This document shows positions 1 to 64,000 of a stretch of DNA of 64,000 bases, one piece after another. The stretch comes from Halorussus rarus. GTDB lineage: Archaea; Halobacteriota; Halobacteria; Halobacteriales; Haladaptataceae. The number at the start of each line of letters is the position of its first letter. Position 1 is the first letter of the stretch. The DNA lies in contig NZ_QPMJ01000002.1 of the NCBI RefSeq assembly GCF_003369835.1, positions 620,001-684,000 on the forward strand. The letters run 5' to 3'. Position numbers and translations under genes: made by a program. The notes under the pieces are model-generated. The model had not been told where the DNA came from. It worked only from the letters and a program-made list of their open reading frames with translations, and did not search any database.

Positions 1-597
1 AAGATCGACGACGCGCTGATGCGGAGCGCCGACGTCATGCTCGCGTTCCCGTCGCTGGTGCTGGCGGTCGCGCTGGTCGGGCTGTTCGGACGGGCGGTGG
101 TCCAGCTTCCCGATCCGCTCGTGGTGGCCGGCGTCGCGCCGAACATGCCCGAGACGTTCGCGTTACCGGGGACGGTCATCATCGTCGTGGGGCTGGTCAA
201 CTGGGTGTGGTTCGCCCGGGTGGCCCGCGGCGAGGCGCTGTCGGTCGAGGGCCAGGAGTACGTCAAGGCCGCCCGGTCGGTGGGTGCCGACGACGGGTTC
301 ATCATCCGCAAGCACATCCTGCCCAACAGCGTCACGCCCATCCTGGTGCTGGCGACCATCCAGATCGCGGCCATCATCCTGCTCGAATCGGCGCTCTCGT
401 TCCTCGGATTCTCGGGGACGAGCCTCTCGTGGGGCTTCGACATCGCGCAGGGCCGGGACTATCTGGCCTCCTCGTGGTGGATATCGACGGTACCGGGCAT
501 GGCCATCGTGCTGACGGTCATCGGCATCAACCTGGTCGGCGACTGGCTCCGGGACGCGCTCGACCCCGGCATCGAGGGCGAGGGAGGTGGCGTCTGA
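1..597 (+). CDS. ABC transporter permease, DppC/OppC type (5' partial)
   Basis: The frame is open from the window edge, so the N-terminus is missing; 198 residues remain. Hydrophobic membrane segments alternate with a cytoplasmic loop around residues 80-108 that matches the EAA motif of binding-protein-dependent permeases (YVKAARSVGADD...RKHILPN), the contact site for the ATPases. The C-terminal pattern ending in GDWLRDALDP is typical of the DppC branch of peptide/nickel importers. It overlaps the next ATPase gene by the ATGA at 595-598, so the two are translationally coupled. Substrate (peptide, metal or sugar) cannot be told from the sequence. Confidence 0.95.
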   Translation, partial: KIDDALMRSADVMLAFPSLVLAVALVGLFGRAVVQLPDPLVVAGVAPNMPETFALPGTVIIVVGLVNWVWFARVARGEALSVEGQEYVKAARSVGADDGFIIRKHILPNSVTPILVLATIQIAAIILLESALSFLGFSGTSLSWGFDIAQGRDYLASSWWISTVPGMAIVLTVIGINLVGDWLRDALDPGIEGEGGGV

Positions 598-1845
598 TGG
601 CCGAAGATCTGCTGCGGGTCAGGGATCTCTCGACCCGCTTTTTCACCGAGGACGGCCAGATCAACGCGGTCGAGTCGGTCGACTTCGACGTGCGCGACGG
701 CGAGGTGTTCGGCATCGTGGGCGAGTCGGGGTCGGGCAAGAGCGTGACAGCGCTGTCGGTCATCGACCTCGTGGAGTCGCCCGGCCGCATCACCAGCGGC
801 GAGGTCTGGTACCGCAACCCCGACCTCGCCGACGAGGTCCGCGACGACGACCCCGAGGCCGTGGACGGCGACTTCGTGGACGTGCGCCGGGTGCCCGAGA
901 ACGTCCGGCGGGCGCTCCGCGGGCCGTCGTTCGCCACCATCTTCCAGGACCCGATGAGCAGCCTCAACCCCTCGCTGACCGTCGGCGAGCAGATCGCCGA
1001 GGCGGTCGAGGTCCAGCGCCGGGCGCGAGCGAACCCGCGGTCGACCCGGTCGCGCACGCAGGGGTACGGGCTGGCCGACCTGCTCACGAGCACCGTGCTT
1101 CCCTCGCGGAGCTACGTCAACGAGGAGAGCCGCGCCGAGGCGATCGACCTGCTCGAGCAGGTCGGCATCCCCGACCCGGCCGAGCGGGCCGAGGAGTACC
1201 CCCACGAGTTCTCGGGCGGGATGCTCCAGCGCGCGATGATCGCCCAGGCGCTCGCCGGCGAACCCGACCTACTGGTCGCAGACGAGCCGACCACCGCGCT
1301 CGACGTCACCATCCAGGCCCAGATTCTCGACCTCCTCCGGGACCTCCAGGAGGAGACCGGGATGAGCATCGTGATGATCACCCACAACCTCGGGGTCATC
1401 GCCCGGATGTGCGACCGGGTCGGCGTGATGTACGCCGGCGAGATCGTCGAGCGCGGCACGCTGGCCGACGTGTTCGACGATCCGGTCCACCCCTACACGC
1501 GGGGGCTGCTCGGGTCGATTCCCGACCTCGACGACCCCGCGCCCCGGCTCCAGCCCATCGAGGGCAACGTGCCGGACCTCTACGACGAGGAGATGGGCGA
1601 CCGGTGCTACTTCGCCGACCGGTGCCCGAAGGCGATGGAGGAGTGCCAGGACCACCCGCCGGAGTTTGACACCGAAACCGGCGAACCGCGGGACGTGAAG
1701 ACGCCGGCCGGCGAGCACGGCGTCCGGTGCGTCCTCGCACAGCACGAGTACGACCCCTCGCGGGCGCTGCCCGACGACTACTTCGAGCGGGAGGCCGACG
1801 CCGAATCGGGCCGGGCGTCCGACCGCGAAGAGGAGGTGAGCGCGG

Positions 1846-1853
<8 letters not shown>
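597..1853 (+). CDS. ABC transporter ATP-binding protein, DppD/OppD type
   Basis: ATPase subunit (418 aa) of a peptide-type importer. Visible: Walker A GESGSGKS near residue 42, Q-loop [10 protein letters not shown], signature FSGGMLQR, Walker [13 protein letters not shown] and the H-loop histidine in MITHNLG. Longer than the usual 330 aa, because of a roughly 50-residue insertion before the Q-loop and another before the signature. The C-terminal oligopeptide-transporter domain carries [14 protein letters not shown] plus a later Cys, the pattern that in some DppD proteins holds a [4Fe-4S] cluster. Start chosen at the ATG overlapping the permease stop. Overlaps the next gene by 8 bp. Confidence 0.95.
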
Positions 1854-2904
<1,051 letters not shown>

Positions 2905-3090
2905 CGGCTCTCGCGGCCGATTTCGTCGGTCTGACTGTCTCTGCTTGAATAGTCGGGCAGGGCCCTTATCCCCGTGAGTGTGTTTGTCAGACCACGGGAC
3001 GACGCCCGGTGTGGCTCTCCCGCCGTGGGAGGACAGCGACTGCGAGCGCGGAACGCGGCGCGGTCGCACCCGGAGCGTCACACGATAGAT

Positions 3091-3492
3091 ATGAGCCAGG
3101 ATCACAACCGGGGGACGCCGTCCCCACCGCACGTTTCGGAGAAGGACGTACTGCCGGTCGACAGCGACAGCGAGTCGCTCGACGTGGTGTTCCGGGCGCT
3201 CTCGGACCACCGGCGTCGGTGCCTCTGTCACTACCTCGCGCGGAGCGACGAGCCGATGCGGGTCGACGAGCTCGCCGAACTGCTGGCCGCGTCGATGACC
3301 GAGAAGACCCGCGCCGTGCTCACGTCCGCCGAGATCGAGAAGACGAGAGCCGAGGTCCTCCAGATGCACCTCCCGAAGCTGTCGGAGGCCGGCATCGTGG
3401 ACCACGACAGCGGCGAGGGGGTCGTCCGCCTCGTCGACTCGCCCGGCCTCGTCGACACGCTCCAGGCGGCCGGCGGCGTGGACCTGCAGTAG
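3091..3492 (+). CDS. DUF7344-like winged-helix transcriptional regulator
   Basis: 133 aa. After a polar N-terminus comes VVFRALSDHRRRCLCHYLA, the first helices of an ArsR-like winged helix, and later LQMHLPKLSEAGIVDHD, the recognition helix and start of the wing. This arrangement matches the haloarchaeal DUF7344 family. The frame is open upstream to 2974, but the ATG at 3091 gives the compact family-like N-terminus. A related protein is encoded at 60663-61076 in the integrated element (HLPKLDEMGVIEYD at the same place). Target genes unknown. Confidence 0.8.
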   Translation: MSQDHNRGTPSPPHVSEKDVLPVDSDSESLDVVFRALSDHRRRCLCHYLARSDEPMRVDELAELLAASMTEKTRAVLTSAEIEKTRAEVLQMHLPKLSEAGIVDHDSGEGVVRLVDSPGLVDTLQAAGGVDLQ

Positions 3493-3588
3493 CGCGACGC
3501 TGGACGGTCCGGACCCGTCACCGCTTCGCCCGGCGCCGCTCGGAACGCGTCCGGCACCGTTTTCTATCCGGCGACCCTTCCCCGAAGC

Positions 3589-4137
3589 ATGGCAGACGAT
3601 CTGACCGCGACGCTCCACACGAACCGCGGCGACATCGAGGTTCGACTGTTCGACGAGCGGGCGCCGACCACCGTCGAGAACTTCGTCAACCTGGCGAAGC
3701 ACGACCCGGCCGCGAACGACGACCCCGCGCCCGACACCACCACCTGGGAGGACCCCGAGTCCGGCGAGACTCGCGGGGACGCGCTGTACGAGGACGTCGC
3801 CTTCCACCGGGTCATCGAGGATTTCATGGTTCAGGGCGGCGACCCGACCGAGACCGGTCGCGGCGGTCCCGGCTACGAGTTCGAGGACGAGTTCCACGAG
3901 GAGCTCCGCCACGACGACGCGGGCAAGCTCTCGATGGCCAACAGCGGCCCCGACACCAACGGCTCGCAGTTCTTCATCACGCTCGACGCCCAGCCGCACC
4001 TCGACGACCGCCACGCCGTGTTCGGCGAGGTCACCGACGGGATGGACGTGGTCGAGGAGATCGGCTCGCTGCAGACCGACGCCAACGACCGGCCGACCGA
4101 GGAGGCGGTGCTGGAGTCCGTCGAGATCCACGACTAG
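3589..4137 (+). CDS. Cyclophilin-type peptidyl-prolyl cis-trans isomerase
   Basis: Cytoplasmic PPIase (182 aa) that speeds proline isomerisation during folding. Key active-site blocks are present: FHRVI (Arg at 74), FMVQGGDP (79-86), MANSGPDTNGSQFFIT (116-131) and the His in QPHLDDRHAVFG. A region of about 20 residues rich in Asp/Pro/Thr (about 40-62) lengthens the early loop, a common halophilic feature. Monocistronic by position; AT-rich bases around 3558-3568 could be its TATA element. Confidence 0.95.
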   Translation: MADDLTATLHTNRGDIEVRLFDERAPTTVENFVNLAKHDPAANDDPAPDTTTWEDPESGETRGDALYEDVAFHRVIEDFMVQGGDPTETGRGGPGYEFEDEFHEELRHDDAGKLSMANSGPDTNGSQFFITLDAQPHLDDRHAVFGEVTDGMDVVEEIGSLQTDANDRPTEEAVLESVEIHD

Positions 4138-4360
4138 TCGGTGCTGTTTTCGCGTAACTCAGCCGTCTCCGATTAGTCGGACTGGCGGTCCCCGGTCTCG
4201 ACCGCCCGGGGTCGGCCGCGACGCCGGACGACCGCGCGAGGCGTCCGGACGGGACTCGTCCCGGCTTCGGCCTTGAACCTTCGTACCGCCGGAGGGTCCG
4301 GAGCCGGAGTTACCCGCGTACCGAAACCCACTTCGGACAGAACCGTCAACCCACTCCTGC

Positions 4361-4445
4361 GCGAGGGTTGCCCAGCCTGGCCAACGGCGGCGGGCTTAAG
4401 ACCCGCTCGTGTAGACGTCCATGGGTTCGAATCCCATCCCTCGCA
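4361..4445 (+). tRNA. tRNA-Leu (anticodon UAA)
   Basis: Class II tRNA of 85 nt. The acceptor arms GCGAGGG (4361-4367) and CCCTCGC (4438-4444) pair fully, with discriminator A at 4445. The anticodon stem GCGGG/CCCGC encloses CTTAAGA with anticodon TAA at 4397-4399. A long variable arm (about 4407-4420) separates it from the T-arm ATGGG-TTCGAAT-CCCAT. CCA is not encoded. No intron seen. Confidence 0.97.
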
Positions 4446-4508
4446 TCCGACCTTTTCATCGCGGGCAGTCGAAACCCACATTCCCCTCAACAACCTACGC
4501 ACTCGAAA

Positions 4509-5072
4509 ATGACCGACGAGCGAGTCGAACGTGCGTTCCGAGAGCATCCGGACTTCGAGCCGACCGACGACGGGGAGTTCGAGACGCCCGCTAAGCCCTT
4601 CGAGAACGTCGTCACCGTCGAGGAAGATGGCGACTCCCGACGGTACGAGGTGGTCGTTCGGACCCCGATGCTCGACGCCGCAGTCGAGGGCGAGACTGTC
4701 GCCGACGTGGTGGAGGACGGCTGGTTCGAGACGCTGGAGCTCCGGCTGGAGGACGCCCACACCGTGGCCGAGGCCGACGACGCCGAGCCGCCGGCGATAG
4801 AGCGCGAGGGCGACGAGGCGGTCGTCACCGTCGAGTTCGCGTCGTCCGACCCCGAGCGGGCCGTCGAGGACGCGCTGGCGATCGCCGAGTACGTCGAGGG
4901 GACCTGGGTCCAGGGCATCATCCCAGGGTACGACTACCGCGAACCCGCCGCGGGCCTGCGCGAGCGCGCCCGGCAGAACTACGACGACGATGGCGGTCGG
5001 GGCGACGGCAACGGCGGCGGCGAGTCCGGACCGAGCGGACCGTCCGGCGGGTCCGGGGGCACCCCGCTGTAA
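4509..5072 (+). CDS. DUF5813-like haloarchaeal protein
   Basis: 187 aa acidic cytosolic protein, with two beta-rich halves (residues about 30-75 and 95-125) and a low-complexity Gly/Ser/Pro/Asp tail after about residue 155. I take it as the haloarchaeal DUF5813 family from the overall pattern (RAFREHPDFEPTDDGEFETPAK...; YVEGTWVQGIIPGYDYREP). Function unknown. The start at 4509, 63 bp after the tRNA-Leu end, is preferred to the in-frame ATG at 4368, which lies within the tRNA. Confidence 0.75.
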   Translation: MTDERVERAFREHPDFEPTDDGEFETPAKPFENVVTVEEDGDSRRYEVVVRTPMLDAAVEGETVADVVEDGWFETLELRLEDAHTVAEADDAEPPAIEREGDEAVVTVEFASSDPERAVEDALAIAEYVEGTWVQGIIPGYDYREPAAGLRERARQNYDDDGGRGDGNGGGESGPSGPSGGSGGTPL

Positions 5073-5113
5073 TCCGGAACGGGGTCGACGTATCGCCGGT
5101 CACTCCGCGGCGG

Positions 5114-5344
5114 TCACTCCATCGCGATGTAGGTCTGGGTGCCCTCCACGCCCCGGATGCCCTGGATGGCGTCGGCCGCGATGTCCTTCACGTCCGCGGG
5201 CGTCTCGACGTCGAGCTTGGCGACGAGGTCGACGTCGCCCGCGACGATGTGGGCGTCGACCACGCCGTCGACGTCGAGGATCTCCCCCTTGAGCCTGTCC
5301 GCCTCGCCCGTGTTCGCCTTGACCATGACGTACGCGGTGACCAT
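5114..5344 (-). CDS. Stand-alone Lrp/AsnC ligand-binding (RAM) domain protein
   Basis: 76 aa consisting only of the alpha-beta RAM domain of Lrp/AsnC regulators (TAYVMVKANTGEADRLKGEI...GTQTYIAME), with no helix-turn-helix. Such proteins can bind amino acids and form mixed oligomers with full Lrp proteins or act as sensors for a partner. Its start codon lies one base after the stop of the upstream RCK gene, so they form an operon, and its paralogue is divergently encoded at 6124-6354. This suggests, but does not prove, control of the TrkA-like protein by an amino-acid-type ligand. Confidence 0.88.
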   Translation of the reverse strand: MVTAYVMVKANTGEADRLKGEILDVDGVVDAHIVAGDVDLVAKLDVETPADVKDIAADAIQGIRGVEGTQTYIAME

Positions 5345-5345
5345 C

Positions 5346-6041
5346 TCAGCTTCCCCCCGTCATCGCCTGGGCGCTGGCCCTGCTGGCGTCGCCGACCAGA
5401 ATCCTGCGCACGTCCTCCAGCACGTCGAAGTCGGCCAGCACCGCGAGCCGGTCGCCGACCTCCAGCGAGTCGTCGGGCAGCGGGATGCCCATCGCCTCGT
5501 CGGCCTTGCCGAACGCCAGGATGCGGGAGTCGGCCGGCAGCGAGAGCTCGCCCATGGAGTAGCCCTTCACCGGCGAGTCGTCGGTGACGGTGAGCTCGAC
5601 GACCTGGAGGTGGTGGGCGATGTCGGCGATGGCCCGGATGTTCCCGCCGAGCAGCGCGTTCTTCGCGCCGATGGCGCCGAGCCGTTCGGGGTAGACCACC
5701 TCGTCGACGTCGCTGGCGAACTTCCGGTAGATGTCCTCGCGGTAGTCCTCGTCGATGCGCAACACCGTCCGGCAGTCGAAGTGCTTGGCCACCATGCACG
5801 CCGCGAAGTTGACGTTGAGGTCGCCCGTGAGCGCCCCGACCGCGTCGGCGGATTCGAGGTCGGCCTTCCGGAGTATCTCCTCGCGCCCCCCGTCGCCCTC
5901 GACCACCTCGAAGTCGTCGGTGCGAGCGCGCTCGACCTTGTTGGCGTCGCGCTCGACCAGCGTGACGTCGTGGCCCTCCTCGCGGAGGACCCGGGCCGTG
6001 CGGAGTCCCACCCGGCCGGAACCAATGATAACGAATTTCAT
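5346..6041 (-). CDS. TrkA-like potassium channel/transport regulatory protein (RCK_N + RCK_C)
   Basis: 231 aa cytosolic regulator of a potassium transporter or channel. The N-terminus MKFVIIGSGRVGLRTARVL is a Rossmann fold with the GxGxxG nucleotide site, followed by the acidic strand end LVERD and DGGREEILRKA. Residues about 145-215 form the RCK_C (TrkA-C) ligand domain. No membrane channel gene is adjacent. Start at 6041 is supported by a TATA-like AAAACTTATTC about 26 bp upstream (6065-6076), implying a leaderless transcript. Cotranscribed with the RAM protein downstream. Confidence 0.9.
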   Translation of the reverse strand: MKFVIIGSGRVGLRTARVLREEGHDVTLVERDANKVERARTDDFEVVEGDGGREEILRKADLESADAVGALTGDLNVNFAACMVAKHFDCRTVLRIDEDYREDIYRKFASDVDEVVYPERLGAIGAKNALLGGNIRAIADIAHHLQVVELTVTDDSPVKGYSMGELSLPADSRILAFGKADEAMGIPLPDDSLEVGDRLAVLADFDVLEDVRRILVGDASRASAQAMTGGS

Positions 6042-6123
6042 GGTAACGCTTACGCGGCACTGCCTGAATAAGTTTTCTCCACCCCAAACGCTTTTCTTGT
6101 ATGGTACTGAATGGCACAGTGCG

Positions 6124-6354
6124 ATGGTCCACGCGTTTATCATGATCGAGACCGCTGCCGGGCGCTCCGGCGACGTGCTGGAAGCCATCCGGAGACTCGA
6201 CCGCGTCACGGAGGCCCACGTGGTCGCGGGCGAGTTCGACGTCATCGCGGAGGCCGACGCCGACGAGGTGTACGACGTGCTGCACGCCGCCTCGACGGAC
6301 ATCTCCGGGATGGACGGGGTCGCCGACACCAAGACCTACATGGCGATCGACTAG
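6124..6354 (+). CDS. Stand-alone Lrp/AsnC ligand-binding (RAM) domain protein
   Basis: 76 aa, same length and layout as the protein at 5114-5344 (MVHAFIMIETAAG... ending TKTYMAID), so the two are probably paralogues flanking the TrkA-like gene. No DNA-binding domain. It is divergent from the TrkA-like gene with only 82 bp between the start codons, a shared control region. Start fixed by the family N-terminus; the longer open frame upstream overlaps the divergent gene and is not coding. Confidence 0.85.
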   Translation: MVHAFIMIETAAGRSGDVLEAIRRLDRVTEAHVVAGEFDVIAEADADEVYDVLHAASTDISGMDGVADTKTYMAID

Positions 6355-6450
6355 GGCGGCCGCAACGCTCGTTCTCTGCGCACAGAAGCCCGCTGTTCCC
6401 CGAAAGTGGCGGGTTCGCGAAACGGAGCACCGCCGCGGCGTCCGTGCCGC

Positions 6451-6593
6451 TCAGCAATCGAGTTCCTGCACCTCGTGGTCGGCCAGGAACGAGTCGAGCT
6501 CGCCTTCTGGTCGCGAAGTTCCGGCTGGAGGTCGGCGTACACGCGCTCGAACACGTCTCGGGAGTCGCCGGGGTCGGACAGTTCGCGTCCCAA
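6451..6593 (-). pseudogene. Possible frameshifted remnant of a small protein gene
   Basis: On the minus strand one frame from 6593 reads ELSDPGDSRDVFERVYADLQPELRDQ with haloarchaeal codon bias, then loses it; the neighbouring frame picks up as GELDSFLADHEVQELDC and stops at 6451. The switch lies near 6508-6512. The two halves together look like one short acidic protein of about 47 residues broken by a one-base change. No ATG is visible (a TTG opens the frame), so this could also be chance. Confidence 0.3.
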
Positions 6594-6628
6594 ACGACCT
6601 TACCGCAGCGAGGCGAAGCCGGGGTGGA

Positions 6629-7273
6629 ATGAGTGTCATCGCGGAACTGTCGGTCCCCGTCGAGGACTTCCCGCTCGGCCGGGCGCTCGCCGCGACGCCC
6701 GAGCTGGAGGTCGAACTCGAACGCATCGTCCCGACGGGCGACGCGACCCTGCCGTTCTTCTGGGTGTGGGGCGACGACGTGGAGGCGTTCGTCGCGGCGC
6801 TGGAGGACGAAGACGGCGTCGATTCGGTGACGGTGCTCGACCGGGTGAGCGACGGTGCGCTCCTGCGCGCGACCTGGACCGACGAGGCCGGGCTCGTCGA
6901 GGCCGTCGTCGACTCGGAGGCGACCCTGCTGTCGGTGGCCCGGCGCGACGGCGAGTGGCGGTTCCAGCTCCGGTCGCCCGACCGCGAGGCGGTCGCCGAC
7001 CTCCAGCGCTACTGCGCCGCCCACGACATCGACCTCCGGCTCAACTGGATCCACTCGGTCGCGGCGGTCGAGGCCGGCGAGCAGTACGGCCTGACCGACG
7101 ACCAGCGCGCGGCAGTCGTGGCGGCCTTCGGGGCGGGCTACTTCGACGAGCCCCGAGGCACGACCCTCGAGGAGCTCTCGGCGGAGTTCGACATCTCCCC
7201 GCGGGCGGTCTCGAAGCGGATGCGCCGCGGCCTCCGGAATCTGGTCGCGGCGACGCTCGCGACCGAAGAGTGA
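6629..7273 (+). CDS. Bat-type HTH_10 transcriptional regulator
   Basis: 214 aa. Residues about 155-208 form the bacterio-opsin-activator HTH_10 domain (YGLTDDQRAAVVAAFGAGYF...TLEELSAEFDISPRAVSKRMRRGLRNLV). The preceding 150 residues are the beta-rich Bat-associated sensor region (FWVWGDDVEAFVAALE; VLDRVSDGALLRATW). Haloarchaeal genomes hold many such one-component regulators with unknown ligands. It is monocistronic by position. Confidence 0.9.
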   Translation: MSVIAELSVPVEDFPLGRALAATPELEVELERIVPTGDATLPFFWVWGDDVEAFVAALEDEDGVDSVTVLDRVSDGALLRATWTDEAGLVEAVVDSEATLLSVARRDGEWRFQLRSPDREAVADLQRYCAAHDIDLRLNWIHSVAAVEAGEQYGLTDDQRAAVVAAFGAGYFDEPRGTTLEELSAEFDISPRAVSKRMRRGLRNLVAATLATEE

Positions 7274-7381
7274 CCGCCTCTTAAAGGCGTTCAGAGGCGA
7301 ACGTGATAGGGTACACCCCTGGGTCCCGATTTCCGGGTAGGAACGCTCCGAAGACCCCGCGCTCTTCGAGGCCGAGTTATC

Positions 7382-7675
7382 ATGAGCGAGAAGCAATCGA
7401 CGACGCGCCGCGAGACGGTACTGACCTACGAACTGAACGGACACGAGCGACTGAGCGAGGGGGTGGTCGCGGCCGTTGCGGCGGCCGCTGACGCCGACCC
7501 CACCGAGATAGATCCGCTCGCCGAGGTCGTCGACCCGGACGCGCTCGACGCGCTGTTCGCCGCCCACCTCGACGGGACGCCCCGGGACGCCGGCCGAACC
7601 GAGTTCTCCTTCTGCGGGTACGGCGTCGTCGTGAACAGCACGGGCCTCGTCTCGGTGTTCGACGCGGGCCGGTAG
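7382..7675 (+). CDS. HalOD1 output-domain protein
   Basis: 97 aa; the pattern YELNGHERLSEGVVAAVAAAADADPTEIDPLAEVVDPDALDALF matches the haloarchaeal HalOD1 domain, a small presumed signalling output module that occurs alone or attached to response regulators. The C-terminal FSFCGYGVVVNSTGLVSVF is the usual beta-strand end of that domain. Nothing nearby identifies an input partner. Confidence 0.85.
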   Translation: MSEKQSTTRRETVLTYELNGHERLSEGVVAAVAAAADADPTEIDPLAEVVDPDALDALFAAHLDGTPRDAGRTEFSFCGYGVVVNSTGLVSVFDAGR

Positions 7676-7735
7676 GCCGGCCGCCGGGTCGCCGATTCCC
7701 CAACGGTTATCGCCTCCCGGGCGCACATCTCGGAC

Positions 7736-9298
7736 ATGACAGCGCCGGCAGACCGCATCTTCACGAACGCGGAGGTCCACACCCTGGGCGACCCCGACGA
7801 GGTCGCCGAGGCGGTGGCGGTCCGGGACGGCGAGATCGTCCGCGTGGCCGACGCCTACGAGGTGGACTTCCTGGCGGGCGTCGGGACCGACGTGGTCGAC
7901 CTCGGCGGCCGGGTCCTCCTCCCGGGGTTCGTCGACGCACACACCCACCTCCAGCACCTCGGAGCCAGGCTGGTCCACGCCGACCTGTCGGCCGCCGACT
8001 CGCCGGCCGACGGCGTCGGCCTGCTTCGCGAGACGGGCGAGGCCCGCCCCGACGACGAGTGGGTGCTCGGCTTCGGTTACGACGAGAGCGCGTGGGACGA
8101 GTCGCGGTACCTCACCCGCGAGGACTTAGACGCCGTCTCCGAGGACCGGCCCGTCGCGGCGTTCCGCGAGGACATGCACACAGCAGCGGTCAACTCGGTC
8201 GCGCTCGACCGCCACGCCGACGCGATGCCCGACGACGACGTCCGGACCGAGAGCGGCGAACCCACGGGGGTCATCGTCGAGGAGGCTGTCGACGTCGTCT
8301 ACGAGGCCATCGAACCCGACGCCGACCAGATGCGCGAACTCCTCACGGCCGCCCAGCGCGAGGCCCACCGGCAGGGCGTGACCGCGGTCCACGACATGGT
8401 CCGCCAGTCGCGCGCTCCTGAAGTGTACCGTCGCATGGACCTCGACGGCGACCTCGCGCTCCGGGTGCGCATCAACTACTGGTCGGACCACCTCGACGCG
8501 CTCGACGAGGTCGGCCTCCGGACCAACCACGGCAGCGAGTTCGTCCGGGTCGGCGGGATCAAGACGTTCACCGACGGGAGCTTCGGCGGCCGGACCGCGA
8601 AGCTCTCGGAGCCGTACGCCGACGCCGGAAGCGAAGAACCGGTGGACGACGACGCCACCGGCCAGTGGGTCGTTCCGCCCGAGGAACTCCGGGACCTCGT
8701 CGCAAGGGCCGACGACGCCGGGTTCCAGCTGACCGCCCACGCCATCGGGGACGAGGCGGTCGACGAGGTGCTGGCGGCCTACGAGGCGACCGGCGACCCC
8801 GGCGCCGCCCGCCACCGGGTCGAACACGCGGAACTCGCCGACGACGAGGCGGTCGAGCGGTTCGCCGAGTCGGGGGTCGTCGCTTCGGTCCAGCCCAACT
8901 TCCTCAAGTGGGCCCGACCGGGCGGCCTGTACGACGACCGCATCGGAACCGAGCGCCGACGGAGGGCCGACCGGTTCGCGGATCTGCTCGAGGCGGGCGC
9001 GCACCTCGCGTTCGGGAGCGACTGCATGCCGCTGGACCCGCTGTTCGGCGTCCACCAGACGGTCGACGCGCCGGCCGACCGCCAGCGGCTCTCGGTGACC
9101 GAGGCGCTGCGGGCGTACACCCGCGGGGCGGCCTACGCCGGGTTCGACGAGGATCGCCTCGGCACCGTCGCGGTCGGCAAGAAGGCCGACCTGGTGGCGC
9201 TGGAGCGGTCGCCGTGGGACCACTCCGAGGACATCGAGAGCGTCGACGTGGCGCTGACCGTGGTCGACGGCGAGATAGTCTACGACGACCGGAACTGA
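7736..9298 (+). CDS. Amidohydrolase family protein (YtcJ-like, amidohydro_3)
   Basis: 520 aa metal-dependent hydrolase. The metal site is seen as HTH in GFVDAHTHLQHLG, later histidines in TAHAIGDEA and HRVEHAEL, and the Asp of AFGSDCMPLDP; the C-terminal KKADLVALERSPWD strand closes the beta-sandwich. Length and motifs fit the YtcJ group, whose substrates are poorly known (cyclic amides, formamides, aryl amides). Single gene; no pathway neighbours. Confidence 0.9.
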   Translation: MTAPADRIFTNAEVHTLGDPDEVAEAVAVRDGEIVRVADAYEVDFLAGVGTDVVDLGGRVLLPGFVDAHTHLQHLGARLVHADLSAADSPADGVGLLRETGEARPDDEWVLGFGYDESAWDESRYLTREDLDAVSEDRPVAAFREDMHTAAVNSVALDRHADAMPDDDVRTESGEPTGVIVEEAVDVVYEAIEPDADQMRELLTAAQREAHRQGVTAVHDMVRQSRAPEVYRRMDLDGDLALRVRINYWSDHLDALDEVGLRTNHGSEFVRVGGIKTFTDGSFGGRTAKLSEPYADAGSEEPVDDDATGQWVVPPEELRDLVARADDAGFQLTAHAIGDEAVDEVLAAYEATGDPGAARHRVEHAELADDEAVERFAESGVVASVQPNFLKWARPGGLYDDRIGTERRRRADRFADLLEAGAHLAFGSDCMPLDPLFGVHQTVDAPADRQRLSVTEALRAYTRGAAYAGFDEDRLGTVAVGKKADLVALERSPWDHSEDIESVDVALTVVDGEIVYDDRN

Positions 9299-9453
9299 CC
9301 CCGACTGTTTCCGCTACTCTTCGCCCGTAGACGGGATTTAGCTGCTGTCTGCTCGTACTCTGCAGTGGTTCCCTTTCGCGACGCCCCTCGAACTACATCG
9401 TATTCTCTCGAGACCGAGTAGTACGTCGAGTCGCTTCACCGGGGACTTCTGAA

Positions 9454-9468
9454 GAGAAAATATTTTCA
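9454..9468 (+). promoter_or_regulatory. Probable TATA box of the nad operon
   Basis: The AT-rich string AAAATATTTT at 9457-9466 stands out in a GC-rich background. If it is the TATA element, transcription would begin near 9485-9492, downstream of the first possible ATG (9469) and upstream of the ATG at 9520, which argues for the later start of nadA. Confidence 0.5.
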
Positions 9469-9519
9469 ATGACGGACACCGAAGTCAGTCACAATCGTAG
9501 GTGGCTTACTGTGCCAAAG

Positions 9520-10644
9520 ATGGAAACGGCGGACATCGAAACGGACCTCAGTCTCTTCAAGTATGACAACCTCGAACAGTTACCCGAAGCGTACCGGGGA
9601 CTGGACGAGGAGGAGCGAACGGAACGCATCGAGGCCGCCAAGGCGGCGCTCGGCGACGATCTCGTCATCCTCGGCCACAACTACCAGCGCCGGGAGATCG
9701 TCGGGCACGCCGACTTCGTCGGCGACTCGTACCAGTTGAGCGTCGAGGCCGCGGAGGCCGACGCCGAGTACGTGGTGTTCGGCGGGGTGACGTTCATGGC
9801 CGAGTCGGCCGACATCATCACCGACGACGACCAGACGGTCATCCTGCCGTCGATGGAGGCCTCCTGCCCGATGGCCGGGATGGCCGAGGCCCTCCAGGTC
9901 GACGCGGCGTGGGCCGAGATCACCGAAGCGGCGCCCGACGCCGACATCGTCCCGGTCACGTACATGAACTCCTACGCCGACCTGAAGGCGTTCTGCGCCG
10001 AGCAGGGCGGCGCGGTCTGCACCTCCTCGAACGCCCACGAGGTGTTCGAGTGGGCGTTCGAGCGGGGCGACAAGGTGCTGTTCCTCCCCGACAAGCACCT
10101 CGGCGAGAACACCGCCCACCGCCTCGGGATGGCGGACAGCATCGCCGAGTGGGACCCCTGGGACCCCGAGGGCAAGGACGCCGACGAGGTCGCGGAGAGC
10201 GACATCATCCTCTGGGACGGCTACTGCCAGGTCCACGAGCGCTTCCGCGTCGACCACGTCGAGCGGGTACGGGAGGAGTACGACGACGCCAGCGTCATCG
10301 TCCACCCCGAATGTCGCCGCGAGGTCGTGGAAGCCGCCGACGTCGCCGGCAGCACGGCGACCATCTGCGACACCGTGGCCGAGGCCGACCCGGGCGAGAC
10401 GTGGGCCATCGGGACCGAGATCCACCTCGCGAACCACCTCCAGCGGTGGCACCCCGAGGTGAACGTCGTCCCGCTCTGTGGGGAGGCGTGCATGGACTGC
10501 AACGCGATGCGCCAGATCGACCCCAACTACCTGACGTGGGTGCTGGAGGAGCTCGTGGCGGGTCGCGAGCGCAACGTCATCGAGGTCGACCCACAGGAGG
10601 CCGAACTGGCCGAACTGGCGATGGAGCGCATGCTGGAGATCTGA
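9520..10644 (+). CDS. nadA: Quinolinate synthase A
   Basis: Condenses iminoaspartate with dihydroxyacetone phosphate to quinolinate, using a [4Fe-4S] cluster; first committed part of de novo NAD synthesis with NadB. 374 aa from this start. Motifs: LGHNYQRREI, GDSYQLS, FGGVTFMAESADI, ASCPMAGM, YMNSYADLKAF, and cluster cysteines including the late LCGEACMDC pattern. The in-frame ATG at 9469 would add 17 residues but lies directly on the likely promoter. Its stop is 2 bp before nadB, so nadABC is one operon. Confidence 0.96.
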   Translation: METADIETDLSLFKYDNLEQLPEAYRGLDEEERTERIEAAKAALGDDLVILGHNYQRREIVGHADFVGDSYQLSVEAAEADAEYVVFGGVTFMAESADIITDDDQTVILPSMEASCPMAGMAEALQVDAAWAEITEAAPDADIVPVTYMNSYADLKAFCAEQGGAVCTSSNAHEVFEWAFERGDKVLFLPDKHLGENTAHRLGMADSIAEWDPWDPEGKDADEVAESDIILWDGYCQVHERFRVDHVERVREEYDDASVIVHPECRREVVEAADVAGSTATICDTVAEADPGETWAIGTEIHLANHLQRWHPEVNVVPLCGEACMDCNAMRQIDPNYLTWVLEELVAGRERNVIEVDPQEAELAELAMERMLEI

Positions 10645-10646
10645 CG

Positions 10647-12176
10647 ATGACCGGAACTGCCATTCCCGCGGAGACCGACGTCCTGGTCGTCGGCAGCGGC
10701 GTCGCGGGCTGTGCGACCGCGCTCGCCGCCGCCAGCCAGGGCGCGGAGGTGCTGGTCGTCACGAAGGCGACCCGGCCCGAGGAGACCACGTCCCACTGGG
10801 CGCAGGGCGGGGTCGCCACCGCGCGGTCGGACCCCGACTCGTTCGCACAGGACGTCCTCGACGCCAGCGCCGGCACCGCCGACCCCGAGGCGGTCGAAGT
10901 GCTGGTCGAGGAGTCGCGGGATGCGGTCGAGGACGTGCTGGTCGAGACGCTGGACGTGCCCTTCGACCGCGAGGGCACCCAACTGGATTACGCCCGCGAG
11001 GCCGCCCACTCCGAGCCCCGCATCCTCCACGTCGACGCCAGCACCGGCAGGCACGTGCTCGCGCCGTTCCTGAACCACCTCGACGCGCACGACCGGGTGA
11101 CCGTCCGGGAGGACACCGCCGCGCTCGACCTGGTCACCCACGAGGGGCGCGTCCACGGCGCAATGGTCGACGGAAGCGGCGGAACCGCACCGAAGCCGGT
11201 CTTCGCCGGGGCGACCGTCCTCGCCACGGGCGGCATCGGCGCGCTCTACGAGCACTCCACCAACCCGGAGACCGCGACCGGCGACGGTATCGCGATGGCC
11301 GCGCTGGCGGGCGCGACGGTCGCGGACATGGCCTACGTGCAGTTCCATCCCACGGCCTACTCGGGTGAGGACCCCTTCCTCGTCAGCGAGGCAGTGCGCG
11401 GCGAGGGCGCGGTCCTGCGGAACGCCGAGGGCGAGCGCTTCATGCCCGACTACCACGCGGACGCCGAGCTCGGGCCGCGCGACGTGGTCGCCCGCGCGGT
11501 CGCCGACGAGCGCGAGCGCACGGGCGAGGTCGTACTGGACGTCTCGCCCCTCGACTTCGTCGGGGAGTTCCCGGACCTCGCCGAAAAGTGCGAGGCCCGC
11601 GGCGTCGACTGGCGGGACGGGATTCCTGTCGAACCCAGCGAGCACTTCCTCTGCGGCGGGATCTCGGTGGACGACCGCGGCCGGGCCGACCTCGACCGGC
11701 TGTTCGCTGTCGGCGAGTGCGCCCGGACCGGCGTCCACGGCGCGAACCGGCTCGCGTCGACCAGCCTGCTGGAGGGGCTGGTCTGGGGCCTGCGGGCCGG
11801 CGAGACCGCGGCCGGCTTCGAACCCGAGCGCGTCGAGGCGCCCGACCTGCGCGACAGCGACCCCGACCTGCCCGCGGGATTCGCCCGCGAGAAGTTCGTC
11901 CGGCTGCGCCGGGTGATGGACGAGCACGTGGGGCTGCGCCGGACGCCCGGGGGCCTCCGGCGCGCGACCGCGGTGCTCCGGCGGCTCAAGGGCGAGGTCG
12001 ACGCCTACACCCGGACCCGGACCAGCCGGAGCCTCTACGAGCTCCGGAACGCCAGCGTGGTCGCGCTGCTGGTCGCCCGGCACGCGACCGAGGCCGACCC
12101 GGTGGGCTGTCACGCGCTCGAAGAGGGGGAGTCCGAAACTCGCTCCGAGGAGGTCGAGGCCCGTGCGGGTGACTGA
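10647..12176 (+). CDS. nadB: L-aspartate oxidase
   Basis: FAD enzyme (509 aa) that oxidises aspartate to iminoaspartate for NadA. The N-terminal dinucleotide site is VVGSGVAGCATALAAA; HWAQGGVATA and the active-site region GERFMPDYH follow; C-terminal GANRLASTSLLEGLVWG is the family FAD-binding end. Helical C-terminal domain from about residue 400. Two bases after the nadA stop and overlapping nadC by 14 bp. Confidence 0.96.
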   Translation: MTGTAIPAETDVLVVGSGVAGCATALAAASQGAEVLVVTKATRPEETTSHWAQGGVATARSDPDSFAQDVLDASAGTADPEAVEVLVEESRDAVEDVLVETLDVPFDREGTQLDYAREAAHSEPRILHVDASTGRHVLAPFLNHLDAHDRVTVREDTAALDLVTHEGRVHGAMVDGSGGTAPKPVFAGATVLATGGIGALYEHSTNPETATGDGIAMAALAGATVADMAYVQFHPTAYSGEDPFLVSEAVRGEGAVLRNAEGERFMPDYHADAELGPRDVVARAVADERERTGEVVLDVSPLDFVGEFPDLAEKCEARGVDWRDGIPVEPSEHFLCGGISVDDRGRADLDRLFAVGECARTGVHGANRLASTSLLEGLVWGLRAGETAAGFEPERVEAPDLRDSDPDLPAGFAREKFVRLRRVMDEHVGLRRTPGGLRRATAVLRRLKGEVDAYTRTRTSRSLYELRNASVVALLVARHATEADPVGCHALEEGESETRSEEVEARAGD

Positions 12177-12978
12177 CCGGAAAGTGGAGGCGTGGCTCCG
12201 CGAGGACGTGGGCCACCGCGACGTGACCAACCACGTCCCGGGCGAGACGACCGGTCGGCTCGTCGCGAAGGAGTCGGGCGTCGCGGCCGGTCTCGACGCC
12301 GCGGAGGCCGTCTTCGATTACTTGGACGTGGACGCTGCGGCGACCGTCGACGCGGGCGACCGAATCGACCCGGGCGACGCGGTGCTGGAAGTGGCGGGGC
12401 CTGCGGAGTCGGTCCTCCGGGGCGAGCGCGTCGCGGTCAACGTCGCGGCCCACGCCTCTGGCGTGGCGACGGAGACTCGGCGGGCGGTCGACGCGGCCCG
12501 CGAGGTCACCGACGAGGTGGCGATCGCCGGCACTCGGAAGACAACGCCCGGCCTCCGCGGCGTCGAGAAGCGCGCCGTCGCGGCGGGGGGCGGGGACACC
12601 CATCGCCTCACGCTCTCGGGGATGGTGATGGTCAAGGACAACCACGTCGCCGAGATGGGCCTTGAGGAGGCTATCGCACACTTCCGCGAGGAGAAGTCGT
12701 TCGCCGCGAAGATCGAGGTCGAGGTGGAGGCTCCGGAGGACGGCGTCCGGGCCGCCGACGCGGGGGCCGACATCGTCCTCTTCGACAACATGACGCCCGA
12801 GGCGGTGCGGGAGGGCGTCGAACTGCTGCCCGAGGGCGTGCTCGCCGAGGCGAGTGGTGGCATCGGCATCGAGGACGTGCCGGAGTACGCGGCGACCGGC
12901 GTCGACGTCATCTCGATGGGGTCGCTCACGCACTCGGCGCCGAGCCTGGACCTGTCGTTCCGGACCGGAGAGGAGTGA
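12163..12978 (+). CDS. nadC: Nicotinate-nucleotide pyrophosphorylase (carboxylating)
   Basis: Quinolinate phosphoribosyltransferase (271 aa), converts quinolinate and PRPP to nicotinate mononucleotide. Diagnostic blocks: GTRKTTPGLRGVEKRAV, GGGDTHRLTLSGMVMVKDNH, and IVLFDNMTPEAV. The GTG start at 12163 lies inside the end of nadB, indicating coupled translation. A T-rich stretch after the stop (12988-13016) may end the operon transcript. Confidence 0.96.
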   Translation: MRVTDRKVEAWLREDVGHRDVTNHVPGETTGRLVAKESGVAAGLDAAEAVFDYLDVDAAATVDAGDRIDPGDAVLEVAGPAESVLRGERVAVNVAAHASGVATETRRAVDAAREVTDEVAIAGTRKTTPGLRGVEKRAVAAGGGDTHRLTLSGMVMVKDNHVAEMGLEEAIAHFREEKSFAAKIEVEVEAPEDGVRAADAGADIVLFDNMTPEAVREGVELLPEGVLAEASGGIGIEDVPEYAATGVDVISMGSLTHSAPSLDLSFRTGEE

Positions 12979-13302
12979 CAGAGAACTGCTTTCCTGTCGC
13001 GGTTTTCTCTTCCTTTGGAACTGCCGTACCCCGACACTGACTGGCTACTGACTGCTCTTCTGATTCCCGTCAACGGCCGGGACGAGGGTGATTGGCGGCA
13101 AGACGCTAGCTACTGCCGTCACCTATGAGTTACAGCGACCGCACGGCACCGCAGCCTCACACCTCCCCAGCCTCCTGCGTTGCTCGCTCGCTACGCTCAC
13201 TGCGCTACTCGTCCCTCGCGCGCTTGGCGGACCCTAAGGGTCCGCCAGCGCGCGCCGGGTGGAACCGAGCCTCTAAAACTGGACGAGAAAATCCCGCGAA
13301 CC
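12979..13302. other. Intergenic region with repeat-like hairpin sequence
   Basis: 324 bp between nadC and the convergent gpmI. The first part is T-rich on the plus strand (terminator-like). From about 13160 to 13262 the sequence is a chain of short repeats (TTGCTCGCTCGCTACGCTCA and related) ending in the hairpin listed separately. A 76-codon open frame covers this stretch but has no protein-like composition; no gene is called. Confidence 0.6.
13217..13255. repeat. GC-rich hairpin with three-base loop
   Basis: Arms GGCGGACCC (13226-13234) and GGGTCCGCC (13238-13246) are perfect complements around TAA; the stem extends outward through GCGCGCT/AGCGCGC with one bulged base. Structurally like the hairpins inside gpmI and rnp1. 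It may serve as a terminator for the convergent genes or be a mobile palindromic repeat. Confidence 0.75.
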
Positions 13303-14925
<1,623 letters not shown>

Positions 14926-15075
14926 GGCCGAAGGGAAGCCCTCGCATCCTAACTACCCTTCGCTTGGCGGGGAAGCGCGGACCGGTGCGGATTCCCGGCC
15001 GGACCGACGTGTTCTCCGTCCGACACTCCGGAACGTTCAACAAGACCTTTGGCCGCCCGCGGCGAACGGCGTGGT

Positions 15076-16482
15076 ATGAAAGGTGTCGTCGGTGGGGGAA
15101 TCGCGGGTCTCGCGGCCGCCTACCGCCTCCAGCAGCACGGTCACGACGTGCAGGTGTTCGAAGCCAGCGACCAGGTCGGCGGGCTCGCCGCGGTGTACGA
15201 GACCGCGGGCGACCCGATAGAGAAGTTCTACCACCACCTCTCGGCGACCGAGGAGACCATCGTGGACCTCATCGAGGAGTTGGGGCTGGAAGACGACCTG
15301 CAGTGGCCCATCGGCAAGAACGCCTACTACTGGGACGGGACCGTCTATCCGATGGACAAGCCGTGGGAGATTCTGGCCTACCCCTATATGAGCGTCTACG
15401 ACAAGTTCCGGCTCACGATGCTCACCCAGGAGATCGACGTCCGGGGCGGGATTCCGAAGTTCGACACCTACGAGAACCTCGAGGACTTCGAGGACGTCCC
15501 CATCGAGCGGTTCCTGCGCGAGCACACCACCAACGGGGTGTACGAGGGGTTCTTCGAGCCGCTGCTCGACGCGAAGTTCGGCGACCGCAAGGACGACGTG
15601 AGCGCGGCCTGGCTGCTGGGCCGCATCAAGTTCCGGGGCGAGCGCGACCTCCTGCGGGGCGAACCCCTGGGCTACCTGGAGGGCGGCTTCGGTCAGCTGC
15701 TCGACGCACTCGTCGAGGCGGTGGGCAGGGAGAACATCACGACCAACGCCCGCGTGACCGGCCTGGACCTCGATGACGGCCGCGTAAGCGGGATGACCGT
15801 CGAGACGAGGCCACCCGCGGACGCCGAAAGCGGCGAGGCTGTCGAGGCCGAGGCGGACGGTGGAGTCGAAGCTCAGGACCCCGGCGTCACCACCGAGACC
15901 CACGCGGTCGACGACGTCGTGGTCGCGGCGATGCCCAACGTGCTCGAGGACCTCTGCGGCTACGAGTGCGACATCGACTTCCAGGGCGCGGTCTGCGCGC
16001 TCGTGACGATGGACGAGCAGCTGACCGACACCTACTGGCTCAACATCGCCCACGACGCGCCGTTCGGCGCGCTCATCGAGCACACCAACTACATGCCGCC
16101 GGAGAACTACGGCGGCGACCACCTGCTGTACGTCGCCAGCTACATCCAGGACTACGACGAGGAGCTCTGGCAGCTGGACGAGGGCGAGATCGAGGAGCTC
16201 TGGCTCGGCCACATCGAGGAGATGTTCCCCGACTGGGACCGCTCGCACGTCGAGGAGTTCCGGCTGGCCAAGAACCCCCGCGCGGCGCCCATCTACGAGC
16301 GGGGGTACCTCGACACGGTCATCCCGTACGACCTCTCCGAGGAGGTCGCCGAGGGGCTCTACTACGCCGGGATGGCGAGCCGGGCGCAGTACCCCGAGCG
16401 CAGCCTCAACGGCGGCATCGTCGCGGGCTACGAGTGCGCCGACCGAATCGCGGGCCGCAAGCGGGTCGTCAGCCCGGAATAG
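15076..16482 (+). CDS. NAD(P)/FAD-dependent oxidoreductase, protoporphyrinogen oxidase/phytoene desaturase-like
   Basis: 468 aa flavoprotein. The N-terminal MKGVVGGGIAGLAAAYRLQQHG with FEASDQVGG is the FAD dinucleotide-binding fold of the amine oxidase superfamily. Conserved-looking middle blocks include FYHHLSATEETIVDLIEELGL, PLLDAKFGDRKDDVSAAWLLGRI and GYLEGGFGQLLDAL; the C-terminus GMASRAQYPERSLNGGIVAGYE binds FAD. A polar insertion of about 30 residues (15808-15900) interrupts it. Substrate unknown; isoprenoid/lipid or sugar-nucleotide chemistry are options. ATG at 15076 chosen because the glycine motif begins at residue 6. Confidence 0.88.
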   Translation: MKGVVGGGIAGLAAAYRLQQHGHDVQVFEASDQVGGLAAVYETAGDPIEKFYHHLSATEETIVDLIEELGLEDDLQWPIGKNAYYWDGTVYPMDKPWEILAYPYMSVYDKFRLTMLTQEIDVRGGIPKFDTYENLEDFEDVPIERFLREHTTNGVYEGFFEPLLDAKFGDRKDDVSAAWLLGRIKFRGERDLLRGEPLGYLEGGFGQLLDALVEAVGRENITTNARVTGLDLDDGRVSGMTVETRPPADAESGEAVEAEADGGVEAQDPGVTTETHAVDDVVVAAMPNVLEDLCGYECDIDFQGAVCALVTMDEQLTDTYWLNIAHDAPFGALIEHTNYMPPENYGGDHLLYVASYIQDYDEELWQLDEGEIEELWLGHIEEMFPDWDRSHVEEFRLAKNPRAAPIYERGYLDTVIPYDLSEEVAEGLYYAGMASRAQYPERSLNGGIVAGYECADRIAGRKRVVSPE

Positions 16483-16586
16483 TCCGAGGACACATCCCGG
16501 GCTCGCCGGCGGAATCGGCCGGGTCTGCCGGCAGAACGCCCAGAATACTTTTCCGCGATTTCGGCCTATCCCCGCCGGGGAGACCA

Positions 16587-17345
16587 ATGAGTAGCATCCT
16601 ATCCGAAGCGGCAGACGCGGCGCGAACAGAACTGACGGACGACGGCGCGCGCGGCTCGATACTCCGAGTGGTCGAGCTGGTCGAGGAGACCGACTCCGAC
16701 GGCGAGGGCCGGGCGGTGGCTCGCTCGCTGGGCCGGCCGTTCCTGCTCGTCGACCTGAAGGCCGTGCTCGACTACGTCCGCGGGAACCGCGGGAAGACGA
16801 CCGAGATCGCCGAGGGGCACGTCGAAGAGGCGATTCAGACGGCGACCGACGACGGGGGCCGGCGGCGGGACGAGAGCCGGGGACGCGACGGCGGCGAGAG
16901 CGACGGCCGCGGCGCCCTGTCGAAGCTGTTCCTCCTCGGGGCCGTCGTCGGTCTCGGGTACGTGCTGCGAAAGCGGTCCGACTCGGTCGGTCAGGCCGTC
17001 AGTCAGGCGACCGACCGCGCCCGTGAGGTCGCCGACGAGACGGCCATGCGTTCGGGCGAAGCCGCCCAGCGGACGGAGGCCGTCGCCGGAGAGGCCGCAG
17101 ACCGGATCGAGGAGAGCGGCGAGATGGCCGCCGACCGAGTGCAGGAGGGCAGCGAGACCGCCGCCGAGCAGGTTCGAGAGGGCGGTGAGATGGCCGCCGA
17201 CCGAGTGGAAGAGGGCGGCGAGAAGGTCTCGGACGACATCGAGGGGGCCGCGGACACCGCCGAGGACGCCGAATCGACGGCCGAGGACAAGGCCGACGAG
17301 ATGTCGAGCGACGGGAACGGCGACGACGAAGAGAGCGAGGAGTAA
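16587..17345 (+). CDS. Membrane protein with amphipathic 11-residue repeats (apolipoprotein/LEA-like)
   Basis: 252 aa. The first 90 residues form a helical domain (VDLKAVLDYVRGNRGKTTEIAEGHVEEAI), then a Gly/Asp/Arg linker, one transmembrane helix at about 110-128 (LSKLFLLGAVVGLGYVLRKR) and a long amphipathic tail. Between residues about 145 and 225 the tail repeats units such as AADRIEESGEM, AADRVQEGSET, AAEQVREGGEM, AADRVEEGGEK, an 11-mer periodicity like apolipoprotein A/E or LEA proteins. Ends in a very acidic run. Possible envelope-associated or stress role; function unknown. Confidence 0.8.
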   Translation: MSSILSEAADAARTELTDDGARGSILRVVELVEETDSDGEGRAVARSLGRPFLLVDLKAVLDYVRGNRGKTTEIAEGHVEEAIQTATDDGGRRRDESRGRDGGESDGRGALSKLFLLGAVVGLGYVLRKRSDSVGQAVSQATDRAREVADETAMRSGEAAQRTEAVAGEAADRIEESGEMAADRVQEGSETAAEQVREGGEMAADRVEEGGEKVSDDIEGAADTAEDAESTAEDKADEMSSDGNGDDEESEE

Positions 17346-17426
17346 CGCTCTCCTCGCGGTGACTGGTGGGAACGCAGACTTTTTCGGGCGATCCGCCTTC
17401 GGCAGCGTGTAGCTCGCGTGAACGGG

Positions 17427-18020
17427 TTACGCCTCGGCGTCTTCGTCGCTGACGCCGGGCGCCTGGGTCACGTCCACGTCGGCCGGTTCGTCCTGGCCGC
17501 CGACGTGGACGTTGCCCTCGGCGTCCTCGACGTACACGTCGTCGGCGAAGCCGCCCTCGGCGTAGGGGTGCTCGGGCTCTTCCAGCTTCTCGGGGGTCGA
17601 GGGCGCGTCGGGGATGCCGCCCGCGGGCTCGAACTCCCCGAGCGGGTCGTCGATGGCGATGCCGTGTCGCTCGAAGAACTCGGCGTAGCGGTCGTAGTGG
17701 TCGTCGAGTTCGTCGCTCGGGAACTCCATCATCTCGGTCCAGCCGTGGTTGTAGAAGTCGAAGTTGGCCTGGACGTGGGTGATCTCGCGGGCCTCGGCCT
17801 CCGGGGCGCCCTGCTGGAGCGCGGCGAGGTAGGTGTCCATCGTGGCGTCGAAGAACGCGTCGAGGCGCTCGCGGCGCTCCTCCCGGTGGTCCGGGTCGGC
17901 CTTCTCGAGGAAGATGCGGGTGTGGAGGTCCACCAGCCTGTCCTTCACGAGGTCCGAGACCACCGGCAGTTCCAGCGCCTTCCGGGACGCGAAGTGACGG
18001 ACGTTCTGGTTTATCTTCAT
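17427..18020 (-). CDS. DUF6149-like haloarchaeal protein
   Basis: 197 aa soluble protein; starts KINQNVRHFASRKALELPVVSDLVKDRLVDLHTRIFLEKA, then a helical region with many charged residues, and an acidic C-terminus containing DVYVEDAEGNVHVGG. Resembles the haloarchaeal DUF6149 family; function unknown. ATG at 18020 fits this N-terminus; the longer frame to 18119 adds an atypical Ser/Arg-rich stretch. Confidence 0.75.
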   Translation of the reverse strand: MKINQNVRHFASRKALELPVVSDLVKDRLVDLHTRIFLEKADPDHREERRERLDAFFDATMDTYLAALQQGAPEAEAREITHVQANFDFYNHGWTEMMEFPSDELDDHYDRYAEFFERHGIAIDDPLGEFEPAGGIPDAPSTPEKLEEPEHPYAEGGFADDVYVEDAEGNVHVGGQDEPADVDVTQAPGVSDEDAEA

Positions 18021-18151
18021 CGGGCGGAAGTTGGGACCCGACCCCCAAAAGTCCGTCCGTTCGTCAACAGTTCGCGTGGTACTCGGTCGGCTCTCCCACA
18101 AGCGATACCCAGATAGCAACCCACTTTAACCCCGATGCTGAAGTTTCGGCT

Positions 18152-19393
18152 ATGAGCGAGTCGTACGTGATAATCGGAGACGGCATCGCGGGGAGCTCCG
18201 CCGCGGAGACCATCCGCGAGGAGGACCCCGACGCCGACGTCGCCGTCATCACAGACGAAGGTGAGGCCCTGTACAACCGCATCCTCATCAAGGAGTTCGC
18301 CAAAGGAAAGCTCCCCGAAGCGCCCATCTCCATCCACGAAGAGGGCTGGTACGCCGAACGCGACATCGACCTCGAACTCAACACGTTCGTCACCGACGTC
18401 GACCCCGACGCCCACGAGGTCCACACTCACGACAGCGGCACCTACGAGTACGACAAGCTGCTGGTCGCGACGGGCGGGACGCCGACCCAGCTGCCGGTCG
18501 AGAACAGCGACGCGGAGGGCGTCCACCACTTCTGGACGTTCCAGGACGCCCGGAAGATCCAGGAGCACGCCGAGTCGGCCGACACCGGCGTCGTGGTCGG
18601 GGCGGGGCTGCTGGGCATCGACCTCGCGGCCATCTGCGCCGCCCAGGAGGTCGACGCGAAGTACATCATGCGAGGCAACCGCTGGTGGCGCTACGGGCTG
18701 AGCCTCGACGGCGCCGAGATCATCCACGACGCGCTCGAGGAGAAGGGCGTCGAGCCCGTCCTCGAGAGCGGGGTCGAGGAGTTCCGGACCGACGACGACG
18801 GTCGGGTCGTCTCGACGGTCGACGCCAACGGCGAGGAGTACGAGAGCGACTTCGTGGGGGTCGCCATCGGCCTCAACTTCAACACCGAGTACCTCCAGGG
18901 GACCGGCGTCGAGGAGGACAGCGGTATCGTCGTCGACGAGTACATGCAGACCAGTGTCGACGACATCTACGCCGGCGGCGACATCACCCGGTACTACGAC
19001 ACCATCCTCGACGAGTACGCCCAGAACGGCTCGTGGGGCTCCGCGAAGGAGCAGGGCCAGATCGCCGCGAAGAACATGGTCGCCGACGGCGAGGCCGAGG
19101 CGTTCCGGTGGGTGTCCTCGTACTCCATCACCCACTTCGACTTCCCGTTCCTCAGCTTCGGCTTCCCGACGCTGGGCGACGACGAGTGCGAGCGCAAGTA
19201 CAGCGACACCGAGTGGCGCCGTCTCGCGTTCAAGGACGGTAAGCTCGTCGGCGGCGTCCTCATCGGCGACATCGCCCCGCAGGGCAGGTACAAGGACCTC
19301 ATCCGGCAGGAGGCGGAGGTCGCCGACCAGAAGGAGGTCCTGCTGGAGAAGGACTTCGACCCCGACGAACTCGCGATTCCCCAGGAACAGTAG
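18152..19393 (+). CDS. FAD-dependent NAD(P)-disulfide oxidoreductase family protein
   Basis: 413 aa. SYVIIGDGIAGSSAAETIREEDPDADVAVITDE is the FAD site; LLVATGGTPTQLP and the second dinucleotide site GVVVGAGLLGIDLAAICAA (NAD(P)) follow, then IYAGGDITRYYDTI, the FAD-contacting Asp. No redox-active CxxxxC pair, so it belongs with ferredoxin/rubredoxin/nitrite reductase-type reductases rather than thiol reductases. Electron partner unknown; no ferredoxin gene is adjacent. Confidence 0.9.
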   Translation: MSESYVIIGDGIAGSSAAETIREEDPDADVAVITDEGEALYNRILIKEFAKGKLPEAPISIHEEGWYAERDIDLELNTFVTDVDPDAHEVHTHDSGTYEYDKLLVATGGTPTQLPVENSDAEGVHHFWTFQDARKIQEHAESADTGVVVGAGLLGIDLAAICAAQEVDAKYIMRGNRWWRYGLSLDGAEIIHDALEEKGVEPVLESGVEEFRTDDDGRVVSTVDANGEEYESDFVGVAIGLNFNTEYLQGTGVEEDSGIVVDEYMQTSVDDIYAGGDITRYYDTILDEYAQNGSWGSAKEQGQIAAKNMVADGEAEAFRWVSSYSITHFDFPFLSFGFPTLGDDECERKYSDTEWRRLAFKDGKLVGGVLIGDIAPQGRYKDLIRQEAEVADQKEVLLEKDFDPDELAIPQEQ

Positions 19394-19406
19394 CGGTCCG
19401 CGGCCG

Positions 19407-19535
19407 ACTCACCGACCGGTTCGACGCCTCGGCTGACGGGGTTCACCGACCGTATTCACCGACCGACTCTCCTCATCGACTGACCCGCTCGTCAGTCGAC
19501 GCGATTCACCGACCGACGGCACTCACCGACTGACG
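19407..19535. repeat. Degenerate tandem repeat of ATTCACCGACCG type
   Basis: Copies of a unit close to ATTCACCGACCG or ACTCACCGACTG occur at about 19407, 19441, 19453, 19503 and 19520, with looser forms between (CTCATCGACTGACC). The repeat fills the space between two convergent genes. Confidence 0.7.
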
Positions 19536-19539
19536 CGAC

Positions 19540-19824
19540 TTACTCGGCTAACCACGAGTCGGCCGGTATCTCGTACCCCTCGTCGTCGCAGATGTCGCGC
19601 GCGAGCGACCGCACCGACTGCTCCTGGGGCAGGGTCCCGGACTTGCGTATCGACCGCGCGACGTCCTCGGCGAGCCGGTCGACCGCCGACTCGCCGCCGA
19701 CCGCGCGCACCGCCTCGAACGCCTCGCGGTACTCGTGGTCCTCGGGCGCGGGACCGATTCGCTCGTCGAGTTCCTCGTCCGCGAGTGTCGCGATCTCCTC
19801 CAGGTGGGTGTCGACGCTCGTCAT
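19540..19824 (-). CDS. Small conserved-looking haloarchaeal protein, unknown function
   Basis: 94 aa acidic helical protein (MTSVDTHLEEIATLADEELDERIGPAPEDHEYREAFE region; ends YEIPADSWLAE). No recognised motif; the ending DICDDEGYEIPADSW suggests a small folded domain rather than random frame. ATG at 19824 preferred to the TTG/ATG upstream because it removes a non-acidic extension. Divergent from the next gene by about 100 bp. Confidence 0.65.
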   Translation of the reverse strand: MTSVDTHLEEIATLADEELDERIGPAPEDHEYREAFEAVRAVGGESAVDRLAEDVARSIRKSGTLPQEQSVRSLARDICDDEGYEIPADSWLAE

Positions 19825-19927
19825 GCGAAATTCGACGGTCTCGACGCCTAAAACCCTGGTCGCCGCAAGCGGAACGAACTGCAACCGTACCCAACGTTGT
19901 TATACGTGGAACCGCTACCGAGCGCAC

Positions 19928-20164
19928 ATGCCCCAACTCGAAATCGCCCTGTCGGACGACGTCGACATGCAGATCGACCAGCTGGTCTCCCAGGAGGAGT
20001 TCGTCGACCGGCAGGAGGCGCTCGAGGAGATACTCTCGCTCGGGATCAAGGAGTACCAGACCACGATGGAGAGCGACACCCGCGACGAGATGGAGTTCGC
20101 CGACGAGATGATGGAGACCACCGAGCGGTCGCTGGGCGACGAGGACGAAGGCTACCGGTTCTGA
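19928..20164 (+). CDS. Ribbon-helix-helix (CopG-like) small protein
   Basis: 78 aa. LEIALSDDVDMQIDQLVSQEEFVDRQEALEEILSLGIKEY has the strand-helix-helix plan of RHH DNA-binding proteins (DUF7120-like in haloarchaea), followed by an acidic tail of about 30 residues. Could be a transcriptional regulator; no toxin partner is adjacent. Confidence 0.75.
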   Translation: MPQLEIALSDDVDMQIDQLVSQEEFVDRQEALEEILSLGIKEYQTTMESDTRDEMEFADEMMETTERSLGDEDEGYRF

Positions 20165-20313
20165 GAGCTCGTTCCGCTCGATTCCGCCTCGGACGGCCCG
20201 CGCGCCCCCTTTTCCGAAGCCTCGCTCGCGAGGAATATCTACCTCTCGGAGAGTTTGGTTCCGCTCGCCAGAAGGTTTAAGATACTCCGAGACATTTGGT
20301 ACCGTGTAGCACA

Positions 20314-20556
20314 ATGTCCCTGGACACGACTTCCGGAACCGACAGCGACGGGTGCACCCTTCACCTCCGTCCCACGACGGGCGTGTCGCCCGGCACGCCG
20401 GTGCGACACTTCGACGAGCTGTCGGACCGGGCCCAGCAGCTGCTCGCCGAGACCGACGACCGAACCCACGTCGCGGTGACGCCCGACCTCGCCGCCGAGT
20501 TCGCCGACGAACCGGTGGTGGTGTTCTCCGAGTATCTGCGGGTCGAACTCGCCTGA
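20314..20556 (+). CDS. Small haloarchaeal protein, unknown function
   Basis: 80 aa. A polar Thr-rich start is followed by HFDELSDRAQQLLAETDDRTHVAVTPDLAAEFADEPVVVFSEYLRVEL. Acidic, without membrane segments. A TATA-like GTTTAAGA lies at about 20275, which favours the ATG at 20314 over that at 20296. Function unknown. Confidence 0.6.
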   Translation: MSLDTTSGTDSDGCTLHLRPTTGVSPGTPVRHFDELSDRAQQLLAETDDRTHVAVTPDLAAEFADEPVVVFSEYLRVELA

Positions 20557-20717
20557 CGCGGGTCGCCCGGTCGCGGGGGAGCCCCACTGTTCGCCGCCGA
20601 TTCCCGCGCCGCCTTCGTCCTCCGACGCGACCGCTCGTCGCCAGCGTCGGCGCCGGTCCGGAGACGGGAGAGCTCCGGACCGAAGGCGTTTTGCCCGCCA
20701 CGGGCCGAGGAACAGGC

Positions 20718-21131
20718 ATGAACGGAAGCGGCGACATGACCCTCGCCTTCGAGCTCTCGGCGCTGGAGGAGCTGGCCGACCCCGGCGCGGTGTTCGAAGA
20801 CGCCCGCCGGTGGAGCAAGTACGTCGGCGTGGTCTCGGACAAGCCCACCTACGTCGTGACCAACTTCACCCGGAAGAACCGCATCCGCCAGGACTTCTTC
20901 TCCGGCCCGCGCGGGAAGGCCGAGAGCTTAGAGAGCGTCCGCGAGCAGTTCGACACCGACCGCCACGTCTTCGTCAGCACGAACGACGAGGACCGCGACC
21001 TGGCCGACGAGCGCGGCTGGGAGTTCCTCGACGTCACCGACGCCGCCGAGGCCGCCGAGTGGCAGCTCGCCGACGACGTCGACGAGGAGGCGGTCGAGAG
21101 CGAGGCCGACCAGCGCGACGACTGGCCCTGA
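20718..21131 (+). CDS. DUF7124-like haloarchaeal protein
   Basis: 137 aa. DMTLAFELSALEELADPGAVFEDARRWSKYVGVVSDKP and VFVSTNDEDRDLADERGWEFLDVTDAAEAAEW suggest a small alpha/beta domain; resembles the haloarchaeal DUF7124 family. Acidic C-terminus. An in-frame ATG at 20736 is an alternative start. Function unknown. Confidence 0.75.
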   Translation: MNGSGDMTLAFELSALEELADPGAVFEDARRWSKYVGVVSDKPTYVVTNFTRKNRIRQDFFSGPRGKAESLESVREQFDTDRHVFVSTNDEDRDLADERGWEFLDVTDAAEAAEWQLADDVDEEAVESEADQRDDWP

Positions 21132-21240
21132 ACTCGGTTCTCCGTGACCCGGAGGACGACCTCCGAAAACGCCTCCCGTCGTCCCGCAGCGCCTTCAGGC
21201 GGTCGCGGGCCTCGCGGGAGATACAGATCTTCTTCGCCAC
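21131..21240 (-). pseudogene. Broken VapB-like antitoxin gene
   Basis: From a GTG at 21240 the minus strand reads VAKKICISREARDRLKALRDDG, the N-terminus of the VapB/DUF217-type antitoxins of archaea. Near 21165-21172 the frame is lost, and the neighbouring frame continues AFSEVVLRVTENR, the expected next segment. The remainder runs into the convergent gene at 20718-21131 without a stop of its own. So it is both frameshifted and truncated; no toxin gene remains next to it. Confidence 0.6.
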
Positions 21241-21355
21241 GGCGTCGGATGGAGCGGAGTCGTCTCGGTCACGTACTTGACCCGTCACAGGAACCCCGAA
21301 GCGACCCCTCCCCCGAGTCGCGGCCTTTAAACGCCCGAGTCACCAATCCCGGGAC

Positions 21356-21889
21356 ATGGCAGAACCGCGCGTTCCGGGCGGCCGCGGGGCCGAACTCGAC
21401 CTCCCCTGCGGCGAGTCGGTCCACGTCCACGACCTCGACATGGGCATGCGCGAGTACGACTGCGCGTGCGGGGAGGCCCACGCGGTCGTGACCGACGTCC
21501 ACCCGCCCTCCCGCTTCTTCCCCGAGTTCCTCGTGGAGGTGCTCCGGGCGACCATCGACACCGACGACGACCTCGGCGAGTTTGGCACGCCCCACGTGAT
21601 GGGCGTCGTGCTCGAGGAGTTCCCGGAGTCGGTCGTCAGCGAGAACGTCGAGGACGACCAGGACGTCGGCTACGCGCTGGTGTGGGTGACCGACTTCGAC
21701 TCGCGTCGCCTCCACGAGATCGTGGTCGAGCTCGTTGTGGAACTGATGGAGCACGCCGTCAGCCACGCCGACGACGACTCCGCGATGGCCCAGTTCGAGG
21801 ACGACATGCTCGACTTCGACGTCTCGGAGTTCGTCGCACAGTACCGCCGCGAGCGGGACTTCTCCGGCCCGCACGACCAGGCGATCTGA
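21356..21889 (+). CDS. DUF5815-like haloarchaeal protein
   Basis: 177 aa. A metal-binding-like CxC (YDCACGEAHAVV) near residue 38 follows a beta strand; then RFFPEFLVEVLRATIDTDDDLGEFGTPHVMGVVLEEFPESVVS and long acidic helices. Matches the haloarchaeal DUF5815 family by pattern. Function unknown. Confidence 0.8.
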   Translation: MAEPRVPGGRGAELDLPCGESVHVHDLDMGMREYDCACGEAHAVVTDVHPPSRFFPEFLVEVLRATIDTDDDLGEFGTPHVMGVVLEEFPESVVSENVEDDQDVGYALVWVTDFDSRRLHEIVVELVVELMEHAVSHADDDSAMAQFEDDMLDFDVSEFVAQYRRERDFSGPHDQAI

Positions 21890-22008
21890 GGCCCGCCGAC
21901 CCAGCGTCCTGTCGATCGACACCTCATATTTATCCATACAAATACATTTGTCTGACGCTCGTCTGACCGGGGATTAAGTGAGAACGTCTCACATACCAAA
22001 GTAGACGC

Positions 22009-22230
22009 ATGGCTCAGTGCGCGAGGGAGTACGACCGGATTCGGACCGTCCTCGCCGACGTCGACGCCGACGAGCCGTTGACCGCGCGAGAGATACTCCA
22101 GTTGCTCGAGGCGCGCGGCGAACCGATCGAGAGCGCCCACCGCGTCGCCACCGTGCTCGGACGCCGCGCCCGCGACGGCGAGGTGACCGTCATCCAGTCG
22201 TCGCCGTACCGGTACCGGCTCGACGCGTAG
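22009..22230 (+). CDS. Small winged-helix-like protein
   Basis: 73 aa. PLTAREILQLLEARGEPIESAHRVATVLGRRARDGEVTVIQSSPYRYRL reads as a winged helix: helix-turn-helix followed by a two-strand wing. Probably a regulator or a nucleic-acid-binding accessory protein. The region just upstream (about 21926-21960) is AT-rich and likely holds its promoter. Confidence 0.65.
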   Translation: MAQCAREYDRIRTVLADVDADEPLTAREILQLLEARGEPIESAHRVATVLGRRARDGEVTVIQSSPYRYRLDA

Positions 22231-22270
22231 GTCGGCGACTCCGCTTCTCCGAAACCGATACCGTCCGACC

Positions 22271-23230
22271 TCAACCGGGGGACGGGTCGTAGTTCTCGCC
22301 CACCGGGAGTTCGACCGTCTTCTCGCCCGTTCGCATCGTCAGCGAGCCGTAGGACTCCGTCTCGCCGTCGAAGCTGAACCCGACCGGGTCCTCGCGGCGG
22401 ACGTCCAGCCGGAGCTCCGACGCGAGGAGGTTGGTGACGTGCTCGGTCTCGTCGCCGAACAGTCGGTGGAGGGCAGTCTCCCCCAGGAGGTTGCTCGGCG
22501 GCGTCTGCTCGACGATGGTGACCTCCAGCAGGCCGTCCTCGCAGTCGGCCTGGGTCCGACCCGACGACGGGAACCGCCGGGCGTTGCCGACCAGCACCAT
22601 CACCGCCTCGCCCGACCACGTCTTCTCGGCCGCCGGGCAGTCGGCCTCGACCGCCAGGGGGAGCGCGTCGAACTCCCGGACGGTGCGGAGGCCCGTGACC
22701 ACGTAGGCCAGCATGCCGAGCCGGTCCTTCAGCTCCGGGGACGTCGAGGCGCTGGCCTCGGCGGTCAGCCCCGCGATACAGGAGTTGAGGAACAGTTCCT
22801 CGCCGGCGGTCGCCACGTCGATGCGGCGGCGCTCGCCGTCCGCGAGGACCTTGAACGCGTGCTCGACGCCCTCGATTCCGAGGTTCGACGCGAAGTTGTT
22901 GCCGGTCCCGGTCGGGACGACCCCGAACGTCACTTCGTCGAGGGCGTCGGCGGCGTCGATACCACGGGCAACCTCGTTGATGGTCCCGTCGCCGCCCGCG
23001 GCGGCCACGACGTCGGCGCCGGCCGCCGCCGCGAGCCGACCGAACGCGACGCCCTCGCCGCTCGCCTGGGTCTCCAGAACCGTGAATCCGACCCTGTCGG
23101 CCAGCTTCCGGACCCGGTCGCGGTGGTCTCCGCTCCCGCTGACCGGATTGAGAACGAGCACTCGGTCGTTCTGGACGCCGCCGTCGGGGAGAACCGCCTC
23201 GCCCGTGGGATCGACCCCGTTGTCGGGCAT
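22271..23230 (-). CDS. Diacylglycerol/lipid kinase family protein (YegS/DagK catalytic fold)
   Basis: 319 aa. RVLVLNPVSGSGDH and ADVVAAAGGDGTINEVARGI are the nucleotide-binding and GGDGT catalytic motifs of the DAGK catalytic domain; VVPTGTGNNFASNLGI follows as expected. The C-terminal half is the beta-sandwich substrate domain. Likely phosphorylates an isoprenoid or glycerolipid at the membrane; substrate unknown. Divergent from the PHP gene with 55 bp between starts. Confidence 0.92.
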   Translation of the reverse strand: MPDNGVDPTGEAVLPDGGVQNDRVLVLNPVSGSGDHRDRVRKLADRVGFTVLETQASGEGVAFGRLAAAAGADVVAAAGGDGTINEVARGIDAADALDEVTFGVVPTGTGNNFASNLGIEGVEHAFKVLADGERRRIDVATAGEELFLNSCIAGLTAEASASTSPELKDRLGMLAYVVTGLRTVREFDALPLAVEADCPAAEKTWSGEAVMVLVGNARRFPSSGRTQADCEDGLLEVTIVEQTPPSNLLGETALHRLFGDETEHVTNLLASELRLDVRREDPVGFSFDGETESYGSLTMRTGEKTVELPVGENYDPSPG

Positions 23231-23285
23231 GTGACAGCGAATTGGGGGCAGAAAACAAAAGGTCTACCGGCTGTTACGGTTCGGC

Positions 23286-24005
23286 GTGTACACGGTCGAC
23301 CTTCACGCGCACACGCGGTTCTTCCACGGACGCGAGCGGGCCGCCGCCTACTACGACCCGCTGGGCGTCCGACTGCTGGCGGGAGCGGCCCGACTGCGGG
23401 GCCTCGACGGGGTGGCGCTGACCAACCACGACTACTACCGCGAGTTCGACCTGGGCGACGCGGGGCCGGACGGCCGGTTCGCCGAGACGGTTCCCGGTAT
23501 CGAGATCTCGACCACCCACGGCCACGTTCTCGTGGTCGGTCCGGACCCGCCCCGCCGCACCGAGCCCGGCGACCTCTCGCCGGCGGAGGCCGTCGACCTC
23601 GCCCACGACCGGGGGTGTGCGGCCATCGTCGCCCACCCGTACCGGAACAGCACGGTCCGGCAGGTCGACGCCGACTTCGACGCCATCGAGATCAACGGCA
23701 AACACCCCCGGACCGAGGAGTGGGTCCGGGAGCTGGCCGACCGCCACGACCTCCCGCTGGTCGGCGGGAGCGACGCCCACTTCCCGGTCGAGGTGGGCCG
23801 GGCCTACACCGAGGTCGACGTCGCCGAGTTCTCGCCCGAGGCGGTCGTCGACGCCATCCGCGACGGCCGGGTCCGGCCGCAGGTCAACCGGGGCGCGCTC
23901 AACCGGACGGTCCGGACGCTCTACCGCCGGGTCCACGAGGAGAAGGACTACCTCCAGCGGCCCGAGTGGCTCGAGTCGCCGGGCGTGGGCGACCCCCCGA
24001 AATAG
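23286..24005 (+). CDS. PHP-domain metal-dependent phosphoesterase
   Basis: 239 aa. HAHT at residues 7-10 (VDLHAHTRFFHGRE), LTNHDYYREF, PGIEIST, and IVAHPY give the PHP metal-binding histidines and acids; GGSDAHFPVEVGRAYTEVD is the C-terminal site and PHP-associated region. GTG start at 23286 is only two residues before the first beta strand and there is no better upstream start. Substrate unknown (trinucleotide, sugar or nucleotide phosphates are known in the family). Confidence 0.88.
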   Translation: MYTVDLHAHTRFFHGRERAAAYYDPLGVRLLAGAARLRGLDGVALTNHDYYREFDLGDAGPDGRFAETVPGIEISTTHGHVLVVGPDPPRRTEPGDLSPAEAVDLAHDRGCAAIVAHPYRNSTVRQVDADFDAIEINGKHPRTEEWVRELADRHDLPLVGGSDAHFPVEVGRAYTEVDVAEFSPEAVVDAIRDGRVRPQVNRGALNRTVRTLYRRVHEEKDYLQRPEWLESPGVGDPPK

Positions 24006-24136
24006 GGCTACGGACGCACGGTCGACCAGGAGAGAAATCACCCCACGCGGCAGAACGAGTCGGCCGCGTTCGCACAGACAGAACATCCCCAGTCCTCCGG
24101 CGAGTCGGTCGCCCCCGGCTCGGCCTCGTTCCCGGC

Positions 24137-24550
24137 TCACCCCAGCTTCTCGTTGAGAATCAGTCTGGTCTTGGTGTTGACGACCTCCTCGAGTTCGCGG
24201 GCGCGGGTGATGAGCTGGTTGACGCTCTGCGTGTCGGCGGCGTCCACGACCAGCACGATGTCCTCCTCGCCCGAGACCTGCCAGACGAAGTCGACCTGCT
24301 CCCAGTCGGCCACCCGCCGGCTCAGCGACGAGGTGTTGACGTCGACCGCCACGTCGAGTTCGATCATCGCCTTCACGTTGCCGGTCTGGGTCGCGACGGT
24401 GAACCGCTCGATGACCCCCTCGTCGGTCATCCGCTCGACCCGGTTCCGGACGGTCCCCTCGCTGGTGCCGACCTCCTCGGCGATCTCCGTGTACGGTTTT
24501 CGGGCGTCTCGCCTGAGGATGCTCAGGATGTCGCGGTCGAGTTCGTCCAT
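24137..24550 (-). CDS. Lrp/AsnC family transcriptional regulator
   Basis: 137 aa full-length Lrp: HTH at about 4-50 (LDRDILSILRRDARKPYTEIAEEVGTSEGTVRNRVERMTDEGVI) and RAM ligand domain at about 62-135. Divergently transcribed from carA, with a perfect 19-bp palindrome in between, so autoregulation and control of carA by amino-acid state are plausible. The effector cannot be told. Confidence 0.93.
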   Translation of the reverse strand: MDELDRDILSILRRDARKPYTEIAEEVGTSEGTVRNRVERMTDEGVIERFTVATQTGNVKAMIELDVAVDVNTSSLSRRVADWEQVDFVWQVSGEEDIVLVVDAADTQSVNQLITRARELEEVVNTKTRLILNEKLG

Positions 24551-24584
24551 GGAGATGCGAGAGTAGACCGGGGGTCCACTTGAT

Positions 24585-24603
24585 GATTACGAAATTCGTA
24601 ATC
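24585..24603. promoter_or_regulatory. Probable Lrp operator palindrome
   Basis: GATTACGAAATTCGTAATC is a perfect inverted repeat (9-bp arms around one A) lying 35 bp upstream of the regulator start and just upstream of the carA TATA box. Half-site-like copies follow (CTACGAAAG at 24606, TTTCGTATGAATCTCGTAAT around 24634-24653). Confidence 0.75.
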
Positions 24604-24618
24604 TCGCTACGAAAGCAA

Positions 24619-24630
24619 GGTTTATACGGC
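24619..24630 (+). promoter_or_regulatory. TATA box of carA
   Basis: GGTTTATAC with TTTATA at 24621-24626. The expected transcription start 25-28 bp downstream falls on or next to the ATG at 24653, which supports a leaderless message and that start codon. Confidence 0.7.
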
Positions 24631-24652
24631 CGGGTTTCGTATGAATCTCGTA

Positions 24653-25723
24653 ATGCCGGACGCATACGTCGCGCTGGAGGGCGGCAGTGTCGTGGAGGCA
24701 CGCTGTTGCGCTCCGGGCACGTCCCACGGGGAACTAGTGTTCACGACCGCGTACACCGGGTACGAAGAGAGCCTGACCGACCCCTCGTACGAGGAGCAGG
24801 TCCTGACGTTCTCGTACCCCCTCATCGGGAACTACGGCGTCCGAACCGATCGATTCGAGGACGACCGCGTCCACCCGCGCGCGGTCGTCGCGCGCGAACT
24901 CACCGACGACGTGGCCGAGTGGCTCGCGGACGAGGGCGTGCCCGCGGTCGACCACCTCGACACCCGCGACCTGGTGGGCCAGATCCGGGAGGGCGGCGCC
25001 ATGAAGTGCGGCATCTCGGCCGGTCCCGACGCGTCGCCAGAGAAGGCGAAGGCGGCGCTCGCGGACTGTCCGGGTATGAGCGACCACACCGACATCGGCG
25101 CCCAGGTCAGCGTGACCGAGGCGACGACCTACGAGGGCGGCGACGGTCCCGACGTCGCGCTGGTCGACTGCGGCGCGAAGGGCAGCATCACCGACTCGCT
25201 GCTCGCGCGCGACGCGACGGTCCACGTCCTGCCCTACGACGTCTCGTCCGAGACGGTCGCCGACCTCGACCCCGACGTGCTGTTCATCTCGAACGGGCCG
25301 GGCGACCCTGCGAACTTCGAAGCCGCCCAGGCGCTCGTCGAGGAGTTCGCCGGCGAGGTCCCGCTGGCGGGCATCTGCCTGGGCCAGCAGATCGTCGCCC
25401 GGGCGCTCGGCGGCACGACCGAGAAGATGGACTTCGGCCACCGCGGCGTCAACCAGCCGGTCCGGGACCTCCGGACCGACCGGGTCGTGATGACCACCCA
25501 GAACCACGGCTACACCGTCGCCGAGCCCGGCCCGGAGCTCGACGTGACGCAGGTCAACGTCAACGACGACACCGCCGAGGGCCTGGAGAGCGAGGACCTG
25601 AGCGTCATCACCCGCCAGTACCACCCCGAGGCCAACCCCGGCCCGCACGACAGCCTCGACTTCTTCGAGGACGTGCTCGCGATGGCCGGCGACGAGTGTC
25701 GAGCGCCGGTCGCCGCAGACTGA
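24653..25723 (+). CDS. carA: Carbamoyl-phosphate synthase small subunit
   Basis: Glutaminase subunit that delivers ammonia to CarB for carbamoyl phosphate (pyrimidine and arginine synthesis). 356 aa. The N-terminal CPSase domain (YVALEGGSVVEARCCAPG, VFTTAYTGYEESLTDPSY) precedes the class I amidotransferase with nucleophile Cys in AGICLGQQIVARALGG and the His-Glu pair in YHPEANPGPHD. ATG at 24641 is also possible, but the promoter spacing favours 24653. carB is not in this window. Confidence 0.95.
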   Translation: MPDAYVALEGGSVVEARCCAPGTSHGELVFTTAYTGYEESLTDPSYEEQVLTFSYPLIGNYGVRTDRFEDDRVHPRAVVARELTDDVAEWLADEGVPAVDHLDTRDLVGQIREGGAMKCGISAGPDASPEKAKAALADCPGMSDHTDIGAQVSVTEATTYEGGDGPDVALVDCGAKGSITDSLLARDATVHVLPYDVSSETVADLDPDVLFISNGPGDPANFEAAQALVEEFAGEVPLAGICLGQQIVARALGGTTEKMDFGHRGVNQPVRDLRTDRVVMTTQNHGYTVAEPGPELDVTQVNVNDDTAEGLESEDLSVITRQYHPEANPGPHDSLDFFEDVLAMAGDECRAPVAAD

Positions 25724-25737
25724 GGCGCTTCGCTGCG

Positions 25738-25760
25738 GACGTTTCTTTTCGTTTCTCGGT
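25738..25760 (+). terminator. T-rich terminator-like stretch after carA
   Basis: GTTTCTTTTCGTTTCTCGG at 25740-25758 is a pyrimidine-rich run with repeated TTT groups just after the carA stop, the usual look of archaeal termination sites. Confidence 0.45.
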
Positions 25761-25790
25761 TCCTGTCGAAGAACAGGAGTGCTCGGGCTG

Positions 25791-26888
25791 CTATTCGGGC
25801 GTGGCCTGGCCCCGACCGGTCCACTCCGACCCGCTCTCGCCGTCGAGCGGGTCCTCCAGTTCGCCCATCACGGCCTCCAGCGCGTCGGTCGCGGTGACGA
25901 GGCCGACCACGTCGCCGTCGGAGAGCACCAGCGCGAGCTCCTGGCCCTCGGCCTGGAACCGGTCGATCGCGTCGCTGATGGTGGTGTCGGCCGAGACCGT
26001 CATCGGCGGCGCCGCGATCTCCTCGAACGTCACCTCGCCGGCCTTCAGCTCCTCGATCTTGTCGACGACCGCCGGAACGTAGACGATCCCCACGACCTCC
26101 TCGACGTCCGCCCCGACGAGCGGATAGCGGGTGTGGGGCGTGTCCGAGACCCGCCGGAGGTTCTCCTCAGCCGAGTCGCCGGTCGAGAGGAACACGACGT
26201 CCTGCTCGTCGACCATCACGTCCCGGACCTCGATGTTGCCGGCCGCCAGCGCGTTCACCACCTCGTCGTGGCGCTCGCCCGAGATCTCGCCGCGTTCCAG
26301 CAGCGAGCTCAGCCGGTTCCGGAGCTGTGCCCGGCTCTCGATGGCGTCCTCCTCGGCTTCGAGCCAGGCGCCGGTCATCTCGACGCCGAACAGTCGCAGC
26401 GTCCACTTCGCGATCCAGTCCCCGAACGTGATGAGCGGCGAGATGAGCCTGTAGAACCAGTAGAGCGGCGCGGCGCCGTACCGGCTCACCATCCGCGAGC
26501 GCTCGACGCCGAGATACGTCGGGGTCTGCTCGCCGTGGGTGAGGTGGACGAGGTTGATGATAGCGTACGCGATGATCGCCCCGGCCCCGATCGTCGCGAG
26601 CGTCGTGCCCGCGAACAGCGGCTCGAACAGCGCCGCGAGCGCCGGTTCGGCGACGATGCCGACCGCGATGCTCGACGCCGTGATGCCGACCTGGCAGGTC
26701 GTCAGGTAGAGTTCGAGGTCCTGGGTCATCTCCCACGCCCGTTCGAGTCGCGAGTCGCCGTCGACGAACTCGTCCTCCGTGAACTGCCGAGCACGCGTCA
26801 GCGCGAACTCGATGGCGACGAAGAAGCCGTTCGTGAGGATGAGCAGGACGCCCGCGACGAGGCGGAGACCGAGCTCTATGGGGGTCAT
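25791..26888 (-). CDS. CNNM/DUF21 membrane protein with CBS domains
   Basis: 365 aa. Residues about 1-185 are the DUF21 transmembrane region (start GLRLVAGVLLILTNGFFVAIEFALTRAR; TCQVGITASSIAVGIVAEPA). A CBS pair follows (about 205-330: VRDVMVDEQDVVFLSTGDSAEENL; AAPPMTVSADTTISDAIDRFQ; ALVLSDGDVVGLVTATDALEAVMGEL). Homologues (CorC/HlyC/CNNM) are linked to magnesium or other cation export and adenine nucleotide sensing. The usual CorC_HlyC end domain is missing. Confidence 0.9.
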   Translation of the reverse strand: MTPIELGLRLVAGVLLILTNGFFVAIEFALTRARQFTEDEFVDGDSRLERAWEMTQDLELYLTTCQVGITASSIAVGIVAEPALAALFEPLFAGTTLATIGAGAIIAYAIINLVHLTHGEQTPTYLGVERSRMVSRYGAAPLYWFYRLISPLITFGDWIAKWTLRLFGVEMTGAWLEAEEDAIESRAQLRNRLSSLLERGEISGERHDEVVNALAAGNIEVRDVMVDEQDVVFLSTGDSAEENLRRVSDTPHTRYPLVGADVEEVVGIVYVPAVVDKIEELKAGEVTFEEIAAPPMTVSADTTISDAIDRFQAEGQELALVLSDGDVVGLVTATDALEAVMGELEDPLDGESGSEWTGRGQATPE

Positions 26889-27025
26889 CGTCAGTCGGTA
26901 TCCCCTTCTCGCCCAACACTTTAGAAAGCGTTGGCTCGGCGAGCCGAATACGGAGAATCCGATCCAGCGGATCGTCGGCGGAGCGACGGCGCGGCTTTTT
27001 CACCGACGACGTGGTGGGTAGTTCC

Positions 27026-28012
27026 ATGCCGACCGACCTGCTGCTGCCGCAGACGACCGACCTCGACACCACCGACCTCGGCGTCCGCGCCGAGGAACTC
27101 GGATACGACGGCCTCTGGCTCGGCGAACTCTGGGGCGAGAGCGCCGTGGTCCGGCTGACCGACATCGCGGCCCGGACCGACGAGGTAGCGCTGGGGACCG
27201 CCATCCTGAACGTCTTCTCGCGGTCGCCCGCTGTGCTCGCGATGACTGCCGCCACCCTCGACCGGATCTCGGACGGCCGGTTCCGGCTCGGCGTGGGCAC
27301 CTCGACGCGGAAGGCGGTCGAGGACCTCCACGGCGCCGACTGGGACGACCCGAACCCGGTCCGGCGCGCCCACGAGACCATCGAACTCGCGAAGGCCTTC
27401 CTCGGCGACGAGGGCCGGGTCGGCTACGACGGCGAGGTGTTCGACGTGCGGGACTTCCCCGCCCTGGATGCGGACGTCCCCGTCTACCACGCCGCGCTCG
27501 GGGAGGCCAACCGGCGCGTGGTCGCCAGGCTGTGCGACGGCTGGATCCCGCACAACGTCCCGTTTCCGGACCTCAACGGCGCCTACGCCTACATCGTCGA
27601 GCGGATGGAGGCGGCCGGCCGCGAGGCGTCGATCGACGTCGCGCCGTACGTCCCCGCGGCCGTCGACGACGACCCCGAGGCGGCGAAGGACGTCATCCGC
27701 GGCCACGTCGCGTACTACGTCGGCAACGGCCGGGGGTACGAGCGCGCGGTCGGCCGGCGGTTCCCGGACGAGGCCGAGGCGGTCGCCGAGGCGTGGCGGG
27801 ACGGCGACCGGGGAACCGCCGCCGAGCGCGTCACCGACGAGATGGTCGCGGCGCTCGGGGTCGCGGGGACGCCCGACGAGGCCCGGGAACAGTTCCGGGC
27901 CGTGGCCGACATCGACTGCGTGACCCGACCGATGGTGACCATCCCGAGCAACGCCGACGACGAGACGGTCGAGCGGACCGTCGAGGAACTGGCTCCCGAG
28001 AACGCGGGGTGA
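27026..28012 (+). CDS. LLM-class (F420-dependent) oxidoreductase
   Basis: 328 aa bacterial-luciferase-fold protein: AEELGYDGLWLGELWGESAVVRLTDIAARTDEVALGTAILNVFSRSPAVLAMTAATLDRISDGRFRLGVGTS is the characteristic N-terminal half, with YHAALGEANRRVVARLCDGWIPHNVPF as the mid barrel. Likely uses coenzyme F420, which haloarchaea make; substrate unknown. ATG at 27026 gives the compact start; an upstream in-frame start at 27011 is possible. Confidence 0.9.
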   Translation: MPTDLLLPQTTDLDTTDLGVRAEELGYDGLWLGELWGESAVVRLTDIAARTDEVALGTAILNVFSRSPAVLAMTAATLDRISDGRFRLGVGTSTRKAVEDLHGADWDDPNPVRRAHETIELAKAFLGDEGRVGYDGEVFDVRDFPALDADVPVYHAALGEANRRVVARLCDGWIPHNVPFPDLNGAYAYIVERMEAAGREASIDVAPYVPAAVDDDPEAAKDVIRGHVAYYVGNGRGYERAVGRRFPDEAEAVAEAWRDGDRGTAAERVTDEMVAALGVAGTPDEAREQFRAVADIDCVTRPMVTIPSNADDETVERTVEELAPENAG

Positions 28013-28103
28013 TCGGTCGGGACAGTTCCCGGTCGAATTCCACCGGTTCTACCGGCACGCCGATCGAAGGAATCGGAACCTGCGGAGTGGTGGTGTGAAC
28101 CGC

Positions 28104-28463
28104 TCAAAGCGTTGCGAAGAACAGAGTCCATCCGAGGATAACCGTGCCGGTGAGCGCGAACAGTACCCGGGTCGGCAGTGGGAGGTCGGCGTGTGTCCCC
28201 CGGGAGACCTCCATGCCATACGTTGTAGCCGATTGGCGGGAGAGTTCACCACTCGGGCGTGCGGCGTCCATCCGTCGTCCCCCGCCCACGAAGGCAACCC
28301 ACGCGAGCGCAGCCGCTCCAGTGGAGACGAACAGCACGGTCCCGAACTCGATGTTAGTCACGCGACTGCCGGTATAGAGGGCGGCGAGGACGACGAGCGG
28401 GATACCTATCCCGAAGACGGCCACTGCCCGCGCGAGCCGACGCGAACGGGATTGTTCACCCAT
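28104..28463 (-). CDS. Small membrane protein, unknown function
   Basis: 119 aa with three predicted membrane segments at about 11-30, 41-60 and 97-117, and a polar basic-start loop between the second and third. No recognised domain. A strong AT-rich element (GATATAATATATG at 28483-28495) lies 20-32 bp upstream of the ATG, indicating a leaderless transcript and supporting this start. Confidence 0.7.
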   Translation of the reverse strand: MGEQSRSRRLARAVAVFGIGIPLVVLAALYTGSRVTNIEFGTVLFVSTGAAALAWVAFVGGGRRMDAARPSGELSRQSATTYGMEVSRGTHADLPLPTRVLFALTGTVILGWTLFFATL

Positions 28464-28482
28464 GCGATGGAAAATTGTAGGG

Positions 28483-28495
28483 GATATAATATATG
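28483..28495 (-). promoter_or_regulatory. TATA box of the small membrane protein gene
   Basis: The run ATATTATATC on the minus strand is the only AT-rich block nearby and is at leaderless spacing from the ATG at 28463. Confidence 0.55.
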
Positions 28496-28571
28496 TTTGT
28501 CCGTGAAGGGACTCGCCTGCACTTACCGACGAGAACAGCGGCAGCGAAGATCAGAACGGCCGAGCCGACGA

Positions 28572-29573
28572 TTACCGCGACCGCTCGTCCGCGAGCGGCA
28601 GGTCGGCGAGCTGGTTCTCGACCAGGTCACAGATGTTCGCGCTCCGGTCGGAGTGGGTCTGCGCAAGGTCGTAGGCCTCCGCCAACCCCTCGTCGTCGGC
28701 GACCGGTACCAACCGGAGCGTCGTGCCCGACGGACCGACCTCCGCGAGGACGTACGACTGCGGATACGACGAGAGCGCGGGGCAGACCAGCCCCCGGACG
28801 TCGCCGGTGATCGCCGCGGGCAGGTGGACGTGGCCCGAGACGTGGAGCGCGTCGCGGCCCGACAGCGCGTCGACCAGCGCGGGCGCGTCGCCGACCGGCG
28901 GGTGGGGCGCGTGGCCGTCCGGGCCGACCGCGGCGTCGAGCCCCGGCAGGTTGTGGTGGCTCACCACCAGCGCGGCGTCGGTCTCGGGCAGCGTCGCGTC
29001 GAGCCACGAGAGCTGGTCCGCCGAGACCGCGCCGTCGTGGGTGGCGTCGAGCTCGCCGTCGGGCGCCGACGCGGAGTTCAGCCCCAGCACGTCCACGCCG
29101 CCGAGGCGCTTCCGGAACGGGAACTCGTCGGGCGCGAACCGGTCGGCGAACGACGCGACCGGCGGCGTGTCGTGGTCGTCGAACGCCTTGGGCACGTCGT
29201 GGTTGCCCGGGACGGCGACCGCGGGCCCGTCGAGGTCGGCCAGCGCGTCGGCCGCGGCGTCGAAGTCCGCGGGCAGGCCGTCCCCGGTCAGGTCGCCCGC
29301 GACCACCGCCCCGTCGACGCCGCGGTCGTTCGCGTCGGCGACCGCGGCCCGGAGCCGGTCCTCGGTCCGGTGGTACGCCTTCCAGGTCCCCTCCTCGCGG
29401 GTCGAGACGTGGGGGTCGGAGAAGATCGCGAGCGCGGTGGGCGTCTCGGCCCGCGGCGCGGCGAACCGGGCCAGCGTGGCGGGCTCGCCGCGGAACTCGA
29501 ACTCCGCGTCTTCGCCGTCGTCGGGCGACGTTGCGGCGTCTCGTCTGGTGACTGCGGTTCCCTCGGTAGTCAT
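28572..29573 (-). CDS. Calcineurin-like metallophosphoesterase
   Basis: 333 aa. Metal motifs in order: FSDPHVS (D-x-H), GAVVAGDLTGDG (GDxxxxG), VPGNHDVP (GNHD), VVSHHNLPG and SGHVHLPAA (GHxH). This is the complete calcineurin phosphoesterase set. The first 45 residues are acidic and probably disordered. Substrate unknown. A promoter-like AAATATATACTT lies upstream on the minus strand near 29620-29632. Confidence 0.92.
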   Translation of the reverse strand: MTTEGTAVTRRDAATSPDDGEDAEFEFRGEPATLARFAAPRAETPTALAIFSDPHVSTREEGTWKAYHRTEDRLRAAVADANDRGVDGAVVAGDLTGDGLPADFDAAADALADLDGPAVAVPGNHDVPKAFDDHDTPPVASFADRFAPDEFPFRKRLGGVDVLGLNSASAPDGELDATHDGAVSADQLSWLDATLPETDAALVVSHHNLPGLDAAVGPDGHAPHPPVGDAPALVDALSGRDALHVSGHVHLPAAITGDVRGLVCPALSSYPQSYVLAEVGPSGTTLRLVPVADDEGLAEAYDLAQTHSDRSANICDLVENQLADLPLADERSR

Positions 29574-29775
29574 TGCTCGGTCGGAGCTAGCCGACTGACG
29601 CCCTTAAGCGTGCCGCAGAAAGTATATATTTAGCACCATAGTCTATATATTTCTGGGCGTGGATTCCGGTCGCGTCGACGCCGACCCTACCCGGCCTCAT
29701 CCTCGTCCCGAACTGGCCCGGGACGGCCCGGCCGAACAGAAACTACAAGGCGCCTCCGCCCGGTCTTTCCGCCGA

Positions 29776-30684
29776 ATGCTCGACGAGCTGCTCGGGCGCG
29801 CGGAGCTGAAGGAGCGCATCGCCGACCTCGAGGAGGACAAGCGTCACCTCGAGCGCCAGCTGGAGGCCGAGGAGGAGCGCCGGGCCGAGGCCGCCACCGC
29901 CCGCCAGGCGGCCGAGGAGCGGGTCAACCGGCTGGAGGACCGCATCGCCGAGCTCGAGGACCGCGTCGAGCGCACCGAGGGCGACGGCGACGCCGGCCTC
30001 GACTTCCGTGGGGCGGAGTCGGTCCGCGGAGACCGCCTCGTCGACGTCCTCGACCGACTCGACTCGGTCGCGACCGGCCCGGAGGCCGCGCTCACCGCGA
30101 TGGTCGGCGAGGACGGCGACCTGCCCGACCCGGTCCGGGACGCCTTCGGCGACCACGCCGCCCTCGTGGACCGTGCGCGGCCCTGCCTCGCAGTCACTGA
30201 CGACGCAGGCCTCGTCAGCGCCGCGCTCGCGCCGCCGGTCCGCCCCGACCCGTTCGCCGAGTGGGCCGAGGGCTTCCGGCTCGACCGGGAGTGGTTCCTG
30301 CCGACCGGCGGGTTCGCGCTGGCGCTGGTCCGGTCGGACCTGTTCGCGCTCGGCGTCTACGACGGCCGCGACCGGGTCGCCTTCGAGGGGTTCGAGAGCG
30401 ACGTGAAGGGCGACCACTCGAAGGGCGGCTTCTCGCAGGGCCGGTTCGAGCGCCGGCGCGACGCCCAGATCGACGAGCACGTAGAGAAGTGCGAGGACGC
30501 CGTCGACGAAGCCCTCGCGGGCGACGGCCCCGACCGCCTGTTCGTCGCGGGCCAGCGCACTCTGCTGGGCGAGTTCGCCGAGCGCGCCGACGCGACCCGG
30601 CCGGTCGACGCCACCGGGGAGCCCGAGGCAGCCCTCGACGACGCATTCCGGGAGTTCTGGACGACCCGGCTCTACCGGATATAG
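29776..30684 (+). CDS. Vms1/Ankzf1-family peptidyl-tRNA hydrolase homologue
   Basis: 302 aa. A coiled coil (about 10-75) precedes an aRF1/eRF1-like catalytic fold containing GDHSKGGFSQGRFERRRD (about residue 212-229), the GxxQ-like loop of Vms1/ANKZF1 proteins, which release nascent chains from stalled large ribosomal subunits. An upstream extension of the frame to 29659 overlaps the presumed promoters (AT-rich blocks at 29620-29632 and 29642-29652) and is left out. Confidence 0.85.
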   Translation: MLDELLGRAELKERIADLEEDKRHLERQLEAEEERRAEAATARQAAEERVNRLEDRIAELEDRVERTEGDGDAGLDFRGAESVRGDRLVDVLDRLDSVATGPEAALTAMVGEDGDLPDPVRDAFGDHAALVDRARPCLAVTDDAGLVSAALAPPVRPDPFAEWAEGFRLDREWFLPTGGFALALVRSDLFALGVYDGRDRVAFEGFESDVKGDHSKGGFSQGRFERRRDAQIDEHVEKCEDAVDEALAGDGPDRLFVAGQRTLLGEFAERADATRPVDATGEPEAALDDAFREFWTTRLYRI

Positions 30685-30720
30685 CTGCGGCCGCTGTGCG
30701 TCCCTCCGGCTGCGACAGTC

Positions 30721-32187
30721 TCAGATGCCCGTCGGCGGGTGTCCCCTGGCCTCCCGGAACGCGCCCTGGACGACCTCCGAGAGCGCCGGGTGGACGTGAA
30801 TCGTCTCGGCGATGCGGTCGGCGTCGGCCCCCGCCGCGACCGCGGTGGCGACCTCGTGGACCAGCATCGAGGCGTGGGGCCCGACCACGTGGAACCCGAG
30901 CACCTCGCCGTCTTTGGCCGCGAGGACCTTGGCGAACCCCTCCTCGACGAGCGCCGACCCGAGCGCGGTGTCGTCGTACGCGAAGGTCCCGACGTCGTAG
31001 TCGTCGCGGTTGAGGTCGCCCTCGGTCTCGCCGAGGCTCCCGACCTGGGGCGACCCGAAGACCGCGTGGGCCATCCCGGGGTAGTCGACGCTCGCGCGCT
31101 CGCCCCGGACCGCGTTCCGGACCGCGAACTCGGCCTCCCGGTCGCCCGAGTGCTTGAACATGTAGTTGCCCGCGATATCGCCGATGGCCCAGACGTCGTC
31201 GGTCGACGTCCGGAGGTACTCGTCGGTCTCGACGAACCCCTTCTCGTCGGTGTCGACGCCCGCGGCCTCTACGTTCCAGGAGTCGGAGTTGGGCCGCCGG
31301 CCGGTCGCGAGCAGCACCTCGTCGCCCCGGAGTTCGAGTTCCTCGCCGCCCTCAGATTCCGCGCGTACCAGCTTGGTGCCCTCGTCCGCTCCCTCCTCGG
31401 CGTCGTCCACCTCGCCTTCGGCCAGTTCCGTGACCTCGTACCCGGTGTGGACCTCGTGGCGCTCGGCGTACGCGCCGGTCACGAACTCGGCGACGTCTCG
31501 GTCCTCGCGTCCCAGGAGCACGTCGCCGCGGCCCACGATCGCGACGTCGGTCCCCATCGCGCCGAAGAAGTGGCCCAGCTCGACCGCGATGTAGCCGCCG
31601 CCCGCTATCACGAGGCGGTCCGGGCGCTCGCGGAGTCGGAGGGCGTCGGCGCTCGTCAGGAAGTCGACGTCGTCGGTGCCCTCGATGGAGTCCGGAATCA
31701 TCGGCCGAGAGCCGCCGGCGAGCACGACCTTCTCGGCCGTTAGCTCCTCGGGACCGGTCGCGTCGTCGCCGACCCCGGCTCCTGCGTCGCTCGTCGGTCC
31801 GGACACCTCGCCGGCGTCGACCTCGACCGTGCGCTCGTCGACGAACCGGCCCTCCGCCTGAAAGAAGGTGATGCGGTCGCTCTCGCGGGCGGTCTCGGCC
31901 TTCGACTCGGCCGCGTTCGTAATCTTCTCGTTCACCTCGTCGACGACGTCGGCGAACGCGATGTCCTCGACGCTGGCCTCGACGCCGAGCGCCCCGGCCC
32001 GTCGGACGGTCTCGGCCACGTCGGCCCGGTGGATGAGCTTCTTCGAGGGATTGCAGCCCCGGTTGAGGCAGGTGCCCCCGAGCCGGTCGCGCTCGACCAG
32101 CGCCACGTCCAGCCCCTCCTCGGCGGCGGCCGACGCCACGACGTTGCCGGTACCCCCGCCGAGGACGAGCAGGTCGAACTCGGTCAT
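30721..32187 (-). CDS. Dihydrolipoyl dehydrogenase-like flavoprotein disulfide reductase
   Basis: 488 aa. FAD site LVLGGGTGNVVASAA, redox-active pair in GGTCLNRGCNPSKKLIH (Cys-x4-Cys), NAD site IAGGGYIAVELGHFFGAMG, FAD contact WAIGDIAGNYMFKHS, and catalytic IHVHPALSEVV. The K after PS (PSKKLIH) and overall pattern place it near mycothione/mercuric reductase-like lipoamide dehydrogenases; no 2-oxoacid dehydrogenase genes are adjacent, so the disulfide substrate is uncertain. A roughly 20-residue acidic insertion occurs at about residue 127-146. Confidence 0.9.
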   Translation of the reverse strand: MTEFDLLVLGGGTGNVVASAAAEEGLDVALVERDRLGGTCLNRGCNPSKKLIHRADVAETVRRAGALGVEASVEDIAFADVVDEVNEKITNAAESKAETARESDRITFFQAEGRFVDERTVEVDAGEVSGPTSDAGAGVGDDATGPEELTAEKVVLAGGSRPMIPDSIEGTDDVDFLTSADALRLRERPDRLVIAGGGYIAVELGHFFGAMGTDVAIVGRGDVLLGREDRDVAEFVTGAYAERHEVHTGYEVTELAEGEVDDAEEGADEGTKLVRAESEGGEELELRGDEVLLATGRRPNSDSWNVEAAGVDTDEKGFVETDEYLRTSTDDVWAIGDIAGNYMFKHSGDREAEFAVRNAVRGERASVDYPGMAHAVFGSPQVGSLGETEGDLNRDDYDVGTFAYDDTALGSALVEEGFAKVLAAKDGEVLGFHVVGPHASMLVHEVATAVAAGADADRIAETIHVHPALSEVVQGAFREARGHPPTGI

Positions 32188-32396
32188 GCGAACAGTGTCG
32201 GGAGCGAGCCAAATGAAACTCCTCGCCGAGGCCGCGACGGACTGCGGTCTCAGCAGAGGCGTCGAGACGTGCGCGGACGCGTCCGGAGCAAGACGAACGT
32301 GGACGCGTCAAGCGAGACGACAGAAACCACGGGACCGAACAGTAGTCCCCGGGGTCCCACCCGCGTCCGCAGTCCGAGAGAACGGCGCCGCGGCCG

Positions 32397-33869
32397 TTAT
32401 CCGAACATCTCGCGCATCATCGGGTGCATCTCCATCAGCTGCTCCTCGGCGATCTCCTCGTAGAGCTTGTACGTGATGGAGACCGTCAGCAGCAGGCCCG
32501 TGCCGGAGACGCCGCCGATGGTGCCCAGCATGTTCGCGAGCACGGCCAGCAGGCCGACCAGCGCGCCGCCGATGACGGTGACCTGCGGGATGTACCGCTC
32601 CATCACCTTCTCGATGACGCCGGTGTTCTGCCGGAAGCCGGGGATCTGCATCCCGGAGTTCTGGATCTGCTTCGCGGTCGCCTCCGGGCCCATGTCGGTG
32701 GTCTCGACCCAGAAGATGGCGAAGATGGCGCCCCCGATGACCATGAACGTCAGGTCGATGAGCACCCGGATGATGACCTGCCAGGGCTCCTGGGTGACAG
32801 CGCCGGTCCACCACATCCACTGCCCGCGGGTCTGGATGGGCGCGAGGTAGTAGAACAGCCCGCCGGTCGGGTTGCCGGCCGACCCGTAGGTCCCCAGCCA
32901 GTTGGGCATCCCGCCGGGACCGAGCTGGCTGTAGAGGATGCGGCCCAGGAACTGGATGTTCTGCTGGAGCGCGCGGACGAGGATCATCGGCAGGACGCTG
33001 GCGTAGATGAGCTTCACCGGGAACCGACCCCGGGCGCCCTTCACGCGGGCGTGGCTCAGCGGGATCTCGACCCGGACGCTCTCGGCGTACACGACGATGC
33101 CGAAGATGAGCAGCGTCGTGACGAGCGCGAGCAGCTGCCCGCCGTCGAGCAGCAGGTACTGGATGCCGTTGCCGGTCAGCAGCGAGGGGACGTTCTGGGC
33201 GCTCCCGGTGAGGATGGCTATCCACGTCGGAACCAGCCCGGTCTGGCCCGGGAGCCCCGGCCACGCGAACATGCCGCCCAGGAGCTTCTGGCTCACGCCG
33301 GCGATGATGAACAGCCCGATGCCGGACCCGACGCCCCACTTGCTGATAATCTCGTCCATGAACAGGACGAGGACGCCCCCGACCGCGATCTGGGCGAAGA
33401 TCAGCCACTGGACGCCCGCCGTGCCGATGCCGAGGCTCTGGACGACCGCTGAGTCGACCTGGAGGAACCCGCCGGCGAACACCATCGGGAGACCCGTCAG
33501 GAAGATCATCACGACCACCAGCAGCTTCTGGAGGCCCTGGTAGAGCACCTGGTCGCGGGGGTCGTCGGTGTCGAGGCCGAGCAGGTCCGCACCGCCGAGC
33601 AGCTGGAGGACGATGCTCGCGGTGACGATCGGACCGATGCCCAGCTGGAGGATTGTACCTTGCCCGCCGGCGAGAATCGAGCGGAACTGCCCGAATGCGT
33701 CGGTACCGCCGACGTTGACCCCGTACAGGTAGACGTTCGTGAGGAAGAAATACAGAACCAACACGCCCGCCGTCCATCCAAGCTTCCGCTTGAACGGGAC
33801 GTGGCCCTCCGGACGCCTCACGGAGGGCATCCGGGTGAGTACTGGTTCTGCGGCTTCTTTCCAACTCAT
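32397..33869 (-). CDS. secY: Preprotein translocase subunit SecY
   Basis: Central pore protein of the Sec translocon, 490 aa with ten membrane helices expected. Recognisable parts: start SWKEAAEPVLTRMPSVRRPEGHVPFKRKLGWTAGVLVLYFFLTNVYLYG, plug and helix region QLGIGPIVTASIVLQLLGGADLLG, FMDEIISKWGVGSGIGLFI, and C-terminus LYEEIAEEQLMEMHPMMREMFG. ATG at 33869 is the family start; the longer frame to 34163 is not coding. It is separated from the uL15 gene by an HAD gene and an opposing DUF6663-like gene. Confidence 0.97.
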   Translation of the reverse strand: MSWKEAAEPVLTRMPSVRRPEGHVPFKRKLGWTAGVLVLYFFLTNVYLYGVNVGGTDAFGQFRSILAGGQGTILQLGIGPIVTASIVLQLLGGADLLGLDTDDPRDQVLYQGLQKLLVVVMIFLTGLPMVFAGGFLQVDSAVVQSLGIGTAGVQWLIFAQIAVGGVLVLFMDEIISKWGVGSGIGLFIIAGVSQKLLGGMFAWPGLPGQTGLVPTWIAILTGSAQNVPSLLTGNGIQYLLLDGGQLLALVTTLLIFGIVVYAESVRVEIPLSHARVKGARGRFPVKLIYASVLPMILVRALQQNIQFLGRILYSQLGPGGMPNWLGTYGSAGNPTGGLFYYLAPIQTRGQWMWWTGAVTQEPWQVIIRVLIDLTFMVIGGAIFAIFWVETTDMGPEATAKQIQNSGMQIPGFRQNTGVIEKVMERYIPQVTVIGGALVGLLAVLANMLGTIGGVSGTGLLLTVSITYKLYEEIAEEQLMEMHPMMREMFG

Positions 33870-34038
33870 GTATCTGCATACACCTGATGGGGGTTTGTAT
33901 GTGCTTCGCTTTGAACCACGTCGTGCGTGTGAAGAAATATCACGACGACCCGGGGAACCACGTCCCGCGTCGGCCTCGACCGGCGGAGAAACGCGTCGAT
34001 GCGAGTCCTTTTCCCGCGGCCGAGCCCTATCGATCCCC

Positions 34039-34665
34039 ATGACCGACCGCACCGCGGACGCCGACCCGTCCGACGGCGACGAGGCGACCCACCGCGTGCT
34101 CGCCGCCCCCGACGGGGGACCGCTCCGGCTGCTCGACCTGGAGACGTACGAGCCGGTCGTCACCGCCGACGCCGGCCACGACGCGCCTGTCGCCGACCTC
34201 CGTCCGGGCTACCTCGTCGACGCCGACCTCGACTGGTCGACCACCGAGCCGACGATTCGGTCGGCGTCGGTCGTCCGGCCGACGCTGTACGCGTTCGCCG
34301 ACGACGTCGACCCGATGTTCGAGGCGGCCAGAGACGCGTGGAACGACGCCCGCGCCGCGGGCGACTCGATGAACGGCCGCGTGACCAGGAACACCGACAG
34401 CGAGGTCAACGGCGTCCTCTACGTGTTCGCCGAGGACGAGCGCAACGGGACGTTCGAGGCGTTCCGCGACGGCGCCCGCCCGGTCGAACCGCTGGTCGAC
34501 AGGGTGAACGAGCAGGAGAGGCCGGCGCCCCGCGAGGCGTTCGTCCTGCGGCCCGCCGACGGCCGGTTCGTCGCCGTCGTCATCGCGCTCCGGAAGGGCG
34601 GACAGTTCGCGGACACCCTCCGGGAGACGTACGACCGCCCGCGGCCGGACGAGCCGCTGGCGTAG
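34039..34665 (+). CDS. DUF6663-like haloarchaeal protein
   Basis: 208 aa. HRVLAAPDGGPLRLLDLETYEPVVT and PLYAF-type strands followed by DPMFEAARDAWNDARAAGDSMNGRVTRNTDSEVNGVLYVFAEDE; resembles the haloarchaeal DUF6663 family. Soluble, function unknown. Divergent from secY with a 169-bp shared region. Confidence 0.75.
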   Translation: MTDRTADADPSDGDEATHRVLAAPDGGPLRLLDLETYEPVVTADAGHDAPVADLRPGYLVDADLDWSTTEPTIRSASVVRPTLYAFADDVDPMFEAARDAWNDARAAGDSMNGRVTRNTDSEVNGVLYVFAEDERNGTFEAFRDGARPVEPLVDRVNEQERPAPREAFVLRPADGRFVAVVIALRKGGQFADTLRETYDRPRPDEPLA

Positions 34666-34722
34666 CGAGCGCTCGGCGACCCCACCGGCATCCTTGGCGC
34701 ACTGAGAGGGCGAGCGCGGGCC

Positions 34723-34793
34723 GCGCGAGGGCTTTCGGGGACACTGCTGCCGCGTTGCTTCTGGCTCTGCACAGCGCGAGAGCTTTCGGGGAC
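34723..34793. repeat. Imperfect 20-bp direct repeat pair
   Basis: GCGCGAGGGCTTTCGGGGAC (34723-34742) and GCGCGAGAGCTTTCGGGGAC (34774-34793) differ by one base and are 51 bp apart, between two convergent genes. Confidence 0.8.
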
Positions 34794-34848
34794 CTCGCTC
34801 CGTTCGTCAGTACGGATCTGGACGCAGCCTTCCGAATTGGCCGTCCCT

Positions 34849-35508
34849 TCAGGTACTACAGACCCGGTGGAGGTCGTCGAGGCACTCGATGTCCCACGTG
34901 GGCCAGACGTTCAGGTCCCAGTCGCTCCGGTGGGGCCGCCGGATGAACGCCGAGTCGATGCCGGCGTTCTCGGCGGCACGGACGTCCGACTCGTTGTCGC
35001 CGACGAACAGCGCCGAGTCGGCGTCGAGGTCCGCGAGCGCCCGGTCGACGTAGTGGGAGTTGGGCTTCCGGAGGTCGAGGCTCTCGATGGTCGCCTCGCG
35101 GCCGTAGGCGGTGTCGAAGTGGTGGCCGACGTCGAAGTGGTCGAGCAGGAAGTCGACCGTCTCCTGCTGGTTCGAGCTCACGATGCCCATCGAGGCGTCG
35201 AGGTCGGCCAGGGTGTGGATGTCGTCGTACGGGGTCTTGCGGCCCTCGCGGGCCTCGCGCTGCTGGGCCTTCGAGGCCGCGGTGTCGAGCGCCTGCCAGA
35301 ACGTCTCGGCGTGGAGGTCGTACTCGGTACAGACTTCGGCGACGCGACCGGGGGTCGCTCCCACGGTCATGTCGTCGACGTGGTCGGGGTCCGGGTCGGT
35401 GACGCCGAACTCGGCGAACGTCTCCTGGGTTGCCTGCCGGAGGACGTCGAAGCTCGTGCGACCGACGAGGACACCGTCGTTGTCGAAGACGACGGTATCG
35501 TAGGTCAT
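34849..35508 (-). CDS. HAD family hydrolase
   Basis: 219 aa phosphatase-like protein. DTVVFDNDGVLVG is HAD motif I (nucleophile Asp with general acid Asp), MGIVSSNQQETVDF motif II, and RKPNSHYVDRAL plus LFVGDNESDVRAAENAGI motifs III/IV. Cap domain between. Close to phosphoglycolate phosphatase-like members. A TATA-like CTTATAAG (35531-35538) sits 23-30 bp upstream of the ATG, implying a leaderless message independent of the ribosomal operon. Confidence 0.92.
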   Translation of the reverse strand: MTYDTVVFDNDGVLVGRTSFDVLRQATQETFAEFGVTDPDPDHVDDMTVGATPGRVAEVCTEYDLHAETFWQALDTAASKAQQREAREGRKTPYDDIHTLADLDASMGIVSSNQQETVDFLLDHFDVGHHFDTAYGREATIESLDLRKPNSHYVDRALADLDADSALFVGDNESDVRAAENAGIDSAFIRRPHRSDWDLNVWPTWDIECLDDLHRVCST

Positions 35509-35529
35509 ACTACGTATTGCGGAGTGGGG

Positions 35530-35540
35530 CTTATAAGTAT
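35530..35540 (-). promoter_or_regulatory. TATA box of the HAD gene
   Basis: ACTTATAAG on the minus strand, about 25 bp before the start codon at 35508. Confidence 0.6.
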
Positions 35541-35685
35541 TTCACCCAGTTTCCGCGCCCACCGGTCGTCTTGCCGGCGGTTCGGGAGACGGGCGGCCTC
35601 GGAGCCGTCGCTGGCGGTGACACCGGTAGAACGAATCCGCGCCGCACAAGGAATGGTTCGGCGCTCCGAGAATCGAAAGGACGCG

Positions 35686-35704
35686 GGAAAACGGGAAAAC
35701 AGAC
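35686..35704 (-). terminator. Terminator-like T-runs after uL15
   Basis: On the minus strand, CTGTTTTCCCGTTTTCCC follows the uL15 stop by about 20 bp; repeated T4 groups suggest an end point for the ribosomal protein operon before the HAD gene. Confidence 0.5.
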
Positions 35705-35719
35705 CCCGTAGCTACGTCA

Positions 35720-36214
35720 CTACTCCTCGTCGTCAGATTCGGCCTCGGCTTCCCCGTCGTCCTCGGCCTCCTCGCCGCGGTCGCTGAGGACGGCGTCGCC
35801 GCCGGCCTCCTCGATGAGCTCGACCGCGCTCGCCGAGAAGGCGTCGGCGGTCACTTCGAGCTGGTTGCGGACCTGGCCGTCGCCGAGCACCTTGACGGCG
35901 TCGGCGTCCCAGCCGTCCTCGACGACGTCGCGGGCGTCGAGGCGGTAGCCGAAGTCGGTCTCCTCGGCGTCGCCGTCGGCGGCCAGCAGCGCCGCGTCCT
36001 CGTCGAGCTTCTGGACCGTGACGGTCAGGACCTCCTCCTTGACCTTGTCCGGCCGGGAGAAGCCGTGCTTGCCGAGCGGTTCGTAGTTGTGGAACTCGTG
36101 TTTGGCGCGACCCGCGCGTCCGCGACCGCCGCGGTGACCGGCGCCGCGCCGGTTCTTGTGGCTACCGCCGCCGTGCGTGCGGGAGCCGCGCTGTCGTCGT
36201 TTCTTGTCGGTCAT
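35720..36214 (-). CDS. rpl15: 50S ribosomal protein uL15
   Basis: 164 aa. Begins TDKKRRQRGSRTHGGGSHKNRRGAGHRGGRGRAGRAKHE, the Gly/Arg-rich rRNA-binding arm of uL15, then GKHGFSRPDKV and a C-terminal domain. The last 20 residues are almost all acidic, a halophilic tail. Last gene of the cluster, 2 bp after uL30. Confidence 0.97.
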   Translation of the reverse strand: MTDKKRRQRGSRTHGGGSHKNRRGAGHRGGRGRAGRAKHEFHNYEPLGKHGFSRPDKVKEEVLTVTVQKLDEDAALLAADGDAEETDFGYRLDARDVVEDGWDADAVKVLGDGQVRNQLEVTADAFSASAVELIEEAGGDAVLSDRGEEAEDDGEAEAESDDEE

Positions 36215-36216
36215 GG

Positions 36217-36681
36217 TTATCGCATCGCCTTCAGCAGCGAATCGATTTCCTCGGTCTCGTGCTTGCCGAGCTGGCCCCCTTCCTTGGTGGGGTGTTTCAG
36301 CCCGTCGTGGCCGCCGCGGGGCGGGTGGAGCCGGATGGCCGGCGAGAGGCCCTGCTCGCGCAGGGTCGTCTCCTCGTCGAGCAGCGCCGCCGCGAGGTCG
36401 GCCACGTCGTCGTAGTCGGTCTCCTCGGCGACCCACTCGTCGTCGACGTCGGCGTCGCCCTCGAGGGGCTCGGCGCGCTTGGCCAGCACCGTCTCGAGGA
36501 CGTCCTGGCTCGGCTCGCCGTGCGCGGTGTACTCGTTGACCTTGGTGATCATCCCGCGGTAGGCGTCGGTCTCGGGTACGAGCGTGCAGTGGTTCACCCG
36601 ATGGAGGTTGAGCATCTCCAGGGTGTCCTGGGTGTCGCCGCTCATGTCGACCTCGCCGCGGATCTGGACGACGGCCTCCAT
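36217..36681 (-). CDS. rpl30: 50S ribosomal protein uL30
   Basis: 154 aa archaeal-length uL30 (bacterial form about 60). AVVQIRGEVDMSGDTQDTLEMLNLHRVNHCTLVPET is the conserved ferredoxin-like start and RLHPPRGGHDGLKH the archaeal C-terminal element. Start overlaps the uS5 stop by one base. Confidence 0.97.
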   Translation of the reverse strand: MEAVVQIRGEVDMSGDTQDTLEMLNLHRVNHCTLVPETDAYRGMITKVNEYTAHGEPSQDVLETVLAKRAEPLEGDADVDDEWVAEETDYDDVADLAAALLDEETTLREQGLSPAIRLHPPRGGHDGLKHPTKEGGQLGKHETEEIDSLLKAMR

Positions 36682-37325
36682 CAGTCGGCCACCTCCTCGC
36701 TGAAGTCGGTCCGACCCCGGGGACCGCGGGACTCCGCGGCGTTCTCCAGGGCGTTGTACGTCGCCTTCGCCAGGTTGAGCGTGGTCCGGGTGTTGCCGTG
36801 GCTCTTGGTCCAGGCGTTCTCGACCCCGCCAAGCTCCAAGATCTTCCGGACGGTGTCGGTCGCCGCCAGGCCCAGCCCGGTCGGCGCCGGAATCAGTTCG
36901 ACCTCCACGCTACCGGCCTTGCCGGTCGTCCGGCGGGCCAGCGAGTGGGGCCGCTCGCTGCGGTCCTCCCAGGAGCCGGCGCCGCGGTTGACCCGGATCA
37001 GGTTGAGCTTCGCGATCTCGATGGCCTTCTGGATGGCGCCGCCGACCTGATCGTCGCGGCCCTCGGCGTAGCCGACGTAGCCGTCGCGGTTGCCGATGGC
37101 GACGACGCACCGGAACTTCACGCGCCGACCGGAGTCGGTCATGCGCTGGACCATGTTGATGTCCAGCACCTCGTCCTCGAGTCCCGGCAGCAGCTGGTCG
37201 ACCAGTTCGGGCTCCTTCAGCGGGAGCCCGGAGTTGAGGGCCTCCTCCATCGTGTCGATGTCGCCCTCGGCGACCTTGCGGCCGAGACGGGTCTGGGGTT
37301 CCCAGCCGTCGTGGTTAGCACACAT
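36681..37325 (-). CDS. rps5: 30S ribosomal protein uS5
   Basis: 214 aa. [32 protein letters not shown] is the archaeal N-terminus; [45 protein letters not shown] is the S5 dsRBD-like domain, and [22 protein letters not shown] the C-terminal domain. Part of the accuracy centre of the small subunit. Confidence 0.97.
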
Positions 37326-37328
37326 AGG

Positions 37329-37880
37329 TTAGTCCTCCATGATTGTCTCTCGCACTTCGTCGAAGTGCTCGGGTAGTTCAGTGGCGTCGAACTCCCCGCT
37401 GTACAGCGGCTCGTCGAGCTGCTCGGCGTACTCGGCGATGTGCTCGCCGCGGTTGCGCGACCAGTCGGCCAGCACGCTGTCGTTGTGGGGGATGTCGAGC
37501 CCCGCGTCGATCGCGCCCTCCTGCACCGCGAACACCTTGCCGCCCGGCGTCGCGGTGTTGAGGCCGATGTCGAGCACGGCCTCGTCGAGGCCGGCGTCGA
37601 GCGCTCGCTTGCCGGCGAGCAGCCCCGTGAGGTACGCGGCCGGGAGGTTGCCCGTGGGGGCCTCCCAGCCGTAGTCCGCGAGGTCGCCCGAGAAGGCGCT
37701 CGCGGCGGTCTCGTCGCCCTCCGGACCCATCGTGACCAGCTGCGCCCTGACGTGCTTGTTGCTCTTGCGAGCGACAAGCCGGGGCTTGCCCGATTTCAGC
37801 AGGCGCAACCTCTGATGGTAGTCGGTCCGGACCTCGCGGCGACGGCGCATCGGCACCGTGTATCGTGGTCCTGTTGCCAT
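37329..37880 (-). CDS. rpl18: 50S ribosomal protein uL18
   Basis: 183 aa; TGPRYTVPMRRRREVRTDYHQRLRLLKSGKPRLVARKSNKHVRAQLV is the archaeal/eukaryotic L5-type 5S rRNA-binding start. Binds 5S rRNA with uL5. 3 bp before uS5. Confidence 0.97.
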   Translation of the reverse strand: MATGPRYTVPMRRRREVRTDYHQRLRLLKSGKPRLVARKSNKHVRAQLVTMGPEGDETAASAFSGDLADYGWEAPTGNLPAAYLTGLLAGKRALDAGLDEAVLDIGLNTATPGGKVFAVQEGAIDAGLDIPHNDSVLADWSRNRGEHIAEYAEQLDEPLYSGEFDATELPEHFDEVRETIMED

Positions 37881-37882
37881 GG

Positions 37883-38323
37883 TTAGTAGTTACTCTCGAT
37901 GTAGTTGAGCAGGTACTGGACGCTACGGAACTCCCCGCCCTTGGACTTGTCGTAGAGGTCGCGGTACTGCGACTGGGTGATCTCGCCCTCGGCGCGGAGT
38001 TCGCGCAGCTTCCGTCGCTGCGCTCGGATCGTCTGCTGCCACTGTTCCTTCCGCTGCTGGCGGCCGCCCGACTTCCCCTTCCGGGAACCGGGGCCGCTCT
38101 GGTGGCCGTAGTCGCGCTTGGCCTTGCGCTTGCGGGCGCGGCCGCGCGAGTTGCCCTTCGCCTCCTCGGCCCGGATCGTGCCCTCGTCGACGAGTTCGCG
38201 GATGTCCTCCCGGGTGATGGCCTCGGCGATGTCGGCCTGGGCCTCCGGATCGAACCACACGCGGCTCTCGCCGACGTCGAGCACGTCCGACGCGAGTCGC
38301 TTCTGTGCGCTCAGGTCAGTCAT
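37883..38323 (-). CDS. rpl19e: 50S ribosomal protein eL19
   Basis: 146 aa archaeal/eukaryotic-only protein. [25 protein letters not shown] is the signature start; a basic central helix ([25 protein letters not shown]) binds rRNA. ATG at 38323 overlaps the eL32 stop (ATGA), fixing the start. Confidence 0.97.
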
Positions 38324-39030
38324 TCTTCGACCTCCACTTCGACGTAGGTGGGATTCAGGACGCGGATGCCGTTCTCCTCGGCCTGTTCCTCGATGCGCTC
38401 GCGCTTGCGAGCGCCGACCTTCGAGGCGATGCGGACCGCTTCCGTGTCTCCGTCGACGCCGTCGAGGTCGTCGGTGTTGTGGACGCGGACTTCCTCGAAG
38501 CCGCTGGGGTGCTTGCCCCGCACCTCGGTCGGCGTCCGGAAGCCGGCCTCGACCTTCGGGCCCTTGCCCTTGACGCCGCGGCGCTGCTTGCTGAGCTTGC
38601 CGCGGGGGCGCCGCCACGAGGTCGGCGTCCGCTTCTTCTTGTGGTAGTCCTGCCGGTTGAACTGCGGCTTGCCGACCCGCTTGCGCTGGGCGAGGAGCTC
38701 CTCCTCGCGCTCGGTGAGGTCGGGGGTCTTCTCGACCAGGCCGCGGGGCCGGAGCTCGGTCTCGGCCGCCTCGGTCTCGGCTTCCGCCGGCTCTTCGGGC
38801 TCTTCCTCCTCGATCTCGGCCTCGGTCTCCTCCTCGACCTCGAGCCCGCCCACGTCGGCCTTGATGCGGGCCGCCAGGGCGTTCCCGATGCCTTCGACCT
38901 CGGAGAGATCGTCCTGCGACGCGGCCTTCACGTCCTCGACGGAGTCGTAGCCGGCGTCGCGGAGCGCGTCGGCCTTGCTCGCGCCGACGCCGCTGATGTC
39001 TTCGAGTTCTGCTAGTTCGTCGTCTGCCAT
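38320..39030 (-). CDS. rpl32e: 50S ribosomal protein eL32
   Basis: 236 aa, about 100 longer than eukaryotic eL32. Residues about 1-55 form a helix-hairpin-helix ([49 protein letters not shown]), then an acidic linker to about 95, then the L32e domain ([29 protein letters not shown]). The HhH extension is known in haloarchaeal L32e. Confidence 0.97.
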
Positions 39031-39033
39031 GCG

Positions 39034-39570
39034 TTAGACACCTCCTGTCTGGGGCTTCTCGGTGATGTAGACGCCGTCCTGGAAGACGCGGGTGTCCTTG
39101 CCCTGCACGCGGGTGAGCTGCTCGATGTCCGCGGCCGTCTGGCCGACGTCCTCGATGCTCGGCCCGCGGAGGTAGAGGACCTCGTCGTCGACCTCGACGG
39201 TCGTGTCACCGTGGATGTTCGTTCGTCGCGGCGCTCGCTCGCCGAGGAAGTTCTCGATGACGACCTCGTCGCCCTCGGCGCGGACCTGCATCGGGAAGTG
39301 GGAGTAGAACACCTCCATGGTGTACTCCCAGCCCTCGGTCACGCCGTGGAACATGTTGCGAACGTGGCTCTCGAACGTGCCCACGGTCGCGTTGGTCTTG
39401 GCGTCCTCGACGTCGGTCTCGATGACCACGTCGCCGTCCTCGACGTCGACGTTCACGTCGGGGTACCAGAGGCGTCGGGTCACCGACCCCTCCGGCCCCT
39501 CGACGGTCAGGTCGAGGTGGTCGATCTCGGCGGTCGCGTCGTCCGGAATCTCGAGTTCTGTTCGTGCCAT
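39034..39570 (-). CDS. rpl6: 50S ribosomal protein uL6
   Basis: 178 aa; two uL6 repeats (LEIPDDATAEIDHLDLTVEGPEGSVTRRLW; FPMQVRAEGDEVVIENFLGERAPRRTNIHGDTTVEVDDEVLYLRGPSIEDVGQTAADIEQLTR). ATG at 39570 is the family start; the 11-residue upstream extension in frame overlaps the uS8 end. Confidence 0.97.
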   Translation of the reverse strand: MARTELEIPDDATAEIDHLDLTVEGPEGSVTRRLWYPDVNVDVEDGDVVIETDVEDAKTNATVGTFESHVRNMFHGVTEGWEYTMEVFYSHFPMQVRAEGDEVVIENFLGERAPRRTNIHGDTTVEVDDEVLYLRGPSIEDVGQTAADIEQLTRVQGKDTRVFQDGVYITEKPQTGGV

Positions 39571-39574
39571 TGTT

Positions 39575-39967
39575 CTAGTAGACGTACGCGATGACCTGGC
39601 CACCGACGCCCTCCTCGCGGGCCTCGTAGTGGCTCATGACGCCGCGGCTGGTCGTGACGACGAGCGCCCCGTAGTCGCGGGCGGGGAGGAACCGCTTCTC
39701 CCACTTCTCGAACTCGTCGGCGCCCGCCGAGTAGCGGGGCTTGACCGAGCCGCACTCGTTGATCGCGCCCTTCAGTTCGACCTCGAACTGCCCGGCTTTG
39801 CCGTCGTCGACGAACTCGAAGCCGTCGATGTACCCGCGGTCGTAGAAGACCTCGAGTACGCTGCCGATCTCGTTCGAGGCGGGCTGTACCGTGTGGTCGA
39901 GATGACCCACGCTCTCGGCGTTGTCGATGCCGGAGAGCGCGTTGGCCAGCGGATCGTTTCCTGCCAT
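39575..39967 (-). CDS. rps8: 30S ribosomal protein uS8
   Basis: 130 aa; [18 protein letters not shown] start and [30 protein letters not shown] end, the conserved 16S-binding STSRGVM-like block. 2 bp after uS14. Confidence 0.97.
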
Positions 39968-39969
39968 TG

Positions 39970-40152
39970 TTATCGATACTTCTTGAATCCCATGCTCCGG
40001 GCGATCTCGCGGAAGCACTGCCGGCACAGGAAGATATCGTACTTCCCGACCAGGCCCTGCTTGCGGCCACAGCGCTGGCACTCCTCGATCTGGCCCGTGC
40101 GCTTGGCGGCGTGCTCGCCGGTCGCCTCGGCGTCGGTCTCGCTTTCGCTCAT
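39970..40152 (-). CDS. rps14: 30S ribosomal protein uS14 (zinc-binding)
   Basis: 60 aa. Zinc ribbon cysteines C25, C28, C43 and C46 ([10 protein letters not shown]...CRQC) and ending [13 protein letters not shown]. An acidic, Thr/Ala N-terminal extension of about 20 residues. Overlaps the end of uL5 by 4 bp. Confidence 0.96.
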
Positions 40153-40673
40153 TCGTTGACCTCCACGTCGTAGTTCGCTTCGAGGTACGCGATGGCGTCC
40201 TCGGCGGTCAGCTGGTGGCCCGAGGGGATCGACCGGGTGATCTTGTCGCGCTTGCTGACGCGGTAGCCCGGTCGAACCAGGTTGACCGTCACGTCGAGCC
40301 CGTAGATGCCGACGTTCGGGTCGTACTCCTGGCTCGGGAACTCGGTGTGCTCCTCGACGCCGAAGCTGAAGTTGCCGGTCTCGTCGAACTGACGAGCGGC
40401 GATGTCGGCCAGCGGCAGCGCCTTCTCGAGGAACTCCGCGGCGTCCTCGTCGCGCAGGGTCACCTTCGCGCCGATGGGGTCGCCCTCGCGGATGCCGAAC
40501 TCCGGCTTGGTGGCCTTCGCGAGCGTCCGCACGCTCTGCTGCCCCGTCACGTCCTCGATGATCTCCTCGGCGTCCGCGAGCTCGCGGCCGCCCTCGCCGA
40601 CGCCCATGTGGACGACGACCTTCTCGACGGTCGGCTCGCGCATCTCGTGGAAGTCGGCGTCTGCTTCGCTCAT
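40149..40673 (-). CDS. rpl5: 50S ribosomal protein uL5
   Basis: 174 aa; [36 protein letters not shown] and [15 protein letters not shown] are the uL5 signature. Binds 5S rRNA together with uL18. Coupled by 4-bp overlaps on both sides. Confidence 0.97.
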
Positions 40674-41419
40674 GCGGCCTCACCTCCGTCAGCTTCGTCG
40701 GTTCGAGTCGCCTCGGCCTCGTCGCCGCCGACGAAGTTCTCGTCGATGACGACGACGTACTCCTCGACCGTCTCGAAGGTCCCCTCGTCGTCGATCCGCT
40801 CGACGATGACGTTGTTCGAGCCGCTGCCGGGCGTCACCTGGATCTCGGTGACCTCGCCGATGTCGCCCGCGTGGGCGCCCCGGACCGCGGTAACGAGGCT
40901 GCCCTCCTCGTAGGGGAAGTGGGCGACGACCTCGTTGTCGTCGTTGTCGACGACGATGGAGTCGCCGGTGCCGTACTCGTCGTCCTCGACGAGCAGGTTC
41001 TGCCCGTCGTGGAGGTTGAGCTGGACCCGGCCGCCGTCGACCAGCGTCTTGTCCTCGATCTTGGCGAGCTTGCTCCCCGCGGCGTCGCCGTCGATGGGGG
41101 TCAGCGCGAGCCGACCGCCCTCGTCGGGGAAGACGCGGTAGTACTCCTCGCGCTCGTCGAACCCAACGATGTCGAACATCCCGATGGGCCGGTCCTCGGC
41201 GACGTTCTCGTCGCCGTTGACCAGCACGTTGCCCTGGTCGAGGGCGTACCGGGCTTCCTTCCGGGACTGGACGTAGCCCAGCACGTCCCGCAGCAGGATG
41301 AGCAGCGGGACGCCCTCCTCGCCGTGGGGGCCCGAATCGGCCTTCACGGTGAAGGTCTCGGTCTTTCGCTCGACCGGCCAGGACTTCGGAACGGAGAGTC
41401 GCTTCTGATGCTTCGTCAT
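40670..41419 (-). CDS. rps4e: 30S ribosomal protein eS4
   Basis: 249 aa archaeal/eukaryotic S4e with S4-like RNA-binding domain ([32 protein letters not shown]), central domain and KOW motif ([21 protein letters not shown]). Acidic C-terminal 20 residues. Overlaps uL24 by 4 bp. Confidence 0.97.
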
Positions 41420-41772
41420 TCGTTCTCACCTCGGAGGCGCGCCTCGCGCCGGTCGTCCTCGAGGTCGAGGTCGGTGACCCGGAGGTTGCTCGCGTCGAGC
41501 GGCCGGGGCACTTCCTCGCCGTCGGCCTTCTCGAGGGTCACGTCCTCGACGCGGACGACCGCGTCGCGCAGGTCGACGTCGACGACCTCGCCCTCCTCGC
41601 CGGCGTGGTCCCCGCGCATCACCTCGACGGTGTCGCCCGCGTTGACGCGGACGCTGCGGGCGTCGAACTCCTCGCGGAGGTCGTCGGCGAGCGTCGCCTT
41701 GACCTGCTCGTGGCGCTCGTGGAGCGGGGCGCGCTCGGTCTGGTTTCGCTGTTTGCGTGGTTGCTGAGTCAT
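41416..41772 (-). CDS. rpl24: 50S ribosomal protein uL24
   Basis: 118 aa; [63 protein letters not shown] is the archaeal N-terminus plus KOW motif. Assembly initiator of the large subunit. Overlaps uL14 by 4 bp. Confidence 0.97.
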
Positions 41773-42167
41773 ACTATCATCGTAGCGGTGCTCGCGATGC
41801 TTCCGAACCGCTCGGCGACTTCCCGCGCGATGGGACCCTTGATCTCGGTCCCGCGCGGTTCCTCGACGTCGTCGATGACGACGGCCGCGTTGTCTTCGAA
41901 CTTGACGCGGGTGCCGTCGGGGCGGCGGATGGGCTTGCGCTGGCGGACGATGACCGCCTCCAGCACCTGCCGGCGCATCTCGGGGGTCCCCTTGGTGACC
42001 GAGACGGTCACCTTGTCACCGATGCCCGCCTTCGGGTGGCGGTTCTTGGTGCCGGAGTAGCCCGAGACGCTGATGACCTTCACCTCGCGTGCGCCCGTGT
42101 TGTCGGCGCAGTTGAGCAGCGAGCCCTTCTCGAGGCCCTGGGTCACGTCGGCTTTGAGCGCTTCCAT
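41769..42167 (-). CDS. rpl14: 50S ribosomal protein uL14
   Basis: 132 aa; [52 protein letters not shown] and [27 protein letters not shown] are diagnostic. Forms an intersubunit bridge and anti-association factor site. Shares one base with the uS17 stop. Confidence 0.97.
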
Positions 42168-42574
42168 TACTCTTCGCCTCCTTCCTCGACGTCGCCGGTC
42201 GATTCCTCGCCCGACGGTTCCGCGTGGTCTGTGCCGCCCGCGCCGAAGCTCCGCGTCGTCTCGAACTGCTCGACGACGACGTGGCTCTTGGTCTTCGACA
42301 GCGGTCGGGTCTCTGCGATACGGACCGTGTCGCCGACGTCCAGTTCCATGCAGTCCGGCGCGTGGGCCGGAACGCGCGACCGGCGCTTCATGTACCGGTC
42401 GTACTTCGGAACCGGAACGTCGTACTCTCGCTCGACGATCACGGTCTTGTCCATGTCTGTGGAGGCGACCTCTCCTTCGAGGGTCTGGCCGCGCACGGAA
42501 AGCGTTCCGTGGAACGGACAGTTCTCGTCGGAGCAGGTCCCCTCCGGCTCTGATACGTTCAGTCCTATTGCCAT
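42167..42574 (-). CDS. rps17: 30S ribosomal protein uS17
   Basis: 135 aa; [57 protein letters not shown] is the archaeal S17 core. The C-terminal 25 residues are a Ser/Glu/Asp-rich extension. Overlaps the end of rnp1 by 10 bp. Confidence 0.97.
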
Positions 42575-42993
42575 TGAGAGTCACCTGCCTTCTCGGTGCG
42601 CAGTTCGGGTCGTGAGAGCAGCCGCGCGCCATCCACCGTAACGTAGGCCACGCCCTCGCGAGGGCCGGACTGACCGGAGCGGACTCCGGCAGTTTCCGAC
42701 CCACGTTTGGACGCGGTCCCCGAGGTCTTCTCGACATCGTCGCGCGAAGCGCGACGTGGCTCCGAGTGTGACTCGGAACCCTCGGCGGGTTCATCTGTGA
42801 GCGCGAACTCGAACGTCGAACCCTGCTTTGGCACCTGTCGCACCCGGTCGGCGGACGCGACGCTCAGCGTGCCCCGCGTCTCGGCGACGACCCGGCCCTC
42901 GATTCCGACGAGGTCGGGGTTCGCCGCGTCGACGACGCGGACGTGAAGTCCGTTGAGCTCGTGTCGCGTCAGCGTCTCGGGTGTGAGTGGCAT
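42565..42993 (-). CDS. rnp1: Ribonuclease P protein component 1 (Rpp29/Pop4), with insertion
   Basis: Protein subunit of archaeal RNase P, which matures tRNA 5' ends. 142 aa against a usual 90-105. [37 protein letters not shown] and [13 protein letters not shown] give the Sm-like barrel; [14 protein letters not shown] the last strand. Between them a Ser/Glu/Arg-rich insertion (about residues 65-113) is encoded by a string of perfect hairpins and lies in a surface loop. Frame remains open; the gene keeps its normal place between uL29 and uS17. Confidence 0.93.
42653..42777. repeat. Cluster of coding hairpins inside rnp1
   Basis: From right to left on the plus map: TCCGAGT-GTG-ACTCGGA (42761-42777), GTCGCGC-GAA-GCGCGAC (42739-42755), CCGGAG-CGGA-CTCCGG (42674-42689) and the palindrome CCCTCGCGAGGG (42653-42664). 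All arms are perfect, and two have three-base loops like those in gpmI. Confidence 0.85.
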
Positions 42994-43000
42994 GGTTCGG

Positions 43001-43228
43001 TTATTCTGCTTCCGCAGCTTCTTCTTCGAGGTCGCCTTCCTCGCGCTGGATCGTCTTGATCCGCGCGATGGTCCGGCGCAGTTCCTTGAACCGGCCGGGG
43101 TCCTCGGGGGCGCCACCGGCCGCCTTCACTGCCTTCGCGTTGAGGAGTTCGGTCTCGAGGTCGTCCAGCTCCGACTCCCGCTCGGCGGGGGTCATGTCGC
43201 GGATCTCCTCGTTGTGGAGGATGGCCAT
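43001..43228 (-). CDS. rpl29: 50S ribosomal protein uL29
   Basis: 75 aa; HNEEIRDMTPAERESELDDLETELLNAKAVKAAGGAPEDPGRFKELRRTIARIKTIQREE is the full two-helix L29. Overlaps uS3 by one base. Confidence 0.96.
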   Translation of the reverse strand: MAILHNEEIRDMTPAERESELDDLETELLNAKAVKAAGGAPEDPGRFKELRRTIARIKTIQREEGDLEEEAAEAE

Positions 43229-44178
43229 TACTCCTCACCCTCCTCGTCGTCCTCGTCGTCCATCTCGTCCATCAGTTCCTCGGCCTCCTGCTCGACCTCC
43301 TCTTCGAGTTCGTCGAGTTCCTCCTCGGCCGACTGGTCGGACTCCTCCGACTCCTCGGCCTCGGCCTCGGATTCGGATTCGGACTCGGCGGTCTCCTCCT
43401 CGATGACCTCCTCGACGACTTCCTCGTCGATCTCCTCTTCGCCGGCCTCGGCGGGCTCCTCGCCCGCGTCCTCCTCTTCGCGGAGCTCCTCGAGCTCCTC
43501 GTCGGTCGGCTCCTCGAGGAGTTCCTCGACGCCGGCCTGCTCGTTGGCCTCGACGGCCTCGGGGACGACCTCTTCGGGGCTGGCGCCCTCAGAGACCTCG
43601 AAGTCGTCGGGCAGGTCGGCGCCCGGCGGGATGATCTTCACGTCGACGCCGATGGTGCCGAGCTTGAGGACCGCGACGCCCTGGCCGTGGTCGACGATGT
43701 TCTCGGCGGGTTCGCCGTTGTGCTTGATGTACCCGCGGTTGAACTTCTCGACGCGCGAGCGGGCGCCCGTGACCTTCCCGGAGAGGACGATCTCGGCGCC
43801 GAGCGCGCCGGCGTCCATGATGCGGTCGATGGTCGTGTGGCCGGCCTTCCGGAAGTACCAGCCGCGTTCGAGCGCGTTGGCGAGCCGGTCAGCGACGATG
43901 CGGGCGTTGAGGTCCGGCTCGTCGACCTCCTGGACGTCGATCTGGGGGTCGTCGAGCTCGAACTGCTCCTCGAGCTGGCTCGTGATCTTCCGGATGTTCT
44001 TCCCGCCCTTGCCGATGACCATGCCGGGCTTCTCGGCCTTGAGCACGATCTGGGTACCCATCGGGGTCGGCGCCATCTCCATGCCGCCGTAGCCCGCGCG
44101 ACCGAGTTCGTTCGCGAAGAACTCGTCGATCTGGGACCGCTGCATGCCCTGGTCGATGAACTCCTGTTCGTCAGCCAT
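43228..44178 (-). CDS. rps3: 30S ribosomal protein uS3 with long acidic tail
   Basis: 316 aa. KH domain with KPGMVIGKGGKNIRKITSQLEEQF and C-terminal domain ITGARSRVEKFNRGYIKHNGEPA-type sequence (GKVTGARSRVEKFNRGY). From about residue 205 the protein is a roughly 110-residue Glu/Asp-rich tail, unusually long even for a halophile. Start at 44178 (MADEQEFIDQGMQRSQIDEFF) is the family start. Confidence 0.97.
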   Translation of the reverse strand: MADEQEFIDQGMQRSQIDEFFANELGRAGYGGMEMAPTPMGTQIVLKAEKPGMVIGKGGKNIRKITSQLEEQFELDDPQIDVQEVDEPDLNARIVADRLANALERGWYFRKAGHTTIDRIMDAGALGAEIVLSGKVTGARSRVEKFNRGYIKHNGEPAENIVDHGQGVAVLKLGTIGVDVKIIPPGADLPDDFEVSEGASPEEVVPEAVEANEQAGVEELLEEPTDEELEELREEEDAGEEPAEAGEEEIDEEVVEEVIEEETAESESESEAEAEESEESDQSAEEELDELEEEVEQEAEELMDEMDDEDDEEGEE

Positions 44179-44639
44179 TATTCTTCGACCTCCTCGAGGA
44201 TTAGTTCGACGTCTACCTCGGGCGTGTTCCACGCGCTCGCCCGTCCCATCGCCCGCGGCTTGCGGCCCTGCACCTCGCCGACCTTGTGGGCGGCGACGTG
44301 CATGATCTCCATCGACTCGCCGTCGAAGCCCTGCTCGGTGGCGTTGTTGACGACGTTCTCGATGAGGTCGAGGAAGGCCTCGCTGGCCTTCTCGGGGAAG
44401 CGACCGGCGTCCCAGCCGTCGATGTCGCTCCGATGGCCGACGCCGCTGTTGTGGGACTTGAACGGCACCGACCGCTCGCCGTCGACGACCGCCTCGAGGT
44501 ACTCCGTGGCCTCGGCGGCGGTCTTGCCCTTGATCTCGCGGGCGATGGCTTTGCTGTGCTTGTGGCTCATGTGCCGCTCCCGGAGCATCCCCTTGGCGGT
44601 GGTGTCCGGGTCGGTCTCGACGCTGTAACTGATTCCCAT
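44178..44639 (-). CDS. rpl22: 50S ribosomal protein uL22
   Basis: 153 aa; GISYSVETDPDTTAKGMLRERHMSHKHSKAIAREIKGKTAAEATEYLEAVV and the exit-tunnel hairpin region KVGEVQGRKPRAMGRASAW. One-base overlap with uS3 start. Confidence 0.97.
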   Translation of the reverse strand: MGISYSVETDPDTTAKGMLRERHMSHKHSKAIAREIKGKTAAEATEYLEAVVDGERSVPFKSHNSGVGHRSDIDGWDAGRFPEKASEAFLDLIENVVNNATEQGFDGESMEIMHVAAHKVGEVQGRKPRAMGRASAWNTPEVDVELILEEVEE

Positions 44640-44643
44640 GATA

Positions 44644-45069
44644 TCACTTGAGTGGCACGAACTTCGAGGAGCGGGTCGCGCCGATGCCGGCCTGTCCGTG
44701 CTCGACCGACTTGCGGGTCAGCTGGAACTCCCCGAGGTAGTGGCCCAGCATCTCCGGTTCGACGTACACGCGGTCGAAGCTCTGACCGTTGTACACCGCG
44801 AACGTCAGGCCGACGAACTCGGGGAGGATCGGCATGTTCCGGAGGTGGGTCCGGATGGGGTCGTTGGCCGTCTCCTCCTCGCCGGCCTCGCGGGCCTCCT
44901 CCAGCAGCTTCTCCTGCTGGGCGGACAGACCGCGCTCGATGGTTCGCCGCTGCCGTGCGGGGAGCAGTTCCGCGACTTCGTCCAGGCTCATGTCCTGCAG
45001 TTCGTCGAGGTCGTGACCGCGGTAGGTGAACTCACCCTCGCGGCCGGTTCGGTATTCGCCTTCGCTCAT
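44644..45069 (-). CDS. rps19: 30S ribosomal protein uS19
   Basis: 141 aa; archaeal N-terminus [36 protein letters not shown] and conserved core [65 protein letters not shown]. 4 bp from uL22. Confidence 0.97.
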
Positions 45070-45070
45070 G

Positions 45071-45790
45071 CTAGTTGCCTCCCCGTCCCGTCCGCCGGGA
45101 CGAGATGTCCCCGACCTTCCGTCCCGGCGGCGCGTTCCGCGAGACGGACTTGGGTTTGCCGGGGTGCTGGCGGCCCCCACCGCCGAACGGGTGGTCGACG
45201 GCGTTCATCGCAACGCCGCGCACGTTCGGCCACTTGGTGCCGCGGGCCTTCATCTTGTGGTACTTGTTGCCCGCTTTCACGAACGGCTTCTCGGTCCGGC
45301 CGCCGCCGGCGACCACGCCGATGGTCGCCCGGCAGTCGGGCGAGAGCCGCTTGACCTCGCCGCTGGGCAGTTCCACGACCGCAGCGTTGCGGTCGTGGGT
45401 GACGAGGTTGGCCGCCACGCCCGAAGCCCGGGCGAACTTGCCGCCGTCGCCGGGCTGGCGCTCGACGTTACAGACCGGGACCCCTTCCGGGATCTCGGCC
45501 AGCGGCAGGGTGTTGCCCTCCTTGATCTCGGCGCTGACGCCGATCTGGATCTGCTCGCCGACGCCGACGCCCTCGGGCACGAGGATGAGCCGCTGGTCGC
45601 CGTCCTCGAACTCGACGGCGGCGACCGGCGCGCTCCGGGCCGGGTCGTGCTCGATGTCGACGACCGTGCCGGCCACGGTGTCGACGTCCTCGGGTTTCTT
45701 GTGCGTGAGATCTGCCTTGTACCGGTGCGACGGGGCGCGGAACGTCGGTCCGCCCCGTCCGCGTCGCTGTCCCTGGATTCGTCGTCCCAT
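45071..45790 (-). CDS. rpl2: 50S ribosomal protein uL2
   Basis: 239 aa; [27 protein letters not shown] start, [44 protein letters not shown] with the peptidyl-transferase-proximal histidine. Needed for subunit association and peptide-bond formation. One base separates it from uS19. Confidence 0.98.
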
Positions 45791-45793
45791 GTG

Positions 45794-46048
45794 TCAGAAC
45801 ACCCCGATCCGCGAGGCGACTTCCTGGGCGTCGTCGTCCTCCGAGAGCCGGACGGTCGCCTTCTTGTCGCCGTTCATCGTGACCATCGTGTTGATCTTCT
45901 CGATGGTGACGTCGTACTGGTCCTCGATCTCCGCTTGGATCTCTGGCTTCTCGGCGTCGAGGTCGACGATGAACTGGAGCTTGTTCTGGAAGTCCATCTC
46001 GTTCATCGCCTTCTCGGTCACCCACGGGTACTCGATGACCGACGTCAT
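45794..46048 (-). CDS. rpl23: 50S ribosomal protein uL23
   Basis: 84 aa; YPWVTEKAMNEMDFQNKLQFIVDLDAEKPEIQAEIEDQYDVTIEKINTMV is the compact archaeal form at the exit site for SRP. Overlaps the end of uL4 by 4 bp. Confidence 0.97.
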   Translation of the reverse strand: MTSVIEYPWVTEKAMNEMDFQNKLQFIVDLDAEKPEIQAEIEDQYDVTIEKINTMVTMNGDKKATVRLSEDDDAQEVASRIGVF

Positions 46049-46791
46049 CGGTCGGCCACCTCCTCGAGCGCGCTCTCGGTCCAGACGGTGAGCCGGCCCG
46101 GATGCGTGCCGGGCGCGAGGTCCTCCGCGTTGACCTCTCGTGCGGTCGCGACGTCCGCGCCCGCGAGGTTGCGGGCGGCCTTCGAGGGCTCGTCGCCGGT
46201 CACGAACAGGATCGACTTCGGTGTCTGGTACTTCCGACCCCGGGTCGTCCCCTTGCCGGCCCGCACCGACTTGTTCTCCTCGGCGCGCTCGACGTCCGCG
46301 TGGACGCCGACCGCTTCGAGGAACGAGACGACCTCCTGGGTCTTGAGGAGGTCCTCGAACTCGTCGCTGACGACCAGCGGCAGGTCGAGGTCCTCGTCGA
46401 AGCGGTGGCCGCGCTCGGCCACGAGGTCGGCGTCGGCCGTCGCAGCGACGGCCGACCGGACCGCCTTCTTGCGCTCCTTCGTGTTGATGTCGAGCGTTCG
46501 GTCCTTCTCTTCCTTCGGCGGGTGGGCCTTGCGACCCCCGACGGCCTGGGGCACGCGCGCCGCCTGGCCGTTCGTCCGGGGGACGTGGGCCATCCCGCGG
46601 CCGCTGCCGGGCGACTCCGCCGAGGTCCGCATCCCGGCGTAGTCGTCGGCGCCGTAGTCCTGCTTCCGGTTTGCCTGCGCGGCGAGCACGGCTCGCTTGA
46701 TGAGGTCCGACCGGACGGTCGCTTCGAACACGTCCGGCAGGTCCACGGAGCCGTCTTCCTCGCCGTCGAGGTTGCGTACTGTTGCCTGCAT
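46045..46791 (-). CDS. rpl4: 50S ribosomal protein uL4
   Basis: 248 aa; ATVRNLDGEEDGSVDLPDVFEATVRSDLIKRAVLAAQANRKQDYGADDYAGMRTSAESPGSGRGMAHVPR is the archaeal uL4 start, including the tunnel loop. 3 bp from uL3. Confidence 0.97.
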   Translation of the reverse strand: MQATVRNLDGEEDGSVDLPDVFEATVRSDLIKRAVLAAQANRKQDYGADDYAGMRTSAESPGSGRGMAHVPRTNGQAARVPQAVGGRKAHPPKEEKDRTLDINTKERKKAVRSAVAATADADLVAERGHRFDEDLDLPLVVSDEFEDLLKTQEVVSFLEAVGVHADVERAEENKSVRAGKGTTRGRKYQTPKSILFVTGDEPSKAARNLAGADVATAREVNAEDLAPGTHPGRLTVWTESALEEVADR

Positions 46792-46794
46792 AGA

Positions 46795-47811
46795 TTATCC
46801 CTGGTTCGAGTCGGTGCTCACGTACCGCACCTCGGGGTCGAGGCGCGGCTGGTCTTTCGGCCGGATGGCCGGGCGGAAGCGCAGGAGGCGCTTGTTCGGA
46901 CCGGGGACCGACCCCTTGACCAGCGCGTACGAGCCGTCGACCTCGCCGTAGTTGACGAAGCCGCCGTCGACGTTGATGTCGTCGCCCTCACCCAGGTCGA
47001 TGAGGCGCTTGTTGAGCTCGGTGCGCTGGTGGTAGCCGGTCTGGCCCTGCTGGGGCACCGTCGAGCGGACCCGGGACGGGTTCCACGGACCGAGGTTGCC
47101 GATCCGTCGGCGCCATCCCTGGCGGGCGTGCTTGCCCTTCCGCTTCTGGACGCCCCATCGCTTGACGGGACCCTGCGTCCCCTTGCCTTTCGTTACGCCG
47201 CTGACGTCCGTGTACTCGCCCGCGCGGAACACGTCGTTCATGGCGTGTTCCCCGCCGTCGGCGAGCAGGTCCAGCGCGAAGTCGACGCGGTCGCCGAGCG
47301 ACCCGCCGCCGACGCGGCTCTCCATCACGTCGGGCTTCTTCTTCGGCACGCTGGGGATCTGGTCCGGGACGGTGTGGGTGACGATTCGCACGTCGGCGAC
47401 GTCGCCGTTCTCGAGCGCCTCGCGGAGTTCGTCCTCCGCGGCGTCGGCGTCGTGGTCCTCCGGCACGTCGAGCGTGCGCGAGAGGTCGTCGTGGAACTCG
47501 TCGCCCCACACGTCCGTCAGCGGCTTCTTGCCGTACGGCGTCTCTTCGTAGGCTCGCAGGGCGACCGCCCGCATCGGCGGCGTCTCCACGATGGTGACGG
47601 GGACGGTCTCCTCCATCCCCTCGGTGGGGGAGTCGGACTCGTCGTTGACCATCACCACGTGGGTCATGCCGACCTTGTAGCCCGCGAAGCCCTGGAGCGA
47701 CGGGTTGCCGTCGCCGTCGGGCCACGAGTTGAAGCGCGGCACCTCGCTGGACGCGCGCTTGCGGGGGCCGAACCCTAGCGAACCTTTGCGTGGTCTGCTT
47801 GTTTCTGGCAT
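46795..47811 (-). CDS. rpl3: 50S ribosomal protein uL3
   Basis: 338 aa; SRPRKGSLGFGPRKRASSEVPRFNSWP start, KYTDVSGVTKGKGTQGPVKRWGVQKRKGKHARQGWRRRIGNLGPWNPSRVRSTVPQQGQTGYHQRTELNKR-type core with the conserved VTKGKG and QGQTGYHQRT. First ribosomal protein of the cluster. Confidence 0.98.
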   Translation of the reverse strand: MPETSRPRKGSLGFGPRKRASSEVPRFNSWPDGDGNPSLQGFAGYKVGMTHVVMVNDESDSPTEGMEETVPVTIVETPPMRAVALRAYEETPYGKKPLTDVWGDEFHDDLSRTLDVPEDHDADAAEDELREALENGDVADVRIVTHTVPDQIPSVPKKKPDVMESRVGGGSLGDRVDFALDLLADGGEHAMNDVFRAGEYTDVSGVTKGKGTQGPVKRWGVQKRKGKHARQGWRRRIGNLGPWNPSRVRSTVPQQGQTGYHQRTELNKRLIDLGEGDDINVDGGFVNYGEVDGSYALVKGSVPGPNKRLLRFRPAIRPKDQPRLDPEVRYVSTDSNQG

Positions 47812-47815
47812 CGTA

Positions 47816-48709
47816 TCACTTCTCTTTGAGGTTCAGGCAGCCGAGCGCGGCGAACATCGCCTCTTCGGTTCGCACGACCTCGCTGCCTTGATTCGGAACC
47901 GCGTTCAGCCAGAGGTCGAACCGGCCGGGTGCGCCGTGTTCGACTCCGGACTCCGCGTCCGCCTCGTCCCCCGACGCGAGGTCGCCGGGCCGGTCGCGGC
48001 CCAGCGAGTCGGTCGGGAGGTCGAGCATCTCCGGCAGCCCGCGACCCGGGGAGCCGAACGCGACGGTCATACCGTCGCGCTCGACGCGGCCGACCACGTC
48101 GGTCAGCCGCCGGGTCGTCAGCTCGACCCCGTGGCGGGACGTCGCGATTCGGACGCCCGCGTCGTCGCGGTCGAGCGCTGCCGGGAGGTCCGCGCGCGTC
48201 ACCGACCAGCCCGAGAGGGGCTCGTCTACGAGCTTCGCGCGGACCGGACTTCGCGAAGAGATCCTGACGGTAACGCGCTCCCCCTCGCCGACCTCCATTT
48301 CTGGCGGCACGACGAGCGAGATCGGGTGTTGCAGTCCGCAATTGACCCGAACGCGCCCTTCAGGTCCGACCTCGGTCACGATTCCCTGTCTTAACGACCC
48401 CGAACCCTCGGATTCGGAGCCGGTCAGTGAGGGGGCGCGGAGCGGCGGCAGGACGCCCGCGTACTCCAGTTCGTCCCGCTTGCCGAATACCTCCTTTCGG
48501 AGGTAGGGCGGCGTCGCGGCGTACTCCAGTACGGTGCTTACGAACCCGCCACCCCATCGCCGCTCGCCGTCGCGGTCGGGAAAGACCACGAGGCGGTCGG
48601 CCCGGAACACCGTCGCCGCGCGGGCGACGTAGCCGATCTTGCGGGTCGCCTCCCGCTTGTCTTCGGCTTCCCGGACGAGGGATGACGGAACGAGTACGCT
48701 GACGGTCAT
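47816..48709 (-). CDS. SPOUT-class RNA methyltransferase (C9orf114/SPOUT1-like)
   Basis: 297 aa, first gene of the ribosomal cluster. VSVLVPSSLVREAEDKREATRKIGYVARAATVFRADRLVVFPDRDGERRWGGGFVSTVLEYAATPPYLRKEVF is the alpha/beta knot start, VAFGSPGRGLPEML the SAM-loop region and LWLNAVPNQGSEVVRTEEAMFAALGCLN the knot end. An OB-like domain is inserted in the middle (GIVTEVGPEGRVRVNCGLQHPISL). Homologues methylate rRNA uridine N3 or related sites; cluster position supports an rRNA target. 4 bp before uL3. Confidence 0.9.
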   Translation of the reverse strand: MTVSVLVPSSLVREAEDKREATRKIGYVARAATVFRADRLVVFPDRDGERRWGGGFVSTVLEYAATPPYLRKEVFGKRDELEYAGVLPPLRAPSLTGSESEGSGSLRQGIVTEVGPEGRVRVNCGLQHPISLVVPPEMEVGEGERVTVRISSRSPVRAKLVDEPLSGWSVTRADLPAALDRDDAGVRIATSRHGVELTTRRLTDVVGRVERDGMTVAFGSPGRGLPEMLDLPTDSLGRDRPGDLASGDEADAESGVEHGAPGRFDLWLNAVPNQGSEVVRTEEAMFAALGCLNLKEK

Positions 48710-48757
48710 ACCGTGACGCTTCGACGCCCCGTCACTAGACTGTAGCGAATCGTACCG

Positions 48758-48778
48758 TCTTGGGTCTTAAAAGGGTGC
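48758..48778 (-). promoter_or_regulatory. Probable promoter of the ribosomal protein operon
   Basis: On the minus strand CCCTTTTAAGACCC (48762-48775) is the one AT-rich block upstream of the methyltransferase gene, about 55 bp before its start, leaving room for a short leader. Confidence 0.5.
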
Positions 48779-48922
48779 CGCTTTCCGTCAGGGAGTGGGA
48801 GCCGGTCACAAAGCTCGTGCCGGCGGAAATCGGAGCTTGAACCGTGCCACCGTCCCCCGATTCTAGCTCGTTTCGGAAGCCTTATTTACTGGCCGGGCGT
48901 TATCTGGAAATGCAATCGCAGG

Positions 48923-48993
48923 GCGCCGGTAGTGTAGTGGTATCACGTGACCTTGCCATGGTCGCAACCTGGGTTCAAATCCCAGCCGGCGCA
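48923..48993 (+). tRNA. tRNA-Gly (anticodon GCC)
   Basis: 71 nt. Acceptor GCGCCGG (48923-48929) pairs with CCGGCGC (48986-48992), discriminator A. Anticodon loop TTGCCAT gives GCC at 48956-48958; T-arm CTGGG-TTCAAAT-CCCAG. CCA not encoded. An AT-rich TTATTTA element lies about 40 bp upstream (48882-48888). Confidence 0.97.
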
Positions 48994-49166
48994 CTTCTCT
49001 CGGATTCCACGCTCGCGAAGTTTCATCTCCTCGTATTCACGGAATTCGAGTAATTCGGTTTGCGGGATTTGAACCCCGCCAGTCGCACGCTCGCGCAGTG
49101 ACCGAAGGGAACGAGCAAGAACGTCTGGCTCCGGTTCACAATTCCAGCCGGCGCACTTCTCTCGGA
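48982..49166. repeat. Duplicated tRNA-Gly 3' end (attachment-site-like repeat)
   Basis: A 23-bp exact repeat begins in the tRNA-Gly T-arm (48982-49004) and recurs at 49144-49166, each preceded by GGTTCA. The 139 bp between includes a reverse-strand T-arm-like segment at 49061-49080 (GGGATTTGAACC). This is the pattern left when an element integrates at a tRNA 3' end and is later lost. Confidence 0.7.
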
Positions 49167-49171
49167 CGCGA

Positions 49172-49188
49172 ACCGGTGAGCCACCGGT
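49172..49188. repeat. Hairpin with three-base loop
   Basis: ACCGGTG-AGC-CACCGGT, perfect 7-bp arms, six bases after the second tRNA-end copy; same shape as the gpmI and rnp1 hairpins. Confidence 0.7.
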
Positions 49189-49260
49189 GTATCGTCCCTC
49201 CCGACGCGACGGAGCGCGGCGACGAAACATTGATTTGTGACTGACCATTCAGTTAACTAC

Positions 49261-49701
49261 ATGGGACGGACGCAATCTCGAACGCGACCCTGGCTCGCCG
49301 CGGTGCTCGGCGTGGCCGTCACGGGACTGGGCCACCTCTACCTCCGCCGGTGGCGGCGTGCGCTCGGGTGGCTGCTCGCGGTCTTCGCGACCGGCAGCCT
49401 CTTCGTGCCCGACGCGGCGCTCCAGGCGTTCGCGACCGGCGAGCGGCTCCCGTTCGTCGAACTCCTCCCCGTCGTGGCCGTCAGCACGCTCAGCGTCGTC
49501 GACGCGTACCTCCTGGCGGTGAGCAAGCGGTTCGGCGCGGAGTACGACGACGAGGATCGCACGATGTGCCCCGACTGCGGTCGGCCAGCCGACGCCGACC
49601 TCGACTTCTGCCAGTGGTGTTCGACCCGACTGGCCGACCGTAGTGGGGACGCCGACAGTATCGCGGACGCTGACGCGGACACCGACCGCGGCAGTCGCTG
49701 A
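49261..49701 (+). CDS. Membrane protein with C-terminal zinc ribbon
   Basis: 146 aa. Membrane helices at about 11-27, 34-50 and 66-88, then a zinc ribbon with C103, C106, C117 and C120 (CPDCGRPADADLDFCQWC) and a disordered acidic tail. Fits the haloarchaeal zinc-ribbon membrane proteins (DUF7575-like). ATG at 49261 chosen over the GTG at 49237. Function unknown. Confidence 0.8.
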   Translation: MGRTQSRTRPWLAAVLGVAVTGLGHLYLRRWRRALGWLLAVFATGSLFVPDAALQAFATGERLPFVELLPVVAVSTLSVVDAYLLAVSKRFGAEYDDEDRTMCPDCGRPADADLDFCQWCSTRLADRSGDADSIADADADTDRGSR

Positions 49702-49754
49702 CCCCCGGAGACGAAAGACCCAAGCACCCCGCTCGAGACGCCCCTAGGAAGGAC

Positions 49755-50591
49755 ATGGACCGAGTTCCGTTCGGCGTCTCCCGGCTCGACGACATCATCG
49801 ACGGCGGCGCCCCGCCCGGAAGCGTGGTCCTGCTGGCGGGCGAGGCCGGCGCCGGCGCCCGCGAGTTCTGCTACACCGCGGCGACCATCAACGGGCTGGC
49901 CCACACCGACGAGGAGACGTTCGAGCTCCACTACGGCGAGGTGTCCGACGAGGCCGCCGTGCCCGAGGACATCCACTACGTCTCGTTCACCGCCAGCGGC
50001 GACGAGCTCCGGCGGGAGATCGAGTTCACGATGAGCGAGGAGCTCGTCCGCGCGGGCGTCGAGGCCGTGGACTTCGCCGACTTCAGCCAGGAGTACTTCC
50101 AGCTGTCGGCCATCCCCCGCGAGTGGTACACCCGCAAGACCCAGACCATCACCGACCTCGGCAGGGGGAACGACCGTCGGGGCGTGCTGGAGGCGCTCGG
50201 CGGCTACCTCAACGAGCACGCCGCGGCCAACCTGGTCGTCATCGACTCGCTCACCGACCTCGCCCGCGCGCCCAGCGGGCACCTCGGCTGGAGCGACATC
50301 ACGCTGCTGGTCAAGGGGCTCCAGAAGGCCTCCCGGGCGTGGAACGGCCTCATCCTCGTGCTCGTGAACCAGGAGGCGCTGACCGACATCCAGATGGGAA
50401 GCCTGATGGGCGCGGCCGACGGCACCATCGCCTTCGAGTGGGAGACCGGCGGCAGCGAGCGCGACCGGGTGATGTTCGTCCGGGAGTTCCGCGGGGTCCT
50501 CTCGCGGCTGGAGGAGGAGGACATCGTCCGGTTCGAGACCGAGATCCACGACGGCGGGTTCGACGTCAGCAACGTCCGGAAGATCCGGTGA
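49755..50591 (+). CDS. KaiC/RadA-superfamily protein without P-loop lysine (HTR-like)
   Basis: 278 aa with the overall plan of a single RecA/KaiC domain: PFGVSRLDDIIDGGAPPGSVVLLAGEAGAGARE, NLVVIDSLTDLARA (Walker B-like) and ADGTIAFEWETGGSERDRVMFVREFRGV. The expected GxxxxGK[ST] reads GEAGAGARE (29-37), so the catalytic Lys and Ser/Thr are absent and ATP hydrolysis is unlikely. Resembles proteins annotated HTR-like in haloarchaea; probably a regulatory or binding role. Confidence 0.85.
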   Translation: MDRVPFGVSRLDDIIDGGAPPGSVVLLAGEAGAGAREFCYTAATINGLAHTDEETFELHYGEVSDEAAVPEDIHYVSFTASGDELRREIEFTMSEELVRAGVEAVDFADFSQEYFQLSAIPREWYTRKTQTITDLGRGNDRRGVLEALGGYLNEHAAANLVVIDSLTDLARAPSGHLGWSDITLLVKGLQKASRAWNGLILVLVNQEALTDIQMGSLMGAADGTIAFEWETGGSERDRVMFVREFRGVLSRLEEEDIVRFETEIHDGGFDVSNVRKIR

Positions 50592-50621
50592 CACCGCCGA
50601 GCCCGCATCCCTGCGAGACGG

Positions 50622-50822
50622 TCACCCCGCGAGCCGGTCGTACCCGTCGCGCAGGAGCTTCCCCGCGCCGACGACCGTCAGCGCGGCGGCCCCGACCACT
50701 ACGCCGGCGTGCACGCCCGGAAGTAGCGGAGCGAGGGTGTAGCGCCCCAGCATCAGGAGCACCACGGCGACGAGCCACAGGACGTACAGGCCGACCGCGA
50801 CTCGCCGGAGGGCAACGAACAT
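50622..50822 (-). CDS. Small two-helix membrane protein
   Basis: 66 aa; FVALRRVAVGLYVLWLVAVVLLML and GVHAGVVVGAAALTVVGAGKLL are two membrane segments; the rest is short. No known family recognised. The ATG at 50822 removes a non-coding-looking N-terminal extension of the open frame. Confidence 0.6.
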   Translation of the reverse strand: MFVALRRVAVGLYVLWLVAVVLLMLGRYTLAPLLPGVHAGVVVGAAALTVVGAGKLLRDGYDRLAG

Positions 50823-50988
50823 GCGTACGTTCCCGTCGGAAACCCTCTTATTCCTGTCGAATTTGCAACCCGAACGCCGCTGGCACGCGTCAGGTGTTCG
50901 ACTCGCTGTCGACCGTGCCACCGCTTCCGGTTGTGCGACGGTCTGACCGCACCGACTGCGAGTGTCGTCGTTGTGAGTCTCGGTTGGA

Positions 50989-51477
50989 TCACTCGGCCTC
51001 GTACGTCCCGTCCGCTTCCTCGGCCAGTCCAAGCAGCACGGCCCAGTCCAGCAGGTACTCGACGCGCTCGCGCCATATCTCCGCCCACGAGTTCGGGTTC
51101 TTGTGGTGCTCCCACGTCGGCACTTCGTCGCGGAACCGCTCGAACACCTCGTCGGCCGACAGCGGTTCTCCGGCCTCCGAGAGAATCGCCAGCACCGCGT
51201 CCGCGCCGAAGACGTCCTCGCGGAACTGCTCGCGCAGGAATGGGGCCTCCGGGTCCTCGCGCGTGCGGGTGAACCCCGACGTCCGCTCCTCGGCCAGGCC
51301 GAGCGCCCGCAGGAAGGTCAGCCACGTCCGGGCCGCGTCCCGGCTCGGCAGGTCGGTCCGGTCGAGCAGTCGGGCGCAGCAGTCGTCCTCGCTGCCGGGC
51401 ACCAGCGGGACCGCCCGCTGGGCGGTGGCCACGAAGTCGAGGTCCGCGGGCGGTTCCGGAACCAGTTTGAACTTCAT
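50989..51477 (-). CDS. Haloarchaeal protein, possible winged-helix pair, unknown function
   Basis: 162 aa. Two segments look like winged helices: RDAARTWLTFLRALGLAEERTSGFTRTRE and EPLSADEVFERFRDEVPTWEHHKNPNSWAEIWRERVEYLLDWAVLLGLAEEADGTYEA. Common in haloarchaea next to mch in my recollection, but not assigned. 21 bp downstream of mch, so probably cotranscribed. Confidence 0.7.
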   Translation of the reverse strand: MKFKLVPEPPADLDFVATAQRAVPLVPGSEDDCCARLLDRTDLPSRDAARTWLTFLRALGLAEERTSGFTRTREDPEAPFLREQFREDVFGADAVLAILSEAGEPLSADEVFERFRDEVPTWEHHKNPNSWAEIWRERVEYLLDWAVLLGLAEEADGTYEAE

Positions 51478-51498
51478 CGTTCTCTCACCACCTCGGTC

Positions 51499-52431
51499 TC
51501 AGAACCCGAAGCTCTCGGCCAGCAGGTCCTCGTCGCGCTCGCCGACGACGTAGGTGTCGCCTCCGACCACGTCGACGGTCGCCTGCGCGGGTGCGAAGAC
51601 GCTCTCGTCGACCTCGTAGAAGTCCCAGTCGACCGACTCGAAGATGTCGGCGAAGTGGGTGCCGTACTCGTCGGTGGCGGTCGAGACGATCTCGTCGAAC
51701 CGGTCGAACTCCTCGCGGACGGTGAGGTGGACCCGGCCGCCGTAGGCCAGCGCGTCGTTGGTCCGCGCGATGGCGGCCTCCTCGCCGCCCGCGACCGGCG
51801 CGACCGGCGCCGACCCCGTGGCGCTCACCACGTCGAGGGGGTCGTAGCCGAGCTCCGAGAGCCGGAACACCGCCATCTCGGCCGCCCGGGAGGCGACGCT
51901 CACGCTGCCCGCGACGCTCGCCGTGGGGACCGACGCGATGAAGACGCTGCCGGGCTCGACGCCGGTCAGGTCCGAGACGTGCTCGGCGACCGACTCGGTG
52001 GGGTAGTCGCCGCTCTCGACCGCCAGCACCGCGAACTCCGAGACGTCCTCGTAGCCCACGCGCGCGAACTCGTCCTCCTCGGCCACGAGCGCCCGGGCCG
52101 GACCGCTCCCCAGGCCCTGGAAGTCGTCGGTCGAGACCTCCCAGCCGGCCTTCTGCGAGCAGAGCAGCGCCAGCGCGGGGTGGTCGCTCGTGAGCTCGAC
52201 GTGCCGGAGCGGCGCGCCGGCCACCTCGTCGAGCCGGGTCTGGACCGTGGCGAGACCGGCGGTCTGCAGCTCGGCCAGCAGCAGGCCGGCCTCGACGCCC
52301 CCGTCGAACTCGTGGCCGAAGTCGAGCACTGTCGCCCCGTTGTCGAGCTCCCGCGCCCCGATGTCGAGCTCCTCGGCGAAGTCCAGCGCCTCGTCGGCGA
52401 GCTCCAGCGCGTTCCGGTTCAGGCTGTCCAT
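51499..52431 (-). CDS. mch: Methenyltetrahydromethanopterin cyclohydrolase
   Basis: 310 aa; converts methenyl- to formyl-tetrahydro(methano)pterin or the reverse in C1 metabolism. Diagnostic: SLNRNALELADEALDFAEELDI, GVEAGLLLAELQTAGLATV, LGSGPARAL, GSVFIASVPTASVAGSVSVASRAAEMAVFRL and VVSATGSAPVAPVAG. Haloarchaea are not methanogens; the enzyme probably serves biosynthetic C1 units. Lies 1.5 kb from a beta-RFAP synthase homologue. Confidence 0.95.
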   Translation of the reverse strand: MDSLNRNALELADEALDFAEELDIGARELDNGATVLDFGHEFDGGVEAGLLLAELQTAGLATVQTRLDEVAGAPLRHVELTSDHPALALLCSQKAGWEVSTDDFQGLGSGPARALVAEEDEFARVGYEDVSEFAVLAVESGDYPTESVAEHVSDLTGVEPGSVFIASVPTASVAGSVSVASRAAEMAVFRLSELGYDPLDVVSATGSAPVAPVAGGEEAAIARTNDALAYGGRVHLTVREEFDRFDEIVSTATDEYGTHFADIFESVDWDFYEVDESVFAPAQATVDVVGGDTYVVGERDEDLLAESFGF

Positions 52432-52524
52432 GGGCGTGGGTTGGGCGTCACCCCGTAAACAGTTTATCAGTCCCGACGCGACCGGGTCGCGGAGTCCGGG
52501 GAACTCCGCTTCCGGTCGGCCGAG

Positions 52525-52836
52525 CTATCGCTCCCGCCTGGCCTCGCGACCCAGCGCCTCCTCGACGGCGTCGACCTTCTCGTGCGCGCGCTGCTCGCGC
52601 GTGCGCTTGTCGTCTATCTTCAGGACGGTGCTCACCCGGTCGCCGTCGACAGCCTCGTGGGCGGCCTGCGCGGCGGCGAACAGTTCGTCGACGGTGTCGG
52701 CCTCGATGACGGTTCCCATCGGGTTGGTCTCGTAGGAGACGTCGAAGTCGTCGAGCGCGGCGACTGCCTTGGCCACTTCCTCGGCCATACTACCTTCGAC
52801 GACCGGTGCGACGCTCAGGAGTGCGATGACGGTCAT
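52525..52836 (-). CDS. Thiamine-binding protein, MTH1187/YkoF family
   Basis: 103 aa ferredoxin-like protein: TVIALLSVAPVVEGSMAEEVAKAVAALDDFDVSYETNPMGTVIEADTVDELFAAAQAAHEAV. MTH1187/YkoF proteins bind thiamine or thiamine-like molecules. Charged helical C-terminal tail of about 30 residues. ATG at 52836; a GTG at 52842 is possible. Confidence 0.9.
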   Translation of the reverse strand: MTVIALLSVAPVVEGSMAEEVAKAVAALDDFDVSYETNPMGTVIEADTVDELFAAAQAAHEAVDGDRVSTVLKIDDKRTREQRAHEKVDAVEEALGREARRER

Positions 52837-53016
52837 GCTCACGCGGAGAGACGCGGGGCGATCCCTTTGTCATTTTGTAACCGAGCTGCCATCCGGTCGA
52901 ACGTCCCGCGCGAAGGTTCAAGTGCGAAAACGGAACGAATCCCGACCGGACGCCCCGCGCGGTCCCGGACGAGGGCGGCGTGCGTACCGTCGCGCACTAC
53001 GGGACCGCCAGTCCGA

Positions 53017-54006
53017 CTACTCCGAGAGGACTGCGCCATCGCTCGCCTCGACCCGCGCGCCGCGGTTCCGGGGTCCGGCGACCAGCACGTCGCCGCCGAC
53101 CCCTGCCGCCGAGAGCGCCGCCTCCGCCGCCTCGCGGGCCGCGTCGGCGCGGCGCTCGGTGGTCACGCCGTAGACCGCCGGCCCCCACGACGACTGGCCG
53201 GCGCCGGCGACCGCGGGCGAGTCGCCGAGCTCCGCGACCAGTTCGCCGACGGGCGGCCGGTAGACGCCGCCCTGCTCGTCGGCGTACCACGCGCCGTTGA
53301 GCCGGCCGACCTCCGCGACCGCCGCGCCGAACGACTCGGCGTCGCCCGACGCGACCGCGGGGAGGACGCGCCGAGTGACGACCGCGGCGATCTCGTCGCC
53401 GATGGTCGGGTCGGCCCGCTCGACGACCGACCGCATGCTGGCGTCCTCGTCGTCGCCGCTCCGGCCGGGGTCGGCGTCCGGGAGGACGACGACGAACCGC
53501 CAGTCGCCGGGAACGCCGTGGCGAGCCGCGACCGCCGGGACCGTCCACTCTCCGCGCGGAGGTCGGTCGGCCGTGAACCGCTCGGTGGGGTGGCCCGCGT
53601 CGAGGACGAACCCGCCGGCCTCGAAGGCGGCGACACCGACGCCGCTCCGGCCGCCACGACCGAGTTTCGGCGCGCACTCGCGGACCCGCGGCTCCCGGTC
53701 GTGGGCGCGGGCGACCGCCGCCAGGACCGCGAGTGCCAACTGGGTCCCGCTCCCGAGCCCGACGTGCCGGGGGAGCGTGCGCTCGACCGCCACGTCCGCG
53801 CCCGGCACGCCGAGCAGGTCGACCGCCCGGCGGACGTGCGCCCGGGCGACGTCGTGGTCGCAGCGCACGCTCCCGGCGGGGGCGGCGGTCACGACGACCC
53901 GCGGCGAGTCGAGCGCGACCCCCAGCGACCCGTAGAGACGCTCGTGGGCCAGCGAGAGGTTCTGGAAGCCGAAGTGGAGGCGCGCTCCGGCCGAGACCCG
54001 TGCCAT
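53017..54006 (-). CDS. Beta-ribofuranosylaminobenzene 5'-phosphate synthase family protein
   Basis: 329 aa GHMP-fold protein. RVSAGARLHFGFQNLSLAHERLYGSLGVALDSPRV and RTLPRHVGLGSGTQLALAVLAAVA (GHMP glycine loop), RGGRSGVGVAAFEAGGFVLDAG and a C-terminal AGAGQSSWGPAVYGV block match beta-RFAP synthase, which joins p-hydroxybenzoate/aminobenzoate and PRPP in methanopterin synthesis. In a haloarchaeon with mch nearby it suggests a modified folate/pterin carrier. Confidence 0.9.
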   Translation of the reverse strand: MARVSAGARLHFGFQNLSLAHERLYGSLGVALDSPRVVVTAAPAGSVRCDHDVARAHVRRAVDLLGVPGADVAVERTLPRHVGLGSGTQLALAVLAAVARAHDREPRVRECAPKLGRGGRSGVGVAAFEAGGFVLDAGHPTERFTADRPPRGEWTVPAVAARHGVPGDWRFVVVLPDADPGRSGDDEDASMRSVVERADPTIGDEIAAVVTRRVLPAVASGDAESFGAAVAEVGRLNGAWYADEQGGVYRPPVGELVAELGDSPAVAGAGQSSWGPAVYGVTTERRADAAREAAEAALSAAGVGGDVLVAGPRNRGARVEASDGAVLSE

Positions 54007-54080
54007 GGCGGCGAGTTACTTCCAGAGGGGGTTGCCCGTTCCGGCAGTGGCAAAAACTGGCCGCATTGTCGGGTGTGCGC

Positions 54081-55040
54081 TCACGCCAGGTCGGAGATGA
54101 CGTGGTCGGCCACGCGCTCGATGCCGTTCTCGTGGTCGGGCGACTCGGGCGGGTGACGGACAGCGCGGGCCACGTGGGCGACCGAGTGCTCGACCTGGAA
54201 CCCCCGGACGCCCCGGCGTTCGAGGACGCGGGTCACGCCGTGCTGCTCGTCGGTGAACGGGTAGACCACGCAGGGCGTGCCGGCGACCGCGGCCTCCATC
54301 ACGGTGGAGTAGCCCGAGCAGACCACCACGTCGGCGGCCCGGACCCACGGCAGGAGCGCGGGGACCGCCTCCCAGCCGTCTGCACCCACGTGGATCACGT
54401 CGTGGCCCTCGGTCCGGAGCGTCTCGGCGAGCACGTCGAAGTCGGTCGAGTAGACGCTCGGGACCACCAGCACCTCCAGGTCCCGCTCGGGCGACCGACA
54501 GCCGGCGGGGTCGAGCGCGATGGGCGGGACGTGGGTCACGCCCGGTGGATCCCCGTCGTCGGGCGGCCACACCGCGGGGTAGAGGAACGACTCGGCCGCG
54601 CCGAGCTGGTAGCGGTTGAGCAGCCACGTGAACACCTGCTCGACCGCGGCGTCGTAGTAGGACGCGGCGTTGTGGGTGACGACGTACAGCGGCGTCCCGG
54701 TCACAGACGCGGCCATCGCCGCGAACATGTCGTCGGTCACCAGCGCTGCGGGGTCGACCCGGCGGAGCCACCGGATCAGGTCGATCACGCGCTTGGCGCT
54801 GTACGGGAGGCTCCGCGTGAGGACTCGGCCGAGCGACCCCTCCTGGTAGTCGCCGATGTAGTCGACCGGCGCGGCCCGGAACACGTCGTAGCCGTTGTGC
54901 TCGATGAACCGCGAGCCCGGACCGCCGCCGGCCAGCGCGATCTCCGCGCCCGCGTCCTCGAAGGCCTGAGCGACCGCGAGCATCCGCGTCGCGTGGCCGG
55001 CGCCCTCCGGGTAGTGGGCGACGGCCACCGTCTGGTCCAT
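54081..55040 (-). CDS. Glycosyltransferase, MurG/GT28-like
   Basis: 319 aa GT-B-like protein. TVAVAHYPEGAGHATRMLAVAQAFEDAGAEIALAGGGPGSRFIEHNGYDV is the acceptor-side Rossmann start; VVCSGYSTVMEAAVAGTPCVVYPFTDEQHGVTRVLERRGV is the sugar-nucleotide-binding C-terminal motif (G-x-ST...E...P...EQ). Likely makes a glycolipid or glycosylates a small molecule. ATG at 55040 gives the compact N-terminus. Confidence 0.88.
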   Translation of the reverse strand: MDQTVAVAHYPEGAGHATRMLAVAQAFEDAGAEIALAGGGPGSRFIEHNGYDVFRAAPVDYIGDYQEGSLGRVLTRSLPYSAKRVIDLIRWLRRVDPAALVTDDMFAAMAASVTGTPLYVVTHNAASYYDAAVEQVFTWLLNRYQLGAAESFLYPAVWPPDDGDPPGVTHVPPIALDPAGCRSPERDLEVLVVPSVYSTDFDVLAETLRTEGHDVIHVGADGWEAVPALLPWVRAADVVVCSGYSTVMEAAVAGTPCVVYPFTDEQHGVTRVLERRGVRGFQVEHSVAHVARAVRHPPESPDHENGIERVADHVISDLA

Positions 55041-55348
55041 GGCGTCCCTTCGACGGCCGCCCGAAAAGTATGTTCTCATTCTAGGATTTCGGCGGCGTTT
55101 CGGACCGGCTGCCGCGAGTTCCTGTACCACACCGCTCCGGCTTCGTTTCCCGTTTTCGAGGCAGGAAACTACCGGAGGTCCAGGGAGATGGCGGCGATGG
55201 GACACGAACGAGATGCGCGTGCAGCGACCGCCCCGAGAACGTCGCCGGGGAGTGCGCCGGCAAGAGACGGCAACCGAACAGATTCGGGTCCGACAGCAAC
55301 GTTTGTTGGAGCGGTGGAACTTAAGCCTCTCCGGGGCTACCCCCGGGT
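55041..55348. other. Intergenic control region upstream of ilvD
   Basis: 308 bp between two divergent genes. Contains the ilvD TATA-like box (listed separately) and an AT-rich block at 55069-55085 that may serve the glycosyltransferase gene. No open frame here looks coding. Confidence 0.5.
55317..55327 (+). promoter_or_regulatory. TATA-like box of ilvD
   Basis: GAACTTAAGCC around 55316-55326 lies 23-30 bp before the ilvD ATG, the usual spacing of leaderless haloarchaeal genes. Confidence 0.5.
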
Positions 55349-57061
55349 ATGTCCGAGAAACCGGCCGACCTCCCGAGCACCGAGGTCACCGAAGGAGTCG
55401 AGCGCGCGCCCCACCGGTCGATGTTCCGGGCCATGGGCTACGACGACGAGGACCTCTCGTCGCCGATGGTCGGCGTCGCCAACCCCGCGGCCGACATCAC
55501 GCCGTGCAACGTCCACCTCGACGACGTGGCCGCGTCGGCGTACGACGGCGTCGACGACGCGGGCGGGATGCCCATCGAGTTCGGCACCATCACCATCTCC
55601 GACGCTATCTCGATGGGGACCGAGGGGATGCGGGCCTCGCTGATTTCGCGGGAGGTCATCGCCGACTCGGTCGAACTGGTCGCGTTCGGCGAGCGCATGG
55701 ACGGCCTCGTCACGGTGGCGGGCTGCGACAAGAATCTGCCGGGGATGATGATGGCCGCCATCCGGACCGACCTCCCGTCGGTCTTCCTCTACGGCGGGTC
55801 CATCATGCCCGGCGAGCACGAGGGGAGGGAGGTCACCGTCCAGAACGTCTTCGAGGGCGTCGGCGCGGTCGCAGAAGGCGAGATGAGCGAGGAGGAACTC
55901 GACGACCTCGAGCGCCACGCCTGCCCCGGCGCGGGCTCCTGCGGCGGGATGTTCACCGCGAACACGATGGCGTCGGTCTCGGAGGCGCTGGGCCTCGCGC
56001 CGCTCGGGAGCGCGGGCGCGCCCGCCGAGTTCGACGAGCGCTACGAGGTCGCCGAGCGCGCCGGCGAGCTCGCGCTCGACTGCATCGAGAACGACCGCAG
56101 GCCCTCCGACATCCTCGAGAAGCGGTCGTTCGAGAACGCCATCGCGCTCCAGGTCGCCGTCGGCGGGTCGACCAACGGCGTGCTCCACCTGCTCGCGCTG
56201 GCCGCCGAGGCCGGAATCGGCCTCGACATCGGCGAGTTCGACGAAATCTCCCGTCGGACGCCCAAGATAGCCAACCTCCAGCCCGGCGGCGAGCGCGTGA
56301 TGTACGACCTCTACCGGCAGGGCGGCGTCCCGGTCATCATCCGGCGGCTCGTCGAGGCGGGGCTGTTCGACGGCGACGCGATGACGGTCACGGGCCGGAC
56401 GATCTCTGAGGAACTGGAACACCTCGACCTGCCCGACGACGACGAGGTCGACGCGGAGTTCATCCGGCCGGTCGACGACCCCTTCCACGAGGAGGGCGCC
56501 ATCAAGATCCTCCGGGGCAACCTGGCGCCCGACGGCGCGGTCCTGAAGGTCACCGGCGAGGACGACTTCCACCACGAGGGGCCGGCCCGGGTCTTCGAGA
56601 ACGAGGAGGACGCGATGAAGTACGTCCAGGAGGGTCACATCGAGTCGGGCGACGTCATCGTCATCCGGAACGAGGGCCCCCGCGGCGGCCCCGGCATGCG
56701 CGAGATGCTCGGGGTCACCTCCGCGGTCGTCGGCGCGGGCCACGAGGACGACGTGGCGATGGTGACCGACGGTCGGTTCTCGGGCGCGACCCGCGGGCCG
56801 ATGATCGGCCACGTGGCGCCGGAGTCGTTCTCGGGCGGTCCCATCGCGGCGGTGGAGGACGGCGACCGCGTCACCATCGACATCCCCGACCGGACCCTGG
56901 ACGCGGAGCTCTCGGACGACGAGATCGAGTCGCGCCTCGACGCCCGCGACGACCCGGAGCCGGCCTACCAGAACGGCGTACTGGCGAAGTACGGCGCGAC
57001 GTTCGGGTCGGCCGCGAACGGCGCGGTGACGAACCCGGGCGTGCGGCGGAACGGGGAGTAG
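55349..57061 (+). CDS. ilvD: Dihydroxy-acid dehydratase
   Basis: 570 aa Fe-S dehydratase of branched-chain amino-acid (and pantothenate) synthesis. [75 protein letters not shown] with the cluster cysteines, [20 protein letters not shown] and [22 protein letters not shown] (catalytic serine end) are all present. Other ilv genes are not in the window. Confidence 0.97.
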
Positions 57062-57104
57062 CGAAGTCGGGCGCGGACCGGAGACGGAAGTATCGGAGAC
57101 CCGC

Positions 57105-57647
57105 CTACGCTCGCCACTCTTCTGCCAGCAGTCCGAACCGGAGCAGATCGACGAACTCGCCGTCGACGTACGCCTCCTCGCGGAAGACGCCTTCCCGCTC
57201 GAATCCCAGTTTCTCCAGCACACGGACCGACGCCTCGTTGGATGCGAACGACTTCGCGGTCACCTTGTGGAGGCCGAGGCGGTCGACCCCGTGGCCGAGG
57301 ACCGTCCGGGCCGCGTCGGTGGCGTAGCCGTTGCCTTGCGCGGCGGGCGCGACCCAGTAGGCGAGCTCCGCCCGCCGGTATGTCGCGTCGTTGGGCTTCT
57401 CTCGGATGAGGTAGACCTGGCCGACCCTGTCGCCGTCGGCGAAGACCACAAGCGCGAGGGTGTCGTCCCTCCGGCCGAGCGTGCCGCCGAGTCGGCGGCG
57501 GACGTCGTCGGGACCCGACGGCGCGGTGACGCTCCGCGTCGCGCGCACGTCGGGGTCGTTCTCGTGATCGAGCAGGAAGTCCACGTCGGACTCGTCGGGG
57601 ACGCGAAGCGTCACGCGGTCGCCGTCGAGGAACGTCGGTCCGGGCAT
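57105..57647 (-). CDS. GNAT family N-acetyltransferase (RimJ/RimL-like)
   Basis: 180 aa. FLDGDRVTLRVPDESDVDFLLDHENDPDVR is the RimJ-type start; AYWVAPAAQGNGYATDAARTVLGHGVDRLGLHKVTAKSFASNEASVRVLEKLGFEREGVFREEAYVDGEFVDLLRFGLL contains the acetyl-CoA loop (QGNGYA) and the NEAS motif. Acetylates a protein N-terminus or small amine; substrate unknown. Confidence 0.9.
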   Translation of the reverse strand: MPGPTFLDGDRVTLRVPDESDVDFLLDHENDPDVRATRSVTAPSGPDDVRRRLGGTLGRRDDTLALVVFADGDRVGQVYLIREKPNDATYRRAELAYWVAPAAQGNGYATDAARTVLGHGVDRLGLHKVTAKSFASNEASVRVLEKLGFEREGVFREEAYVDGEFVDLLRFGLLAEEWRA

Positions 57648-57786
57648 CGTGGTCGACCAGTCGGCCGGCCGAGCAATAAATGAAAGCCATCCGACCGGAC
57701 GGCGACCGAGTCGGGGCGACTCTGCCCGAACCGCCGCGACGGCCGAGATAGGTGATTTCAAATCGGCCGTCGGCGTCGTTCCGGAC

Positions 57787-58197
57787 GTGACTCCGCGAAC
57801 GTTCACTCACGACGTCGAGGTCCAGTTCCGGGACCTCGACACCCGCGCGCACGTCAACCACGTCGTCTACGCCGCCTACTTCGAGCGGGCGAAGGAGCGC
57901 CTGTTCGAGGAGGTGCTGGGCGTCCCGCTGTCGGAGGCACCCACCGTCGTGCGGTCGCTGGAGGTCGACTACGTGGCGCCCATCGGCCCCGACCGGACCG
58001 TCACGGCGGCGCTCGGGCCCATCGAGACCGGCGAGACCAGTCTCACCATCGAGTACGAGCTCCGTGACGGCGACGACGTCGCGGCGACGGGTCGGACGGT
58101 GTCGGTCTACCTCGGCGAAGACGGTCGACCGGCGTCGCTGCCGACGGCCTGGCGGGAGGCGCTCGCGACGTACGATTCGGAGAGTGATGGGGAGTAG
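57787..58197 (+). CDS. Acyl-CoA thioesterase, 4HBT hot-dog fold
   Basis: 136 aa. FTHDVEVQFRDLDTRAHVNHVVYAAYFERAKERLFEEVLGV has the 4HBT pattern with the catalytic Asp (DLDTRAHVNH). Hydrolyses acyl-CoA or related thioesters. GTG at 57787 gives the family start; the longer upstream frame overlaps the divergent GNAT promoter. Confidence 0.88.
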   Translation: MTPRTFTHDVEVQFRDLDTRAHVNHVVYAAYFERAKERLFEEVLGVPLSEAPTVVRSLEVDYVAPIGPDRTVTAALGPIETGETSLTIEYELRDGDDVAATGRTVSVYLGEDGRPASLPTAWREALATYDSESDGE

Positions 58198-58681
58198 CTC
58201 GAGTAGGAGTAACTTCCGGACGCGATGGGCGAGAACGCCAAGCGCAAGCCGATAGATTAAGCGGGGGCTTCCACATCAAGGTAGCCGGTACCGGCCAGAG
58301 AAGCTCGTACTCGTCGGTCTCGGGATACCACCGACCATCAACCACGTCCAGCACCTCGGTCACCGACACCCTCGTAATCTCTAGCGGCTCCCACCCACTC
58401 GACACCACCGAGGGATACAGCACGACGACGCCACAGTGGTGGCTTTCGTGCCGGAGCGACCGGAGGAGATGGAGGTTGAACCGCAAGACGCCCAGCGGAC
58501 CGCCGGTACCCGACGGAACCAGGGTTGGACCGTTCCATCGACGTTTTGCGAGCGAGGTACTCGCAGAGTATCTCACGCAGTAGAAGGTTGTAGTGGGACC
58601 GCCGAGGTCCGCGTGCCGGTTTCTGCGCATGCCGATGCGAGTTTCGTACTGCTGGGGGAGTAGGGATTCATGATTACTCAA
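58043..58681 (-). pseudogene. Possible truncated or frameshifted gene at the element edge, unknown function
   Basis: From a TTG at 58681 the minus strand is open for 212 codons. The first about 130 residues look protein-like (HHCGVVVLYPSVVSSGWEPLEITRVSVTEVLDVVDGRWYPETDEYELLWP), but beyond about 58270 the composition turns Arg/Ser/Pro-rich and runs antisense into the thioesterase gene. An alternative frame there ends naturally as TGYLDVEAPA near 58255. Probably a damaged gene between chromosome and integrase; may also be a real gene ending near 58255 with one frameshift. No family recognised. Confidence 0.35.
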
Positions 58682-59801
58682 GATCGTCGAGGTAGCTCCG
58701 GCGGGACTCCATCCGGCGAAGCTTCTCGGGGTGGTCGTAGTGCGCCCGAATCGTCTCCGGGGTCGCGTTCACCTTCTCCGCAAGCGCCTCAGGCGGCCAA
58801 TCACAATCGCGATGCCAGGTGATCGATCCGGTGCGGATCTTGTGGGGTGACCGCGCGGACGGACACCGCTGCTCGCGACCGTGCTCGAGCGCCTCGCAAT
58901 CGTCCGGATCGCGGTCGTGGGGGCACGTCCCGTACCGGCAGGGCTGGGTCTTGATGTAGAACCGCCGCCGAATCGCACCCTTCGTAAATCGCCCATTGCC
59001 CTTCTTCGACGCGAACAGTGGTCGACGGCCGTAGTCGTCGGTGACGTTCGGCCGGTTCACCTCGATGTAGTCCCGGAGAATTTCAGCAAGGTCGCCGTTC
59101 AGCGAGACTGGACGTTCGCCCTCCTCTTTGTTCTTCAGCGGCGTCTCAGTCTCCGGGCGATGCCGGAAGAAGATGAACGGGACGCTCACCTCGTCCAAGA
59201 GGGACTCCACGTCGTTCTGGTCGGGGGTCTTGAACAGGCCCGCCTCGTCGAGGTCCTCCTCGTGGGCGAGGCGTTCGAGGTCACTCTTATCGAGATAGCA
59301 GTCCTGGACGTCGAGCGCTCGGAGCGCCCCAAGGCGGCAGCCCGTCCGCCACGCCGTGACGAACAGGGCGTGGTCGGTGCTGGCCCACTCGTAGCGCTCC
59401 AGTTGCTCCATTATCGTGTCCGCACGGGCCGCCGGGAGCTTCTCCTCGTTCGCGCGCTCGGCCTTCGAAAGTTCCGGCACGTCGAGGCTCGCCGCGACAC
59501 CTCTCTCAACTGCTTCGATGTCCTCGCAGAACGCGAGGAACAACCGGAGCGTCCCGAGTTGGTTGTTCAGCGTCGTGATGCTGAGGTCCTGACCACGCCG
59601 ATGCGTGTCGAAGCGGAAGAGGTCGCGACCGTCGAGCTCGTTCAGGTTCTCGATGTCCTCGCGCTCGCACCACTCGACGAACTGGTTGATGCGGTATCCG
59701 TAGCTCTTGACGGACTCGGCCGCCTTCTCCGACCGCTGACGTTCGAGCCACATCTCCATCGCCTCTCGGGGGCCGAGGGGTTGGAGATCGTCCTCACTCA
59801 T
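58674..59801 (-). CDS. Tyrosine recombinase/integrase (phage-integrase family)
   Basis: 375 aa. N-terminal SAM-like core-binding domain (AMEMWLERQRSEKAAESVKSYGYRINQFVEWC...TLNNQLGTLRLFLAFCEDI), then the catalytic domain: Arg156 in GCRLGALRAL, HKIR at 320-323, Tyr355 in IRAHYDHPEK. Between catalytic parts a Cys set C288, C293, C302, C313 (CRYGTCPHDRDPDDC...C) may bind zinc, as in other haloviral integrases. Sits at the left end of the element; last gene of its operon. Confidence 0.93.
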   Translation of the reverse strand: MSEDDLQPLGPREAMEMWLERQRSEKAAESVKSYGYRINQFVEWCEREDIENLNELDGRDLFRFDTHRRGQDLSITTLNNQLGTLRLFLAFCEDIEAVERGVAASLDVPELSKAERANEEKLPAARADTIMEQLERYEWASTDHALFVTAWRTGCRLGALRALDVQDCYLDKSDLERLAHEEDLDEAGLFKTPDQNDVESLLDEVSVPFIFFRHRPETETPLKNKEEGERPVSLNGDLAEILRDYIEVNRPNVTDDYGRRPLFASKKGNGRFTKGAIRRRFYIKTQPCRYGTCPHDRDPDDCEALEHGREQRCPSARSPHKIRTGSITWHRDCDWPPEALAEKVNATPETIRAHYDHPEKLRRMESRRSYLDDLE

Positions 59802-60375
59802 CCAGCATCGCCTCCTTGGCGTTCTTCACCCGGCGGAACTCTGCCTCGCTGCCGCCGTGATCGGGGTGTCTCTCCTGAACCTGCTGGCGGAACGCTCGCC
59901 GAACCTCATCGGGAGTAGCATTCCGGTCGACGCCCAACACCATGTGGGGCGGCTGTTCGTCGACAACGAGCTCGGAGTCACCGGAGGGGAGTCGTGCGTT
60001 GGCGAACTCGGATGCACCGGTCTCGACCGGACGCTGCTCCATCTTGCGCTTCTCGTGGACGTAGAGGTAGAGCGTCCGGACGTTGTCGCGGAGTCGCGAG
60101 TAAGCGTCGCAGGCAACCGCGAACTGCTTCCCGTTCATCGTCCAGCGGACGACCGCACCGGGGTCGTCCGGCGAGGCGTCGGCGTAGGGGTACTTCGGGT
60201 TCTGCGACTGGTGAAGCGCCGCCGTCGAGAGATTCCAGTCTCCGACGTCCATTCGCTCAAGCTCTGTCTCGAGGTCATCGATGGACTCCCGGAGAGTCGT
60301 GCCGTAGTGGTTGTTCCGCGTCCGCTCGGCGGGGTCGGTCCGCTCGAACCCCTTCGGCCAATCGAGACCCGTCAC
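59794..60375 (-). CDS. J-domain (DnaJ-like) protein of the integrated element
   Basis: 193 aa. The C-terminal 50 residues are a J domain (MVLGVDRNATPDEVRRAFRQQVQERHPDHGGSEAEFRRVKNAKEAML) with HPD at 170-172. The first 140 residues are helical and unlike known DnaJ parts (WNLSTAALHQSQNPKYPYAD; AVACDAYSRLRDNVRTLYLYVHEKRK). J-domain proteins with such N-termini are common next to haloviral integrases; likely recruits host Hsp70. GTG start overlapping the upstream small ORF; overlaps the integrase gene by 8 bp. Confidence 0.9.
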   Translation of the reverse strand: MTGLDWPKGFERTDPAERTRNNHYGTTLRESIDDLETELERMDVGDWNLSTAALHQSQNPKYPYADASPDDPGAVVRWTMNGKQFAVACDAYSRLRDNVRTLYLYVHEKRKMEQRPVETGASEFANARLPSGDSELVVDEQPPHMVLGVDRNATPDEVRRAFRQQVQERHPDHGGSEAEFRRVKNAKEAMLDE

Positions 60376-60458
60376 GCCGACCCCTCCGTCGCGGTCTCGC
60401 CCTCGATGATCTGTTCCGCTGCGCTCCGCTCGCCGTTGTCGTCCGTAGTCTCAGGCAT
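60372..60458 (-). CDS. Very small acidic protein (28 aa)
   Basis: ATG at 60458, stop at 60372-60374, encoding PETTDDNGERSAAEQIIEG and an acidic Thr/Glu end. Its start overlaps the end of the zinc-ribbon gene (8 bp) and its stop overlaps the GTG of the J-domain gene (GTGA), filling exactly the gap in an otherwise fully overlapped operon. This coupling is the main evidence; function unknown. Confidence 0.45.
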   Translation of the reverse strand: MPETTDDNGERSAAEQIIEGETATEGSA

Positions 60459-60666
60459 CGTTCATCCTCGTCGTGGTCTGCGTCCCGCAGATACGGCACT
60501 CGCTAACCCGGTACGGTTCGCGCGAAAACTCCGCGTTCTCGCGGCGCTCACTCTCGGTCCGAATCTCCACCGCCACCTCGTGCGGCGTCTCACGCTCGCA
60601 GTCGTCGCACTCCTCCAGCATCGCCGAGAAGACCGCCGAACTGTCGGCCTCAGCGGTCGACCTCAT
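60451..60666 (-). CDS. Small zinc-ribbon protein (DUF7835-like)
   Basis: 71 aa with two CxxC pairs (C20-C23, CDDC; C57-C60, CRIC), a treble-clef or ribbon zinc site. Frequent in haloarchaeal proviruses. ATG overlaps the upstream wHTH stop by 4 bp. Confidence 0.8.
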   Translation of the reverse strand: MRSTAEADSSAVFSAMLEECDDCERETPHEVAVEIRTESERRENAEFSREPYRVSECRICGTQTTTRMNDA

Positions 60667-61076
60667 CGGTACTCTCCCACGGGGAACTGCTCGCGCGCCG
60701 ACGCGATGACCGCCGTCAGCGCCTCGACGTCCGACGACCGCGTCACCTCGCTCGCCCGCTGGTCGTACTCGATGACGCCCATCTCGTCCAGCTTCGGTAG
60801 GTGCGTCTGGTGGAGCGCCGACCGGACCGTCTTCTTCTGACGGGCCGAGACAATGTCCGGCTCGACGTCGAACTCCAGCGAGGCGATGTAGATGGTGAGC
60901 TCACCGACGCTCACCGTCTCGCCCGGCTCCAAGTCCGCCAGGTACTCCGCGACGTGCCGGCGCCGACTGTTCCGGAGCAGCTGGAACGCCTCGTCGAACG
61001 TCACCTCGGGTTCCGGCGCCGGACCACTCAGCGGCGACCAGTCGGACACTCGGCTCGTCACGGCGCCGAGCATCAT
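60663..61076 (-). CDS. DUF7344-like winged-helix regulator of the element
   Basis: 137 aa. FDEAFQLLRNSRRRHVAEYLADLEPGETVSVGELTIYIASLE and RSALHQTHLPKLDEMGVIEYDQRASEV give an ArsR-like winged helix of the DUF7344 type. Similar in plan to the chromosomal regulator at 3091-3492. In an operon with the integrase, it may regulate the element. 4-bp overlaps on both sides. Confidence 0.85.
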   Translation of the reverse strand: MMLGAVTSRVSDWSPLSGPAPEPEVTFDEAFQLLRNSRRRHVAEYLADLEPGETVSVGELTIYIASLEFDVEPDIVSARQKKTVRSALHQTHLPKLDEMGVIEYDQRASEVTRSSDVEALTAVIASAREQFPVGEYR

Positions 61077-61696
61077 GGCGCATCACCTCCCGGGAGCGCG
61101 TCCTCGCCACGGACGACGGGGTCGAGGCCCTCGTCCGCGGGGAAGTGGACCTTCTCGCCGTTCGGCGGCGCGACGATCTCCGAGTGCTCCTTGTCGACCG
61201 GGATCCAGTATCCGCCGAACGGGTGATAGTCGGGGTCGATACCGACGTGGAGGTAGCCCTGCGCGTCCGCCACGGGTTCGACCGCGTCGACCAGGTGCTC
61301 CGGGACGTAGCAGCTGTATTCGGCGTCCGCTGCTTCGCCGACTCGGATCACCTCCAGCTTGAAGGCGTACCGTTCATCGTCGGCGAGGTAGAGCACCGCG
61401 TCACCGTCCGGGGTTTCGACTTCCGGCACGCAGTCGATGACCGCTTTCTCTTCGAGCTCGTCTTCGTCGAGATGCACGGCATCGACAGTCCACTCGCCGG
61501 TCCCCCATCCGACGGTGGCTACGAGGACACCGTCTTCGTAGTCCTGATGGACCGCTATCGCGGTATCGTAGGCGTCTCGGAACTCCATCCGTTCGCCGTT
61601 CAGCTTGACCGCGATGCCGGTTCCGTTGCCGAACTCGTGGTGCGGTCTGAGTTCGCCCTCCTGACTCGGAACCCCGCCGTCGGTCGCGGGACTCAC
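61073..61696 (-). CDS. Provirus-associated beta-rich protein, unknown function
   Basis: 207 aa acidic protein; GTGIAVKLNGERMEFRDAYDTAIAVHQDYEDGVLVATVGWGTGEWTVDAVHLDEDELEEKAVIDCVPE and GYLHVGIDPDYHPFGGYWIPVDKEHSEIVAPPNGEKV suggest beta sandwiches. Not recognised. GTG start at 61696 overlaps the upstream stop (GTGA), which fixes the start against the longer frame. Confidence 0.7.
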   Translation of the reverse strand: MSPATDGGVPSQEGELRPHHEFGNGTGIAVKLNGERMEFRDAYDTAIAVHQDYEDGVLVATVGWGTGEWTVDAVHLDEDELEEKAVIDCVPEVETPDGDAVLYLADDERYAFKLEVIRVGEAADAEYSCYVPEHLVDAVEPVADAQGYLHVGIDPDYHPFGGYWIPVDKEHSEIVAPPNGEKVHFPADEGLDPVVRGEDALPGGDAP

Positions 61697-61941
61697 GCCG
61701 ACCCCTCCTGGTGGACGTCCCGGTAGGTGCCGACAGGCGTGACGAGTTCGAGCTGGTCGCGCTCGTGGGTCTCGCCGGTCTGCTTGTTCAGGAGGTCGTG
61801 GAACACCCCGTCGGTGTCGTAGTGGCGCGCGCAGGTCTCGCACCAGAAGTGGTGGTTCGTCGGCTCCCAGTTGCGGTGGCCGTTGGGACACACCCACTTC
61901 CACCGATCTACCTCATCGTCGAGATGAATTCGCTCCGACAT
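61693..61941 (-). CDS. Small zinc-finger protein, first gene of the element operon
   Basis: 82 aa. WVCPNGHRNWEPTNHHFWCETCARHYDTDGVFHDLLNKQTGE has C18, C34, C37 plus H22, a zinc-ribbon layout. A TATA-like CCTTTTACAG lies 23-32 bp upstream (61964-61973), so the message is leaderless from 61941 and the longer frame to 62100 is not used. Confidence 0.8.
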   Translation of the reverse strand: MSERIHLDDEVDRWKWVCPNGHRNWEPTNHHFWCETCARHYDTDGVFHDLLNKQTGETHERDQLELVTPVGTYRDVHQEGSA

Positions 61942-62335
61942 CCGACTCGGGCTGACGAACCCACCTGTAAAAGGCCGAATCCTCGTCCGAAGCGGAAGTG
62001 AAACTGTAACTCGTGCGCGCCGACGAGTTTCGAATCGTCGGCGCGGCGATGCAGACCGTCGGTCGGGGCTTTCAAGACCCCGCGTAGCGATTGCGTACAT
62101 GGCTTCCGTACCTCAGTTACGGAGGCTCACGCGGACCCGATGGCCCAAACATCGGGGTCCGCTTTCTGAGGACCCATCGGCGAGCGACGGGTCCGCGATT
62201 TTGTCTCCGTGATTAGCGGATGTTCATGCCACCGTAATAAAACTTGAGCATTTTATGGCTCAATTGAGCCTAATAATGTCGCACAGATAGACATATCGTC
62301 AAAGGTAATAAACAGTGGTCTGAGTTTCTTTTACG
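61942..62335. promoter_or_regulatory. Divergent control region of the integrated element
   Basis: 394 bp without a gene, between the leftward operon and the rightward AT-rich cassette. It contains three stem-loops (62102-62125; CGGACCCGATG/CATCGGGGTCCG at 62132-62161; GGACCC/GGGTCC at 62170-62194), a palindrome at 62257-62270, and a sharp GC-to-AT change near 62200. Candidate switch region or replication origin of the element. Confidence 0.6.
62244..62270. promoter_or_regulatory. Operator-like palindromes TTGAGC/GCTCAA
   Basis: GGCTCAATTGAGCC (62257-62270) is a perfect 14-bp palindrome; a further TTGAGC at 62244-62249 makes a second inverted pair with the GCTCAA inside it. It lies about 65 bp upstream of the wHTH gene, a likely binding site for that repressor. 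Confidence 0.6.
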
Positions 62336-62614
62336 ATGTCGAGAGGGCCGGAGTGGAAGAATAGCGCCACTGAACCAACTCTAAAATTTCTGGAAGAGCA
62401 TGATCTTGCCCTCTCCGCTACGGCGATTCACTATAATTTAGAGCAACTACTACAGCGTCCTCCGTCTCGGTCAACGATTACACGGGCACTCAAAGGATTA
62501 CGAGATACTGGCTTAGTAGAACAACCTCATGGTTCGCTCTATCAAATTACCAACAAAGGTCGGAAATATCTTGCTGGTGACCTTGACGAGAGCGAGTTAG
62601 AAAGTGACAGATGA
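62336..62614 (+). CDS. Winged-helix repressor-like protein (PhiH1-repressor type)
   Basis: 92 aa. TEPTLKFLEEHDLALSATAIHYNLEQLLQRPPSRSTITRALKGLRDTGLVEQPHGSLYQITNKGRKYLAGDLDESEL is a winged helix with wing and C-terminal helix, as in haloviral PhiH1-like repressors. Codon use is clearly more AT-rich than in the rest of the window. Next to palindromic operators; probably controls the element or cassette. Confidence 0.8.
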   Translation: MSRGPEWKNSATEPTLKFLEEHDLALSATAIHYNLEQLLQRPPSRSTITRALKGLRDTGLVEQPHGSLYQITNKGRKYLAGDLDESELESDR

Positions 62615-62643
62615 TTAATTAGATATATGCGAGTGAGGATAGA

Positions 62644-63399
62644 ATGCGTATAAGGGATTATTTTACCTTCGGTCGGCCAGAAGGTACTGCTGTTGCAATC
62701 TTCTTGCAATCTGTTCCGATCTTTTTCGCCTTACTACCCGGAAGTCCACCAATTATTAAGTGGCCTTTTGGTCAGAAAATTGCTGTTTTAGTGTCCTCGT
62801 CAGTAGCTCTTCTCTTAGCCTATGCCCTATATCGGACTATTGACCAAATTTCCCAATCCCTTCTCTCCATTGAGATGCAGAAAAGGAGTAACAAACTGAT
62901 CTCGGTCGGACTTTATTCTATCGTTGGTTTGTGCTCGGCTATTATTGCGTATCTCTTGTTCATTTTCCCCACGAATGTTCATGTACCGGTTGGCCTTGAT
63001 GATTACACAACTGGAGCTGCAATGGGCCTTCTCTATTCGGAGTATATTGCACTACCACAGGCAGTACGGATAAAGGCGTCAGTAAACGGTGAACAACGAA
63101 ATCAAATGATTAGTAAATTTCTCTCAGATATAGAGAAGCTCCAAGTAGAATCTGGGAGCGAATTAGATGGCGTTTCTGAATCAATTAGTGAGTTAGGAGA
63201 CGAAATCATAACTGAAATTGAAGAGGAGCCGATATCCGGGAAAGGTTCCTTGCATACCTATTTGAAAGATTGGCTTGCCGATTTCGATGAGGCACGGAAT
63301 CTTCCCCAAGAGAGGAAATTGGTGGACCCAGACGAAGATAATCGTATCGAGTATATTACGAATAATTTAAGTGCGTTGGCACAGATTTCCGGTCCATGA
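62644..63399 (+). CDS. AT-rich membrane protein, unknown function
   Basis: 251 aa. Two N-terminal membrane segments at about 15-32 and 46-63, two more at about 86-107 and 123-140; residues 145-251 are cytoplasmic, with long polar helices (RNQMISKFLSDIEKLQVESGSELDGVSESISELGDEIITEIEEE). No family recognised. Low GC and coupling to the next gene by a 4-bp overlap (ATGA) suggest a recently acquired two-gene unit. Confidence 0.7.
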   Translation: MRIRDYFTFGRPEGTAVAIFLQSVPIFFALLPGSPPIIKWPFGQKIAVLVSSSVALLLAYALYRTIDQISQSLLSIEMQKRSNKLISVGLYSIVGLCSAIIAYLLFIFPTNVHVPVGLDDYTTGAAMGLLYSEYIALPQAVRIKASVNGEQRNQMISKFLSDIEKLQVESGSELDGVSESISELGDEIITEIEEEPISGKGSLHTYLKDWLADFDEARNLPQERKLVDPDEDNRIEYITNNLSALAQISGP

Positions 63400-63977
63400 C
63401 TGGGGGAGCATACATTGATCCGTATCCCCGCGACAAAACTCTCACTAATCACAAAGAGAATATTGCTGTAATCTGTGATCCCAGTGCGACTTGTTTTGGG
63501 GAACCACTTGAGGATTTCTTAAATAATGTGTGCTCTCAGATAACCGATTATGGGAATACAATAGATACGGCAGATAATTATAATGCAATTGAATTAGTTG
63601 AACGATCCTGTCCTACGGGGAGTTCTACCCCAGATGAACAGCGAGATGCAGAAAAATCGCTCATCACCCATAGTTTGTGGGTTATTCGGTATGAGACCTT
63701 GCTCCGAGATGACCTCTATACCGCACTCTGTTACCAAGTCCGCGGGCTTCCTGACGAGACTGCGGTCTTCTCGTGGGTTGATTCAGAAGGAGATCGGGAA
63801 AGTATCGAAACTGAGATTTCCTCACAGTTTACTAGTGTACAAGTAGCTACGAGTAAATCAGAATTGGAAGACAACATAAAGGGATATCTCGGATTTCAAG
63901 TGAATCCAAATGGGGCGGAGCAAAACGTAATTGCGTGGAGCCACAATGCTGCTAATAAGATAGACAAGATCGATTGA
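63396..63977 (+). CDS. AT-rich soluble protein, unknown function
   Basis: 193 aa. Opens with YIDPYPRDKTLTNHKENIAVICDPSATCFGEPLEDFLNNVCSQI, an alpha/beta-like start with a strand IAVICDPS followed by a helix; later DETAVFSWVDSEGDRESIETEISSQFTSVQVATSKSELEDNIKGYLGFQV. Not recognised. Overlaps the membrane-protein gene by 4 bp; the two products probably act together. Confidence 0.65.
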   Translation: MTGGAYIDPYPRDKTLTNHKENIAVICDPSATCFGEPLEDFLNNVCSQITDYGNTIDTADNYNAIELVERSCPTGSSTPDEQRDAEKSLITHSLWVIRYETLLRDDLYTALCYQVRGLPDETAVFSWVDSEGDRESIETEISSQFTSVQVATSKSELEDNIKGYLGFQVNPNGAEQNVIAWSHNAANKIDKID

Positions 63978-63978
63978 T

Positions 63979-64000
63979 ATGGTTAATGAATGGCTGGCTA
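63979..64000 (+). CDS. Start of a further gene (3' partial)
   Basis: ATG at 63979, one base after the preceding stop, opens a frame (VNEWLA) that runs off the window. Position suggests a third member of the AT-rich operon; nothing can be said about the product. Confidence 0.35.

Follow-up and report, generated by a model that had tools for sequence, protein, structure and literature searches.

Directly behind tRNA genes, haloarchaeal genomes carry a widespread and apparently undescribed family of hairpin units of ~100-190 bases. One of them follows tRNA-Gly(GCC) in the window, the 64,000-nt stretch of Halorussus rarus DNA analyzed here. A unit consists of the tRNA 3' end, the trailer, a spacer, an inverted T-arm copy (A') and a core hairpin, and behind it the tRNA 3' end is repeated in direct orientation (A''). 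Judged from sequence comparison, the units are likely mobile, and we assign a probability of about 0.5 to the reading that they are micro-elements without genes that target tRNAs and move by site-specific recombination acting on the T-arm via a DNA hairpin, the hairpin-site mechanism being one that we infer.

The tRNA-Gly(GCC) locus of Halorussus rarus

The tRNA was matched by Rfam at 48923-48993 with 64 bits; nothing else around the locus reached the gathering score, the remaining matches being sub-threshold and chance-like. A first-pass annotation had described a repeat of the tRNA 3' end, a minus-strand T-arm-like segment and a hairpin with a three-base loop past the second copy, and all three were recovered (Table 1). 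The 3' end is seen again 162 bp downstream over 27 nt (48978-49004 against 49140-49166, 96% identity), of which 23 bp are exact (48982-49004 and 49144-49166), and the inverted segment is a perfect complement over 13 nt. The arrangement goes beyond chance, since it recurs behind many other tRNA genes.

Table 1. Features of the tRNA-Gly(GCC) locus, in window positions
Feature	Position	Strand	Basis or remark
tRNA-Gly(GCC), host gene; presumed attB-like target	48923..48994	+	ARAGORN; Rfam tRNA
T-arm GTTC of tRNA-Gly	48973-48976	+	
Direct repeat copy 1 (tRNA 3' end + 10 bp trailer)	48978..49004	+	
Spacer	48995..49063	+	
A', inverted T-arm copy, 13 nt	49064..49076	-	perfect complement of 48971-48983
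Conserved core hairpin CCAGTCGCA ... GAACGTCTGG	49079..49128	+	
A'', T-arm (from GTTC), acceptor strand and trailer copied in direct orientation	49134..49166	+	
Putative 161-bp repeat unit, tRNA GTTC to A'' GTTC	48974..49134	+	GTTC motif spacing
Hairpin ACCGGTG-AGC-CACCGGT, 7 bp, 3-nt loop, in flank past A''	49172..49188	+	

Overlooked in that annotation was the core hairpin, which sits between the inverted and the direct copy, has no visible tRNA origin and is common to the whole family. It is built from a CCAG/CTGG stem, a T.T mismatch, a second stem and a variable tip. The spacer contains a predicted 10-bp hairpin, CTCGGATTCC (48999-49008) / GGAATTCGAG (49041-49050). A'' is presumed to be the native tRNA 3' end pushed away by an insertion, and the exact crossover point at the unit bounds is a putative one.

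On the minus strand, an ORF of 101 aa (48943-49248) overlaps both the tRNA and the unit in antisense. It is almost surely spurious, but annotation pipelines may call ORFs of this kind.

A dispersed family matched to its tRNAs

Among 59 relatives, the repeat region (query part about 163-285) matched many sites outside the tRNA-Gly locus, and the H. rarus genome itself holds further copies behind tRNA-Phe, tRNA-Ser and tRNA-Asn, each with the copy of its own tRNA. A core-only pattern that contains no T-arm letters (CCAGTCRCAN{15,45}GNMYGTCTGG) gave 44 matches in 24 of the 59 genomes, against 1 for the reversed pattern used as control. A same-strand tRNA lay within 250 nt upstream in 28 of 30 fetched loci, with nine isotypes represented; the two tRNA-less loci were L055, a member of the second family described below, and L057, probably a chance match. 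Tandem neighbours occurred among these loci (L042/L064 and L046/L065). A longer pattern, run on 84,980 species genomes, returned 33 matches in 32 stretches, every one with a haloarchaeal title (the record titled 'Actinarchaeum halophilum' is Halocatena halophila, Halobacteria). A tRNA was detected within 250 nt ahead of 28 of the 33; the exceptions were L199, L200, the second match of L202, L215 and L220, four of which showed broken or truncated tRNA ends by eye.

A covariance model (R1) matched 51 of the 59 relatives at E 0.01. At E 1e-8, across genomes sampled evenly from the phylum, its hits fell in 40 of 43 members of the same order (Halobacteriales) and in 0 of 203 others. For locus statistics, 120 regions fetched from the best matches of the phylum sample were combined with 16 loci from earlier searches, at least five best matches being left out (G139:C1:872777, G034:C7:27960, G191:C3:53728, G191:C2:668681 and G163:C1:1358556). 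The 115 cmsearch hits and 45 rows, minus seven (five same-place duplicates and two weak ones), gave 153 model hits; own-genome hits below 41 bits, namely nine second-family copies and L262, a core-like hairpin away from tRNAs, stood outside the tRNA-linked count. A same-strand tRNA was located within 400 nt 5' of 147 of the 153 strong hits and within 250 nt of 143, and the tRNAs of the 147 comprised 17 amino-acid isotypes plus one undetermined. Among the six unlinked hits, inspection by eye showed a truncated, tRNA-like 3' end ahead of L311, L333, L370, L387 and L428 but not of L314. The spacing between the two GTTC motifs was 93-192 bp (median 135.5, n=112 single units). Rfam matched only tRNA at 11 unit loci, and no description of such units was found in a search confined to open-licence literature.

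Both copies follow the local tRNA. In statistics that treat loci without regard to relatedness, A'' had a mean score of 20.5 against the 3' part of its own tRNA and 10.7 against other isotypes, and in 138 of 147 cases no other isotype scored as high as the own tRNA; identity to the own 3' part had a median of 0.95 (n=144) and reached at least 90% in 74% of cases. On the same footing, A' (as reverse complement) scored 11.5 against 9.24 (sd 0.13) for permuted pairings, with 0 of 300 permutations as high, and of the 110 cases in which the variable T-loop base could be read, tRNA and A' agreed in 104; in a further 37 it was unreadable. The GTTC junction motif was present in A'' of 144 of 146 scored units. 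The units thereby show the direct tRNA 3'-end repeat with an intact tRNA at one end that marks a tRNA-targeted integrative element.

The core stem is conserved as a pairing. Of 1074 core cells in alignment A2, fitted by the model and made up of 115 rows (112 distinct), 99.3% were paired, and 9 of 10 core pairs had changed on both sides, in 214 cells against 51.4 in shuffled data and at most 52 with the partner slid; these counts come from hits selected and aligned by the model itself, with seeds chosen partly for a complementary stem. The first stem takes the forms GAAG, CCAG, CGAG, CAAG, TCAG, GGAG and rarer ones, with complementary partners, and the four-base linkers flanking the stem co-vary, CCTG going with CTCC and similar, and TAGA/CAGA with GCGT/GCGA. 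G-U accounted for 5 of about 1066 paired core cells, compared with 56 of 1250 in the acceptor and T stems of neighbouring tRNAs, a scarcity that points to DNA rather than RNA. In the outer arm A'/A'', 66.5% of cells were Watson-Crick and 9.3% G-T pairs, by a crude alignment. The window copy taken alone folded no better than shuffles (z -0.55).

A second dispersed family, away from tRNAs, has the same core hairpin (GGAAGTCGCA ... GGAACGTCTTCC) and inverted ends (GACTGAAAGGGGC ... GGGGGCTTTC). Its members are nine copies in the H. rarus genome (G000; L261, L263-L269 and L271) and L055 in G013; L261 and L268 seem to carry the hairpin module twice. In the MAG QS_4_69_31, the units L199 and L220 abut a truncated or interrupted tRNA-Asp, as an insertion into the T-arm, or a deletion reaching it, would leave them.

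Filled and empty orthologous loci

Behind tRNA-Gly(GCC), 16 congeners (G003 and G012 being left out of the comparison) comprised six filled loci (G000, G001, G002, G006, G015, G016), one truncated (G004) and nine empty (G005, G007, G008, G009, G010, G011, G013, G014, G017). Behind tRNA-Asn, 13 parsed congeners, not counting four further unparsed loci, comprised six filled (G000, G001, G004, G006, G011, G016) and seven empty (G002, G005, G007, G009, G010, G015, G017). Filling thus goes with the locus and not the genome: G011 is empty at tRNA-Gly and filled at tRNA-Asn, and G002 shows the opposite.

Alignment of the filled tRNA-Gly locus of G015 with the empty one of G014 revealed a single insertion, followed by native flank behind A''. 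Comparison of G004 with G015 at tRNA-Asn gave the same picture by eye, plus an extra insertion inside A''. The integration part of the first-pass annotation, an att-like duplication of the tRNA 3' end, is borne out here, and at both loci compared the native flank resumes past the second copy where the locus is filled, which is what an insertion would leave. At the tRNA-Gly locus, some species have linkers of class I and others of class II, and two units stand in tandem in G001 and in G023; different linker classes at one locus together with tandem units are what repeated insertion would give. The filled and empty patterns fit gain and precise loss between the repeats alike, and the patchy orthologous presence agrees with a small mobile unit no less well than with a functional tRNA-linked element.

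Two arrangements are recorded as side observations. The extra insertion, of the TCGAAAATCG...CGATTTTCGA type, splits the tRNA-Asn A'' in L260/L430 (own genome) and in L434 (G004). In L310 (G033), two tRNA-Gly(GCC) genes lie 1.7 kb apart with near-identical units and two spacer-hairpin types in swapped order.

Proposed mechanism, alternatives and related systems

In the micro-element reading, a recombinase, most likely of the tyrosine family, would recognise the T-arm and exchange strands at about G|TTC. The incoming unit would bring a new 3' end, thereby restoring the tRNA, and the native tRNA 3' end with its trailer would be left behind the unit as A''. Folding of a single strand of A'-core-A'' onto itself could recreate a duplex T-arm site, following the logic of integron attC. 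Because A'' begins with GTTC and A' ends with GAAC, A'-core-A'' forms a single long, imperfect inverted repeat with the target itself as its outer arms; this repeat, together with a tRNA 3' end restored by the unit, fits exchange at about G|TTC. A more far-reaching version, which we regard as doubtful, is an integron-like haloarchaeal system with T-arms as attI, in which single-stranded A'-core-A'' sites would recombine at G|TTC and spare-3'-end cassettes would accumulate; a host or mobile recombinase would act, and the short cassettes would pile up in arrays behind tRNA genes.

No recombinase, excised circle or excision event came to light. At 161 bp here and 93-192 bp elsewhere, the units are too short to encode an integrase. 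A search of the 59 relatives for the broad family PF00589 (Phage_integrase) found such genes in 57, in genomes with and without units, so that integrase presence does not discriminate. Between different tRNAs, the tips had an identity of 0.51 within one genome (n=278) and 0.49 between different genomes of the same family (n=1177), compared with 0.58 for the same tRNA in the same family (n=75); these values give no visible sign of recent spread inside genomes. As for cargo, a gene cassette between two units was considered at L202 and L311 and none was shown: the 1.4 kb between the units of L202 look like a gene region duplicated in tandem, and L311 looks like a truncated tRNA duplicated together with its unit.

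The core box of attC is GTTRRRY, unlike the GTTC box at the unit junction; the resemblance to integron attC lies in architecture alone and does not extend to the core sequence. Like attC, as described in passages of PMC9668308, the units have an inverted repeat in which short arms are conserved, spacers stay unpaired and the tip varies, and they share with integron cassettes a direct boundary motif at each junction and tandem arrays. They do form an attC-type imperfect inverted repeat with a variable tip and conserved pairing; unlike integron cassettes, they have no cassette gene, and their target is a tRNA. In the available passages of this survey of archaeal integrons (PMC9668308), 'Halobacteri' has 0 occurrences. 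Archaeal attB sites include tRNA 3' ends, with the T-arm among three known attB regions, according to passages of PMC8371274; like the tyrosine-recombinase elements in those passages, the units have a direct repeat of the tRNA 3' end and keep an intact tRNA. They differ from such elements in having no integrase or other gene within their 93-192 bp between GTTC motifs, and in having a conserved core hairpin, a tRNA-matched inverted arm and tens of copies per genome. In E. coli, the rtT repeats stand in tandem behind tyrT and contain the tRNA 3' end, to our knowledge at one locus only. The units likewise repeat the tRNA 3' end behind the tRNA; they are dispersed, in contrast to rtT, and show no Rfam match to rtT or any family.

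Several alternatives were weighed against a mobile micro-element. A tRNA-linked structured RNA is possible, if rather unlikely: the unit would be co-transcribed, and A' would pair with the T-arm or A'', so that the product could serve as a switch, a decoy in processing or a small RNA. The fixed orientation and distance behind tRNAs, the compensating core pairs and the presence in 40 of 43 Halobacteriales genomes suit such a role, as does the minimum free energy fold of the whole locus, in which A' is base-paired to the T-arm of the tRNA and A'' to the 5' acceptor strand (z -1.81, 4 of 100 shuffles as good). However, G-U pairs occur at roughly a tenth of their frequency in the adjacent tRNAs, the copy runs beyond the tRNA end into the trailer, which an RNA role would not need, presence at orthologous loci is patchy within one genus, and no Rfam family matches. 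An SMR/MITE-type mobile hairpin is improbable; the core alone would move into palindromes, the T-arm being one target, and the duplication would be secondary, through slippage or unequal recombination. In its favour, the core also occurs in the second, tRNA-free family with its nine copies in the own genome, and core sites lie within or against a truncated tRNA-Asp in L199 and L220. As presented in passages of PMC3119063, SMR-A of Haloquadratum walsbyi targets IS605/PATE palindromes, inserting by an unknown route and with no target duplication. The units resemble it (PMC3119063, same passages) in being haloarchaeal, about 110 bp long, palindrome-targeted and present in many copies, with inverted ends and unknown mobilisation, and differ in sitting behind tRNAs and holding the tRNA 3' end twice. 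Nearly every unit duplicates the tRNA 3' end, whereas SMRs are described without target duplication, and 147 of 153 hits stand behind tRNAs rather than in PATE/IS605 palindromes; the tRNA-free second family might qualify as PATE/IS605-targeted SMR-A.

The first-pass annotation had gone on to call the locus the remnant of an excised or collapsed element, and this part did not hold. A direct tRNA 3'-end repeat is the classical attL/attR signature, as one excised or collapsed large integrative element would leave. Yet what stands here is a compact unit belonging to a dispersed family, with a conserved, compensating core hairpin behind many isotypes and in many genera, and remnants of unrelated elements would not share a core; we therefore consider this origin quite improbable. 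The short arrangement is indeed conserved across distant genera, which that annotation had named as a finding that would refute its own reading, and a full-length element bounded by the core was found at none of the loci looked at. A viral scan with the core pattern gave at least 120 stretches, 80 of them listed as loci L070-L149; among the 120 core matches counted, an A'/A'' pair of T-arms was absent from all, and 3 showed a single weak motif. With a stricter viral pattern there was one match, an ordinary tRNA T-arm in another context, and blastn of 49000-49170 against phage and plasmid records gave none. An IS200/IS605-type (Y1 transposase) or PATE-like element is hardly credible: subterminal palindromes and tRNA-free core relatives in the own genome would suit it, but the Y1 transposase (PF01797) is absent from the own genome and from unit-rich genomes such as G001, G003, G011, G020, G035 and G052, and present in unit-less ones such as G036, G037, G054 and G056. 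Its absence from several unit-rich genomes largely refutes it as the current mobiliser. The own genome has one TnpB gene.

In archaea, mobile DNA lands chiefly at tRNA genes. The units, often partly mis-annotated as short proteins or pseudo-tRNA, are present in nearly every Halobacteriales genome sampled and would amount to a recombination (or RNA) system that has gone unnoticed in plain view. They make testable the capture and exchange of tRNA 3' ends, the existence of folded single-stranded recombination sites beyond integrons, and the mobilisation of the puzzling small mobile repeats that haloarchaea carry.
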